A DNA stretch of 64,000 nucleotides. Origin: Psilocybe azurescens (Eukaryota; Basidiomycota; Agaricomycetes; Agaricales; Agrocybaceae). Positions 1 through 64,000 of the stretch are shown one piece after another. A model generated the notes under the pieces. The model made no database searches, had not been told where the DNA came from, and was given only the letters and a program-made list of their open reading frames with translations. The DNA is taken from positions 124,001-188,000 of the forward strand of contig JAJIRX010000983.1 in assembly GCA_023853785.1 (NCBI GenBank), written 5' to 3'. A program made the position numbers and the translations under genes. How positions within the stretch are numbered: position 1 is the first letter of the stretch; each line of letters opens with the position of its first letter.

Positions 1-26
1 ATTTTATAACTGAAACTGCTACTAAC

Positions 27-1340
27 CTCTTCGACATCTGATAGATGTTGAAGTACAGCTTCATATTTCTCGTGGCTGATAGCAAGATAGAGATCTATCC
101 CTTGTTTCGGAGAGAAGACTTTGGTCATTTTATTTTTTCCCTTGAATGAAAAGAAGTGATCGGCAATGGCGTCAACGTCTGGGTTTCTGGGAACAAGCTC
201 CACCCAATGTTTGTTGCGAACCTCGCATTCAGACAGAGAAAGAGTGAAACCCTTTGACCATTTGATGAATCGTGGGAGCAACGCATGATACAGGATCCAC
301 TTGAGGTCGTTTAAGCCAATATGAACAGGAATATCCGAGAGAGCTTCAAAAATGTCCTGCATAACTACAGTTAAATAGGGCACTAAGATTTAGCAAACTT
401 GAAAAATTTACCGATACTGGAACAGCATTTTTTTCAAGGGTACTCTCATCATCATCCAGACCTTCACAACGACCAGCTCAGCATTTGCAACTGTGCTGTA
501 TGCTTTGTTGGCAAAATAGGTGCGCATTTCATTGTAGAGTTGGTGTGCTTCCTGATAGCCAGGATTAACAAGTGCCTTCGATTTTAAGGCCGGAAATGTG
601 AGACCAGAATTGCGAGATGGTATAACATTGACCGGAGTGTTAGTTGTGGAAAAAGGCCTTGGGGGCAGAGTATGTCGTGAGAGCAATTGAGATGGTCCAG
701 GATTGACCATGATATCCTGTCCAAACCGTGCCATGAGCCCCACAGGACATTTGCCAACAGATTGAGACATCTGCTGCGTATTTCCAACAGCTACAACAGG
801 GTACGCGCCATCTGTTTACTAAGTAAGACAAATAAAAGATCTAAAAAGAAGGTGTTCATACCATTACGCTGCGCCGCTGCTACTTGTTGATGGACTATAG
901 AATGGCTTTCAAGGTCACCAACAGCTGGGGGTGAACAGGGGCAGAGAAGCCCGAACCAGAACCTATATTTCAAGTTGAGAAGAAAGTAATAAACTGGACT
1001 AGTCCCAAGGCTCACCAAGGGTGTTAGGGGAAGGAACGGGGTAGCTTTGACTCAGATCAGCAGGACCTATTTCTCTACTGTTTAAAAGAGGAAAATAACA
1101 CATTTGGAAAGACGTACGAGGTTGTGAGCGCCGTCGGGTGGTTTCTTTGCTACGGTAATGCTGAAAACAGTCATCGCAGACTTTGCGACCAGGTTGCATT
1201 GGATCCTTATTATGCAACCATTTCAACCTAGTACCAGGTGGAAAGGCTTTCCTGCAGCGTTCACGTTCACAGATGACGTTTCCGGCTTGTTCTGTTGTGA
1301 AGTCAGCTTCGTAGTCAGAGTCGTTATCGGGCTTTGACAT
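27..1340 (-). CDS. partial unrecognised protein with zinc-ribbon-like N-terminus
   Basis: The start ATG is at 1340. The N-terminal exon encodes an acidic stretch and then a Cys-x4-Cys (CERERC) and a Cys-x2-Cys (KVCDDC) pair separated by a basic loop, which looks like a zinc-binding fold. Later exons carry the segments IVHQQVAAAQRN (about 880-925), SVGKCPVGLMARFGQD (about 710-765) and IPVHIGLNDLKWILYHALLP (about 275-335). The last visible exon ends at a GT donor at 26, so the gene continues beyond the left edge. Two joins do not stay in phase: the G5 run at 927-931 appears one base short, and the junction of the exon ending near 411 with the exon starting at 362 is one base off. I do not recognise the family by function. 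A memory of similar mushroom proteins carrying an alpha-kinase domain downstream is too weak to use. Confidence 0.6.
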
Positions 1341-3228
1341 CTAGAAGAATGTTTATTGATGAGCACAAAAGAGCTTTGAGAGTGAACAAAAGTGAGAGAT
1401 GAAACAATGAAACGACGAAACGACGAAATGGTGAAAAAAAATTGAACCGAGTATATAAATTGGGGCCCTTGATTTGTGTGACAACCAGCGCAATTGAACA
1501 GCAGCAGGGTGGCGCATTAGGAGTCCATGAATATTCTGGAACATTCACCGAATTACCTTTTCATAGGTCTAAGGCGCAGGACTGGTTGTATAGACTAGTC
1601 GGAAGCATTCATTCAACAAGATGGAAATGTAATGCAAATTAGAAGTAACGGAAAATCGACTGGATTTAAGAAAATACTACATGCTGGGTGATTTGATAGG
1701 CCTACAAGAGAGTTGTGTTTCCATTATCGAGCACAAGCCTGGAGGTGGTGTCAGACAAAACGATGGGGAAGATGTTGAAAGTCCAAGTTCAATTCGAAAA
1801 GTGCGTACAGTGAGTCATTCTAAACGTGAATCAGATTATATAATTTATGAATCGACATTAGAAATCAAACTTAGGACCTAGCAATATCCGGCCATCAAGC
1901 GGCAGAGACAAATATTGAGCAGTCCAGTCCTGCTTTCCATAGCCTCGAGGCTGGATTAGATAGCACTGAGCTCCAGTTCAACTAAGAGTAATCCCGAGCG
2001 ATAGCATATAGTTTTTTGCCTCGAGGTTTCAAATGTCAAGCTCCAAATAAATCGAAGTTCGTCCAGGGTATCCAGCGCAAAGCGAAAATTTAAAAGTTTG
2101 AGTGGGCGTCGCAGAGGAATTACTACAGAGCTCCACTCGGAATAAGCACGGAATGACATGGAGCAGAGGAGCTAGGCAAGCTGCAGATGCAGGGTTTCAA
2201 TAATTTCCGCCTGCTCTTTCGTGTAGCTGTGCCCGAGATCGTATGAAATGACAATATCGAAGAAGCGAAAACTTCATGATGCCCTGGAATACCCTAGTTA
2301 TCTTTAACATTCAAGAGACGTCGACAGGGGCATAACGTGAGACCACTATACGCAACAATAGATCTTCCATGGGTAGATCGCTAGATAGCGAGAATTCTTC
2401 TCCAACTAGTTATTGACTGGGTGGAGGTACGACGGATACCGACGATGCAATGATGTTCTCTTCCATTGGGAGAACGTCCAGCTATGGAGCACTTTATGCC
2501 TCCGTCGTCTTGATTTCGGCATGCCATATTGTAAGATTGTTGAATTGAAATAATGACTCGACATGGGCAAAGGGCAGAGGGTATATTGTACCAAGAGGAG
2601 CTGGGATTAGTCGTTACAGCACGAGGGGCAATATTGATCCTCGAGGCAGTTTGTCGCGGGAAGCTGAGCACCGCTTGGGAATGATAATAAATCTACGACA
2701 AAATCCCGCTTGCGACAACAAAGATGTCGAGAACAAGCACATCAAACCCGGTGAAGGGCATTTATGGAATACAAAAAATGGGCGTACTAGCATTGGAATT
2801 TGGCCTGCCTCAAAGCTCTAAACACGCAGCCTATGCATTGCCTATGTGTTCACCGCCTCGCCCATGCGTTAATTACCCAGAGAAATCCCATTCAACTCAC
2901 GTCGAGACTAATCTGTGCGAGAGAATAGAGTCCAAGAAGAGAAATGCTGCAACGTGCACGTTGGAGATGCGGTGCAACTGGCGGCGGCGGGAGCCTACAG
3001 GAGGCCTGCAGGAAGCCGCGTGTTTCTTTGCCTTTTATGACGATTTGATTTGACATTCATTGATGCGACTCGGACCGGAATCGCCTGTAGTTTGTGGAAA
3101 CTTTGAAACCTCGGATATCGAGAGGCTAGCATGTCAAGGTAAGATGGAGTCCATGAGACTCTAAGTTGAGAAACTCATTACTATAAGGAGTTCACAGCGA
3201 TACCGTATACAACAACACGTTTGAATGA
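1341..3228. other. intergenic, no supported gene
   Basis: Only short open frames without splice-consistent extension or recognisable motifs. The open frame at 2724-3053 (109 codons) has no motif I know and is probably chance. Confidence 0.5.
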
Positions 3229-3273
3229 GTTATATAAGGACCCCGGGCAATGAGAAGTGAGGCCTGATACCAA

Positions 3274-3410
3274 TCCGGACAGATTTTTCAAAAATTTTCA
3301 AAAAGGCCAGGTGCCAATCCGGACAAAATTGAAGATTTTTTGAAAAGGCTAGGTCCCACAATCCAGACGGAAATCATTTCTTAGAATATGGCCAGATCCC
3401 TGGTCCAGAC
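3274..3410 (+). repeat. left subterminal repeat array of the hAT-like element
   Basis: Four copies of TCCRGAC occur at 3274, 3318, 3362 and 3404, spaced 44, 44 and 42 nt. Each is preceded by a GGCYAGRTSCC-like block (the first by the terminal repeat instead) and most are followed by an A/T-rich tail, making a unit of about 43 nt. Such arrays are the usual transposase-binding sites of hAT elements. Confidence 0.75.
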
Positions 3411-4021
3411 AAAAGGCAAATTTGAGATTTATGATTCACAAATTCGAAAACGTCTCAGCATACGTTTATATTTTTATGTACTTTCTCCTCGTCTATTTAC
3501 ACTTGCATGTTATTTTATTTTTTAAGATTTTTTAAGATTTTTCCCAATGAAAAAGTAGTCCCACCGCACTCTAGCCAGTCTTCACTGCTCAGCAATATCA
3601 CTCTCAGGCTTGTCAAGCATAGCTCGGTTACCGAGCCTTTCATCATTTCCGCAATATCTTACATGGTGCAAGTTCAAGTTTTTGAACATATGTATGCTCG
3701 ACAATTCCGCTCTGTTCCAGCCGCTACCGCAATCTTTCAAACTCGTCAATTTCTACTCTCATCAATCAACTTTCTTACACTCCTCGATTACAAGGCAGGC
3801 TCTCAGCATCAACACCAGGCCTCTATTCTCGAGCTCTCGCCTGACGATTTGAACCAATTTTGCACCCTACAAAAAGCCCAGTACGGGATTCAGGAAAAGT
3901 CAGCTATATGTCGTATCTATTACTTTTATGCACTATTTAGACACCTACTCTAACGCCTCGTTTCCTATGTTTTTGAGGCCCCCTGCACCATCTGGAGCAA
4001 TTTTAGGCCTGATCCTACCGA

Positions 4022-4133
4022 TCCGGACAAATTTTAGCAAAAAATAGGCTAGGTCCGTGGTCCAGACAAAATTTGAGAAAATCAGAGGAGGGTAGGTCCA
4101 ATCCGGACAAAATGGCCTACCTTGTGTCCGGAC
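4022..4133 (+). repeat. right subterminal repeat array of the hAT-like element
   Basis: Four further copies of TCCRGAC occur at 4022, 4061, 4102 and 4127, spaced 39, 41 and 25 nt, again linked to GGNTAGGTCC blocks. They lie on the same strand as the left array, so they are direct, not inverted, with respect to it. Confidence 0.75.
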
Positions 4134-4190
4134 GAAAAGTGTGCTTTCTGGATCAGGCCTCACCCCCATTGCCCGGGGTCCTGTTATATA

Positions 4191-7100
4191 TGCGTGATGT
4201 GAGAGTCATATAGCGCCCAATACAGCCAAACATACGGTACCTACGGCGACATCAGAATTCCCTAAGGGCTATTGGTGTACATATAGTCATAAGAATCCTC
4301 CAAATAGATCTATTTTTGATCTCCCCGCTCACGCCGATCAGTCATAAAGAGAAACTTAGACTCAAACCATGAGTGATAAGGGCAAGGCACTGCAGTATTG
4401 GGAAGACTTTAATAAAGATAACAGGCACATGTTTGTAGCTCCACTCTGCTGAGGCTGGATTACGAATGAAACTGGCAGGACAACGACTGTGTCCTGGTCG
4501 TATAGAACATGACATCTAGACTCGTTTTCATCAAGATTAAACTCATATCTCGCTCAAAAACAAGATAGATCTCGCGTATATCGCCGGTAGAGTCACGCCT
4601 TGTCTACTTGTCTCGTTACATAAATAGTGGGATTAGTTCCCAAAGCTCTATCTATCTACACGAGTCTATGCACGAAGCAGCAGGTCAAAACGCTTATCTG
4701 ACCCAGAGCTGCAATGACGTCTTCGTTTAGTACCTCGGAGTTGTTTTTTCCTTCTTTACATCCTCTCAACATTTTCCATTTGATTGTATTTTCGGACTAT
4801 CGGATGTAGCCCAAAATAGTACCCATCAAGGACCAACAATTGCATGTTCGGGGAGAGCCATTATAGAGGCCGTCGGCGGTAAGTAGGATCTTTTACATGT
4901 GCTCTTGGGAGTCTTCGCTACTACAATGACCAAATTTTAAGAGGGCAACGATACACGATACGTATAGATAGATAATTGTATGCCCTTTTCCCTGCTTTAC
5001 AAGCAAAACCGGGTTCAACGCCTATCGAGCCGTCGCTTCTTGTCGGGTCTCCCATCGGAGCAGGGAAGGCGACTTATCTACATGGGTCTCTTCTATCTTA
5101 CGTTGTGAACAATGATTTCAAGCCCGGCCGTGTAAACGGCCGTGTCGGCTACGTTCAGTTCTCACCGCTAAAAATAGGAAAGCGTCACGATATTATTGAT
5201 GGGTAATTCATTAAGCTTCAAATCCCACGACACATCAACGCTGAGTGTGATACAAATTTAGCGCCGGCAGTACACGTGGATGCGCCCAGGGCTGGGAACG
5301 GGAAGAACCCGACGCCCACCTTCAACTTCAAGAAGTTATGTACAAGTTACAGAAGTCTACAAACGTCAGTGATCTATAAATAGTGCAGTTTGCTTAGATG
5401 TGCATTGCCATGTACCTAGGGACTCAGTTATTGAAATGACAAGAAGGGGCCGCAGGATGTGCTGTGCGAACCACGCGTTATTCTCGGAGTATTTGCGTTA
5501 AAACCTGTGTGTCATCACTCACTAGCACAGTTATCGGTGTTCTATAATGTTTGACGACTGGAAGTAGGACTGCGCAGAATGTTGGCTTGAGAAATTTCAG
5601 GGTATAGGCTATACCAAAGTAGAAAGAAGGAACGAGTATTTCAACCCCAAATCCATCGATATCGACGGCCTTGCCTCGGAGAATCTTTACACACTAAACT
5701 GAAACCGGCTTTGTACATTAAACACCCTATTTCTGAGAATCCGCCATGTTTCGGGAACCAGGTTCTGAGCTCGTGTATAACTCGAACGTTCATCTCTTGC
5801 CTTTAAATTTGAGCTACCTGAAAACTTTCTTTCAAACTCCCACCTGGTCCAACTTTATGTCAGAATCTTTCGTCGAAGCTCGACCTCAGCAGCTTCATTC
5901 AATGGCTCAAGCCGAAAGATCTCCGAAACAAATAGACTTTCATTAGTTGTTCATGGCAAGTTTCATAAAAAAACAGACATACATGACATGAGTGATAAAT
6001 AGACTTTCATGGGTCTACATTATTTGAATTATAACAATTGTAATGTTTATAAGTACAGAAAGCTCTCATCTTCCAGACGTCCGGCTGGACCGAGCTCACG
6101 ACGACCGCTCGTGTCTCTGGGAAAGAAAGAAGAAGATTTACTAGTCATTTCATCAATATTGAGTCATCTTTCAAGAATTTTATAGACAGGGCCCCATCCA
6201 CTGCCCCATTGTTCTGTCAACCTCAACTACAGTGACTGGAATAGTGCCTGCCAACAGTGAATGCTGAGGGGCAGTGATGAATAGAATAGAGTCAGTGATT
6301 AAGACATGCAATAACTCGACCGGAGTCCACTACTCCAACCCAATTGACTATATAAATCATGGTGGTATAAGTATAGAATGCCAGAGCGGGGCAGGTGGGT
6401 ACTGGTAGCGCCCACAACAGGCTTACAGTAGCTCGGGACATCCCTTCCTAGTTCGGATCCTCGCACCCATGACTCTGCTAGCGCTGTTTGGGTTGAGTCG
6501 TGCCTTAAGATAGCCACGATGTCTAGGTATGAAATCGGTCGCATGACCATTCCTCGTCCACGTCATCGTCATCGTCATCATCATCATGAGGCGTGAGGTG
6601 TGCATGGTTGGGTCGTGGCTCGGAGCCGCTAGTGTGGGATAGTAAGTAGTGATGAGATTTAGCGCCCATAGGTCTCCGAGTCCGGGTCTTCCGCGGCTGG
6701 TGGAACGACATTGGACTTTTATCCAGATCTAGTACTCCTTCCCTTCTTCTTCCAGATGCTCCCCATTTTTATTTACTGGATTAGTTCTATCGCCGGCACG
6801 GTCACCACACCACACCACACCTCGGCTCGTGTGATACTCGCTCGGCTGGAGAGTTCCAGAGCCATTTTGATCAGCTATAAATCGGAGTCCGAGTCAACCC
6901 AGGAGGTGCCAATTAATCCTCGCCTCGCCTTGCGTCAAGTCGAGTCGAGTCAGAGATAAGCAACTGCAGCTATTTTAAGCACTAACACCTGCTTACAGAT
7001 TCAAAGAGTCAGCGTTCAGCGATAGGAGTTAACCTGGCCTCATAAGGCAGGAGTCAGAAAAAAGAAATTAGTGACAGGTTTCAACTTCGTGTGCAGCGCA

Positions 7101-10100
7101 GTCAATGGCCATATATACTGCATGACAAACATCGAATCGCGGCTCCGTGGACCGGAATTGCAGTCTGCGGTGGACGCGCAGTATTTGTCATACCTACCCT
7201 CTCGATTGTCGAAGTGCTACTGGATGCAGAGGCCCCGTCGTGGAAGGAAAAGACGAGATTTGAACACAATCCTCCTTGTCTATCCGCCGGTTGAAAGCGG
7301 CATTGGCACCACTCGTGTGAAGAGGGCGTTGTGCATGCTCTGTTTGGCAGGCTGTGTATGTATGTATGTGCACCGTAAGAATGGAAGGTCAAGTTCAAGA
7401 ACTGGATGATGTCTGAGTTCATGATCGTGTTTCAAAGCTCTGTACGTAGCTCAAATGTTTGAGCTGCCAGAGGAAAAGCGGTGCACTTTAAACGCCGGCG
7501 TGTTTAGGTATGATTTTGAGTTGAAGTCACTCACTTGCGGCAATTCCATTCCTTATCTTTTTTCTGCAAGTGTCGGGTTCGGCGGTACCGGGAAGCGGGG
7601 TATTACGGGGTATGAGTACGAATCAAGTCATTCAATTCATTCAGACCCATCGAGCGGGATGTTCGGGATGCGTGCGGACATGCATATCGGATTTGGATTT
7701 GCTCAGTATGTCCAGTGAGAAGGGCAGTGTGCCGCAGTTCCACAGTCAGTCTGGCAATGTCAATAATGTTAATGAGCCCCTGCCGGCACCCCCTCACCCT
7801 CGATCACTCAGCATCTGAACATTCGAGAAGAACCTTGACCTTTTTCGAAGAAGGTATGCACTTCCATAGGCAGCGAAACGACTGGATGACCAAGCCCGGC
7901 GCTAATTAGTAAGCTTGCAGTGCTAAGTACACCGGGCTCGGGCGTCGGGGATACTGCAAATAATGTTACTCTTATTTACCTTACTTACTTGATTGAGCAA
8001 AATGATACACAGTTCGGGATCGGGATAGTCAAGTTGGCATCCATCCATTATTTCATATTTCGTTTACTGTATGTACACACAAATATTATAAACGGAGCGG
8101 CCGGAATTGTTTTTTTATTTTTATTTTTATTTTTTTGTCTCTGGTCCGTTGTTTTGTTGTCACTGAATTCCTTTCACCTCCAAGGTCCTTGAAGTTCTTG
8201 TTGCGATGTTGTTGTTGTCAACGTGGTTGAATGTTGCTCTGTTTGCTTGCGAAAGTCTCCTTGTCTTGTTCTGATGCATGAAAGCGCAGAGATTCGACAT
8301 TCTGCAATCCTCTCTTTCCTTTCTCTACTCTGCGCTTGCTTTCAAGTTTTACGCTTTTCACGATTGCACAACATACAGACTATTCTCGGCCATGTTTTCT
8401 GTGCGTGTGTCGCGTATGCGGTGTACCTACGCACCCACGGAAGACAGAGCTCCGACTAGCCAGCCAGGCCAGTCAGGGTCGACGGCGAATATACATAGTA
8501 ATACGTACATGCGCAATAATTGATTCGGCAGGTAAAATTAAGTTTGGGCAGCGGGAATGGAAGCTATTGTTAGCGCAAAGCCAAGATAGGCCAAGCCTTG
8601 TTGACGGGAGGGGCGGCAGAAATGGAGATAGAGATGGAGACGGGCGATAGTGATGGCGATGGCGACCTTGATTCCAATGATGGGCCTATAATTACACTTC
8701 GCAGTTCGTGCTATAAGTACATACATATGTAGTCAAAGGGATTCAGACAGAGACAACTCTAAGTCTGATTCTGATATGTCAGTCCGTCATCATCATCATC
8801 ACCACCATGATGGTGATCATGCAAACACATCATGAAAGAGATCCATCTGTCGTCCCTGCGCCCTGTAAGACATGCCTCAATTTAGAAATCGCTGCTCTAA
8901 AAGAGAAAGTGAGTGGCGCCCATCCACCTGCCTGCCCGTCTCATTCAGCAGCTCCGGAGTAGAAAGACAAGGACAAGAAAGGAAAGACGTCAACTTTATT
9001 TTATAGCGTCAACTTGGAACTTGAAAGAGATTGATCGCCGTTGTTTGAACTCTGGTGGCGTTGGTTGGGGCGATTGGAGGGCGCAAGTATGTATCAATCA
9101 TATACCGTATGCAGTACAAGCAAAAAAAGCGTGGTTGTAGATAATGATTGTACAGCGTCGTTGGGAGATGTGGATAGACCGTTGCTAGTGCATTGCAATG
9201 CGTTCAGGACATCAGGAAAGATTCAAGGTCCAAGGCGTGCGCGTGATATTGCCGGATGTGAATGCAAATATGGAAAGAGGAGGGTGAAAGGGAAGATGGC
9301 GTATTACCTTGGTGGGACTTGCCTTATAACACCTTGGAGAAGGAAAAGGCGAAGTCCGGATGGCCGAGGAATATTGACAGTTATGAACGGAATGTGGACG
9401 TGGATGGTGGGAATGACAAATGGACCGGGGATTGAGTTGAGCAGTCGCCTATGGTATGAGTACCTTCTAGTTCTGAAGTTGGATACGTGTGAGCGCTGGT
9501 TAGGGGGATGTGTGTCGGGGAAGAGACGGGGGCTGTATGTAGGCCATTCTCTTTGAGGGAGAGTGGGCTAAGCTAGGACATTCAAGTTATACTTACAGTA
9601 GCCACGTCAGAACAAAAGGGTTCTTATAACTCCGCATCATTCGTGGCAAGTGTGTCGTAACCTCGTGTTTCAGCGAGCACCGCGTGGGAAAAGGCGGCTG
9701 GGAGCGATTGTGAACACGAGGGGCTGGCTCGGGTATTTGCCTTTACGGACGGTTATTGTCGGGTGTTTGCACACCAGTATAAGTATTGGATCTTATTGGA
9801 TTTGCCCTAACCCAGCCCATGTGTTTTCTGAGAAATATCGAGGACCTGCAGGCAGCCACGAAGTAATTTTTTGTGGTAGATCTGATTGTGTGGATCTCGG
9901 AATAAGGGAGATGAAAAGGGTGTTGTTTGGTTTTAACCCTAAGTTAGAGTGCTAAATGGGGCCAAGGGTTAGATGCCATCATCACGACAGTATTTATCGA
10001 CATCCCTGCTAGATGCGACTAAACTTTTTTTTCCCCTTCGCCCTATTTCCTTGCCTCTCCATTTCTCCGTCCCCCTCCCTCTTCCTCCCTCCGCAGTTTC

Positions 10101-10166
10101 CTTCTTTCACCCCGACGATAGCCATTTGACTCGACGACTACTGCCACGAACGACCCGGCTGCCTGC
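4191..10166. other. gene-poor, microsatellite-rich region
   Basis: No gene is supported in nearly 6 kb. The open frame at 4976-5203 (76 codons) contains GSPIGAGKAT, which resembles a degenerate P-loop, but no flanking exons could be joined to it. A 171-codon frame at 9041-9556 has no motif and a composition like its surroundings. CGTCAT repeats lie near 6560-6587, a CATC/ATG imperfect palindrome near 8799-8818 and T-rich ATTTTT repeats near 8109-8142. Confidence 0.45.
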
Positions 10167-10174
10167 TATATAAA
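10167..10174 (+). promoter_or_regulatory. TATA box of the RING-finger gene
   Basis: TATATAAA lies 60 nt upstream of the ATG at 10234, just downstream of a C/T-rich stretch (10020-10125) typical of fungal core promoters. Confidence 0.6.
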
Positions 10175-10233
10175 CCACACTTAGCAGGAATTTTAAACAC
10201 TTTACCACGATCTATAACTACAAATCAGGTCTG

Positions 10234-12320
10234 ATGCTCACCCTCGCTCCTGGGTGCGCTTGCGACGTCTGCGCGGAGGAGTATGGGCCGCACAGACTCC
10301 CCATTCAATTCCCTGCGGTCCGTCCTCTTTTATTTTATTTCTTTCTTGAATGGATAGAACGAAAAAACAGAACAATGACTAATTTTTTTCTATTTTTATT
10401 TTTATTTTTCATTCATGAATATAGGCCATGTTCTCTGCGCGAGCTGTTGCACTACTATCGTCGAAAAAACCTCCCTCGCGGTTACAGCCTGCATGCCCTT
10501 TTTGTAGGGAGCATTTCACCGCGGACGCGATGCGCCTCATCCGGATGGACTTCACCACCTCGGGATGGAGCACCCCGCGCCGCTTTCCCGCTATGGAAAC
10601 GCTCACTGACTCTCTCATGACCTCTGAGATGCTGCAGCGGAAGACTGCGCACCTCATGAGCGGCAGTAAGGCAAGGATTGAGGTCCGGAGGTTGGAGGAG
10701 AAGGTCGCAAGGATTGCTGCGAAAAAATGCTCGGTGGAGGAGGTTAGCTCGCTCTATAAGGAATTGGACGAGTGGTTACTTGCGGAGAAAGATGAGCAGG
10801 TGCGTTTCTTTTCTTTCTTTCTCTTCTCCTTGTCGTTGCCGTCTTGGTCCCGCGACCATCGACTTCTTCGTCGGTTGCTGATTCTTGGGCGTTAACCCTA
10901 CGCCCTTCTATTTTCCCCCTTTCGTCCATACCTCCGAAAAAGCCAAAAATTCTTCCTCTTCTATTCCACTCTATTTTATTCTAATGACTCGATCTCGTCA
11001 TGGATGACTAACTAACATTCATTTTTTTTTTGCGTTTGTTTAATGTCACGCAGACTTCGTCGCTCTTCCTAAGCGCAGCTCTTCTACGCGCGATCCTGAT
11101 GAACCACCTTGCGCACTCGGACGCGAGCAAGGCCGCCAAGACCACGGAGGCGAATCTGAAAAATAAGGTCGAGGATCTTGAACAGCAGAGCATTAAGTTG
11201 GACGGGGAGGTCCGCAGGTGCGTGTTATGCTTTGCCATACGCGTCGGCGTTTGCTGACTGACTCGACAACTTTGGTTGTGACTCAATATATATAGACACG
11301 TAAGTACAATACTTTATTGATGACGTGAACAGTATGCCGACTGACTAAACCTACTCAATTTGTAGCGCTCGCAATACAACCAAAAATCGCACGAGTGCCA
11401 ACAGCTACGGATGGAGGTGCAGCAGCTGCGCGCGCTCGCAACCACGCTGGGCGTCACCCCGCCCGAGTTCGCGCCGGTCCCCACAGCGCCCACGCCCTCC
11501 CCTGCACCCACCACCTCGCCCACATCCACCGCGCCGTCCTCGCCACAGTACACCTCGGCGTCTGCGAGCCGCTTCACGTCGATGCACACGCGCTCCGCGT
11601 CGCTCTCCGCCGCCTCGCGCCCCACCACGCCGCACAGCAGCAGCCACCTGCCGTCGCCCATCTCGCCGACGCGCTCGCACACACCCGCCGTCTCCCCCCT
11701 GCGCTCACACACCCCCGCGCCGCCCTCCTCGCACGCGCACGACCACGCGAAGCGGCCATACACCCCGGCCCCGGCCCGTCGCTCGCGAGTGCGGCAGCAG
11801 AAGCGCATAAATTACAGCGCTCGCAGACCCCCGCGCCGCCGCGCTCGCACACGCCCAGCGTCGCGGCTGCGCTGGCGTCAAGAAGCCAGACGCCCGGGCC
11901 GACGCACTACACCTCCGCGTCGCAGTATGCGCAACAGCAGGCCGCGGCGGCAGCCGCCCGCCGGTGCCGAGTATCCCGGTGCGCTTTGCGGGCGCGCAGA
12001 CGCCTGCGCCGATGCCGCCGCCGAAACCGCGGCGCCTGAGCACGCCGAGCCCGCCGGCGAAGATCAGCCGGAGCACGAGCGAGGAGAAGTACGGCTCGTA
12101 CGCGCACGGGCACTCGGGGTATCAACAGCAACAGCACCAGGTGTGGATGCCGACGCAGCTTGCGGGGGACGACGATTATGTGATCCGGAACAGTGATCGG
12201 GACAGGGATGTGGGGAGGGAGAAGGAGAAGGAGAGAGAGCGGTATGGTGCGACGTTGACGAGGAGCAGTACGACGCGCCCGGCGTCGAGGAGCGGGTTTG
12301 CGTCGATGTTCAAGCGGTGA
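10234..12320 (+). CDS. RING-finger (C3HC4) protein with coiled coil and Ser/Thr/Pro-rich tail, indels in reading frame
   Basis: Exons are 10234-10317, 10425-10799, 11054-11217, 11296-11299 (4 nt) and 11366-12320. The N-terminus encodes a complete C3HC4 RING (CDVC, then CGHVLCASC, then CPFCR), suggesting a ubiquitin ligase; a charged, probably coiled-coil region and a long Ser/Thr/Pro/Ala-rich tail follow, ending in SGFASMFKR. Read literally the frame is broken. One C appears missing in the run at 10299-10302, one A extra at 10464-10469, and one C missing at each of 11775-11777 and 11957-11959. With these four single-base changes the spliced length becomes 1584 nt, an exact multiple of three (527 residues), and the RING appears. 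The first two indels compensate each other, so the literal frame stays open but loses the zinc-binding core. A TATA box lies 60 nt upstream. The exact role is unknown. Confidence 0.8.
11296..11299 (+). other. 4-nt micro-exon of the RING-finger gene
   Basis: The four bases ACAC lie between an acceptor (ATATATATAG) and a strong donor (GTAAGT). The preceding exon ends in phase 2 at 11217 and the next starts in phase 0 at 11366, so exactly one base modulo three is needed between them. These four bases supply it and complete Arg and His codons in a charged, probably coiled-coil stretch. Confidence 0.75.
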
Positions 12321-12892
12321 GATCTTGAGGTGGTGGATGGAGGAAGCGGCGTTCTCTCTTTTTCGGTTTCCCGCTCCCTCGCTGCGTTCCATTTCTATCG
12401 CCGCTAACCGCATCCTATATCCCTTCGGCTTCTATCGCGCTTTTGCTTTTTATTACCTCGCCATTTCGTCCATCTGCTTCTGCTGCTGTCCTCCATTGCT
12501 CTTCCGTACTCTTTTGGCTCTCCGACTCCACGGTTTCGACATAGATTTTTTTCTTTCATGATCCATTATTCCCCAACCTACCATCTCCATCCAGTTATCC
12601 TGTCTGTCTCTGTCTCTGTCTCTCATGACTCTTTTTCTTTTTCTCTATCACGTCCCATTTCTCAGTTTCATCATGACTTCCATTCCATACCCCCATCTAC
12701 TCCTTCACTAGTTGCATGTATTTTATTGCGTTTTCCTCATCTTTTTTTCTTTCTTTCCACTCCGTCACCAGTCTATTCACGTGTGCTTGGTTTCCATTTT
12801 CTCATTTCTTTTCTCCAAATTCCGTATCTAGGTTATCTGCTTACTTTACCTTAGTTAACAAATCCATCACTAATTTACTCGCTCCCTCATCA

Positions 12893-12912
12893 TCGTATCG
12901 TATCGTATCGTC
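12893..12912 (+). repeat. CGTAT microsatellite
   Basis: About four tandem copies of the pentamer CGTAT. Confidence 0.7.
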
Positions 12913-13577
12913 TCTGCTGTCTTCGCGTTCCCGTTCCTGTTTCTGTACATAACTGTCCGTAGCTCTTTCTCTTTTCCTTCCCTTTCATCGAGCTGCGCTC
13001 GGCATTTCTTTTTTTTCTCTCTTTTTCCTTTGTGCCATATTTTTCTTTTTTTACATTTTTTTTTAATATGCCGTTCCATATTTGGGATGATGATCCTTTT
13101 CATGGGCGGCTCTTTTTTTTTGCCTTTCTTTGGAGGGGTGACTCCATATCTCACGTCAGTTCCTTTCCTAATTTGCGTTCCTTTCATGTCACTGACTTGA
13201 TGATTGATGGTTCTTTTGTATAGTGAGGGTGCTTTGTCGTGCTCATGCTTGGTGCCTGTGCTTGTGGCTATTCCCATCGTTCTATGGGATTCAATTCATA
13301 TGTTTGTTCATTTTCCTTCCGCTCCACGTTCGTCGCTGGAATACTGACGATCCGATCTTTCATTCATTCAATTTATTCTCATAGGTGTTCATATCATATG
13401 CTCTGTATTCTCATGCGCACACACACTCGCATACGCATCCGGAGTGGACCCTCTGTCAATTCATGGGAACACGTTCAATGGATGGATGGAGCTCGACATT
13501 TCTTTGCACCCCTTCCTTTCATCTCATCTCCACGTGCGATCTGTTGTGAATGGTGATCGATATCCATCCATCCATCT

Positions 13578-13608
<31 letters not shown>

Positions 13609-13616
13609 CATCGCAT
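13578..13616 (+). repeat. GGCATC hexamer microsatellite
   Basis: Four perfect copies of GGCATC followed by degenerate GTCATC and GCATC units. Confidence 0.75.
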
Positions 13617-13827
13617 ATCCGTGTGTCCATCGTCCATCCCCCATCCCATCCGCATCCCATCCCGCATCGATATCGATATCGATCATCCCATCCCATCGAT
13701 TTTCGATTCCATCTCATTCATCCCGCCAAAAATCAACAAACCAAAAGTTCTATGCTAGGAAAATTAATCTATGCAAGAATCGAATATGTCTATGAATTTC
13801 AGAATTCACCACCCGCCCATACATAAT

Positions 13828-13845
13828 TCGTCGTCGTCGTCGTCG
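13828..13845 (+). repeat. TCG trinucleotide microsatellite
   Basis: Six tandem TCG units in non-coding DNA. Confidence 0.7.
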
Positions 13846-14321
13846 GCAATGTTCGCCTGTTCAATAACTCAGTGAAGGCGAAGGCGCCGGTGACTGGGGG
13901 TGAACAAAAATCAAACCAATCAATCAATCAAGCTTCACGAAAACAAAAATCGCGTATGTATATGCGCTCAATGACCCACAAATCAATAGCAACAACAATT
14001 CAGTAACGCCCCCTTTCTCTTCCATCGTTTCCGCCGTCGCTGTCGTCGCCATCGCCTTCCTCATCATCATTATCATCATTGTGGGCGATCGTCGTCGGGA
14101 CTCGGTTCGATGGGAGACCAAAAATCAAAATCAACAAACCAAATCAAACCCACCCCCAAAAAAAATATCACTTGAAGTTGTTTACGAGAGAGATATTTAT
14201 TATCGTGTCGTCTTACGCACAAACATCCAATATCAAAACAACAAGCAGTAACGCCTCATCCGCATCGTCTCATCCAATGCATTGCGATTTTCATTATAGT
14301 CGCCTATCATCTTCATCAATT

Positions 14322-14349
14322 CATCCATCCATCCATCCATCCATCCATC
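14322..14349 (+). repeat. CATC tetranucleotide microsatellite
   Basis: Seven tandem CATC units, the purest of several such arrays in this pyrimidine-rich region. Confidence 0.8.
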
Positions 14350-14570
14350 TGCAGCACGTTTCATTTTCGAACCCGGCGCTAATGAATAGTCGGTTAATAA
14401 TCCCACCTACCCCCTTGTCAGCGTCGTGCCATGCACGGCGTATACAACATACATGCGACACGCAACATACCCGAGTTGCGCACGTTCATCCGCGCGTTTT
14501 TCTCTTTTTTTATATATCTGTTACCGTCATCGTTCAGATACCCCTCATCATCATCATCATTCATCGTCAT

Positions 14571-14596
14571 CATCCCATCCCATCCCATCCCATCCC
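14571..14596 (+). repeat. CATCC pentanucleotide microsatellite
   Basis: Five tandem CATCC units preceded by an imperfect CAT run. Confidence 0.75.
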
Positions 14597-17500
14597 GTGG
14601 CGAATCCCCCTCCATCCAACCCAACCCAACCCTATAGAAAGTTTTTCTCGTCTGTCTGTCTGCGTTCGTGTTCGATGATTTCCACTTTCAGTTTTTCCCC
14701 TCGTAGTTGTAGCCATGTTTTGATTTTTTTCTCTTTCTTCCTTTCTTCAGTCGTGTACCCATCCCGATCGTCCTGTTGTCTGTCTGTCTGTATTTCTCTC
14801 ATCCATCCCATTCCCATTCCATCCATCCATCCGGCTTAGGGTTATCCTTATTGTTAGTATTTCCTCGCTTACTTTTCATTTCATTTCATTTTTCGAACAA
14901 TTTCTACTTGGATGGACAATTTCTTTTTCTGCTTTTCCTCACTTTCTTGAATAGCCCTGGATCTCTCGCAATCTTCCATCGTGTTCTTGGTTTTTTGGTT
15001 TATAGTAGTAATTTACTTTTTTACGTAGATAGAACGTCTCTCGACTCTCCCCCACGGCCAGGGGTGTGCGGAGTAAAGCTTTGGCTGTTGGCTTTTGTTT
15101 TTACTTCGAACACATTCCCCACTTTTGTGCCGTTGAAAGTAGCTTATTTCGATATTTGTTTTCTTTGCTTTTAGATATTAATTATATTGGTTTTCTATTC
15201 AATTGTGTGGCGTGAATTGAATCTGAAGAAGGATGGGCTGTGTGTGAGTATGTATTAGACCAATTCCCAGCTTCACGCGGCTAAGTATCAGGTGTGGCGA
15301 AATGTGCTCTGCGTACACGATCTCGGGACAAAGTGCAAGCATAAGGTTCTCGCAAAGAAAGGCGCATACATCATTAGTGAGTGACGTTCGCATTGGCGTG
15401 GCGTACAGGCAGGGTTCTGGTGTTCGAAGGTAGACGCAATACAACGTGTCTTGTGCTCCTTTCGAAGGATAGCACGAGGTTATACGATGAAAGCTTCTGC
15501 ATGAAATGACGTGGGGATTTAAGTTATGTCTATCTTGTAACCTTGTTATGAACGTGGGATGGGACTTTCGTCTAGCTTCAAAGCTTCGAGCTGTAAGTGT
15601 CAGAGGACGCGGCCCGCATTGCCAGTGCGCGAAAGACGTTGTTGCTCGTCGGAAGTCGTCCCGCATGTGTAGTAGCCGTGCTGCGGCGGTGAAAGCTTTA
15701 TAATTTACTTCAGTCTTGTCTTGAGGATTACCACTCGGAGGAGCGATCCACTACTCGCGTACTAATACATATCGCCTATGCTGTCAATTTCATTGAAGAT
15801 TTGACCTGGCCCAGAATAAAGATGCGGTGTGATATGAATCATAAGATACACGTGAAATGGGTTAGAGCGGATATGAATGTGGGGAGGAGAGCGAACGAGA
15901 AGGAGAAGGAGAATATAAACACTGAGAGACCAGAAGCCAAGAGGGGGAAGATGAAACTCAGGACGTCCATGAGAACGCACAGAACGGTAGACTGACCGAC
16001 AAGAACGTTCGTACATAATCGATGTGTTGCAATCACTTTTACTCAGCATCCGGGACGGAGGTGAGGGAGGAGGAGTGCTTATGATAGAGTTCAGACCTCG
16101 GATTCATAGAGCCGTGAGAGATAAGACAAGGTAAATTAAGCTTAGGAGGACGCGTTTGCTTATTTATAACGTTATGAAAAGATAGGCTTAAACCTGGGCA
16201 CTGACATAGATAGGTATCAAGTTCAGCCTCATAATTGAAGAGATTCAGGTGATATCGCTGGGAGAGATAAATATGTACATTCTTAGCTCTTTCCTTCGTC
16301 ATATGAATTGTTATCGAACATCACAAGTGTTTTCCTGCCACTGGCCAGTGGCGGAGTCTATTTTTAGATCGATGAGCCTAGTTGCGGGCACGCGCATACT
16401 CAATAAACGCGTGTTGGTCCTTGTAAAGATGCTTCGTTCTCATGAATAGGCACCAATATCTACTCGATCTCTCTGCGTTATTCTTGTAACAGACATGCAC
16501 CAACCTGAGGGTTCCAACTCGAGCCACTTTCCAGCTTTCGGAGAAGCTTTCGTGGAAGTGACTGTAATCGCTCACTGAATGGCCACTGGCAATTATAGTA
16601 CACGTCCGCTTGATCAGCTACCAGTAGAGAAGCCATAATTCTGAGAAAGATTTGGTGACCGATTTTCTGGGCATTTCCGAGTGTAAATGCTTCTGACGTC
16701 TCGCGATGTAGGCTTCTCAGCCTGAAATTAAAGATTGCGATTGCTTGCATGCAATTTGACATATACGCAATGCTCTGAGTTCAAGCCTCAACGTGCTATT
16801 TTTGCCTGGGGTGAGTAAAGAATGCCGTACAAACAGATTTATTTCCCAATGCCTATTCTTGTAAAGTCAATAGATTAGGCTGATTATCATCCCACTTATC
16901 GATAGCGCTGTTATCTGTGAATGCGGGGAAGCTGTCAACGATGCAGCCGCCGGAGGATTATTTAAATAAGCCTGGGCTAGAGCAGTTGAACCATGAGGTT
17001 GTGGGGTGTAACATCGAGGTTGAAGTATTTCTGGGAATAAATGGCTCTGAAACCGACAGAGGCGGTTCGCAGTAAATTTGGAGGAGGAGGGGGATGTATC
17101 CCGTCCCAACACGCTGTATCTCAACATAACCACATTCTGCTGCCGCGGAAATTGGGAAAATGAGTTCTAAGGGTCTTTCTTATCGCACTTGAAGCAACGC
17201 TCGTAGCTTCTTCACCGGAATGTGACAGGTGTTTTCTGTTCAAGCAACAAGGAAGAGCATTAGGTAGCCCTGTCGCTACAATAACACCATTTCTTGGGAT
17301 TGCGTGTAAGCTATTACGGTCTACAGTATTGGCATCGCTGGGGAAATTGACTGCGATCATGAACGCGGTAGATGTGAAGGGAAGCGATCATAATTCGCAT
17401 TGTTCTCTAGTATGGTGTGGACGAGGCGAGGCGGATTACATGCTACAATCGATGATAAGCAATAAGACAGGAAGCAATACGACTAGAATAGGAGTGTAAG

Positions 17501-19587
17501 CAGACCGCCTACATGGAAGCACAGGAAAACGGAAAATACGCAATGTTGTGTGGCGTCGATATTGGATAGAAGGGAAGCGTTGCTTCTGCAGGACAAGTGA
17601 GAAAATCATTATTGCACCGTAATCCTATCACTAAGGTGCGGGTTAGCACCATGAAGCGGAGGCTTGATTTCGTCTATTGGAGAAATGCATTTACAGGTTT
17701 CCCGTTGAAAATCAAATTCCCGAGCGAGACAGTACATCGCATTAATGCTTTGGCACCTTAAAGAGATGACTAACCCTAGTAAACATATACAATGCGTCCG
17801 ACTCCTGAAAGATAAGAGTTTGAAGAGTGATCACGGCCCTTTCATTTACAGTCCAACATGTTTGAGATACCAGCGTTACTGGACCCTCAAAGTCAAGTTG
17901 AAATTTTCCTAAGCAGGTTATACTATGACGCAAAGGCTATACGCCATAATAGCGAAAAGGTGGAATAGCCCGTACTGTCAGCAGTGTTATCCGGCAATAC
18001 CGTGCAGCTAGCAGCGAGTAGCTAGCATGTATCGTAAAAAGGCCCGCGAGGTCAGATTAAACTCCATCCCGATCACCAACCTTGTTTCATGTTGATTACT
18101 AGCGTTGGACCGTATCGGCGATAGACTCTAATTATCATGAATTATAATATGTCCTGCGGAAGGCTCTAGAAAAGGGAATATTTTGAGTGCAAAGCCAATG
18201 ACCAAGGAGGTGCCTACCGCTCTTGTCGACAATATGATGTGCAAATGTGTATCGATCCAGTTTCGCGAAAATAGGTCGCTCCTAGATAACCGTTGAAGGG
18301 AGACTAAGCTAACCCCCGCAGGCTTGGTAATGTGAGCTCACTTCAAACCCAGATCATAAGTGTTACGCCTAGGTTTTATACCATAAACCTCTAAGACCAA
18401 TTGCCCACGTTTTTGCAGCATGTCTGATAGTCACGCGCAATTGTTTGGAGATGTCAGAAGCTCTAAAATTTTGATTAGGTCAATAGCTTTAAGGCACCCA
18501 GAGAAAGTCAACAGAAGACAGAAGAGGAAGGAGAAGTCAACCGCCGCGGGTCTTGAAATTTCAACGAGCCATAAGATGGTAATGGTCCGAAGAGAACTGT
18601 AAGTATACAATGATATCCGCGAGGTTTGACATTTCATCTCAATTCGAAGAGCTCGTGTTTTTTTGACGCGCCATTCGGCTCCGGGTCTTCACCTGCCTCG
18701 AGCCTGCTGCGGCCTTAGTTTCAAGTCGTTCCGCAGCGCTAAGCGTCGACGGGTGTGGACCCATAAACCAATGACGGATCTAAAACATCTTTGTAGCAGG
18801 TTCGGATCATGAGCCGATCAAGGTGGGAATTGGGTTTTGCAAATACCATCCTCCATGCAAGAAAGCGACTAGTAAAAGCCCTGGAAAGACGTACGGAGCG
18901 AGGTAATGAAGTTGTTTCGAAATGAAAAAATCTGAAAGATAATTTCCTGCGCCGAGAAGACTGAGTCGATCGGACGACTGGTACCCGCTCGAAAGCTGAA
19001 GAACCGAGCCCAGGTGTATGTGAACCGCTGTGCACGTAATGGACGAATCGGTTATTTACGGATAAACGAATTCCAATGGGCCAAACCAGCTTGACTGTGA
19101 TCCAAGGCCTCTGGAGACCAAGCCTCGAGAATGGTCCACCACATTGCTCTATGGTCCACCATCCAAGTACTTGCTTCTATAATCATACGTGGCACCAGGA
19201 GATTCTGGGCAGAAAGGATTGGCTGCCTTCTCGGAAAACTGTCGTGGCCTAATTCCGTGGAAGATGAGAAGGAAAGTCCTTTGTATACTTACTTTGAGGA
19301 ATGTTAAGAGGAAAGAACGAAGAGCATCCTGGCTTCATGCTAGAAACCATGCAGGCTGTGGGGAAAGTGACATTAGGGTAAAATTGAACATGCGGCGAAG
19401 TCTAAACGAGAGATAAGATCAAAAGCGGATCTAAATTACTAATTATTGATATGATCTAATCTATAAAGGTTCCGAAGCTGACTAAATGTTGAACTTCTGC
19501 TTGCGTCAAGTTTGCGCTACCAACTCACTACTAAGTAGTACTAACGATCCCTTTGTCCAGGATTACTCTTACTTATGTTTATACAGC

Positions 19588-21942
19588 TTATGGGATATAC
19601 TGAGCTTCCTTGATAATCTCAAACGCCCTCTCGGCGAGGGAGGTATACGGGGCCTTGAGTATGTGAGCTAGGAACATATGGCTAAACGGAACGAGTGAGT
19701 CAGGGCTGGTGTTTCTGTCGATGACACTCACAATTACAGAAGCATCGACAATGCGGAGTCCTTCAGTTTTCTTGACCGTCAAGTCCGGATTGACGACCCC
19801 AAATTTTGCTGATGCTCGAGACATCGCAGCGGTGCCGAACGGATGGAAGATGGTTGTAGTAAGAGACCGTACATAGGCGTCAATCTTAGCGTCTGTCGTT
19901 GCTTGCTGGAAAGCGCTTCCATACCGGTTGGAAATGTAGTCTGAGAAGGCGGGAGCAGCGGCGAACTTTAGGGAGGATTTGACAGAGTCCCGCATGGCTG
20001 CGATGTCGAATTCGGTGTGTAAGTAATTTGGATCGATGAGAGGCTTGTCGAATGGATTGTTGGAGCGAAGCTTGACACTTCCGCCTGCGTGTTCGAGCTT
20101 CCATCAGCTTGACGAGAAATACACAAGGCACACGTGAACACTTACGAGAGGTGGGGCTAATAAGAACGGTAACTATGGTCATGAAACCACCTGTTGGCGG
20201 TACTGGGACACCTGGACTCAGGAAAAATTCTACTTTCATGTGAGTACACCTCTGAATTGCGTACAGCGCCTGACACAGTAGCGCTCACCGAAACAATCAT
20301 CTCCCAATGGGGAGATTTAGGTCCAGGAGTGGGATCCTTAGTCGTTCTGAATATAGGATCATTCGAAGAGACTCTCATGAAGCCCAAGTTGTTAGCGATG
20401 TTGTTCGCTAGTACTCCCGTTTTATTGGTCTGCCATTGCTCAATTTGGACGCTAAGCTGGTTGGGATTTCTCAGCACGTGGTCGAACGTCCTATCTTCAT
20501 GTTGTGGTTTCACAGTAAAGATGTTGGGAAGAAGGGTATGGTCGCTTAAGTTAGCTCCTACAGACGGATTGTCGATTATTGGATGGATCTTCAGCGCCTG
20601 GAGGTCTTTGCTGTCGCCAATTCCAGATAGTTGGAGAATTTGAGGAGTGTTGACGGCTCCTGCTGCCAGAATAACCTCCCGTCGAGCGGTCACGATGACT
20701 GGTGGGTCTATTTTGACTTCAGTTACTATTTCATTACTGACATGGGAAGGCATGCTTTTACCTGTTAAAGATATTGCTGTACCTGGGGAGGCTGTGAACT
20801 GAACGCTGCGGAATGACTTGAGGCCTGAGTGTGTAGATCCCGTCTGGATGACCTTCATTACAACGGCATTGATTAAAACAATAAGGTTGGGTCGTTCGTT
20901 GGCTTTCGACAAATAGCTGGAAGAAGAACTACTTCTGACTCCTCCTCCCGCAGAAGATTGGAGGAAGCCAATACCAAGGAGGCTTCGGTCTCCTCCAGAC
21001 ATGTCTTCGTTGAAAGCGAACTCTGATCCGAGCTGTCTGGTAGCGGCGAGGACACGCGAATCGACAGATTGATTGTTCCCGGGAAGACTGACGGATACCA
21101 TGCCATTGAAACCATGTAAAGATGGAATGAATTGACCAGTGGTATTATGACCGTCAACAGGTGGAACAAACTTCTCGTGCTAAACGCAGTCGGATGTCAA
21201 CGAAAACTCGGGAGCAAGTTCGAAGTTGCTATTAATACATACCTTTTGTACGTATCTCTTCATATTGTTCCATGACCACCCAGAGTCTCCGGAAAGTTTT
21301 GCGAGCCTGTTCCAGTCATCATCTGTACCATACTGATGAAATAGATAATCTGGAGTAGCGGGTTAAAACAGGTAGTCCTGGAACAGAGCACGATTAGATA
21401 ATTTTACTCACTGACAGAGCTGCATCCTCCCAGTACCCTTCCTCGAGGATAGGCAAAGGTCCGGTTATCCATGCCAACTTGTGGCGTAACAGTGTAGTTC
21501 CAGTCAAGACTCGTATCTGAATAGCCATGTCAGACTTTTTCGTCAAACGTTGGGTTGAATACACAACTTTCCTGGGGTGATGCTCGCTGCTAAGAAAGGA
21601 GTCGAGATACCGGTATTATTAGCATCGCTGTTCGGTACTGTGTTAGAGTAATAGTCCAACGAATGAGAAAGATACTCACTCTCCACCGGCCTCTAATACA
21701 AGAACAGTGGTTCTAGGATTCTCGGTCAAGCGGCTTGCTAATACAAGTCCAGCAGTGCCAGCTATTCAGATTGTCAGCAAGAAAACAATGGACATGTTAA
21801 CGACATAAAATGTACCTCCCACAATGACATAGTCATAAGTCTTCGAAGTCAACTGCGTCGATTGAGTAAAAGTAATTGCCAGAGACGGAACGATAAGTTG
21901 AAGAGAGACAAGAGTTGCAGACAGAAGTCCAGGGGAGTGCAT
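19588..21942 (-). CDS. secreted GMC oxidoreductase, aryl-alcohol-oxidase-like
   Basis: The start ATG at 21942 opens a signal peptide (MHSPGLLSATLVSLQLIVPS). Splicing then gives the Rossmann FAD motif (YDYVIVGAGTAGLVLASRL), VLVLEAG, the GMC signature 1 region (PRGRVLGGCSSVN), signature 2 (ILAAGAVNTPQILQLSGIG) and a C-terminus with HPFGTAAM and SHTQGPVY. The His residues of the last two motifs match the catalytic pair of aryl-alcohol oxidase. Enzymes of this type oxidise aromatic or aliphatic alcohols and give hydrogen peroxide to ligninolytic peroxidases. The first exons are 21816-21942, 21680-21761, 21568-21627 and one starting at 21509, all in phase. After SHTQGPVYL the reading frame shifts: GGG at 19638-19640 seems one base too long, and the conserved LAERA tail resumes in the other frame, ending at 19588. 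Substrate cannot be told from sequence. Confidence 0.88.
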
Positions 21943-21982
21943 TTCAGTGACGAATTTGAAGTTCGTGTAGAAATTTGCATGC

Positions 21983-21988
21983 TTTATA
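21983..21988 (-). promoter_or_regulatory. TATA box of the GMC oxidoreductase
   Basis: TATAAA on the minus strand (CTATAAAGC context) lies about 41 nt upstream of the ATG at 21942. Confidence 0.5.
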
Positions 21989-22570
21989 GCTCAATATACA
22001 GCTACAGCTACAGTGGCATGCTGTATCCTGTAGATGCAACGCAACACTCAATTATCATGAATCACATTGACGCGAAAAGGCGCACGTCTATAAATGGATA
22101 CAGCTAGTCAGAGCATGTACATCGGATCCCCGCCTTTTTGTTCCACCGCGTCATGATACAAGGGAGACTAAGAGGTGTGCGAAGGCTCTGCAATATATCA
22201 TCGCCTGAGTGTCATACAGACCCATGATCTACATACCTCATTAAACGAGGCTGTTCCTGATCCTTTGATCCTCTGTCGGTCAATACTGACTCGGTTGCTA
22301 GCTATACTACTTGATTTGAGTGATGGAAAGCTGAACAAATACCGTACGCGAAAGGATCACTTCTGAGAGCCCACGCCCACGATGGTGAAGGTAGTCAAGG
22401 AGGATGATTCCAGGCGGGTGAGCAGTGGCGGATGTCAGTCCGACTCAATCATTTTATTTCGGGTGCAACACGGCTGGCGCATGAAGTGTCAAGGGATTTT
22501 CTTTGCACGATTGATTTATTGTACACTGGTAAACTTGAATATTGGCGTTACATATTAGCATTCGTCCTCC
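21989..22570. other. spacer between P450 and GMC genes
   Basis: Promoter region of the GMC gene and 3' flank of the P450. No gene or repeat seen. Confidence 0.5.
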
Positions 22571-24784
22571 TTAGTGATCTACTTCAATGCCTTCTCGGAT
22601 TAATGCCTCTGCCGTCGATCCTCTAGGCTTGATGATGCAATTGAAAGGGACAGGGTACCTAACAGATATCACGACCCAATACATCAGTATGCAGGTGACA
22701 GTACAACAAAAATGTAGCAGTGGTTCTCACGATAACAAACCAGTGGTGAACTCTTGTTTAAGTTCCACGGGGTTTCCAAGATCATCGACAGGTGCTTTGA
22801 TGTCGAATACGGATAAAACAGACGCAACAATAGAGTAGAGGCCGTTATCACTCATGTGCCTTCCTGGGCATATGCTTTTGACGGAATTTAAATTTAGTTG
22901 TTGCGCCATCAAGATATTGACAAGATGTGTGCTTACCGGCGGCCAAAACCAAAGGCTGCGCAATCTGGATTTCTCGCGTTAGGATCTAATTTACCATCCT
23001 TCAAGTATCGGTCGGGGTTGTATTCAAATGGGTTGGAAAAGACTTCCGGGTCATGTAGAATTGACCTTTTGGAGATTGCTCATTCGGCCCCCACGAGTGA
23101 AAATGACTTCAAGGCTAACGTACCATGCATTTCCCATTACAATGGTTCCACGAGGGATGAAATAACCATCGTATTCATCATCCTCAGAGCACATATGCCC
23201 GACAGCTATACAACCTTTAGAACCTCTGGGAATATACCGACGACAAAAATTCGTACCAAGCGGTGTGACTTGGTACCAGCGTAGGCTCTCTTTGAGCAGG
23301 GCGTTGACATAGGGCAACGACTCTCGGTCGTCAAAATCAGGGAGACGATTTCCACCAAGCACGGCGTCTAGCTCTGCTTGTGCCTTCTTCTGTACCTCGG
23401 GATAAAGAGCCATTGCCAGAAAGAAAGCCTGAACTGTAGAGACAGTCTAAAGTATGCCATTCAACGGCTTGTCGGTGAATGGACCAAGAATGACCCACAG
23501 TATCTGCACCACCTGTTGCGTGATAATAATGTGAGTCGGTTTTTAGAAATGACTCGGACAGTAAGATAACGTGGACGGAGAGATACACACCGACGTATGC
23601 TATGGCTGCAACGTCTTCAGCAATTTTCCTTTCTTCTGCATAAAGATCGTGGCTCTTGTCAGGAAGACGTTCAATCAGCGTCGCAGCTAGGGAAGGCAGA
23701 GCGGTTCCATTTTGCTGTACATTAATTCTTGGGTCAACATATAGTCACATACTGATGAAGCTAGTCCGAACCATTTCATCTTCGACTTGCTTGAACGGCT
23801 TCTGGGCGAGTTCATTGTTCACTTTTCGCCATTCCGCAGCTTTTTGTTGGAATCCAGCACCAGGGAACCAGGATGGAACATATTTTAGAGCAGGTATCAG
23901 GTCCACCAAGAATGAACCAGGAATCCCCGCTGCTGCGAGACCCGCTAGAGCCTTTTCAGCGTTCGTTATATGTGGATCTCCTGAGTCTTCGACGGATATA
24001 CCATATGCCGCACTCATAATGGTAGCAGCAAATGAACTGCGTGTTGAAAGATGTGTCATGTTCACACCTCATGAGGTTAGAATAATGGGCATTACAATCA
24101 ACTCACTGTCGGATGTGATGCAAAAAGTTCTCAGGTGATACGAGAAGTCGAAAAAGCAATACTCTAGCTTCACGCAATTGAATCGGACAATATCGCCAGA
24201 CGGTGTTGTGATGAAAATGCTCGTTGAAAACTCTTCGGTGTCGTCTCCACCATTGTCCATAAGGGAGCATGGCCATGTTATAGTCCATTTGCATCCTAAT
24301 GGAATGAAGTGTTAATGCGACGAGACAGCATGATACCATGAACAAGGGTGCTTATTACAGATCAAGAACCATTGGCATGCGAATTCTGTCCGAATAGTTG
24401 GACGATCGTTTCTCAAAGAGGTCCTTTGTCCTTTTGAGAGAGCCCAGAACAAGGACTGGTTGGCCGAGTAGTTCAAAATAGACCATGTCGCCTGAGAGAA
24501 CAGTAAGTGACTGTCCTCGGAATCATGAAGGCGGAGTGCACCATATTTTTTGAACCATTCATCGTAAGCAACCCACTGGGGTTGCCCTCCCTGCGCATAT
24601 CAAAAAGATTTCCGATTAGCGGGTAACCTTTGGGGCCGGGGGGTCGAGGAAGGTTCTTTGGGTTGCGGTTGAGGAATCTTGCCCGCAAGGCGTTTGAAAT
24701 CACCGCATATGCGAATACCCCAACGATGACAGTATACACAGGATTGGCTTGCAGAAACGTAGTCAATCTGTAGGACAAAGTCAT
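22571..24784 (-). CDS. cytochrome P450 monooxygenase (1)
   Basis: The ATG at 24784 starts an N-terminal hydrophobic anchor (YTVIVGVFAYAVISNAL) followed by the proline hinge LPRPPGPKGYPLIGNLFDM. Later exons give the I-helix GGADTT, the ExxR motif (KESLRW), YNPDRYL, and the heme-binding FGFGRRICPGRHM whose Cys ligates heme. The last exon ends with a stop at 22571-22573. All are hallmarks of a microsomal class II P450, of the basidiomycete type often annotated as O-methylsterigmatocystin-oxidoreductase-like. There are many introns; I checked most joins by phase. Exon 1 as given is 243 nt, but the next exon needs 244: the GGGG run at 24578-24581 appears one base short, and adding it restores a QWVAYDEWFKKYG stretch. 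It lies upstream of the GMC gene on the same strand, 628 bp away. The substrate is unknown. Confidence 0.9.
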
Positions 24785-27700
24785 GGCGGGAAGTTATGCT
24801 GAGAGATATTAGCTTGAGGGGCTTTATCTGGCTTTGTGTTGTATTCCTGACTCATCGCTGAGGAGAGAGTGGCGTAAATGCCGAACTTCAATGTCTTCTC
24901 GCAATGCAGTAAGTTGCGAGGACGTATCATAAGCCACGGTCGTGCGATAAGATGCGTTGAAAATAGGAAGGTTCCGTAAGATGTATCAGGAAGCTTAAAC
25001 TGCCCGCTTCCACATAACACAGTGGAAGGTAGTAAATTGAGATGGCTCGGACTAAGTACTAAACATTGACGTGCCTGGGGAGCTTGCTTCCAAGTTCCCT
25101 CTCCACTGCCGATGCCGTCTAATCCCACGTGGTCCGCTGGCTTTTGGTGGGAACCCCGTAAAACTTTGAAAGCGCCGAGTGCCGAGCACAGCTCACCACA
25201 GAGTATGCCAGGCACTTGCATAGCGAAGCATTCTTACATCAACGCGGCAAGCAAAACGCGATTTGAAGACTGGAGAATGATGCATAATGGGTGATTTACA
25301 ACTAAATGCATAACCCTAGGTGCATCGTGAAAAATTTCCTGTTGCGCCTGCGTTTGTACAAACAGCCGCATTTGGTAGCCTGAACGTGCGGTTGTTTGAT
25401 CACGAGTGACAACCAGATCCACAGCTATGGCGCAAGCTGTGGTGTAAGCCCATCAGAACTCTTCGATTTCTCCACCCCCAAAAATCCATGTTGAAAGAGG
25501 ACATTGGCGAGAGTAATGACGTTGGGTTGTACCAAATGCGGCTGTTCGCATAAACACAGGCGCCACAGGAACGATTTCATGATGCACCTAGGGTTATTCA
25601 TTTGGCTGGAATTAGTCACGTCCATGTTCTACTCTTTCCGCTCAACTCAGGGGCCTTTTCCAAAAATAGACGCGCGTTACTTGACGCGTCCTCCGCGCGC
25701 TAAAGCAAGCAATTAAGAACGCAGTTTTTCGGCCGTATGAACCTAAATAGTAGATACTCTTACTTAGCACTACCTCTAATTTAAGTAGGTTAAGGCCAAG
25801 CTGAAGCATGATTTTCGTCCGGTCTAATTAAGAGTGTCTCACTATAAATAGTCTTTCCAGGGACACACCCATCAGTTTAACTCAGACATGACAGAGAAAA
25901 CATGATTCAAGCCACATGCATGCGAATCTATGCTGAACCTTTCAAAACATGGCAATCTATTGCCTTAGGCGTGCGAAATGGGCTGACCATGATTCATGTG
26001 GGGAAAATAACAAGCTTGATAGGATGTCTATGATACCTAGTATATGAAAGAGATCCTACCACTTCGTATGTACATATTTGTTCTGTTCCTCTCCAAGTGG
26101 GAAAAAAGCATCGCTCTATTGTTTTTGTGGTGCTTGGACCCTCTTTTATGACCCTGATTATCTCTCCATCCCATAGATGTTTGTTAGATGTGTTCCAAAA
26201 TATAATGAACATTCAACTCAAGCCACCGTAACGAAGCGAGGCGCGGCTTGTTATCATGTAAAGACTAAATAACAGAGCATGCTCAATACTAAAACAATAG
26301 GCAAATGTAAGCTGGTCATGCCAATCCGACAGGTAATAACCATTACACCAAAATGGCTCTGTAAATACATTCTGGTATCTAGCTGCTCGGATTGTATATG
26401 AAGCGGTGAGCTGCCAGGCTTGCTGCAGAAAATATATACTGCACCCGATATCCACGTATGATAGAGCGTAGTGACAACCCACTGAGCTTTAAAATTTGAA
26501 GTAATGCCAAACAGATAGCTCAGTAACTAAGACATGCTCTTTGCTATACTGGACAGATGATCATCCAATGTTTTAAAGCGGTGTTTCACTTATCAAGTGC
26601 ACTGTGATCCGGCTTTGTCTTTGAGGGAGTAACTTCCCTCAAGTCCTGCTGATACGCGCTTGAAGGCGTCTTCAAGCGACTCTAGGGCCTGACGTGTCCA
26701 CTTGATACGGAGTGGAAGAACGAATATCAACCATAGCCTATTGGTGCCAACCATGACCGATGCCATTCTAAGTTATGTCTGTGTCAGCGGTTGTTACATT
26801 TTTGTCCTCAACCATGGTCAGCAACTTTGAACTTTTGACAAAATTTTGGACCAGGGAGGGAGTTCTCAGTATAGAGACACGGATTCTGCAACTGCTAGTA
26901 GATGTTTCACATCGGATTTGATTGTACTGACGACGACGACGAAAACTCTACAGATTGCATATTCATCTTCGGTGCCGTCCTGAACTAATTACACCTCGCG
27001 GTGACCACTGATACTATGGAACCCAAACAATTAGCAGGGTTTGCTTGTGAGCAACCCCCTTCTTTTGCTTTACGGATATAGCAATCCCTGACTCTGTCCT
27101 CTCACAAATTATGCAAGCACAATGACTAATCTGAATGACGGGCTTATTACATAGGCGCCTATCCCCCACATCTCAGTATGAAGGGGCCCTACAAGCTTCT
27201 CGGATTCGGTCTCAACTCACACAGTCATCTGTAAATTAAATTTATGATGACTGATGAAGGTTACTTCATATTTTCATCTCTACAGGTTTATCACTGAAGT
27301 TTCCGAAATTCCGGTGGGCATGGCTATAGCCGGGCAGTCTGGGTAGAAGGCATCCCATGAATTTGAGCGCCTGTGAGCAGTTTTCGGGAAACAGTCGACC
27401 GCGCACTCATATCCGATATCAGGATGACAAGATTGCTATATGATATGTCTGGATTTGGAATCTTCTACCTGCACTGGTGGGAGTCGGTGGGACGATAACA
27501 AACGTTCTTACTCACCAAATCGTTGCCAAGCACGTTGGGTCACGGGATTTTCTCGACACGAACTTCGAGTTTTTGAAAAACATTGAGCGCAGGTGAGCTG
27601 TAAAATCTCGAATAAAATCTCAAATGGCGCTCAAGATACTAAGTAAGAGTGCCAAATTTCTCCGGAACCCCTAATATCACTTGCTCTTCCTGAGTAGCAT

Positions 27701-27851
27701 ATCCCCTCCCGACAAAACCGATTTCGGAATAATCTCGTCACCTTGTGGCTGACATAAGCAATGCATCATCCCGCTCCGTAATCTGAGCGAGTATAATTGA
27801 CCATCTCTTTGTACGAAAACAAATCCATATTCTTTCTTCCATACCACCATC
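24785..27851. other. intergenic with an inverted repeat
   Basis: No gene is supported. It contains the inverted repeat at 25302-25605 and a TATAAATAG-like sequence near 25845 with no recognisable coding sequence after it. The rest is A/T-rich single-copy-looking DNA. Confidence 0.5.
25302..25605. repeat. inverted repeat, 76-nt arms, 152-nt spacer
   Basis: The arm at 25302-25377 and the reverse complement of 25530-25605 align without gaps with 11 mismatches in 76 (about 86% identity). Both contain the blocks ATAACCCTAGGTGCATC and ACAGCCGCATTTGGTA. No target-site duplication was found at the borders, so it could be a decayed foldback element or a hairpin-forming transcript. Confidence 0.85.
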
Positions 27852-29227
27852 ATGTCTACCTCTCTCGACCAACTCAAAGCGACTGGAACCGTTGTTGTCT
27901 CCGATTCCGGCGACTTCGAATGTAAGCAATTCTAGTATCTTGTAGATCCCCGCCGTAGCTCACCTCATCGATTTAGCCATCGATGTTTACAAGCCCCAGG
28001 TAAAATTTATCGACCATCGCCTTGAACATAGCACTAAAAAGCATAAATGTGTAGGATGCCACCACCAACCCATCTTTGATCTTGGCCGCTGCTGGAAAGG
28101 CTGGCTACGCTCGTCTCATCGATGCTGCCGTGCAGTACGGAAAGGCTAAAGGCGGCAGCGTTGAAGATCAAACAAACGCCGCGACTGACCGTCTTGTGAG
28201 CGTTTTCCCTCAATGTCTCACATGTTCTGATTTGACAATAAATCGTTCAGCTCGTGGAATTCGGCAAGGAGATTCTCGCTATCATCCCCGGCCGTGTTTC
28301 CACCGAAGTGGATGCCCGCCTTTCTTTCGATAAGGAGGCAACCAAGGCCAAGGTTCGTGTCATTCAAGCCTCATATATGAATGATTTTAACGATATTACT
28401 TAGGCCAAAGAATTGATCGCTCTCTACGACTCTGTTGGCATCAAGAAGGAGCGAATTCTTATTAAAATTGCATCCACATGGGAAGGTATCCAAGCAGCTC
28501 GCGAACTTGAGCGCGACGACGGAATCCACTGCAATCTCACACTTCTCTTCGGCTTTGGACAAGCCGTGGCCTGCGCTGAAGCCGGTGTTACTCTGATCTC
28601 ACCCTTTGTCGGACGTGTAAGTCCACCCCTCTTTTCTCTTCAGGATTCAACTCATTAAAATGATATCAGATCTTGGATTGGTACAAGAAAAGCACTGGAA
28701 AGAACTATGAAGGTGATGAGGACCCTGGTGTCCAATCAGTGAAGAAGATCTTCGACTACTACAAGCAACATCACTATAAGACCATCGTCATGGGGGCTTC
28801 TTTCCGAAATGTGTGTATTTGCTTCCCTTGTTTAAAGAGCTTGGCTAAAGATGTTGTGTTTGCAAGATCGGAGAGATTAAAGCTCTTGCTGGTGTCGATT
28901 TCCTCACCATCGCCCCCTCTCTTCTTGAGCAACTCAAGAAATCGACTGACCCCGTTCCCAAGAAACTCGACTCCAATGTTGGTGCGTACCTGTTCCGTTC
29001 CGGGCCGATGATCGTGACAGTTCCGCTGATGGCAATTCTCGGACCTACTTATAGCCGCACAGGCCAACCCTATCCCGAAGGTTAGCTTCATCGACAACGA
29101 GCCCGAATTCCGATGGACCCTTTTGCAAGACCAGATGGCCTTTGACAAACTCCATGAGGGTATCAAGAAGTTCGCCGAGGATGGTGAGACACTCAAGAAG
29201 CTTCTCAGGGAGAAGATCTCCGCTTGA
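27852..29227 (+). CDS. TAL1: transaldolase
   Basis: Eight exons (27852-27921, 27977-27999, 28055-28195, 28251-28352, 28404-28616, 28670-28810, 28867-28981, 29055-29227) join without any phase error to 325 residues, the usual size for a eukaryotic transaldolase. Motifs include DATTNPSLI near the N-terminus, [14 protein letters not shown], and [10 protein letters not shown], whose Lys (about residue 133) forms the Schiff base with the sugar. The enzyme acts in the cytosol in the non-oxidative pentose phosphate pathway, exchanging a dihydroxyacetone unit between sedoheptulose 7-phosphate and glyceraldehyde 3-phosphate, which supports NADPH and ribose supply. The second exon is only 23 nt. No frame defect is seen here, unlike many neighbours. 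Confidence 0.97.
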
Positions 29228-32200
29228 AGAGGATATGATATGGACACATATAACGAACGTTCGGGTTAGGCGTTTGGATGACCGAATCTTAATCAAGAAG
29301 TCGAAGGGAAGAGTTCTTCTGGAAAAATGCATTGTTCTCGTCCTTTCAATTTTTTCTCATGTAGAAATAGAAAACAAAAATCGGGCTCCCTCTACTATGC
29401 CCTGTATTACCAGTCGAATTCAAATCCTGTAATCGTCTCACATGTACAGCGAATCAGTGTTTCAGGATAAGATTTTCGTGGTTCAGATTCGGTTTCGAAG
29501 TCACCATTGTAGCAGTTTTGCTAACCTATTATAGTATCTTTGGGCTTAAGTATAGATCCGTCAGACCCAGGTAACTTTGGTACCTCGAGGTACGGCGACC
29601 AGGGTAGACTTATGCTCACGATCGACGATTATCAAGGGCCGACGCAATACACCGACTCTAGCTATCATAATTGGTTATTGTTCCTGATACAGGATATTGA
29701 CGTCGTTAAAGCCTCTAGCGCCCACACAACTGATGGGTGGCGTACCTGTATGACCTCGGGATATTTTCGATCATGTTTCTGCTGGCTCATTCAGATCTGC
29801 ATGTTCGAGGGCGCTCCGTGGCCTTGTTGGAGCTTTAGAACAACGCCTGCCCATCTGACATTGCATTCGCGTACGTGCGAGAAGAGATTTTGTCTTTTGA
29901 TTACTGATGGACTGTTGGCCCACGTACAACGATAACTACACTCCCGCCGTCAAAGTAATATGTGTATCTAAAAATAGGTATTTGTATACCGGTGGAATCT
30001 GTACCGGTATTCTGCAGATGTCTTTGGAGGCGGCATTTGAAAGTCGGGGAAAATTTGGTGTGGAGTCCGCCTTTGGAGTATGTAAAATACGAGTTGAGGA
30101 GTGGTAGTGAGAAGTCTGAAGACATTATTGTCCTGAAACAAGCAAGTGAACTCCCTGTTCGACATTAAAAAAGATTGGAACGAAGCAGTTTCAATGACAT
30201 TTTCCGTTGGGTTATCAGCAAGCTACATATCAAGAGACTAAATGAATTCTGATCTTTCAAACAAGGTAGATTCAGATCCATAGTAGACATATCTTAGTCG
30301 CTACTGGATCTTTGTCAATGGTATAGGGATCAAATTATGCGTGTGATTTACCATGACGGAACTTGACTGCCATAGTAGGCTCTCACTGCTCCGTGCAATA
30401 TCTTCCAAAGAGGCTTCCGGAAATGATTCAATGGAGGAAGCGTTTGAGTCTTCCTCCAATTATCTGGTTGTGCGTGAAATTTTGGAATGGAACCGTCGCC
30501 AGATTTAATAAACAAATCGATCATAATGATACTTCCTACTAATAGCTTACGATTCTTTCTTTTCACTAGTATCTTATGCAGCTTACATGTCTAGTAATGC
30601 AGACAATGCGTCAAAGCCAAGTCAGAATGGATATTCCACATCGGCATGATATACACACCTATTATCCATTTTCAATGGCCACACCGCAGCAGTGACTGTG
30701 AACTGAGATTAAATATGAGTTCGTTGGAGAAAGCCTCAAAAAGGCAGACTCCATAGGCCTATCTCAATTTTGATTAACAGACTGCGTTTGATAAATTGTA
30801 TCTTCAATGCAAGTCCAGCTGGAGGTCCAGGTTAGATGGGTCTGTCATGTTGTTGTTACATTCAACACTAGCGGACCCGAAATCATTGAAACTGTTCTGC
30901 AAACCTGTGAACCTCTGTTGGTCGATCGTCAAAGACAACGATTACTGGATTACGACGTCCGCATCTCGCGTTAGAAGGGGATACCAAAACAACAGTAAAA
31001 AATAGTCATCCTTTTTTGATCCTACTTACATTCTTGTACGCAGTGGCCGTGCCCGCACTTTGCTCATGTGTTGTCAGTTGCGGCAAATGATGGGATGGAA
31101 GGATGCCGCTTTACTTAATCGCTGATTATATTTTGATGATGACTGTACCCTGCTGTCCTCTGCCAGTCGCAATAGGCGTAGAGTAAAAGAGCCTGCACAT
31201 ACAACAGCTATCCGCTATTCCATCGAAACCTGGAAGAGAAGGTGGTACTACCTCTCCAGCTGCTGCACAACTTGAACTTGTGTTGGATTTTGCTTGTCAT
31301 GACGATTATAAACATCAAAATGAGTGTACGAGAGATTCAGAGAGAGCGTGTACCCGTGAGGTAACAGGATTGAAATTTGTTTAATAGTGGATGCAGCCGC
31401 TATCCGTGAGCACGCGTGCGTGTCTTCTCCATCATTTCAAATCCCACTCGTCGCCGATAACGGGCAGGCCAAGGCACTGGCCTCGAGGCCTCACCAACAC
31501 CTTCCCCAGCCAGGATATGTACCAAAGCACGAGTCACCACACCATCTCGAAAAGTTTTTTCTTGTGCATTTACAAACTAAGTCAGGGCGTCGCATCCGCA
31601 TGATATCATTTATGAATTGTACCCACTCGAAAGGGTAAGAAAACCAGGTATAGTTGCTTAAAACGGATGCAAATCACATACAGATGCCTCCGACCTCCAT
31701 TGTCCGACGGCGCATAGGCGTATTTGGCCTTTGTCCTGAATGGGACATCCACTGTCGGTGTTTCATCATATTTTTAAGCCGTTGAGACCCTCAGACATAG
31801 TGTGGGCCACAATATATGCAGATTACGCAGATACGGGGACTCAAACCTGGGGAAGGGAAGAAAAGGAATTTACAAAAGATATCGGTAAAGAGGGCTGTGT
31901 TGACCTCGAAAACGTGGCAAATATTGGAGCCAGGACTTATTTCCTGAGTCATTCAGTTCCCCAAAGAACTGTACAGTGAGGCCTAAAAGACCAGCGTAGT
32001 ACAATCGATACATAGACAGCTATCCAAGAATTTGAATATGACAATAGTCGGAATGGGCATCGGTGGAATCTCAGTCTGGATTCGAATCCAATTCGAATCA
32101 TGACACGACTTTTGACATGATCTAATCACGTGACATTATTTCTGAAGCAAAACCATTCCAAAAAGGCAAAATACAGGTTTTCTTTCGTCTTTCAGCACCG

Positions 32201-32764
32201 CCTTTCATGTCGCCTTTAGGTGTATCTGCAGAGCTTTCGGGCGACGTCCACATAATCAGATGGAATATCGCACGTCTTATGCCCAAAGGAATACCCAAGT
32301 CACCATCGCTCATCTGCTTAAAGTGTTACAACTACACAATAGTGCGAAGCCGCGCCTCCGAGATGTAAACTCCGCGTTCTGTTGATTGATATTTCGCGTA
32401 TGTCCAAATAAGCGTTTTTGGACTGTGAGTAAAGGGTCCACCTCTCCCTGGCAGTCTATCGGTGAATGATCTGACCGCTTTCTTGCCCGATTTACAGAGA
32501 TCTCCTGTTTCTGGCCAACGCTCATGATCATTGTAGATACACGACTTCGATCCACGAGTTTCAATTTTGGGTTGTATCTATGACTGGACATGACTGGTAA
32601 CACATCAGCATAAGTTCCCGAGCATTGATGACGCTATATTGGTCTCCCTGCTAGTTTATCGAGGTTTTAAAGTCCTCGCAAACTCGATCGAAAAGAATGT
32701 GTTAATTCTTCCCCTTCTATAAACTGATTCTATGTCATCCCGACACGGGGCATCAAGCCGCAAT
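29228..32764. other. intergenic, no supported gene
   Basis: Short frames only, for example 29540-29935 (131 codons) and the minus-strand frames at 32122-32603, none with a motif or convincing splice partners. A TATAAAC lies at 32718-32724 just upstream of the GST gene. Confidence 0.5.
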
Positions 32765-33575
32765 ATGCCTCCCAAGATCGTACTGTATGACGTACGAGGA
32801 CATAGTGCACAACCATGGATGCCCAATATCTGGAGAATTAGGTGAGTTTACCCACTCACATTAATACAGCAATATTTCGCTGATTGTTACTTTTCTTTCC
32901 AGGTTTATTCTCAATTACAAACGCCTGCCATACGAGACTATATGGGTCGAGCTTCAGGACGTCGACAGAACGTTGAGCCATATCAATGCTCCTCCATCGT
33001 CTACGCGCAGCGACGGTCGTCCAATGTACACATTGCCTGTAATTGTCGACCCAACGCGCAATCCATACTCCCCTCTCATTTTGTCGAATTCAAATACCAT
33101 TGCCGAATATCTAGAAGCAACATATCCCGCTCGTCCTGTTTTCCCTCCAGGAACGAGGGCAGTCCAGGCGCTCTTCGTACATTTCATTCAAGAGGTATTC
33201 TCCAAGCCTCTCCTTCCAATATTGGTTCCTATGAGTCACCAACTGCTACCGGGAGCAACTCAATCTCACTTCCGTGGAGGACACCCTCCTGCTACGACTT
33301 TGGTTGGACCGCAACGAGAAATGGCCTGGCAAGCAGCAAGAGAACAGTTCGATTTTCTTGCTGCAATTATGGACAAAAACACAGGAGACGGGGAGGGTGA
33401 CGGTGTCGTCGCTTTTGCGGACGAAGTCACTTATGCTGACTTCGCTCTTTGCTCCATCTTAATCTGGATTAAGAGGATGGACGCCCATGATGGATGGGCC
33501 AGAGTACGAACATGGAATCATGGTCGTTGGAGCCGCCTTTTGGATCGATGCCGCGAATACATGGACGAGCGCTGA
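32765..33575 (+). CDS. glutathione S-transferase, fungal etherase-like
   Basis: Two exons (to 32841, and 32903-33575) give 249 residues. The thioredoxin-like N-terminal domain begins KIVLYDVRGHSAQPWMPN and continues RFILNYKRLPYETIWVELQD, with PVIVD and SNSNTIAEYLE (the glutathione-site Ser/Asn region). A helical C-terminal domain follows. This pattern resembles basidiomycete etherase-related (GSTE/FuA-like) transferases, which conjugate or cleave aromatic compounds; the subclass is an inference. An in-frame ATG also exists at 32732, but the TATAAAC at 32718 would place transcription starts after it, and a start at MPPKIVLYDV matches normal GST N-termini, so I choose 32765. Confidence 0.88.
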
Positions 33576-36500
33576 TTCTAATCGCACTGGACGGCATCCT
33601 TTCTTGTGCTTACGGAATTTTTCTCAATCACTTTTTCTTATTTCATTTCGGCGCATCTGAAGCAGAGAAACTGCCTCATTCTCATATCTACAATCGCAGA
33701 CAATGTTTTTATTATTGGTCTCGAGTATCTTACAGACTGTAGCACGATAGTATCTAGTCCTTCCCACTGTATTTCTAGAATGTTTTCCTGATTACCACAA
33801 GTTGCACAACGTAATAATGCCTAATACTCAATCCGGAACCCCAGTATTGTAGAGAAAGTTTCCCAGTTATTCATACGTACGCCTTGTATCGGCCCCGACT
33901 GTGTACTGTGCACGAGCACTGCGCTTAGTGAAAGGGAGGTAACTCTGAATACCACTTTAACCTTTAACAGATACTAGGATTTGAGCAAGACTAATGCGCA
34001 GGTCATATCTGGAGATAAGAAAGCGAGTCAACCGGATGTAAGTATCCAATGGCAGCTGGACTATTTTACTTCAGCCGTATCCTCAACACAGGATTCAAAA
34101 TCACGGGCTTGAACTAGGGTGACAGGATCTGTCCTTATAAATAGGCTTCTTTCGAAGTTTCTTCCTTGATAAGGTGCTGCAGTGCTCCCTCATCTATTCG
34201 TGTCTCCAAAACTTTAACGCAGTGCTACTCTAACTGTAACCGACTCGTATACACTAAGAGACTCATGATGTATCTCCATCAGTGCTAGAATAAACTAAGG
34301 GTCAAAGATATATTGTGCAGAATGCAGAGCCCTACGTACCATCGCAGTCGTGCGTTGCTATCTTTCACACGTAAAGCACAGGAGGACCGTCGCTATAATA
34401 CCAACTACCGGGATACACGGTTATTCTGAGGTCAAGAGATCTCGTGCCCACTTTGAATAGCAGAGAAAATTTCTGGGATTGATTATGTGTGGGTAATATG
34501 CGTCCACTAAAAGACAGAAAAGGCAGCAGAGATTAATCCAATGTGTGCAAAGCTGTAGAAATGACTTCCCCGGAGTATAACGCTAAGATAAGGACGACCA
34601 TCACTGAAAGGCTGGACTTGGTCTATTTCTAGAGCCGGGATCCCCGCAGACAGAGATTGTAATCAGCCTCCGCCAGTTCAGAGCTGAACCGACAGTTCCG
34701 ACAACCGGCAGGCCAGGCGACTGCGACTGCCTCTGCCTCAACAACATTTCAAAGATGAGCAGCCACAGCTTGGCACCGCTGAGCTGCCCACTTCTAAGTC
34801 ATAACTCGTTATCTAGAGTACGCATGACAAGACCAAACATGACTGACTAATGACATGGCTGACCTATAAACATACAGGTGATGATGAATAGCTGTGGTCC
34901 TGACATGTGTAGATCTGATATCATTGATTGTACATGAAGCACATAGTATTGAATTATCAACCTGTCTTTTGTACGGAAGCGAGATGTTTTGACTGACCTT
35001 TGTTAATCCGTTGCTTAGCGTTCACGATCTCAAATGAAATGGTTAATGAGATTCATTATCATTATACTATGCCTGTGGCATAAATAGTATCTATCATTGA
35101 TCGTATTCTAACCAGCTGCCTGAGCTCGCTTACAACGTCAAAAGGAGGAATCTATTTTAATGACCGGAATAATCGATTCCACAGACCTGGCGCAACTGGC
35201 AGCTAAGGAATGGACGATTGCAACGCATTACCTTGAGAATTACTAGTAACATCTCCGACCAATCGTGAATTCAAACACTATAGTATACATAGCACAGGTG
35301 ACTCTGTTTGCGTATCTGTGGATAGCTTTAGACTCATGCTGCTCCCAAAGCGTGTTATTTAGAGATGCGTTGCGAGATCTAACTTCGGAACGAAAGGTCG
35401 ATATGATTCAAGAGAAGTGATACCTAATGCGAGTGGTACCGAGTTCATTGCTTCCAACGAAGGTCCGACTGATATCTGTATACCTAGTGGTGACACTGTT
35501 AGAGTGATACATGCACATGAAAACAACTCGGCGAAAGCGTAACATACACGGGCTAATACATCGTCTGGAATTTGAAACTACAAAAGGAAACATATTTCGC
35601 TGTATCCGGCTGTGATATCTTTAATAGACGCCAATTAGACGCTCATATCTAACTAACCCGGAACGCGTATTATATCTTTAGTAGACGCCAATTAGACGCC
35701 CATATCTAACTAAACCAGAGCGCGTATTAATTCCACTACTCGGTACACAATAATTGAGATCAGCTAATAGCGGTAATTGTGAAGATGTTTGTCGCATGAA
35801 ACGGCAAATCGTTAGTCACCGGATGCAGCTGGATACGAGCCGCCAAGTTGGTGCTTGATAGAAATCCAATTCCCCAACCCACATAATCGAGTCATCGTTA
35901 TTGAGGCACACACATAAGCGCTTAGACCAAAAGCAGGTTCGTGCGTGCTCCTGCTTCGAAACGGGCCGAGTGATCCGCTTTAATTAGCATTATCTCGAGT
36001 TTTGAAGCCCGAAGCTGCTTGATAACCTTTTTAAAATAAAAAAGAGATATATAGCGAGTCTTTGAGCTTCTTTTGATTGTTTTTTCCGTTAAAAAGGATA
36101 CGGAGAGAATTTAAAGCTTGAGAGTTGCTTGAGATGTTAATCTTGCCACTGAGCTATAAATAGCTACATATGTGAACTGGTGACCACTGACAATCAAATT
36201 GCGGAATCCAGAACGGTAAGCCATCCCCTATGATTGACAAGAGGATGGCCTTATTCTTCGTAATGTCTTTCGGGAATTTTCAATTGGACTCTGTTCGGGC
36301 TGGAGGTATTGTCATTTATCGTGGTCCTATAGCAAAACCGATTCGGGGCATTGATGTACTTATCAGATCCGCCAATTACTACAGAGATTCCAGAGCTGCC
36401 TTTAACGTCAAATCTCACGCAGATCCGGGATGTACATCCCCCGGGTTTGGTGTGTAAATCTTGCTGACGTTCCCTTAAACATGCCGTCTTCCGAGCGCAG

Positions 36501-36707
36501 GGAAGCACGTACTGGAGCGCAGCTGCGAGACCTATCCATTCGTGTGAATGTGGATATTTTTCTGTTACCAATTGAACTCCCGTCGCTATGGTCAGGTTCT
36601 GATATTTACAGTCATTCTAGGTCTTCCTTCCCGCCCTTCTTGAACTTGACCCGAGCCTCTGAGCTGCGCTACTTTGTCTCCGACTATTGGAAAGTATCCT
36701 GGAACAC
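33576..36707. other. intergenic, AT-rich, with a tandem duplication
   Basis: No gene is supported. TATAAATA-like boxes near 34138, 35082 and 36155 are not followed by recognisable coding sequence. A 57-bp tandem duplication lies at 35615-35728. A frame at 36230-36457 has no motif. Confidence 0.5.
35615..35728. repeat. 57-bp tandem duplication
   Basis: Two adjacent copies starting ATATCTTTARTAGACGCC, at 35615 and 35672, with only a few substitutions between them. Function unknown. Confidence 0.8.
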
Positions 36708-39251
36708 ATGCAAGGAATCCCTTTGCTGGTATTCTCCTGCATTGCACTATACGTATGTCAGAAGCTACTAGGATTCTGGAGAGCAGTGCAATCCATACAG
36801 TTTGTGATTACACCTGTCTGAGTATTGTTATTATCCTCACCATCCGACCATGATTGTATAGGAACCACCCTGGACTACGACAGCTCTTCTCTCCCCGAGC
36901 CTATTTGGGCTTCTATTGCCAAGAATTAAGTATCTCAACCAAGGGAGGAATGCATTATTCTTGGATAAACACCAGGTGTTTGCAGAAGCCGGATGGGATA
37001 TCATCTCCTCGGTAAGATAAGGTGTTACATATACCGTATCTGGAGCCTTCTAACCAGCTTTTGAGCAGATAACTATTTATCCAAATAACAGAACTGCTCT
37101 CCTTCTTGCAGATGCCGCAGCTATTAAGGTATGTATGCTATGATTGTAAATTCTCGAGATCCTGCTAACAACTTAGATTCGATTCGCTGATACGGCTATT
37201 GCAGGAAGTCACCTCTTCGCGAGCACGCTTCCCAAAGCCTGCCCACCAGTACGGAGTTCTGTCCTTCTATGGCAGCAACATCGTTGCTTCCGAAGGCGAA
37301 GAGTGGAAAAAATACAGAAAGATCTCAGCACCGGCGTTTTCTGATGTATGCAAATGATTTTTCATCTTCATTGAACTGCGGAACCTTCGCTGACGTGATG
37401 ATTCTCCGGCTTCGTTATTCCGCAGCGTAATAATAAGTTGGTTTGGGATGAAACTCTCAAGATTGTCAACGGGCTTTTTGAAGACGTCTGGAATAATCAG
37501 GATGTGGTACATGTCGACCATTGCCTGGACATAACGCTGCCTGTGAGTCCCACCGTACACCACCTGCTTAGTTCTCTCTACTCACCAGCCTAAATCGATA
37601 TTAAGATTGCCCTTTTTGTAATTGGAGTCGCAGGTGAGTCTTTGTCCCGATAGCGGCGCTTGTAGAGGAACAAAAACTGATGAAGGCATAAGGATTCGGC
37701 AAGACTATTTCATGGAAGCAAGACGACGTCATCCCTCCTGGACATTCCATGACGTTCAAAGATGCCCTTCATACAGTTACGACACATTTCTATGTCAAGA
37801 TACTCGTTCCTTCATGGGCTATGGGGTTTACTGCGAAGACCAGGAAGACGAGGCAAGCTTTCAGCGAACTACATGTGCGTGCCATATTCCATATCTGGAA
37901 AGAAGCGATTATTGGGCGGTATTTGACACTCCTTTCTTTATGCAGCTATACATGAAGAAGATGGTACGAGAACGACAAAATGATGAAAAGGTCGAACGGG
38001 ACGATTTGTTGAGTAGTTTACTTGCAGCGAATGACCATGATCTAGACGGTTCGACTTTGAGCGAGGACGAGCTAATCGGTATGTTCATCTCCCATTAACC
38101 GGCATCCAAGCTAATTCTTTACCGTTCGCTTTCTCGAGGCAACATCTTCATATTCTTGGTGGCTGGACACGAGGTAATCAATCTTTGTATGCAAGATAAG
38201 ATTTGCGCTTTAAATCCGTGGACAGACAACGGCGCATACATTGTGCTTCGTATTTGCTTTGCTGGCGCTCTATCAAGACGAGCAGGAGAAGCTCTACCAG
38301 CATATCCGGTCGGTTGTCCCTAAAGATAGAGAAGCCGTGAGTATTCCCGTAAGTTAACCTTGAGTTCAAAGCTGATCCTACCTCAGACGTATGAGGATAT
38401 GCCAGCGTTAACATATGCCATGGCGTGCGTACCGATTGAATCGTCGAGGTTTTGATGGTCGTTCGATTACTCATTATTTGCAGCGTCTTCTACGAGACTT
38501 TACGTCTTTACCCGCCGGTAAGGAGGAAATGACCAATACAGCAAGTAAAAAATATTGAAATGAAATCCTCCACAGGGACCAGCAGTGCCTAAGGTTTCGG
38601 CTGAAGATACTACTCTCGTAGCCGGTAACATCAATGATGAGAAGTTAACGGTTCCGGTGCCAAAAGGAACTCCTTTGACTCTGTCTGTCGCTAGTGTACA
38701 TTACAATCGTCAGTTGTCGCCCATTTTACCCGATTGATCGACAATTACTGAACGAGTCTTTTGCTGCTAGCTCGTTATTGGGAGGATCCAACGTCGTTCA
38801 AGCCGGCTCGCTTCCTCGAAGATTGGCCCCGTGACGCATTTTTGCCGTTCAGTGCAGGTAAGCATCGATGCTGGGGCGTCTGACTGGTTCCCCAAAGATC
38901 ATATGCTGACCCCTTCTTACAGGAGCTCGTGCATGCCTTGGACGAAAGTAAGCCGTCTTTGAATTATTCTGAACATTGACTGAACGCTGTCGTTAGATTT
39001 TTTGAGACCGAAGGCATAGTGACGCTCACAACACTAGTTTCAAAATATAAGATCACCGTGAAGGATGAGCCCCAGTTCGCAGGGGAAACGTTTGAACAGC
39101 GCAGGGAGAGAGTTTTGACCATCGGATTCGGTCTCACTTTGACGTGGGTGCTACGTTCGAATTGTTCTCATCGATTGGTTGAACTGACCATCTTCGTTTC
39201 ATTGTTGCTAGGCCTGTTCGTGTGCCCTTGACCTTTACACGAAGGACCTGA
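36708..39251 (+). CDS. cytochrome P450 monooxygenase (2)
   Basis: The ATG at 36708 starts an N-terminal membrane segment (IPLLVFSCIALYVCQKLLG), followed by about a dozen short exons. They encode a helix-C region (EEWKKYRKISAPAFS), the I-helix oxygen-binding motif FLVAGHETTAH, the ExxR motif YETLRLYPP, FKPARFLED, and the heme-binding loop FLPFSAGARACLGRKF with the axial Cys. It ends at 39251 with RVPLTFTRRT. The motif set identifies a complete endoplasmic-reticulum P450, of the broad CYP4/CYP5-like basidiomycete type and clearly different from the P450 at 22.6-24.8 kb. Exons 1 (36708-36799) and 2 (36862-37011) add up to 242 nt where 243 is needed. The conserved NHPGLR and LLPRI segments lie in different frames, so one base seems missing near 36900-36912. 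The substrate is unknown. Confidence 0.9.
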
Positions 39252-39906
39252 AGGGCGATTGACGTAAGTGATAGTAAGAACAATAATGATCCTACCTTTT
39301 AAGTCCCACGTGCATCGGGCGGCGATTTTAGCAATGTTACGACCTTTTTACGAGCATGTAGCAAGCACAATGATGGTAGCAACTTGCACTTTTATCCTTC
39401 ATCAGAAATACTATGCCTTGGCTACTAAATTAGCCGGGTATTCTGCCATTGCAAACGACATGTCAGATCGAGGTTCTGTGTGATTGTATGAATACCTGTG
39501 TCGACATCGCGATAAGTAAGCTGTCAAAGCGCATCACCTGTGAGATATGACCTCGAGTTCTTAACCTCAACATGGGCTTGAAGGGTGACAAAATACTTTT
39601 TCTTCAGAAAAGGTTTTCTTATAGGCGTACCTTTTGTTAATGTAGACCATACCAATGTAGACCACAGTCTTCGCTCTCCAAAGAATAAAAGAGCAGCCAC
39701 AGCACAAAGAAATTGTATTCCAAGAAAAGTGGTAAAACATGGTGGTTTTAGTTCAAGGAGTGTGAGTCTTGTGACAAATTTAAGAATTGATGGCGATTTA
39801 TTGAACCCCTTGCACGTTGGACCCTGAACTACTTGGATGGCTTTCTATTAAAGCGATATCCTCTTCAACATCGTCCAATGGCTTCGTCCTCATCGTCGGG
39901 GACGTC
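39252..39906. other. intergenic
   Basis: 3' flank of the P450 and promoter region of the leucine-rich-repeat gene. A short A/T-rich stretch; nothing else seen. Confidence 0.5.
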
Positions 39907-42900
39907 ATGCCCCCATCGTCCTCAGCAGTGACCATACCTGTTCCAGGGAAGTCCATCCTCAAACGTCCACCACCAGTTCAACAATCTCTCTTCTCTCGCT
40001 TCACCCGATTTCTACCAACGCAGAACCAACCTCAGCCTGCCAGCGATGAGGAGGCCAAGCCGCTGAAGAGGGCCCACTTCATATTGCCACAGATATCTGT
40101 TGTATACCCTATATCTTCGGTCAATCCACCATCAACCCCAACGCTGAAAGAGGAGAAGCGGGCGATAGAGGAAAGGGAACAGGAAAGAAGGAAAAAGGTT
40201 GTTCGAGGGAGTCCAAACAGTCCTCGCGGTCAAGATTCAGACGAATGGTGGTCCATGGACAAAGTAGAGTCGTTCTACAGAGAGTGTTGTGCTGGTTGCG
40301 AAGAGGAGCCTGACCCAGCGATCACCGTCGCCCTCAAGGTACTTGCTAAAGTTACGGTCTCCACGGTATCTTTGTCTCATTTTCACTTTTTTTTACAGCA
40401 CACATCTCCTAGTAGTCCTCGAACAGTCGATTTCTCTGGCGTTCAGCTAACTTTTACTTCTGCGTCCATTCTTTCTGATGTCTTTTCCATCGAGTGGGGC
40501 CTGCGCAAGTTGGTTTTCCGAGAGTGTGATTTAGATGACCACGTATGTTCTGATCCAACTGTTTTCTGTATCGTATTATATTGACCTGAAGTGCACAGAC
40601 TATAAAACCAATTTTGCATGCACTCCTGATTCCAGGAACTCTTTCGTTTCTATCAGTCGCGTCGAACCGCAAATTGAAAGCAGCCGCTTTTCGCCTTATT
40701 GGTGCATACGTCAAGAAGGTAACTCGGAACTTCCTCCTGATGTTCAGCATGCTTATATCCCTGTCTAATAGGCCAAAACTCTGCAATTCCTCGATCTATC
40801 TCAAAATTCGCTTGATAAGAAGTCCGTGGAGTACATTGTGGCGGCCTTGGAAACGGCCCCTGATCCAGGTCTCGTATCCCTACGTCTGGACGATTGTGCA
40901 CTGCGGCCAGCAGCTCTGGAGACGCTATGTATGTCTTTTATTCTAACTTGTATATTTTCAGGACGTTGAACCCTATCTAAAGGTCGAGCCGTTCGTACGT
41001 CGTCTCTACGCAACATCTCGCTCCGACACAACCATATATCTGTCAGCGGGGGCGTGGCTTTGGCTCTCATGATACGGGACTACCCTGACATTGTACCAAA
41101 CCCGCAATCCCCCTCGACGCACAGTGGACCCTATTCACCTTCCTCTTCAGCGGCGTCTTCTCCTACAATCTCAGTAGCCAGTCTCTCCTCCATAACCTCC
41201 TCTCCGTCAACACCAACAGCTCATGTGAACGGCCCCAACGTTGCTAAACCATCAGTGCCTGTCCTCCCACCACCCCGCCATCCAACGACGGTCGGCATGC
41301 AAACCACGTACACCCCCTATGTGCCGAAGGCAAGGCGTGGAAGAGCCGCTCCCACCACCGCTGTCAATCCGCTCTCGCCGACGGGACAGCATGTTCCGAT
41401 CATCACGTCATCTTCGCAGGGAGGTGTAACGACGCGCCATCCACCGCCTCCAGGTCCGCCTGGCGCGAATGCACACCATGATGCGGGGCCCAGCGCAGCT
41501 TTGCTCGATAAAGTCAGAGCCCTGGATTCGTTGCCTAGACTGGGAGCTCTTAGGACGCTCGATTTGAAAGGAAATGACCTCCGGGTGAGTGGGTTTGGCG
41601 GATGTACGTGGCTTTGAGGCTAATGTTCAATCTAGTCCGGCGTCACATATCTGGCCCAAGTACTGAAGCGTAATAGAACTTTGAAAGTGCTTAACCTTAG
41701 CGAAAACAAACTCGACGTTCAGTGTCTCGTGAGCATAGCAGAGGCTTTGGTGGGTTCATGATAACTTCATGCTCTCTATCGAACATTCTCTGAATCCCCG
41801 CTCTTGACAGAAATACAATTCAAGTCTTGAAACACTTGATCTCAACAAGAATCCATGCTCAGGACCAGGCCTGGAAGGTGTAAGTTGTAAAGCAGATGCA
41901 TTATTTCTCTCTTTGCTAAGAATAACGCAGATTCAATCATTGCGAACGGCATTTACGCTCAACACGGCTCTGAAAAGGCTATTCTTATCCTCCACCTCCA
42001 TGACCTCCGATGGAGCAATCGCACTCGCCGAATTCCTTCCAGAATCAACCTCACTCCTCCACCTCGATCTAACAATGAACGACATCGACATCGCGGGCGT
42101 GATGGCTTTGAGTTCGGGCCTAAAAGCCAACCACGTCATGCGATGTCTGGACCTGAATATTCCGCCTGGCGACGAAGAGTTTGCACGGTCAGTCTTGTTT
42201 TCTATGTTGGTATTGCCATTGAATCGGATTATTTATGCAGAATGTGTAGGGAGATTCTGAACTCGTGTGTGCGGAATACGGAGGAGGCAGAGCGGCTTTC
42301 GAAGGCGGTGGAAGGCTCTACTAAGGCTAGTGGGCGTGGGTTGGGGAAGGGTGTCTGGGGTATGATTGAGGAGAGTGAGCTTGCGAAGTCGATCAGGCTC
42401 GGCGAAGAGAAGAAGGCGAGTGAATTAGATTGCATTTCCTGTGCTCGAATGATATTGACCTTTTTTCGATTTTTGCAGAATGGGGCTGATGTTGTCGTAC
42501 GAGCTTGGGCATATGTGACACAGCTGAGCAATCTTCTTGCGCTGGACATGTCAAAATCCCCTTCTACTCCCAAGGCATCGATACCTTCGAAAGAGCTGGT
42601 TTCAAACGCTAAAAACGTCGCCGCCGAGCTGGCTTCCATGATCCAAGAAACCGAGGATCCTTTGCGGCTAGAAGAACTTCTAGGCATAAACGACCAGCTT
42701 CTCTCACTGCTCAAAAAGGTTCCAGGCGGCACCAGACCAAACTTATTCCTGCAAGGGCTTGGGCTCTCTTTCGACAGCGCTCAGAGCTCGGAGGACGATG
42801 GTGACGGCCGGTTGGACGGCCTACCGCATATCAACGGGCGTAGCCGTGCGGTGAATGGGCATGTACACGATTCTTCTGATTCAAGCAGCACGTCTAGTCT

Positions 42901-43708
42901 TTATGAGGATGATTCGAGGACACCTACGACGCCCAAAATTGATAAGGGCAAGCGGAAGGCGGAGCCTGAGCCGGAGAAACTTGAACCGGTGCTCAGCCCC
43001 AAACCGTTCCGCATTTCTGAATCGGAGAGCGAGGATGAGGATGGAGTACGCTATCTACGCGTTGGGGATGTCGCATCTCCCAATGACAGGTTTGTGGAAT
43101 AACATTACTTTTTCCACAGGTTTCTGACACCTCGTGGTTTTTTCGCAGATCTCGCAGCTGGGTAGAGGAAGAAGGCGAAGTTTTCAGGAAGGGGCAAGTG
43201 CTCCTCGGTCCTGAAGAGATGGAAGGAGAGTACGCGGGTGAGGAATTGCGAAAAGAGGTACGTGTTCTAAACGCGCTGATCAATCGTTATCTAATAACAC
43301 GACTGCTTAGCTTCTTGAAGCTATGGTCGAACGCCCGCCCCACGACCCCTTACTGACGAATTCGGCGTCGAAATTGTCAGTGGAATGCCAGATCCCAACT
43401 TGCCTGCGGGCAACGGTGACAGGTCTCCTCGCACACCAACTCCTTCTTCACCAATAGTCACTGAGAGCTCCAGTCCAAAACCATCGCCTAGGCCATACAT
43501 ATCACGCAGCAAGTCGGCTACCAACTCACTCCTGAGCCTCATTTCACCGACGATTTCCTCGCCCTCGACGGAACACCTGGATGTGCCGCCCAGCCCTGCA
43601 TCCGCAGTATCTGAAAGAGAGTCATTTTCCAGCCCTTCGTTGAGCGGAAGCCGGCCGTCCATCTCTAGGAGTCATTCTTCACCGACGACGCCCACTGTTG
43701 GGTCGTAG
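39907..43708 (+). CDS. leucine-rich-repeat protein, PPP1R37-like PP1 regulatory subunit
   Basis: Twelve exons (39907-40338, 40399-40542, 40599-40718, 40772-40928, 40983-41584, 41636-41749, 41811-41879, 41931-42187, 42241-42415, 42479-43089, 43149-43257, 43311-43708) sum to 3188 nt. One base appears missing in the C run at 43346-43349; with it the protein is 1062 residues. The order matches vertebrate PPP1R37: a short docking-like motif KRAHF near residue 54 (compare the RVxF type), a helical linker with EWWSMDKVESFYRECC, RNI-type leucine-rich repeats (TLQFLDLSQNSL, ALRTLDLKGNDLR, TLKVLNLSENKL, SSLETLDLNKNP), then a conserved helix (EILNSCVRNTEEAERL) and a Ser/Pro/acidic tail. A Pro/Ser-rich insertion of about 135 residues splits the repeat domain. 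Regulation of protein phosphatase 1 is inferred from this resemblance. Intron 42416-42478 uses a GC donor. Confidence 0.8.
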
Positions 43709-44257
43709 CCTAGCTCGGCAATTGAATGATCTTTGCTGGAGTATTCATGTCTTTCGGATGCCTACTCGGAACACATCATATCAGGACATCCATCTATGAA
43801 GGCCTAAATCCTTCCATCCATTCTTTTCACTATCTTTCGTGCGGATCCCCATTCACCACAGTACTAGTTAATACCTTATTATCGCCCAAAGTCATAAGCT
43901 CATTTTTTCATACATAACTTTCGGAATCCAGACCAAAAACAGGAGCTATTGTTGCAAAATAACTGACCACTTTTAATCTCACTCTATAATATCTAGTTAG
44001 GTTGTCTATTGTCAGCCTATGGTTCTAACTTCTGGCTGTTTGGGTAGTTTTACCATCCTTTTCTAGTGTACTTAGGTCTTTGTTTTGGCCCTTGGGCGAC
44101 ATTAATGGCGTCAAGGTCTCAAAAAATGGCGAAAAAGCTGCTTTAAGTACAAAAATGTGCCTGAAAAACCCACCCGAGAGTGCGGCGCGCTGTGCGCTGC
44201 CGCGGGGCGGCGTGAGATTAGCAACCGTCGAACCCTTTTTCCACCTTTCCCTCAACA
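43709..44257. other. intergenic / promoter of peroxiredoxin
   Basis: Contains the 3' flank of the leucine-rich-repeat gene and a GC-rich patch (about 44165-44220) just before the peroxiredoxin start. No gene seen. Confidence 0.5.
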
Positions 44258-45278
44258 ATGGCTCCCCGAAAGGCTTCTGACGCTCCTGCAGCTGAGCCAA
44301 GGCGCTCTGGACGTATTGCATCGCAACCTGCAGTACCCGTCCCTGAAAAATCTGCTCCAAAGCCCAAGGCTCCCAAAGCAACGAAGAAAAAGATCGGCTG
44401 AAGCTCTGGATGAAGCCAAGGACGGCGAAGCAACTGCCGCTAAAAAGGTCACTGCTTTTTATCTCTTTTTCGTTTTGTTGATACTTATATTCTTTTTTTT
44501 TCTTTTTTCTTATCTTTTTCTTCGAAATACTTGTAGGTCAAAGCTGATTCAGATGACCCTGATGCTGCTGCTCCTGCCGCAACTGAAGAGGCCCCTGCTG
44601 CAGCTGAGGCGGAAGGCAGCAACGCCGCTGCTGAGTCTGAGCCCAAGCAGCTTGAAATTGGTGACAGCCTGCCTGAGCTCACCCTTCAAAACGAAAAGGG
44701 CGAGGACGTCAAAGTCGCAGAACTCGGCGCGGAAAAAGGAGTGATTCTCTTCCTCGTTCCCAAGGCAGATACCCGTATTTCTTATTACCGCTGTATTACT
44801 GCATTTGACAACATTCTCATGCCTTTTTTGTTAGCTGGATGCACTACCCAAGCCTGCGGATTCCGAGATAGTTACCCAGACTTCACGTCGTTGAACTACG
44901 ATGTGTACTGCCTGAGTGCTGACACTCCTACTGCACAGAGCAAATGGCAAACTAAGGCGAGTTTGGCCGGCTTTTACATCTTGATTTTGTCAAACTAACA
45001 TCGTTTTCGTTGGATTTTTAGAAGGAGCTGCCTTACCCTCTCCTTTCAGATCCCAAGAGGCTCCTCATCACAGCCTTGGGCGCAGGCGCAGGCGGCAAGA
45101 CGAAGAGAAGTCATTTTATCTTCGCAAAGGGCGGCAAACTTGTGGAGAAGAAACTTCCAGTAACACCGGCCGACAGGTAGGTTTCTCTCGAAATGACTGA
45201 ATATATGTTCGAAAGCATTGACATTTTGTACGCAGCCCCAAGTTGGCACTCGCGTTTATCAGAACTCAAACCGAGTGA
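44258..45278 (+). CDS. DOT5: nuclear-type thiol peroxidase (BCP/PrxQ, Dot5-like)
   Basis: Exons are 44258-44447, 44537-44774, 44835-44956, 45022-45176 and 45236-45278. The N-terminal part is basic and Ala/Pro/Lys-rich with RRSGRIASQP, like a nuclear targeting and DNA-associated tail. An acidic Ala-rich linker follows, then the AhpC/TSA peroxiredoxin fold (IGDSLPELTLQNEKGEDV, PKADTPGCTTQACGFRD, YPLLSDPK). In the motif PGCTTQAC the first Cys is the peroxidatic one and the second, five residues on, the resolving Cys of BCP/PrxQ enzymes. It reduces peroxides with thioredoxin, probably in the nucleus by analogy with yeast Dot5. Exon 1 is 190 nt where 189 fits: the A5 run at 44387-44391 appears one base too long, giving a premature stop if read literally. 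Intron 44957-45021 starts with GC rather than GT. Confidence 0.9.
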
Positions 45279-48200
45279 TACAAATACATGTCACAAAACG
45301 TGAAGGCACTACATTATCTGTACTATGATCTTCTCTGTTCTGTTTATCTTGGTAATTATACAATGTGTGGTTTCTTGTCTCTCATGTCGTGCGTTGAACA
45401 TTCTGAGCATCAGTCTACTGCCGCCCTCTTCGCAACAGGAACATATTCAACAAGAAGTCAAACGAACAGCGGGTTGTTCACTGACCTGGGCGGGAAACTA
45501 TGAATCGTCTGCTCGTGAGGGTTATGTTCCAGCAATCCCTCACCTACAAACGTCGCCTGTTAGCTCCTGCAAAAGTGGCTCCTCAAAAAGAAACAAACAC
45601 GTACCAAGGGACTCTAATCCCGAATCATCAAGCCTTATTCCACGTCCACGCCCTCGATAAGGACTCATCGAGCTTTCGTCAAAGCGTCGCCTGTTGAGGA
45701 TGACGGGCAGAACGTGGAATCTTCGACCTGAAGACACCTCCAGCTCTCCAAATGCACTCCATTCCTCATCTGCACTTCCTCTCCTTCGAGCCTGCCACGA
45801 ACAGCATTGGCTTATAGCAAGGTAAAGGTACAGCCCCAGCGTCAAGATAAGGCAGATGAGGAAGACTCTAGAAACCCGGCCCACTCGAAATCGACCGAAA
45901 AACGAGCGAAGTGGGCTCGGACAGTGGCCACGATAATAGCCAAGGAGACGAGTCCAGTGAGGAAAAACTCCTCGATACTGGTAATGATAGAAGAAAGCAT
46001 TGAGTACTAACGATTAAAGAAGGGACAGTCGAAGAAAAGGGAGCACCTATGCCCGAAGCCGCCTTTTAATACAAATCGTCAAAAAGGTTCCTGGTGCTTG
46101 AGATCCGGGATCTAGTTGGATCTAAGCGACAGCATGGCAGGTTGCCCATGCCAACCTACACCGAGCGGCTTTACTTAGCTTTACTTATATTATCCCATTT
46201 CGGATATTGTCAATTGGTTCGTTGCTTTTCTTAGGTCCAATAGATATCCTTTAAAGGCTATAGACTAAGATGAATTCTCTGGTGACCACTGACAATGTGG
46301 TTAGAAGATGCAACCCTTCAGTTTTCACATACGACGGCGGGATAAAACCCCGAACTACATAATCTATCTTGGGATCCCAAGGGATGTCAGTATGGGCGAG
46401 ACAACCACGACATGGTGGGACAGGTGGGATTTTCCACTGCCCTTTCTGGTGACGCATTGTTTGCGCACTAGGTAGTCGGGTCCGATCGCCGTTTGTATCA
46501 AGCTGAGGACAAGGTGTTTTTCTTCTTAGTACGCAATTGACCCCTCTCTGACAAGCCTATATATTATTGCATGTGTTCCCCAAAGTGAAATCTCACAGAA
46601 ACAAGCAGCTTGTGACCTCATTAGAATTTTTGTATTGATTCTTTTGACCGGCCGAAATCATTGAGGCCGGTGGACAGGCGCCAGGCTGTATATGTAATTA
46701 ACCCCTTGCAATAGTCTGCAGCGCTATATTAATAGAAATCGATTGGACCGGACGAGAGTAACATCCTCCGCAGTAGCGTCCTGATACAAAGAAGGGCCTT
46801 GCCTGACAGTAAAGGTCGCCTTGAAACCCTGGACTATTGCTTATGGACCCTGTGAAATGTCTTATTCGTTTCTTTATTCATTACATATTCTACCAACCTT
46901 TCTATGATCAATACACCGGCACTACTGTCAAAATTACATATTTATACAAACGACTACTTATGCCTAAAGTGATGTAGGAGTTTTGAGAGGCCAATATGAT
47001 GTTCGTTAGTAAATAAGTTCCAAAATTCTATTGACCCTGATTGTGCAGAACAATCGGAAATTTTTCAGAATCATACACGAAGATCTGTGCAACCTTGTGG
47101 AGACGACTCGTCATATGATCTTACCTGCTCTTTTGCAAGGCAAGGGTACAAAGCCATAATTCGCGAATACGAAGTGCGTAATGAGGGGTACTCGGAGTAG
47201 TGGATTGTTACCGACCTGTAAAGCGGAAATTTTTGTCACTTTAGACGAGTAACGCGAGTAATTCATTGAAAACTATGAGACAAGCATGCGCAGAATACAA
47301 TCGAACATCTCTTAAAATTCTGCTCCATTAATTAGAGCCGTTGTATGTCTACATCAAAGCGCAGTAGAAAACAGGAATGGGGTAAGGGTCCTCGTGCTAC
47401 TTCATAGGTGGCGACTGAACTTCAAGCTTGAGCACTGACTGTCCTTTCGTCAAAGAACTCAGCCAGATGTCTGCTGCCTAGTAGGACGGCGGTAGAGTGA
47501 CGGCGGGGTGTAATTTCTATGTATTCACCTGTCTGGAATAACTCGCAGGGTTACTGAACGCAAACAAAAGAAAATTCTCTTCTTTGTCCGTGGCAGATAC
47601 CCCGGCGACGGGAGAAGCTAGGACGAGCATGAGGTCTCTGGTGGGATTGCAAAGGCCCAAATTGTAAGGACAGAATTGAGGTCGGAAGCCACTACTGACC
47701 TGGGAAAGAGGAACAGAAGTCCGAGAAAGGGCGTCGTGGATTTGCTGAGGCAATGCTTATCGTAAGACTGACTGCCTGAGACATGAGCTATAGCTTGAGA
47801 CGACCAAAACATGGCTTGAGAATTCAATGTAGAACTCGCTGGGATAACGACTGTATAGTAAGAGTGACTGGCGTGATTGCATTGCCATGCATCATTTTAA
47901 TCTTGGATCCATCCTGGCCGTACGGTTCCGTTTTTTCATGCAGTCTCGACCATTACAAAAGATGGCCGAGAAAGAAAGTTAGTAAGATTGGTGATGAGAA
48001 AAGTTGAACACATTGCAATACGCCCCGACAAGCGATGTCGGATGTATCCATCTGACTGGAGCAAATTTCTCCTGCTTCTTTGTCCACAAGTCCACCCACG
48101 AGATGAGAATCTGGGACGAGATCCAAATCCTCAGTGGTAGGATTGCTGGAGCTTCAAATAGCAATAATATTGAGGTTGACGGCAGAAGGCCAGGAGGTAG

Positions 48201-50134
48201 GCCACATTTGACCTGGGAAAGAAGGGAAACATTGATCTCAGATGGGAGACCGAGGGATTACTGTCGCAAAGAATTTACATCAGAGCTGACTGGTTAAGGC
48301 ACATGCGTAAAAACGCCAGCCACCATGCCGTCTTGAATCGGCCGTATACTAGTTGTCAGAATCCCTCGTATTCCAGGTACAATGTACCAGCGTTTGTGCT
48401 CTTTCAATGGTAACAGTGAATGAGCTTCAAACATGATAAGTACCTCTCTTTTTGTGAAAAATCGAACTGATTGGGGCCGACTTTCTGCCACTTGCGATAT
48501 TGAGGAAGGGGAATCGGGTTTATATCCTGACTTGTGTGTCTGGAACAAGTCGGAGGGTCATTAAATCCAACCTGAATTTGTCTGCTCCAATAACCAGAGA
48601 TACACAAGAACCAGGTCTATGGTAAGATTACTGAGTTCTTATTTACCACAATAAGGAGGAACCGCGCTCTTGAATCCTTGACTCCGGATCTCCAATCTAA
48701 GACCCACTGTTAACATGAGAAAAGGACAAAACGTCACAGGTTCCAGTTCCAATAAGAACATCGTTTATCTGGCGAAGCAACAAACAAACAGTCCCTTCCG
48801 CCATTTAGGTACATATTAAGCACCCGCACATCAAAGCGCAGTAAAACTTAGCCGTCTTCATGTCATCGCGTTCACCATGTAGGCCGACATACTCATTATG
48901 AAGTAATCATGAAATAACTGAGTTTTCGCGCGTTGCTTGAGACATCGAATGACCCGGGCGGTCCTTTGTAGATGCCCTCGAAATCAGAGTGTCGCCATAC
49001 ACATCGATGAGTCCACTGCATCTTGTTCGATAGATCCGCCAACAAGCAGAGTATGCAAAATCCATGCATTAGTTCCTAAATCTGTTTCTGAAATAGCGGC
49101 GCAGTAGAAGGTATCCACTACTTCTCGCAAAAATCCACATGCCAGAGCAAAGTGAGATCACCCCTTCATTCCTTAAAAATGAGTGTAGAGTCCCTAAAGG
49201 AACTAGAGTTTCCCAAAACTCCCAGACAAGATTATGTATTCATGCCAGAGTAAGACGGTGGAGGGCATGCTAGCCTACAAGTTTGTTGTAAGCTGATAAA
49301 GTGCCGTATAGGTGAATCAATACTGCTTTTTGCCACTGGATCCACATCGTATGCTATTCCATTTGTCAAGGCACTGTGAGGCTGCAGAGCAATTGTAGAG
49401 TTATCTTTTAAAGCGGACACCATGCCAGAACCAGGCCGCTGCTTGAAGGTGCCTCAAATACCAAGATTCAAGCTTTTCTGTCAAGATTACAGGCAAGTCT
49501 CCGAGCTGCAGTTAAAGCTTCTGTGTCTATGAAATGCACACAGGAGGATTATGTGAATCAGCAAGGTACCACTGGGGGTCCGTCCATGGCAGGTCATGAG
49601 GGTCAAGAAGAATCACGCATCATTGCGATCTGAGTTTCAACGTTACTGGGCCCGACGGCGAGGCTTTTGCGCCGAAGTCTCTTCTTTTGGATTCTCTTCG
49701 ACTGTGGTAGAACACCTACAATGACTGTCTACCTCGTTCTGTCCGATACAGTTCTTCCTGGTCTTCTATCACCCAAGTACATGTAAAATCCAGGCCGTCG
49801 GTGTAAAACTAGCTCTCTGCTTTTTTGTTCCGCAAAGAGACGAATAATCGCCGTCAATTACACCAAACACGTGAAGTTCGGACTTCTGGCCCCTTTGCCA
49901 ACTTTGGCCTTCCCTGAATGCATCTTTTCATCTGTACAGCCATAGAGTACAACACGTGGAGACTAGACTGAAGACAGTCTTCTACGTATAAAAGCCATGC
50001 TGTAAATTTAGAGAGAAGTCTTCGCGAAACCTCCCCCTCTTGGCCAGTGGCACCGTCTGAGACGTCTGTCAGCTTCTCCGTAGTTCCCGTTGGTCCGCAA
50101 TCCAACTTTCTTGCCAGTTTGAACAAGAGCCATA
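45279..50134. other. long region without supported genes
   Basis: Nearly 4.9 kb of short frames in all directions; none shows motifs or consistent splicing. The minus-strand frames at 47517-48164 look slightly protein-like but could not be joined. A 16-nt word, ACATCAAAGCGCAGTA, occurs twice (47351 and 48828). The TATA box of the next gene is at 49987. Confidence 0.45.
49987..49994 (+). promoter_or_regulatory. TATA box of the small secreted glycoprotein gene
   Basis: TATAAAAG lies 148 nt upstream of the ATG at 50135. Confidence 0.6.
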
Positions 50135-50839
50135 ATGCGTTGGGCTGCAACTTTCCTTATAATATTCACGCTTTTCGCGGAACTGTGCCTAAGTCAAACC
50201 ACACAAATCGGATATTTGGCTCATAACTTTACCCTTTCTGCGCTGAATACCACATTGCCGAATACGAACGCGACGGGTGCACCTCTGGTACTAGGTCAAA
50301 ATGGTGAGCTTCATTCCACCAGCCGCATAATAGTACTCACCAATCACGTACGATAGGCGCTAGTGGCGGAATAACTTTCTACGTGACATCGGTCAGTCTT
50401 GAACGGCTGACACACCTTGACCAAGCTGATAGTATCAATCTAGACTTATGCATCGTTTCCGTACAACGACTATCCTGCACTAGGACTCGTCGATAAAGGG
50501 TTGCGAGCATATGGTTCGACTGGTCGCTGGATAACCAATGCCACCGCAGTGACAAGCGGCGGCACCCTAGGATGGGTCACCACTACACTTTACGCACATG
50601 CCGCTCCTGAGATCTACTCAGTCGTCCGACTACCCGCATACGAATATCCGCTCCTAGCGGCGAATGGGTTCCATAACCTGTGGTCACTGTGTCCCTTCTC
50701 TGGGAATCGACCCCAGACCAACATTGTGTTTAACGTGACGGCGAATATTCCTCCTCCGCCTTACCTCGGGTTTGACCCGTCTCTTTGCTATGACGTGGTC
50801 GTCACTGTTATACCTGTCGAAGGGCACAATGAGTGGTAA
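50135..50839 (+). CDS. small secreted glycoprotein, function unknown
   Basis: Three exons (50135-50303, 50357-50391, 50444-50839) join in phase to 199 residues. The first 20 residues (MRWAATFLIIFTLFAELCLS) form a clear signal peptide. The mature part is rich in Asn-x-Ser/Thr sites (NFT, NTT, NAT, NVT) and aromatic residues, with only two Cys after the signal, and ends in a hydrophobic CYDVVVTVIPVEGHNEW stretch. No transmembrane segment or GPI-type tail is obvious. I do not recognise an enzyme family. It could be a cell-wall or extracellular protein. The TATA box at 49987 supports expression from this start. Confidence 0.75.
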
Positions 50840-51487
50840 CGGTATGCCCATATTTCACTGGTTTAAGTGGTCACTGGGCATGGTTAACATCTACGTTATT
50901 TCAGACAACTCAAACGTACGAGATGATCAAACGATTTCAAAAATATACTCTTTACGATCTTGAACATTTATTTTATGGAATCGATTATACCAGAGGAACT
51001 TTCGTCTCTGCATTTACACATAGTATAATTCACCTGCTAGCTAACGTTTGCCTTAGGGTTCTTTGGACTTTTTATACTTGTAGCCTGTAAATACGGGGTA
51101 ATAAATGAGAATGGAAACCAATTCGCATTGCCACTTCAATCGCAAAGACTGGAAGTCAAGATCGTAGCTAATGGGGAGTTATTGTCACGCAAGAATACTC
51201 GACAGTGGGTGAATAAATCTGGACGAAGTCCCTCGATCAGAACCTGCTGTGATGAAAACGGCGAAAGCGGCTCAGAAAGGTCGCTTATAAACTCTGACAA
51301 AGAGGCAAATAAAGAGTGCGTCAACCAACGATTCCATTAAGTACTCGTATATCCTCCACCCCAATCCTACAATTACCTATTTTCTTAGATCTAGTATGTT
51401 ATGTAATGGTTCGAATTCCATCGAACTCCAAGGCAGTCGTTACGCCCCTGCGTTTCATTTTCCTCCGCCCACCATGCGGTTTCTGGC
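50840..51487. other. intergenic, convergent 3' ends
   Basis: Lies between the secreted-protein gene and the 3' end of ARG5,6. Nothing else supported; a GGTTCGAATTCC word at 51411 resembles a tRNA T-loop but no tRNA fold surrounds it. Confidence 0.5.
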
Positions 51488-54699
<3,212 letters not shown>

Positions 54700-54770
54700 T
54701 TGGGAAATAGATGGTAGTGGTAACACGGAAAGGGTGGAGAAAGGAACTTTTTCCGGCTCGTGACACTAAC

Positions 54771-54777
54771 TTTATAT
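54771..54777 (-). promoter_or_regulatory. TATA-like box of ARG5,6
   Basis: ATATAAA on the minus strand, about 72 nt upstream of the ATG at 54699. Confidence 0.45.
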
Positions 54778-55849
54778 GTATGCCCCCTTTTAAATTTATA
54801 GGCCCCGATTTTCCGACTACATCCTCTGCTTTATTCGGATCTCTGCACCGTTTTTGCTGTTCGCCAGTGCTATGTTTATCAAAGTGCATTGCTGGCCAAC
54901 ATATGCTCAACCTTCATAGCATCTTCTCTCCGGGTGACCCACTGCCGTGTAAGCACGAGACACTATCCCACGTTTATACTCGAGCTCTTGAAGAAGAGTT
55001 CTTTGCTGCAAGCTGGATGCGAGGCAAACACCAGGTCTCCAACCAGCCAATCTTAGAGTCAAGAACTGTTGTTTTTGAGTCACATTTGCCTGCGGCTCTA
55101 TGTGGAGACGAAGGTTCGCCACATGCTGTACCAACATACCCTCGTCTCATGAAAGCACAGTAACCCCAATACACGACATCCTACTACACGCGTCCTTGTT
55201 AAATTAACGCCCACGTCAAAGACAGTAAAAATAGGGCGTCAAATGAAAGTGGGGTTGTTCACAGCCTGTTTTTCAGTCAGACTTCCACGTAGGTTCTTCA
55301 AGCTTCCTCGCGACGCGTTCTTTACGGAATTTGGACAACTGTCCGAAGAACTGGAGAGCATAGCAAAATTAGGACTCGCGCCATGCAGGCGCTATCACAG
55401 CTAAACCAATCGGAAGCGTTATCTGATAAGATTTAACATCTGAAATACAACAGTGCTAGCAAAAGTACCAAGCCAAGCACCACGCTCTTGGCGATTCTAA
55501 TATACTTGTAGCCTTAGAATCTAGACAGGAGCAACTTAAAGGCCTCGGCTATAGGCTCGAACCCAGTCTACGAGATAAAATGTCCAAAAAAGTTCCTACT
55601 TGACTTTGTTTAGTATGAGCCATGAAAAATGAAAAATTTCTATGCACGAGGCCGAGTGATGATATGAATCAAACGGCTGGACATGTCACGGCCACAATCA
55701 TTCATATCGAGACTACATTAACTCGTTCAAGCTAATTAGTGTGTAGACGCGCTAATGTTGAGAATGATTAATCCGGATATATATTGCAAAAGGTATAAGT
55801 CATAACAAGTGGTGTATCCTTCTATGTGAGAGTAAATACGACGAGATGA
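54778..55849. other. intergenic
   Basis: Upstream flank of ARG5,6 and 3' flank of the next minus-strand gene. A 150-codon frame at 54711-55163 overlaps the ARG5,6 promoter and shows no motif; I treat it as chance. Confidence 0.45.
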
Positions 55850-56819
55850 TTAGTACGATCCGGCGGCAGCGGGATGTCCCAACACAACGATCAGGCTGGT
55901 GAGCTGGAGGTCGTAAACAATACTGACAACAGCACTGATCTCGGGGATGAGGACGACGATCAAGGTGGCAACGATTTTGACAGCGAGTCCGAGAAGGACC
56001 GCAAGGAGACCACTACAAGAAGATTTAGTCTTATGCATTACAGTTGAGGTATTTGAGGAACTTACCCAATGTTGGCGACGAGAGTCAGGACGGCGCCAGC
56101 CGCGAGCCCTTTAACTGCAACGACAACAGTGAGCAGAAGGAGGAGGACGAGCTGATGGGACAAGGGTCATCAGTATACAGAATAAATTAGTCGGTATCAA
56201 CTAACCTTGAGGAGAACAGCAACGATGACCGCGAGTTGCTGAATGCTGATGATAGTGCCAGCAACACTGAGAACAAAGCCGGTAGGATTGTCGACAATGT
56301 ATTGTACGTATTCAATAGCAACCTGAATTTCGGCAACGACTTCGGTGAGGAGTTCAACGACGACCTCGATTTTGATGTCGGCCTTGACAGAAACAGCGGT
56401 CTCTGTAAAATAAGAGAACATTTACAGTTCGACAACTATGCGCAAATAAAGAAAGGGATAAAGAACGTACGAATTTTAGCAGCGATGGGGGTGATCTTGT
56501 CAGTGAGACCGATGAAGATCTCAGGGAGACTGGGGTGTTGGACATCACGAGCCTCGGAGGATTGGAGGGCGGAAAGGGGAGAGTCTCCACCGGTCAGCTG
56601 AGGAACGGCACCTCCAAGGGAAGAGAGCGCATCAGTAGCGTCACGGCGCCCGACGCCAGGGATGACGGAGGCACCTCCATTAGAACCGAGTTCACTGAGA
56701 AGGCCGGCAAGAGCAGCACCACCAAGCGCACTAGTGTCCTGACGAGGAACAAGAGGCGCAGCGATGGAGAAAGCGGCACAGGCAATCGTGATGAGGGTAG
56801 AGAGTGAGCGGGAGTACAT
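55850..56819 (-). CDS. signal-peptide protein with hydrophobic Val/Leu-rich C-terminal half, function unknown
   Basis: Four exons (56471-56819, 56206-56402, 56066-56151, 55850-56012) join in phase to 264 residues. The N-terminus MYSRSLSTLITIACAAFSIA is a signal peptide followed by LVPRQD, a possible Kex2-like (PR) cleavage context. A Gly/Ala/Ser-rich middle comes next, then an amphipathic stretch and a long Val/Ile/Leu-rich region (for example LVLLLLLTVVVAVKGLAAGA) that could form several membrane helices. I know no family with this arrangement. TATAAA lies at 56955-56960 on the same strand. It neighbours another small signal-peptide gene on the same strand. Confidence 0.75.
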
Positions 56820-56954
56820 CTTTTAAATTCGATGAGGGATGGACGAAAAACGAATGTGGGGCTGTCGAAAGAGAGGACAGGAGGATGATTAGCAGAGAGA
56901 ACCGGTGGTGAGTAAACTCGATAGAGAATAGCCAGCTCTGCACGCCCTCTCACA

Positions 56955-56960
56955 TTTATA
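56955..56960 (-). promoter_or_regulatory. TATA box of the 55.9-56.8 kb gene
   Basis: TATAAA on the minus strand, about 136 nt upstream of the ATG at 56819. Confidence 0.55.
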
Positions 56961-58443
56961 CGTTCCTACTAAGCGAGTGTTTATTCCGCCCATTAAAAAT
57001 TTTTGAGGTGTTATCATGATGTCGTCAAACGCCGCCCATTAAAGCAGGCAAGTATTCCGGATTCAACATTATCAATCACAGAAAGACATAAAAATGCCCT
57101 CATCGCTGCTTCTAGCGCTTATGATGGAGCTAAAAGAAGCGTACTAAACGTCAACGCTAAATATACTTACCATTTTTGGTATTTCGCATCAAATTCATCA
57201 ACGCGTGTAACAGAAGCGCCGCTCGAGTCTATGGCAGTCGAAGCCACCCCTGAGCTCCGCTGAGGAGCGTAACCAGGTCGATATGGAGCACTTTTGGAGT
57301 TGTATACTCGAGTGCGCACCTGTAGATACTATTTGTGTGTCCAGTCGTACTTTTCAAAGCTAGAATGAGCGTGAAAAACTATTCCTATGACAGTCATCAA
57401 CGATGGGTTCTTCATAGAATATTGGAAAGATCCATTTAAACATGTTCAAACCTTATTTCCGACCCTTCTGCAAATCTGTCAAGGAGGACATATCGCGAAA
57501 TATTATCAGCGTATCGCGTCTTTTCGATTCGTTTGTTTATGCTTCTGCAATCAAACAGCGCTTGGAAAATGAACGGCGTTCAGTCTCGTTCAATTTTCGA
57601 AGGGGTAAAATATATGATAGAAGTTCGGGTTCTCCTCCGACATGCCCCGAGTCTCTTGTAAGTTATGTAAATTAGTAACAGGGACGGGAAGCAGTGGAAG
57701 AATGACAGTGACATACTTATGGCTGGCGCAAAATTGAGTCACCGCAGTAGTTCATGTCAAGGTGTTGAATTGTTTCGAACGAGTTGGGCATAAGAATTTT
57801 CAACTCTAAATACTTACATACCTATACTGAATTGAATCACTTCCCTGTCGATCCCTTATAATTAGCCCAGTGTGCTGCGTACTGTAGAGTTAAAAAAGCT
57901 AAGAAGGACCAGACCATAAGCGCGCATCGTTGAGTAATTCCGAGGTCTTACAATATTGCGGTGCGGGCCAGTTGAATAACTATCGCTTTTCTGTCCCACC
58001 TCAATGTTCATGCACATTCGGTTGTCATCGTGTGTCGTGTGGCGCGGCAAATTCCCTTTATTCACGTACTTCTTTGTGGGCGCAATTAATTATGACAACG
58101 CGTCAAATTTCACTATCGAACCTCGCTGTCGAATGCGGAAGGTTTCATGGCCCATGGAACGGTAACGATGGAAGGAATGAACTTGCTATGAAAATAGCGA
58201 GGATATAGATAATGCAGTAGAGAGGAGATTACAGAATAGCACTAATAGGAGCACAGACTTCAAAGGTCGTTTATGTTTACAAGGGATCTACAATGATTAA
58301 AGTGACAATGGCTATGGTAGAAAAGTTAGTTCAAACAAGTTTGTCGGTTGCAAACCACGCTACGCACTATATTAGAGATATAATAGAGCTTGAAAAGCCT
58401 TGAATTGCAGACTAGTTTGAGGAATCTATGAAGAGTGACGTCA
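56961..58443. other. intergenic, no supported gene
   Basis: Short frames only, none with motifs. Confidence 0.5.
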
Positions 58444-59076
58444 TCAGAAACGAATACATTGAAGACGCGTTAAATAATAGTACTCACCCTCACTCACAGC
58501 CTTTCCTTCACCCTCTCCCTGGACACTGGGCGATTCAGATTTCAAGCTATTTGTGTCCGCTCTCAAGCGGAAAGCGACTTTCCTCTTCATATTGGCCAAG
58601 GCGAGGTTCTTAATCTTCGCGTACTTCTTGAATTTGGCAATCAATCTAGCTCGCGACGCGGACCTCCTATCCAGCTCCTCCTCACAATCAACGTGATGAT
58701 AGCTCGTCGCATCAGGTTGCTGAAACTGCGGAGGCTGGTGGCCTTGTTTCTCTTGTTGAGGAGAGTAATGGCGTTGAGGAGGAAAGCGGTAAGCAGAAAC
58801 CGCGTTGTAAACTTTCAGACTGTTCTGCCACAGCGAGCCGTCCGTCATATACGCGTCATTGACCATGAGAAACTTGTCCGCCAGTTTCCCATAGGTATAT
58901 ACATGACTCCAGGGGGAAGACGCTGAGGACACGGGGTATCCTCGTTGCGAGTCGGTGTGGTAGCCATGGCGGGCGGCGATGGCGATGGGCGCAGAGAGCG
59001 CAGGGCTGATAAGAGAGGAGAAGAGCGCGGCGATGCAGGCGTAGTTGATAAAGATAGTTGGGATAAAAGAATGCAT
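58444..59076 (-). CDS. small secreted protein with basic C-terminal half, function unknown
   Basis: A single open frame of 210 residues starts at the ATG at 59076. Residues 1-29 form a signal peptide ending near SPALSAPIA, with a possible processing site after IAARH. The middle is Tyr/Gln/His-rich (HYSPQQEKQGHQPPQFQQ) and the last 90 residues are strongly basic (KFKKYAKIKNLALANMKRK). No family recognised. The 3' end is uncertain because GTGAGT donors lie close to the end (about 58493), so a final small exon may replace the last residues. A TATA box lies at 59224. Confidence 0.65.
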   Translation of the reverse strand: MHSFIPTIFINYACIAALFSSLISPALSAPIAIAARHGYHTDSQRGYPVSSASSPWSHVYTYGKLADKFLMVNDAYMTDGSLWQNSLKVYNAVSAYRFPPQRHYSPQQEKQGHQPPQFQQPDATSYHHVDCEEELDRRSASRARLIAKFKKYAKIKNLALANMKRKVAFRLRADTNSLKSESPSVQGEGEGKAVSEGEYYYLTRLQCIRF

Positions 59077-59223
59077 TGGTGTAAACGAGTGAATGTGTGT
59101 GGTAGATAAGGACTGTGATGATGGGCGCGGCGGGAGTAGTGCAGAGCCAAGGAGGGCTCGAGTCCCAGATGGAGTGGGAGTCTTTCAAAACCTCCGGATG
59201 CGATTGTGAAAGCACCTGGTCGA

Positions 59224-59231
59224 CTTTTATA
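59224..59231 (-). promoter_or_regulatory. TATA box of the 58.4-59.1 kb gene
   Basis: TATAAAAG on the minus strand, about 148 nt upstream of the ATG at 59076. Confidence 0.55.
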
Positions 59232-60613
59232 CCGCAGAGCTATGATGGAGCCACAGGGCGCTGGGCCATGATGGATAAAATTTATGAAACTCTAGGCACC
59301 ATATGCGATAAGTAAGTAAAATAGAATAAAGAAACGTCAATGTCATAAAAGCCACCTACGATTAATATGGGAAGCGGTTCTATTTTTAGAATATGAAAAC
59401 CGCACAAGAACCACCCAAGCCACCGAGAAAGCCTAAAGAATCATTTAGAACTTAGCCTATTCCTTGACCAGATGGACAGCGTGAAACTACGCGTCTTCTT
59501 TCTTCTATCATCGTAAGCCAGAAGTTTTGCAACAAATGATCTTGCTGTGAGCTAGAACCAACGGCGAATGTTTGACTTGAACATACGTCTAACATTTGAG
59601 ATGCACCTTGCACGATAACGCTCTTCCTGGATATGTCTTTATATGTTCAAGAATCTTCGGTTCCGTCACGGGTCATGTAGAAGGATGCAGAATGCACAGT
59701 GACAATGGCAGTGGCAGTCTGAATCTACAAATCACAGACCATTCGTTGTCTTCAACCATGCCTATCATCGAAATTAACTTTCAATCACATTAAGAGAAGA
59801 AAGAAACGCACATGAGCAGCATGGTATGCATCAAAATAACGCAAGCCTCCAAGCAAACCAGCGTGGACAGGACTTCATTCGAAACCTATAAATGTACCAC
59901 AGTGAAAAATGACGTCAACAACTACGTGCATCGCAGTAGCTCGGTGTTTGTCCATGGATTGGATTTTCCCATTCATACAGTCTCGACTCTCTTTCCCGCG
60001 AGCCTTCGCGTGGATGCAGTATCTCTCGTGTCAACGAAAAGACAGGACAGACTTCACGTCGAGTGTTCAAGTCCCAACTCGTATTAGTCGCGACTGCACA
60101 GGGCAGAATGTAACCTATTCGTTAGTAGGAAACACTGGTTGTCAGCTAGTATCACACAGAGCACCCAATTGTTTCCAAGAAGTGTACGCTTAACTTAACA
60201 AGGTAGATGGGCAGCGTTTATCTTGAGTCTAATCGATAACAAAACTTAGTAACAAATCCTAACCGCAGAAACATGGCATGCATACGCACCGTTCGCCCTG
60301 CCATCCTTCATCATAAAAAGGGAACATGCACATTCTCAAATAAAGTTCCGAAAACTGACGAATGGAGCAATTGATGCCCATAATTATCGAGAAAGAAAAA
60401 AAGAGTACAGGTGGGATAGTGATACAAGATCCTAGAATAAGTGGTTGAAAGGAAAGCAGCACCGAAATAAATAAAAAAAGAAAGCCTCTTGAGTGGTAAA
60501 CATTAAAAGAGAGTGGATGGATAAAAATGCGAAAACGAGAAAGAAGGAGTGGAAGAAACCTTAGCTGAGGACATCCCCAAATGCCCAGCGATTCCGATCC
60601 GATAAAGAAAAGC
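59232..60613. other. intergenic, no supported gene
   Basis: No recognisable gene. Includes the 3' flank of the Bem46-type gene, A-rich on the + strand near 60385-60495. Confidence 0.5.
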
Positions 60614-62011
60614 ACTACAATCCTGACCGAGGAGGCGATCCTGACTTTTCTTGACTGTCTCCAAGACTGGCGATGAACTCTGCGATGGCACTCCAATACC
60701 CGGGTTGTGTACATGTATCATCTACCAAATGAGCATAAAATCCTTAGGCATTGACAAAGAATAACTCACTGTGTGCCCCACACTCAAATTCCATGTACTT
60801 GGCCCGCTCAAGCCCAACCTTGTACTCGCTCCCATTTGGTTTCTTCTTCTCGCCCCTCTTCGCCACCGCCTCCCACAGTGCACGCATATGCTCCCTCGGC
60901 ACAATCTCATCTCTCGCTCCACTGAGCATGAGTATGGGCGTCGTTGCAGGTATCAACGGGATTTTGGACGCCGAGTCCCATTTTTGGTGGCACAAGAAGG
61001 AAAAAGGCCCGAGCACAGGCAGCGCATGTGGGACGAGGCTGGGCAATGAAGTAAATGTGTTTTCGAGGATGAGAGCTCTGATCTTGGTGGGATTTCGGCT
61101 TGCGAGGTCGATGGCTACGGCACCGCCGATGGATTGTCCGTATAGGATCTACTCGGAGATTAGCGGAGGACCGAAGTGAGAAAGAAATATGCATACAATC
61201 GAGGTTCGTTTAAGAGTAGGATTCGAGGTGAGGTAGTCGAGGACGGTCTGCGCGTCTATTCGCAAGCCTGGATTTTTGTGTTAGCTTTTGCAGCTGCGAG
61301 GTAAGTAGCAGCCTGAGGAACTTGCCCTTCTCTGATGGCGATCCGTCGGAATGTCCGTAACCTCTGTAACACATCATAAGAACATTACACCGCATCTTCC
61401 TGTAGAATATGCCTGCGAGCGGAATGCGATGGCCCATGTTCCCGCCATTCCCGTGAAACATGATGACTGTCGGCCGACTTGAAATGAACTAGGACACCTT
61501 AAATCAGCGTCATCTCACTCGCAATACGTAAACCAAGGACTGACCTCATCCTCTGTCACGGACTGCGGGATATCCATGTACGTCCCTCCGTGTCCCACAT
61601 CCTTCTTCTGCGGCAGCAGGTAGCACCGTAGTGTCACATCGTCTGAAGTCCTGAGTTCCAGGTCCTCGTAAGGCAATTCGAAATCGGATGGACGGGCAAC
61701 TTCTATAAAAAGCTGATGTGTAAATGGATATTCATTGCTATCGCAGCGCCACCAGTACCTGTCCTGGATCCAGGGGGGAAATGCTGAAGGATATATCAGA
61801 TAGTTTTGGCCATAATATATAAGACCTGCGCCTATCGAGTCCGTTAAAGTCTGTACAGACCCCAAAGTTGTGTTGGAAACACAAACCTAAGGTCGACAAC
61901 CCTGCCGCTGTGGCAAATGTGCCCTACATGTACACATTCAGTATAATAATTTATGAATTCATGGAGGCTTACTTTTGCAAAGGTTTCCAGAGAAGGGAAG
62001 AAACCGGACAT
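60614..62011 (-). CDS. Bem46/ABHD13-type alpha/beta hydrolase
   Basis: The start ATG at 62011 gives MSGFFPSLETFAK; further exons give ATAAGLSTLGAGLIYYGQNY, a membrane-anchor-like stretch, then LIYPSAFPP. The hydrolase core shows the oxyanion motif MFHGNGGNMGHR, the nucleophile elbow GQSIGG (Ser), LSGARDEIVP (Asp) and GAHND (His), completing a catalytic triad as in fungal Bem46 and animal ABHD13. These are membrane-anchored hydrolases linked in fungi to cell polarity; the substrate is uncertain. The stop is at 60614-60616. Exon 61759-61831 is one base too long for its neighbours: the G6 run at 61783-61788 should probably be G5, which also restores a PPGSRTEV stretch. The intron 61268-61325 starts with GC (GCAAGT). 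It is divergent from UBC13. Confidence 0.88.
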
Positions 62012-62415
62012 GGTATGAAGCAGAGTTGATGAGTTCGCGCTGTTTCGCGGAGATTGGGAACGGCGATCCGCGCTTGTTCTTGTTTGCCAAACCCAGACTC
62101 AAACAATAAAAGCTCGGTCCAGCTAGAATCAGACAGAATTGTATCATTATTATGGCGAAGAAAGGTTGCAATATCATTTCAATATTTTATCAGATATTAT
62201 TCAGTGCTCTTTACTGTCTGAAGTAGTAACGGAGGATTTTTGTTGTGCAAGGGCCTTCCTTACAAGGATCGGTCGCTGAGTCATCCGATAACGAAAGCAC
62301 TGCGCCGAACGCAAAGGCCGATCGTAACTACTTGTAAACCATCTTCCTCCATCCACCTCCATTTCTATCTATTTTTTACTCTTTCTGGGTTGTAACCTCC
62401 TCAAAGTTTTTTCAA
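62012..62415. promoter_or_regulatory. bidirectional promoter between the Bem46-type gene and UBC13
   Basis: 404 bp separate the two divergent ATGs (62011 minus, 62416 plus). A C/T-rich stretch on the + strand at 62339-62400 lies directly before UBC13. No clear TATA box for either gene. Confidence 0.55.
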
Positions 62416-63191
62416 ATGGCTCTCCCCAAAGTGTGTAATACTATCTGCTCCTGAATCTCTACTAAGGATCGCGGGCTTATCGTGTTACAGCGAATTATCA
62501 AGGTAAGCACAACCCTGTTGCGTAACCGCGATCGTGCGACCAACTCACCTATCCTTCTCTCACAGGAAACGGAAAGACTCGTCGCAGATCCAGCTCCCGG
62601 AATCTCTGCACTACCACATGAAGATAACTTGCGGTACTTTGATGTCATCATTGAAGGTCCAGGGGGAAGCCCATTCCAAAGTACGCCCAGGGCTCTGTTC
62701 TTTCAGCTTCGATGACTGATCACCCTGCATGAATTCTATCAAAAGATGGCAAATTCAAACTAGAGCTTTTCCTTCCTGAAGAGTACCCGATGGCGCCTCC
62801 CAAGGTGAGGTTCCTGACCAAGATCTACCATCCCAATATCGGTCAGTGGCGCGTTTGTCATCCTTCCCTTATCTTGCAAAGCTCATTATCATTTGCTGCC
62901 CTCGTTATTTACAATTTCACAGATAAACTGGGACGGATATGCTTGGATATCTTGAAAGGTACGTCATCCCTACCGATTTGTCAACCCCTTACCCATGTCA
63001 TGCCCATCCTCTGCATAGACAAATGGTCACCCGCCCTCCAAATCCGAACCGTTCTACTATCCGTCCAGGCGCTCCTCAGTGCCCCTAATCCCGACGATCC
63101 TCTTGCCACCGATGTCGCAAAGCACTACAAAGAAGACGAAGCGGATGCACAGCGAGTGAGCCAGGAATGGACCCAGAAGTACGCTGTCTAG
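62416..63191 (+). CDS. UBC13: ubiquitin-conjugating enzyme E2 N (Ubc13)
   Basis: Six exons (62416-62430, 62491-62502, 62566-62680, 62746-62841, 62923-62958, 63019-63191) join in phase to 148 residues, the usual E2 size. The catalytic motif [19 protein letters not shown] contains the active Cys (about residue 86), and [20 protein letters not shown] is typical of Ubc13 rather than other E2s. With an Mms2-like partner it builds Lys63-linked ubiquitin chains for post-replication DNA repair and signalling. The first coding exon is 15 nt and the second only 12 nt. No indel is seen. Confidence 0.96.
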
Positions 63192-64000
63192 ATGTTTAGG
63201 CCCATCATTGGGAGTAGTGCTGGTACGTAGGCGAAGCGTACCACTCCACATATCCTAGTCTATGGGCTGTTGTTTTGATTTCCTAGTTTCTGATTCCCCC
63301 GCCAACAACGACAATTCAAGCTGTTAATGATATTCAATCACGTTGTAACGACCAAGTAAATAGTGTAAGAACAGGGTTGCATTCTGTATTGAACATCCTG
63401 TTGTACAGGGCTGTTAATATATTCTGTCACACTTGCCGTGGCGTACGACAGATTCCTGGCGATTATGGTGAGCTAGAGGGCGGATTTAAGGATGTAATGA
63501 ACAATTCGGGAACATACTTACCCGCTTTAGCAATCGATCTGCTAAATTGATAGGCTCTACATGGTAAAGGATGCCATCATCTGGGAGCACTGCTCCGTCG
63601 GTACATTCTCGGGAATATTGGCTTCGTGGACAATTCTCCAACCCTCAAGCAGAAGAACTTAAAGACTCATGTACAGGCCCTGTTTTCCTAATTTGGCTCG
63701 TATTTCAATAGTACGTATCATGATCTGGTGTAATCCAAGTTGTAAAATCCAAGTTAGCTGAACTGTGCTTTCATGAGCAGGACGACAAACATGTATTCCG
63801 AATCCAAGTTTATTTCCACTTTCAGCATCGCAGGTAAATGGGGCAGAAACACGAGCGCTCGTGTCATACTCGCCGTATGAACTAGGCTGTTCTGCGGCAA
63901 TGATATTGATTTCACCCGGCTTTCTAGTCAGAAGGTTAACTCCTGGAAAGCTTAAGAAGCAACTACATAGTGGGCACTAGTGGACATCGGCCTTCCCGGA
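63192..64000. other. 3' flank of UBC13, no supported gene
   Basis: No open frame of note on either strand up to the right edge. Confidence 0.5.

What the first reader, a model, noticed from the sequence alone, without database searches (positions are those of the whole stretch)
3229..4190. Intact-looking non-autonomous hAT-like element with exact 8-bp target duplication
Terminal repeats match as GGACCCCGGGCAATG...TGAGGCCTGAT and the flanks carry an exact GTTATATA duplication. Such exact borders suggest a recent, perhaps still mobilisable insertion, and the internal 600 bp resembles no transposase, so its origin is open.
Basis: partly seen in the sequence, partly recalled or inferred. Interest (0 to 1): 0.75.

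Follow-up and report, generated by a model that had tools for sequence, protein, structure and literature searches.

The report
Internally deleted fungal P-element-like transposon
This is a short mobile DNA element, probably without working genes, in a fungal genome; it is not of the suspected hAT kind but looks like a stripped-down relative of the fruit-fly P element, a transposon type best known from animals.

Summary
The element is real. It spans window 3237-4182 (946 bp), has 16-bp perfect terminal inverted repeats AGGACCCCGGGCAATG, and is flanked by an exact 8-bp duplication GTTATATA. The same 70.4-Mb genome holds five further near-full copies (89-97% identity); all six have their own perfect 8-bp duplication. 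Other families share the AGGACCCC end and TCCGGAC subterminal repeats.
Best reading: an internal-deletion derivative of a fungal P-superfamily transposon, moved in trans. Not shown: an autonomous partner here, current mobility, or an empty site.

The parts
3229..3236 (.). left copy of 8-bp target site duplication GTTATATA
4183..4190 (.). right copy of 8-bp target site duplication GTTATATA
3237..4182 (+). whole non-autonomous element, 946 bp; orientation set by the transposase remnant
3237..3252 (+). left 16-bp terminal inverted repeat AGGACCCCGGGCAATG; imperfect continuation to about 3268
4167..4182 (-). right 16-bp terminal inverted repeat, perfect complement of the left; imperfect continuation from about 4152
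3274..3410 (+). left subterminal array: TCC[G/A]GAC starting at 3274, 3318, 3362 and 3404 (spacing 44, 44, 42 bp; two of the four are strict TCCGGAC); probable transposase-binding sites (inferred)
4022..4133 (+). right subterminal array: TCC[G/A]GAC starting at 4022, 4061, 4102 and 4127 (spacing 39, 41, 25 bp; three of the four are strict TCCGGAC); the last lies in a palindromic GTCCGGAC
3582..3914 (+). remnant of the C-terminal coding part of a P-element-like transposase (homologous to residues 806-914 of P0022, 62.5% identity, E 2e-28 in a small local database); no visible coding constraint now
3418..3419 (.). point at which 24 bp present in sibling copy C713 are missing here
3878..3879 (.). 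point at which 42 bp present in sibling copy C713 are missing here (also missing in C188)

Best explanation
The element is a non-autonomous, internally deleted derivative of a fungal DNA transposon of the P superfamily. The ancestor carried a transposase gene of the P0022 kind (about 900 aa) between inverted repeats AGGACCCC..., with arrays of about four TCC[G/A]GAC sites just inside each end. Nearly the whole gene was lost; the last coding part, what follows it, and both ends remain. A transposase made elsewhere in the genome would bind the subterminal sites, pair the two ends, cut the element out and insert it at a staggered 8-bp cut, whose repair gives the 8-bp duplication. Shown: ends, duplications, copy family, transposase homology of the core, and P-type fold of the model of the homologous protein. 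Inferred: binding to the TCCGGAC sites, supply of transposase in trans, and internal deletion (rather than capture) as the origin.
Against: No autonomous copy with these ends was found in this genome, but no genome-wide search with the transposase itself was run (cap spent). Foldseek by itself gave no match at E<=0.001, ranked Hermes (hAT) first at 2.5e-3, and does not show P transposase in the 50 rows listed. A profile of 53 relatives found no P transposase among PDB sequences at E<=1. P0022 itself reaches only 14.2 bits for Tnp_P_element and P0099 19.9, both below the cut-off of 23; 38 of 46 relatives show no Tnp_P_element match at E<=0.1. No THAP domain was seen. The DNA next to intact P0022-type genes was not available, so their ends are unknown; capture of a gene piece by another kind of element is not excluded.
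Confidence: 0.8

Rival explanations
1. It is a hAT MITE: moved by a hAT transposase, with the core a chance or captured sequence.
For: 8-bp duplication and short inverted repeats; 20 matches to the hAT dimerisation domain exist in the genome; Foldseek alone ranks Hermes first, weakly.
Confidence: 0.05
2. It is a non-autonomous KDZ (Zisupton/Dileera) element.
For: KDZ is very abundant here (170 matches, 150 of 256 candidates scored), and Zisupton and a Dileera-lineage element give 8-bp duplications (PMC12730594, passages).
Against: No stretch within 3 substitutions of AGGACCCCGGGCAAT and no CCGGACAAA in the 30 KDZ loci held, with up to about 1.5 kb flanks (most ends probably lie outside); no KDZ Pfam match among 46 relatives of the core protein.
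Confidence: 0.08
3. Gene capture: a MITE of another superfamily picked up a piece of a P-like transposase gene (Pack-type element).
For: The sister families share the ends; families 2 and 3, which were read, lack this core; no intact P-like element with these ends is in hand.
Against: The retained piece is the last coding part, in the orientation and order expected of an internally deleted element; P0016 keeps a longer stretch of the same gene behind the same left-end repeats; duplication length fits the P superfamily.
Confidence: 0.15
4. The core is kept because it encodes a short repressor peptide, as proposed for deleted P (KP) elements of Drosophila (recalled).
For: Stop-free stretches of 172-207 aa remain in 5 of 6 near-full copies (115 aa in C92).
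Against: Core differs between copies as much as the flanks (window copy against C713: 6/276 against 8/364 and 6/303), and variable core codons are 6 synonymous to 10 non-synonymous; no start or promoter shown.
Confidence: 0.04

Closest known systems
Internally deleted (non-autonomous) P elements of Drosophila melanogaster
   Same: 8-bp target duplication, inverted terminal repeats with separate internal sites, most of the transposase gene deleted (P features: PMC7776569 passages)
   Different: End sequence AGGACCCC and 16-bp perfect repeats instead of 31 bp; about four repeated TCC[G/A]GAC sites per end; fungal host
P element transposase / THAP9
   Different: 13% sequence identity over the aligned core; no THAP domain found; 16 of 105 relatives carry a precomputed Ulp1-type protease domain PF02902 (P0025 2e-8, P0061 3e-5); C-terminal beta-rich region
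hAT MITEs
   Same: 8-bp duplication, short inverted repeats, no intact gene
   Different: target consensus and end motif not met; core transposase is P-like
KDZ (Zisupton, Dileera, Kyakuja) transposons of Agaricomycetes
   Same: 8-bp duplications in Zisupton and a Dileera-lineage element; abundant in this genome
   Different: no KDZ match in the core protein family; the two Kyakuja families described have 7-bp duplications and no inverted repeats (PMC12730594 passages)

Membership tests
P superfamily of DNA transposons | 8-bp target site duplication | tested here: met
   6 of 6 near-full copies, plus C511, C626, C594 of sister families read by eye
P superfamily of DNA transposons | terminal inverted repeats with subterminal repeats | tested here: met
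P superfamily of DNA transposons | P-type transposase fold (RNase H with helical insertion) | tested here: met
P superfamily of DNA transposons | DDE residues and [C/D](2)H motif | tested here: met
   conservation in A2; correspondence by order and secondary structure, not by residue-level superposition
P superfamily of DNA transposons | match to P-family sequence profiles | tested here: inconclusive
   8 of 46 match Tnp_P_element at E<=0.1; P0070 is over the cut-off, P0022 and P0099 below it
P superfamily of DNA transposons | autonomous element with the same ends encodes the transposase | tested here: inconclusive
   only mosaic ORFs P0011, P0016 and the C746 relic; own genome not searched with the transposase
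P superfamily of DNA transposons | GTP dependence | not testable with these tools
   -
Animal P elements / THAP9 | N-terminal THAP domain | tested here: inconclusive
   no THAP family among the 7 families listed for 46 relatives; N-termini of many may be incomplete
hAT | 8-bp duplication with consensus nTnnnnAn (recalled) | tested here: not met
   length met, consensus 0 of 9
hAT | end motif YARNG (recalled) | tested here: not met
   AGGAC in all six near-full copies
hAT | hAT transposase | tested here: not met
KDZ | KDZ transposase domain PF18758 | tested here: not met
   no match at E<=0.1 in 46 relatives of the core protein

The most novel reading that the evidence does not exclude
Mushroom-forming fungi carry a widespread, largely unannotated lineage of P-superfamily transposons without a THAP domain, some fused to an Ulp1-type protease, which recognise arrays of TCCGGAC at both ends and have spawned about five MITE families (AGGACCCC ends) in this one genome.
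Probability: 0.6. Interest if true: 0.7.

Novelty: new variant of a known kind. Interest (0 to 1): 0.55.

Why it matters
P elements are a model for transposition, hybrid dysgenesis and genome defence and are best known from animals; PMC7776569 (passages) says THAP domains are restricted to animals. A P-type lineage across Agaricomycetes that does without THAP would show how the P catalytic core pairs with other DNA-binding solutions, would rename many 'hypothetical proteins' and 8-bp-TSD MITEs in mushroom genomes, and gives a clear test: subterminal array plus fungal P transposase. My paper searches on P elements and fungi and on the end sequences as words (no occurrence of either sequence) were listings that showed no such description; one further paper was not held. 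Most subscription papers and Repbase were not searchable, so prior description is possible.

Tried and rejected
Autonomous partner by end sequence: 16-bp end with up to 2 mismatches (36 places, reversed-pattern control 6), AGGACCCCGG..TCCGGAC (22, control 3), AGGACCCCNNNNNATRGC with 1 mismatch (103, control 72, so largely chance), TCCGGAC pairs (48, control 13), family 4 end with up to 3 mismatches (63, control 30, so about half chance), AGGACCCC..TCCGGAC (42, control 3). These gave more short elements but no long coding element. Eight of the 42 ends (C434, C438, C471, C506, C569, C630, C656, C937) were not assigned. C631 inverted pair 5.2 kb apart: read by eye as an inverted duplicate of a GAPDH-like gene, dropped. 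C750 single end: fetched, no partner end seen, dropped. C489 candidate of about 7 kb: the extra DNA held (L057) looks by eye like a nested DIRS-type retroelement, but two of its ORFs gave no Pfam match; unresolved. ARAGORN found no tRNA in family 2 despite a tRNA-like stretch. AlphaFold of the C-terminal piece alone (P0001) was poor, mean pLDDT 54.9, and not used. In the fold search, families not listed are not excluded. Rfam: no match in the window.

Full report
What is there. Gene content looks fungal, for example an Arg5,6-type gene with amino acid kinase, NAT and semialdehyde dehydrogenase domains in neighbouring ORFs; the species was not established. The element occupies 3237-4182. Its ends are a perfect 16-bp inverted repeat, AGGACCCCGGGCAATG, continuing imperfectly to about 31 bp; GTTATATA stands on both sides.

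Copies. A search with the whole element gave 21 aligned pieces: six near-full places (C846 itself, C188, C713, C779, C109, C92), pieces of two diverged copies, C647 and C168, and short matches. All six near-full copies start and end at the same base and have different, perfect 8-bp duplications. Identity without gaps among the six is 95.8-99.7%; the window copy is closest to C188, 99.5%. The two diverged copies are about 83% identical to the rest and 94.9% to each other, and share flanks, so they are taken as one insertion in duplicated DNA, its duplication now imperfect (6 of 8 by eye in each). The window copy lacks 24 bp and 42 bp that C713 has.

Sister families. Other elements share the end AGGACCCC and TCCGGAC repeats. 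Family 2: C511 and C626, with duplications CATGTCCT and TCCCCTGC, plus broken copies C299 and C453 with shared flanks. Family 3: C594, 207 bp, duplication GGCCTCCT, plus partial C30 and C429. Family 4: ends (A)GGACCCCTGACATATGGC, about 0.51-0.53 kb, both ends seen at nine places (C428, C477, two on C510, C634, C636, C797, C103, C798, with small changes at one end in the last three) and one end at C745; the first A is seen only where one search matches. Family 5 is inferred from positions: a shared repeat pair at eight places, six of which (C228, C431, C540, C746, C788, C489) have an AGGACCCC..TCCGGAC end on the same strand, 0.6-0.8 kb away, or about 7 kb at C489. Duplications of families 4 and 5 could not be read. 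The combined end pattern occurs 42 times against 3 for the reversed control; 8 of the 42 were not assigned to a family.

Subterminal arrays. TCC[G/A]GAC starts at 3274, 3318, 3362, 3404 and at 4022, 4061, 4102, 4127, four per end, mostly 39-44 bp apart; five of the eight are strict TCCGGAC. In the other 63 kb of the window, both strands, the strict motif occurs 4 times and the loose one 17 times. Binding by the transposase is inferred.

The inside. A stop-free stretch of the C713 copy found 21 proteins at E<=10, 20 of them at E<=1.6e-14, none with a precomputed Pfam domain. A search allowing longer proteins found P0022 (Crassisporium funariophilum, 924 aa) and P0023 (Psilocybe cyanescens, 835 aa), both Agaricales. 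The window stretch 3582-3914 matches residues 806-914 of P0022 at 62.5%. A further search gave 105 proteins at E<=0.001 (only 7993 candidates scored); the species names that I could see belong to Agaricomycetes by recalled taxonomy, two of them looked up. 16 of the 105 carry a precomputed PF02902 (Ulp1-type protease) and one (P0070) PF12017 (Tnp_P_element).

Linking ends and protein. Two ORFs of unnamed organisms, P0011 and P0016, are translations through left-end repeats followed by the same gene piece (P0011 residues 1-44 to element positions 30-161 of C92, E 6e-6; P0016 residues 1-39 to positions 73-189 of C713, E 6e-4; local database). P0016 retains more of the gene than the window element. 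In this genome a relic at C746 joins transposase residues 633-686 to a decayed core, itself deleted in between. Together with the 8-bp duplication this makes internal deletion of a P-superfamily transposon the simplest account; capture of a gene piece remains possible.

State of the core. Stop-free stretches of 172-207 aa remain in five of six near-full copies (115 aa in C92), but the core varies as much as its flanks and shows 6 synonymous to 10 non-synonymous variable codons, so there is no sign that it is kept as a coding sequence.

Limits. No empty site was tested. Whether fungal P elements are already described could not be settled: the paper searches returned listings only, and Repbase itself was not searchable.

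Noticed in passing
L020:1650-1735 (C511) and L025 (C626), family 2 elements: A tRNA-like stretch (boxes like GTGGCAGAGTGG and AGTTCGAACCT) sits inside the family 2 element; ARAGORN calls no tRNA there, and 53-bp stretches 85% like it occur at C905 and C852.
   Followed up: partly
G000:C489:59657-66699 (inside: L057): A presumed family 5 element about 7 kb long instead of 0.6-0.8 kb; the inner part held looks like a nested DIRS-type retroelement by eye, without a Pfam match for the two ORFs tested.
   Followed up: partly
L090 (G000:C631:88900-94280): Inverted pair of GAPDH-like gene pieces about 5 kb apart, recognised by eye.
   Followed up: no
G000 whole genome: KDZ transposase domains are very abundant: 170 matches with only 150 of 256 candidates scored, against 20 for the hAT dimerisation domain.
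   Followed up: no
P0025, P0061 and others: 16 of 105 P-like fungal transposase relatives carry a precomputed Ulp1-type protease domain (Peptidase_C48, PF02902) on the same predicted protein; P0025 was rescanned and confirmed, and P0061, not among the 16, also matches.
   Followed up: partly
window 51819-54218 (- strand): Arg5,6-type gene: amino acid kinase, NAT and semialdehyde dehydrogenase domains in three neighbouring ORFs.
   Followed up: partly
window 35615-35729: Two tandem copies of a 57-bp unit, 91% alike.
   Followed up: no
P0022 residues 785-915: The C-terminal part, which includes the piece kept by the window element, is a mostly confidently modelled beta-rich region outside the P transposase match; its fold was not identified.
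   Followed up: partly
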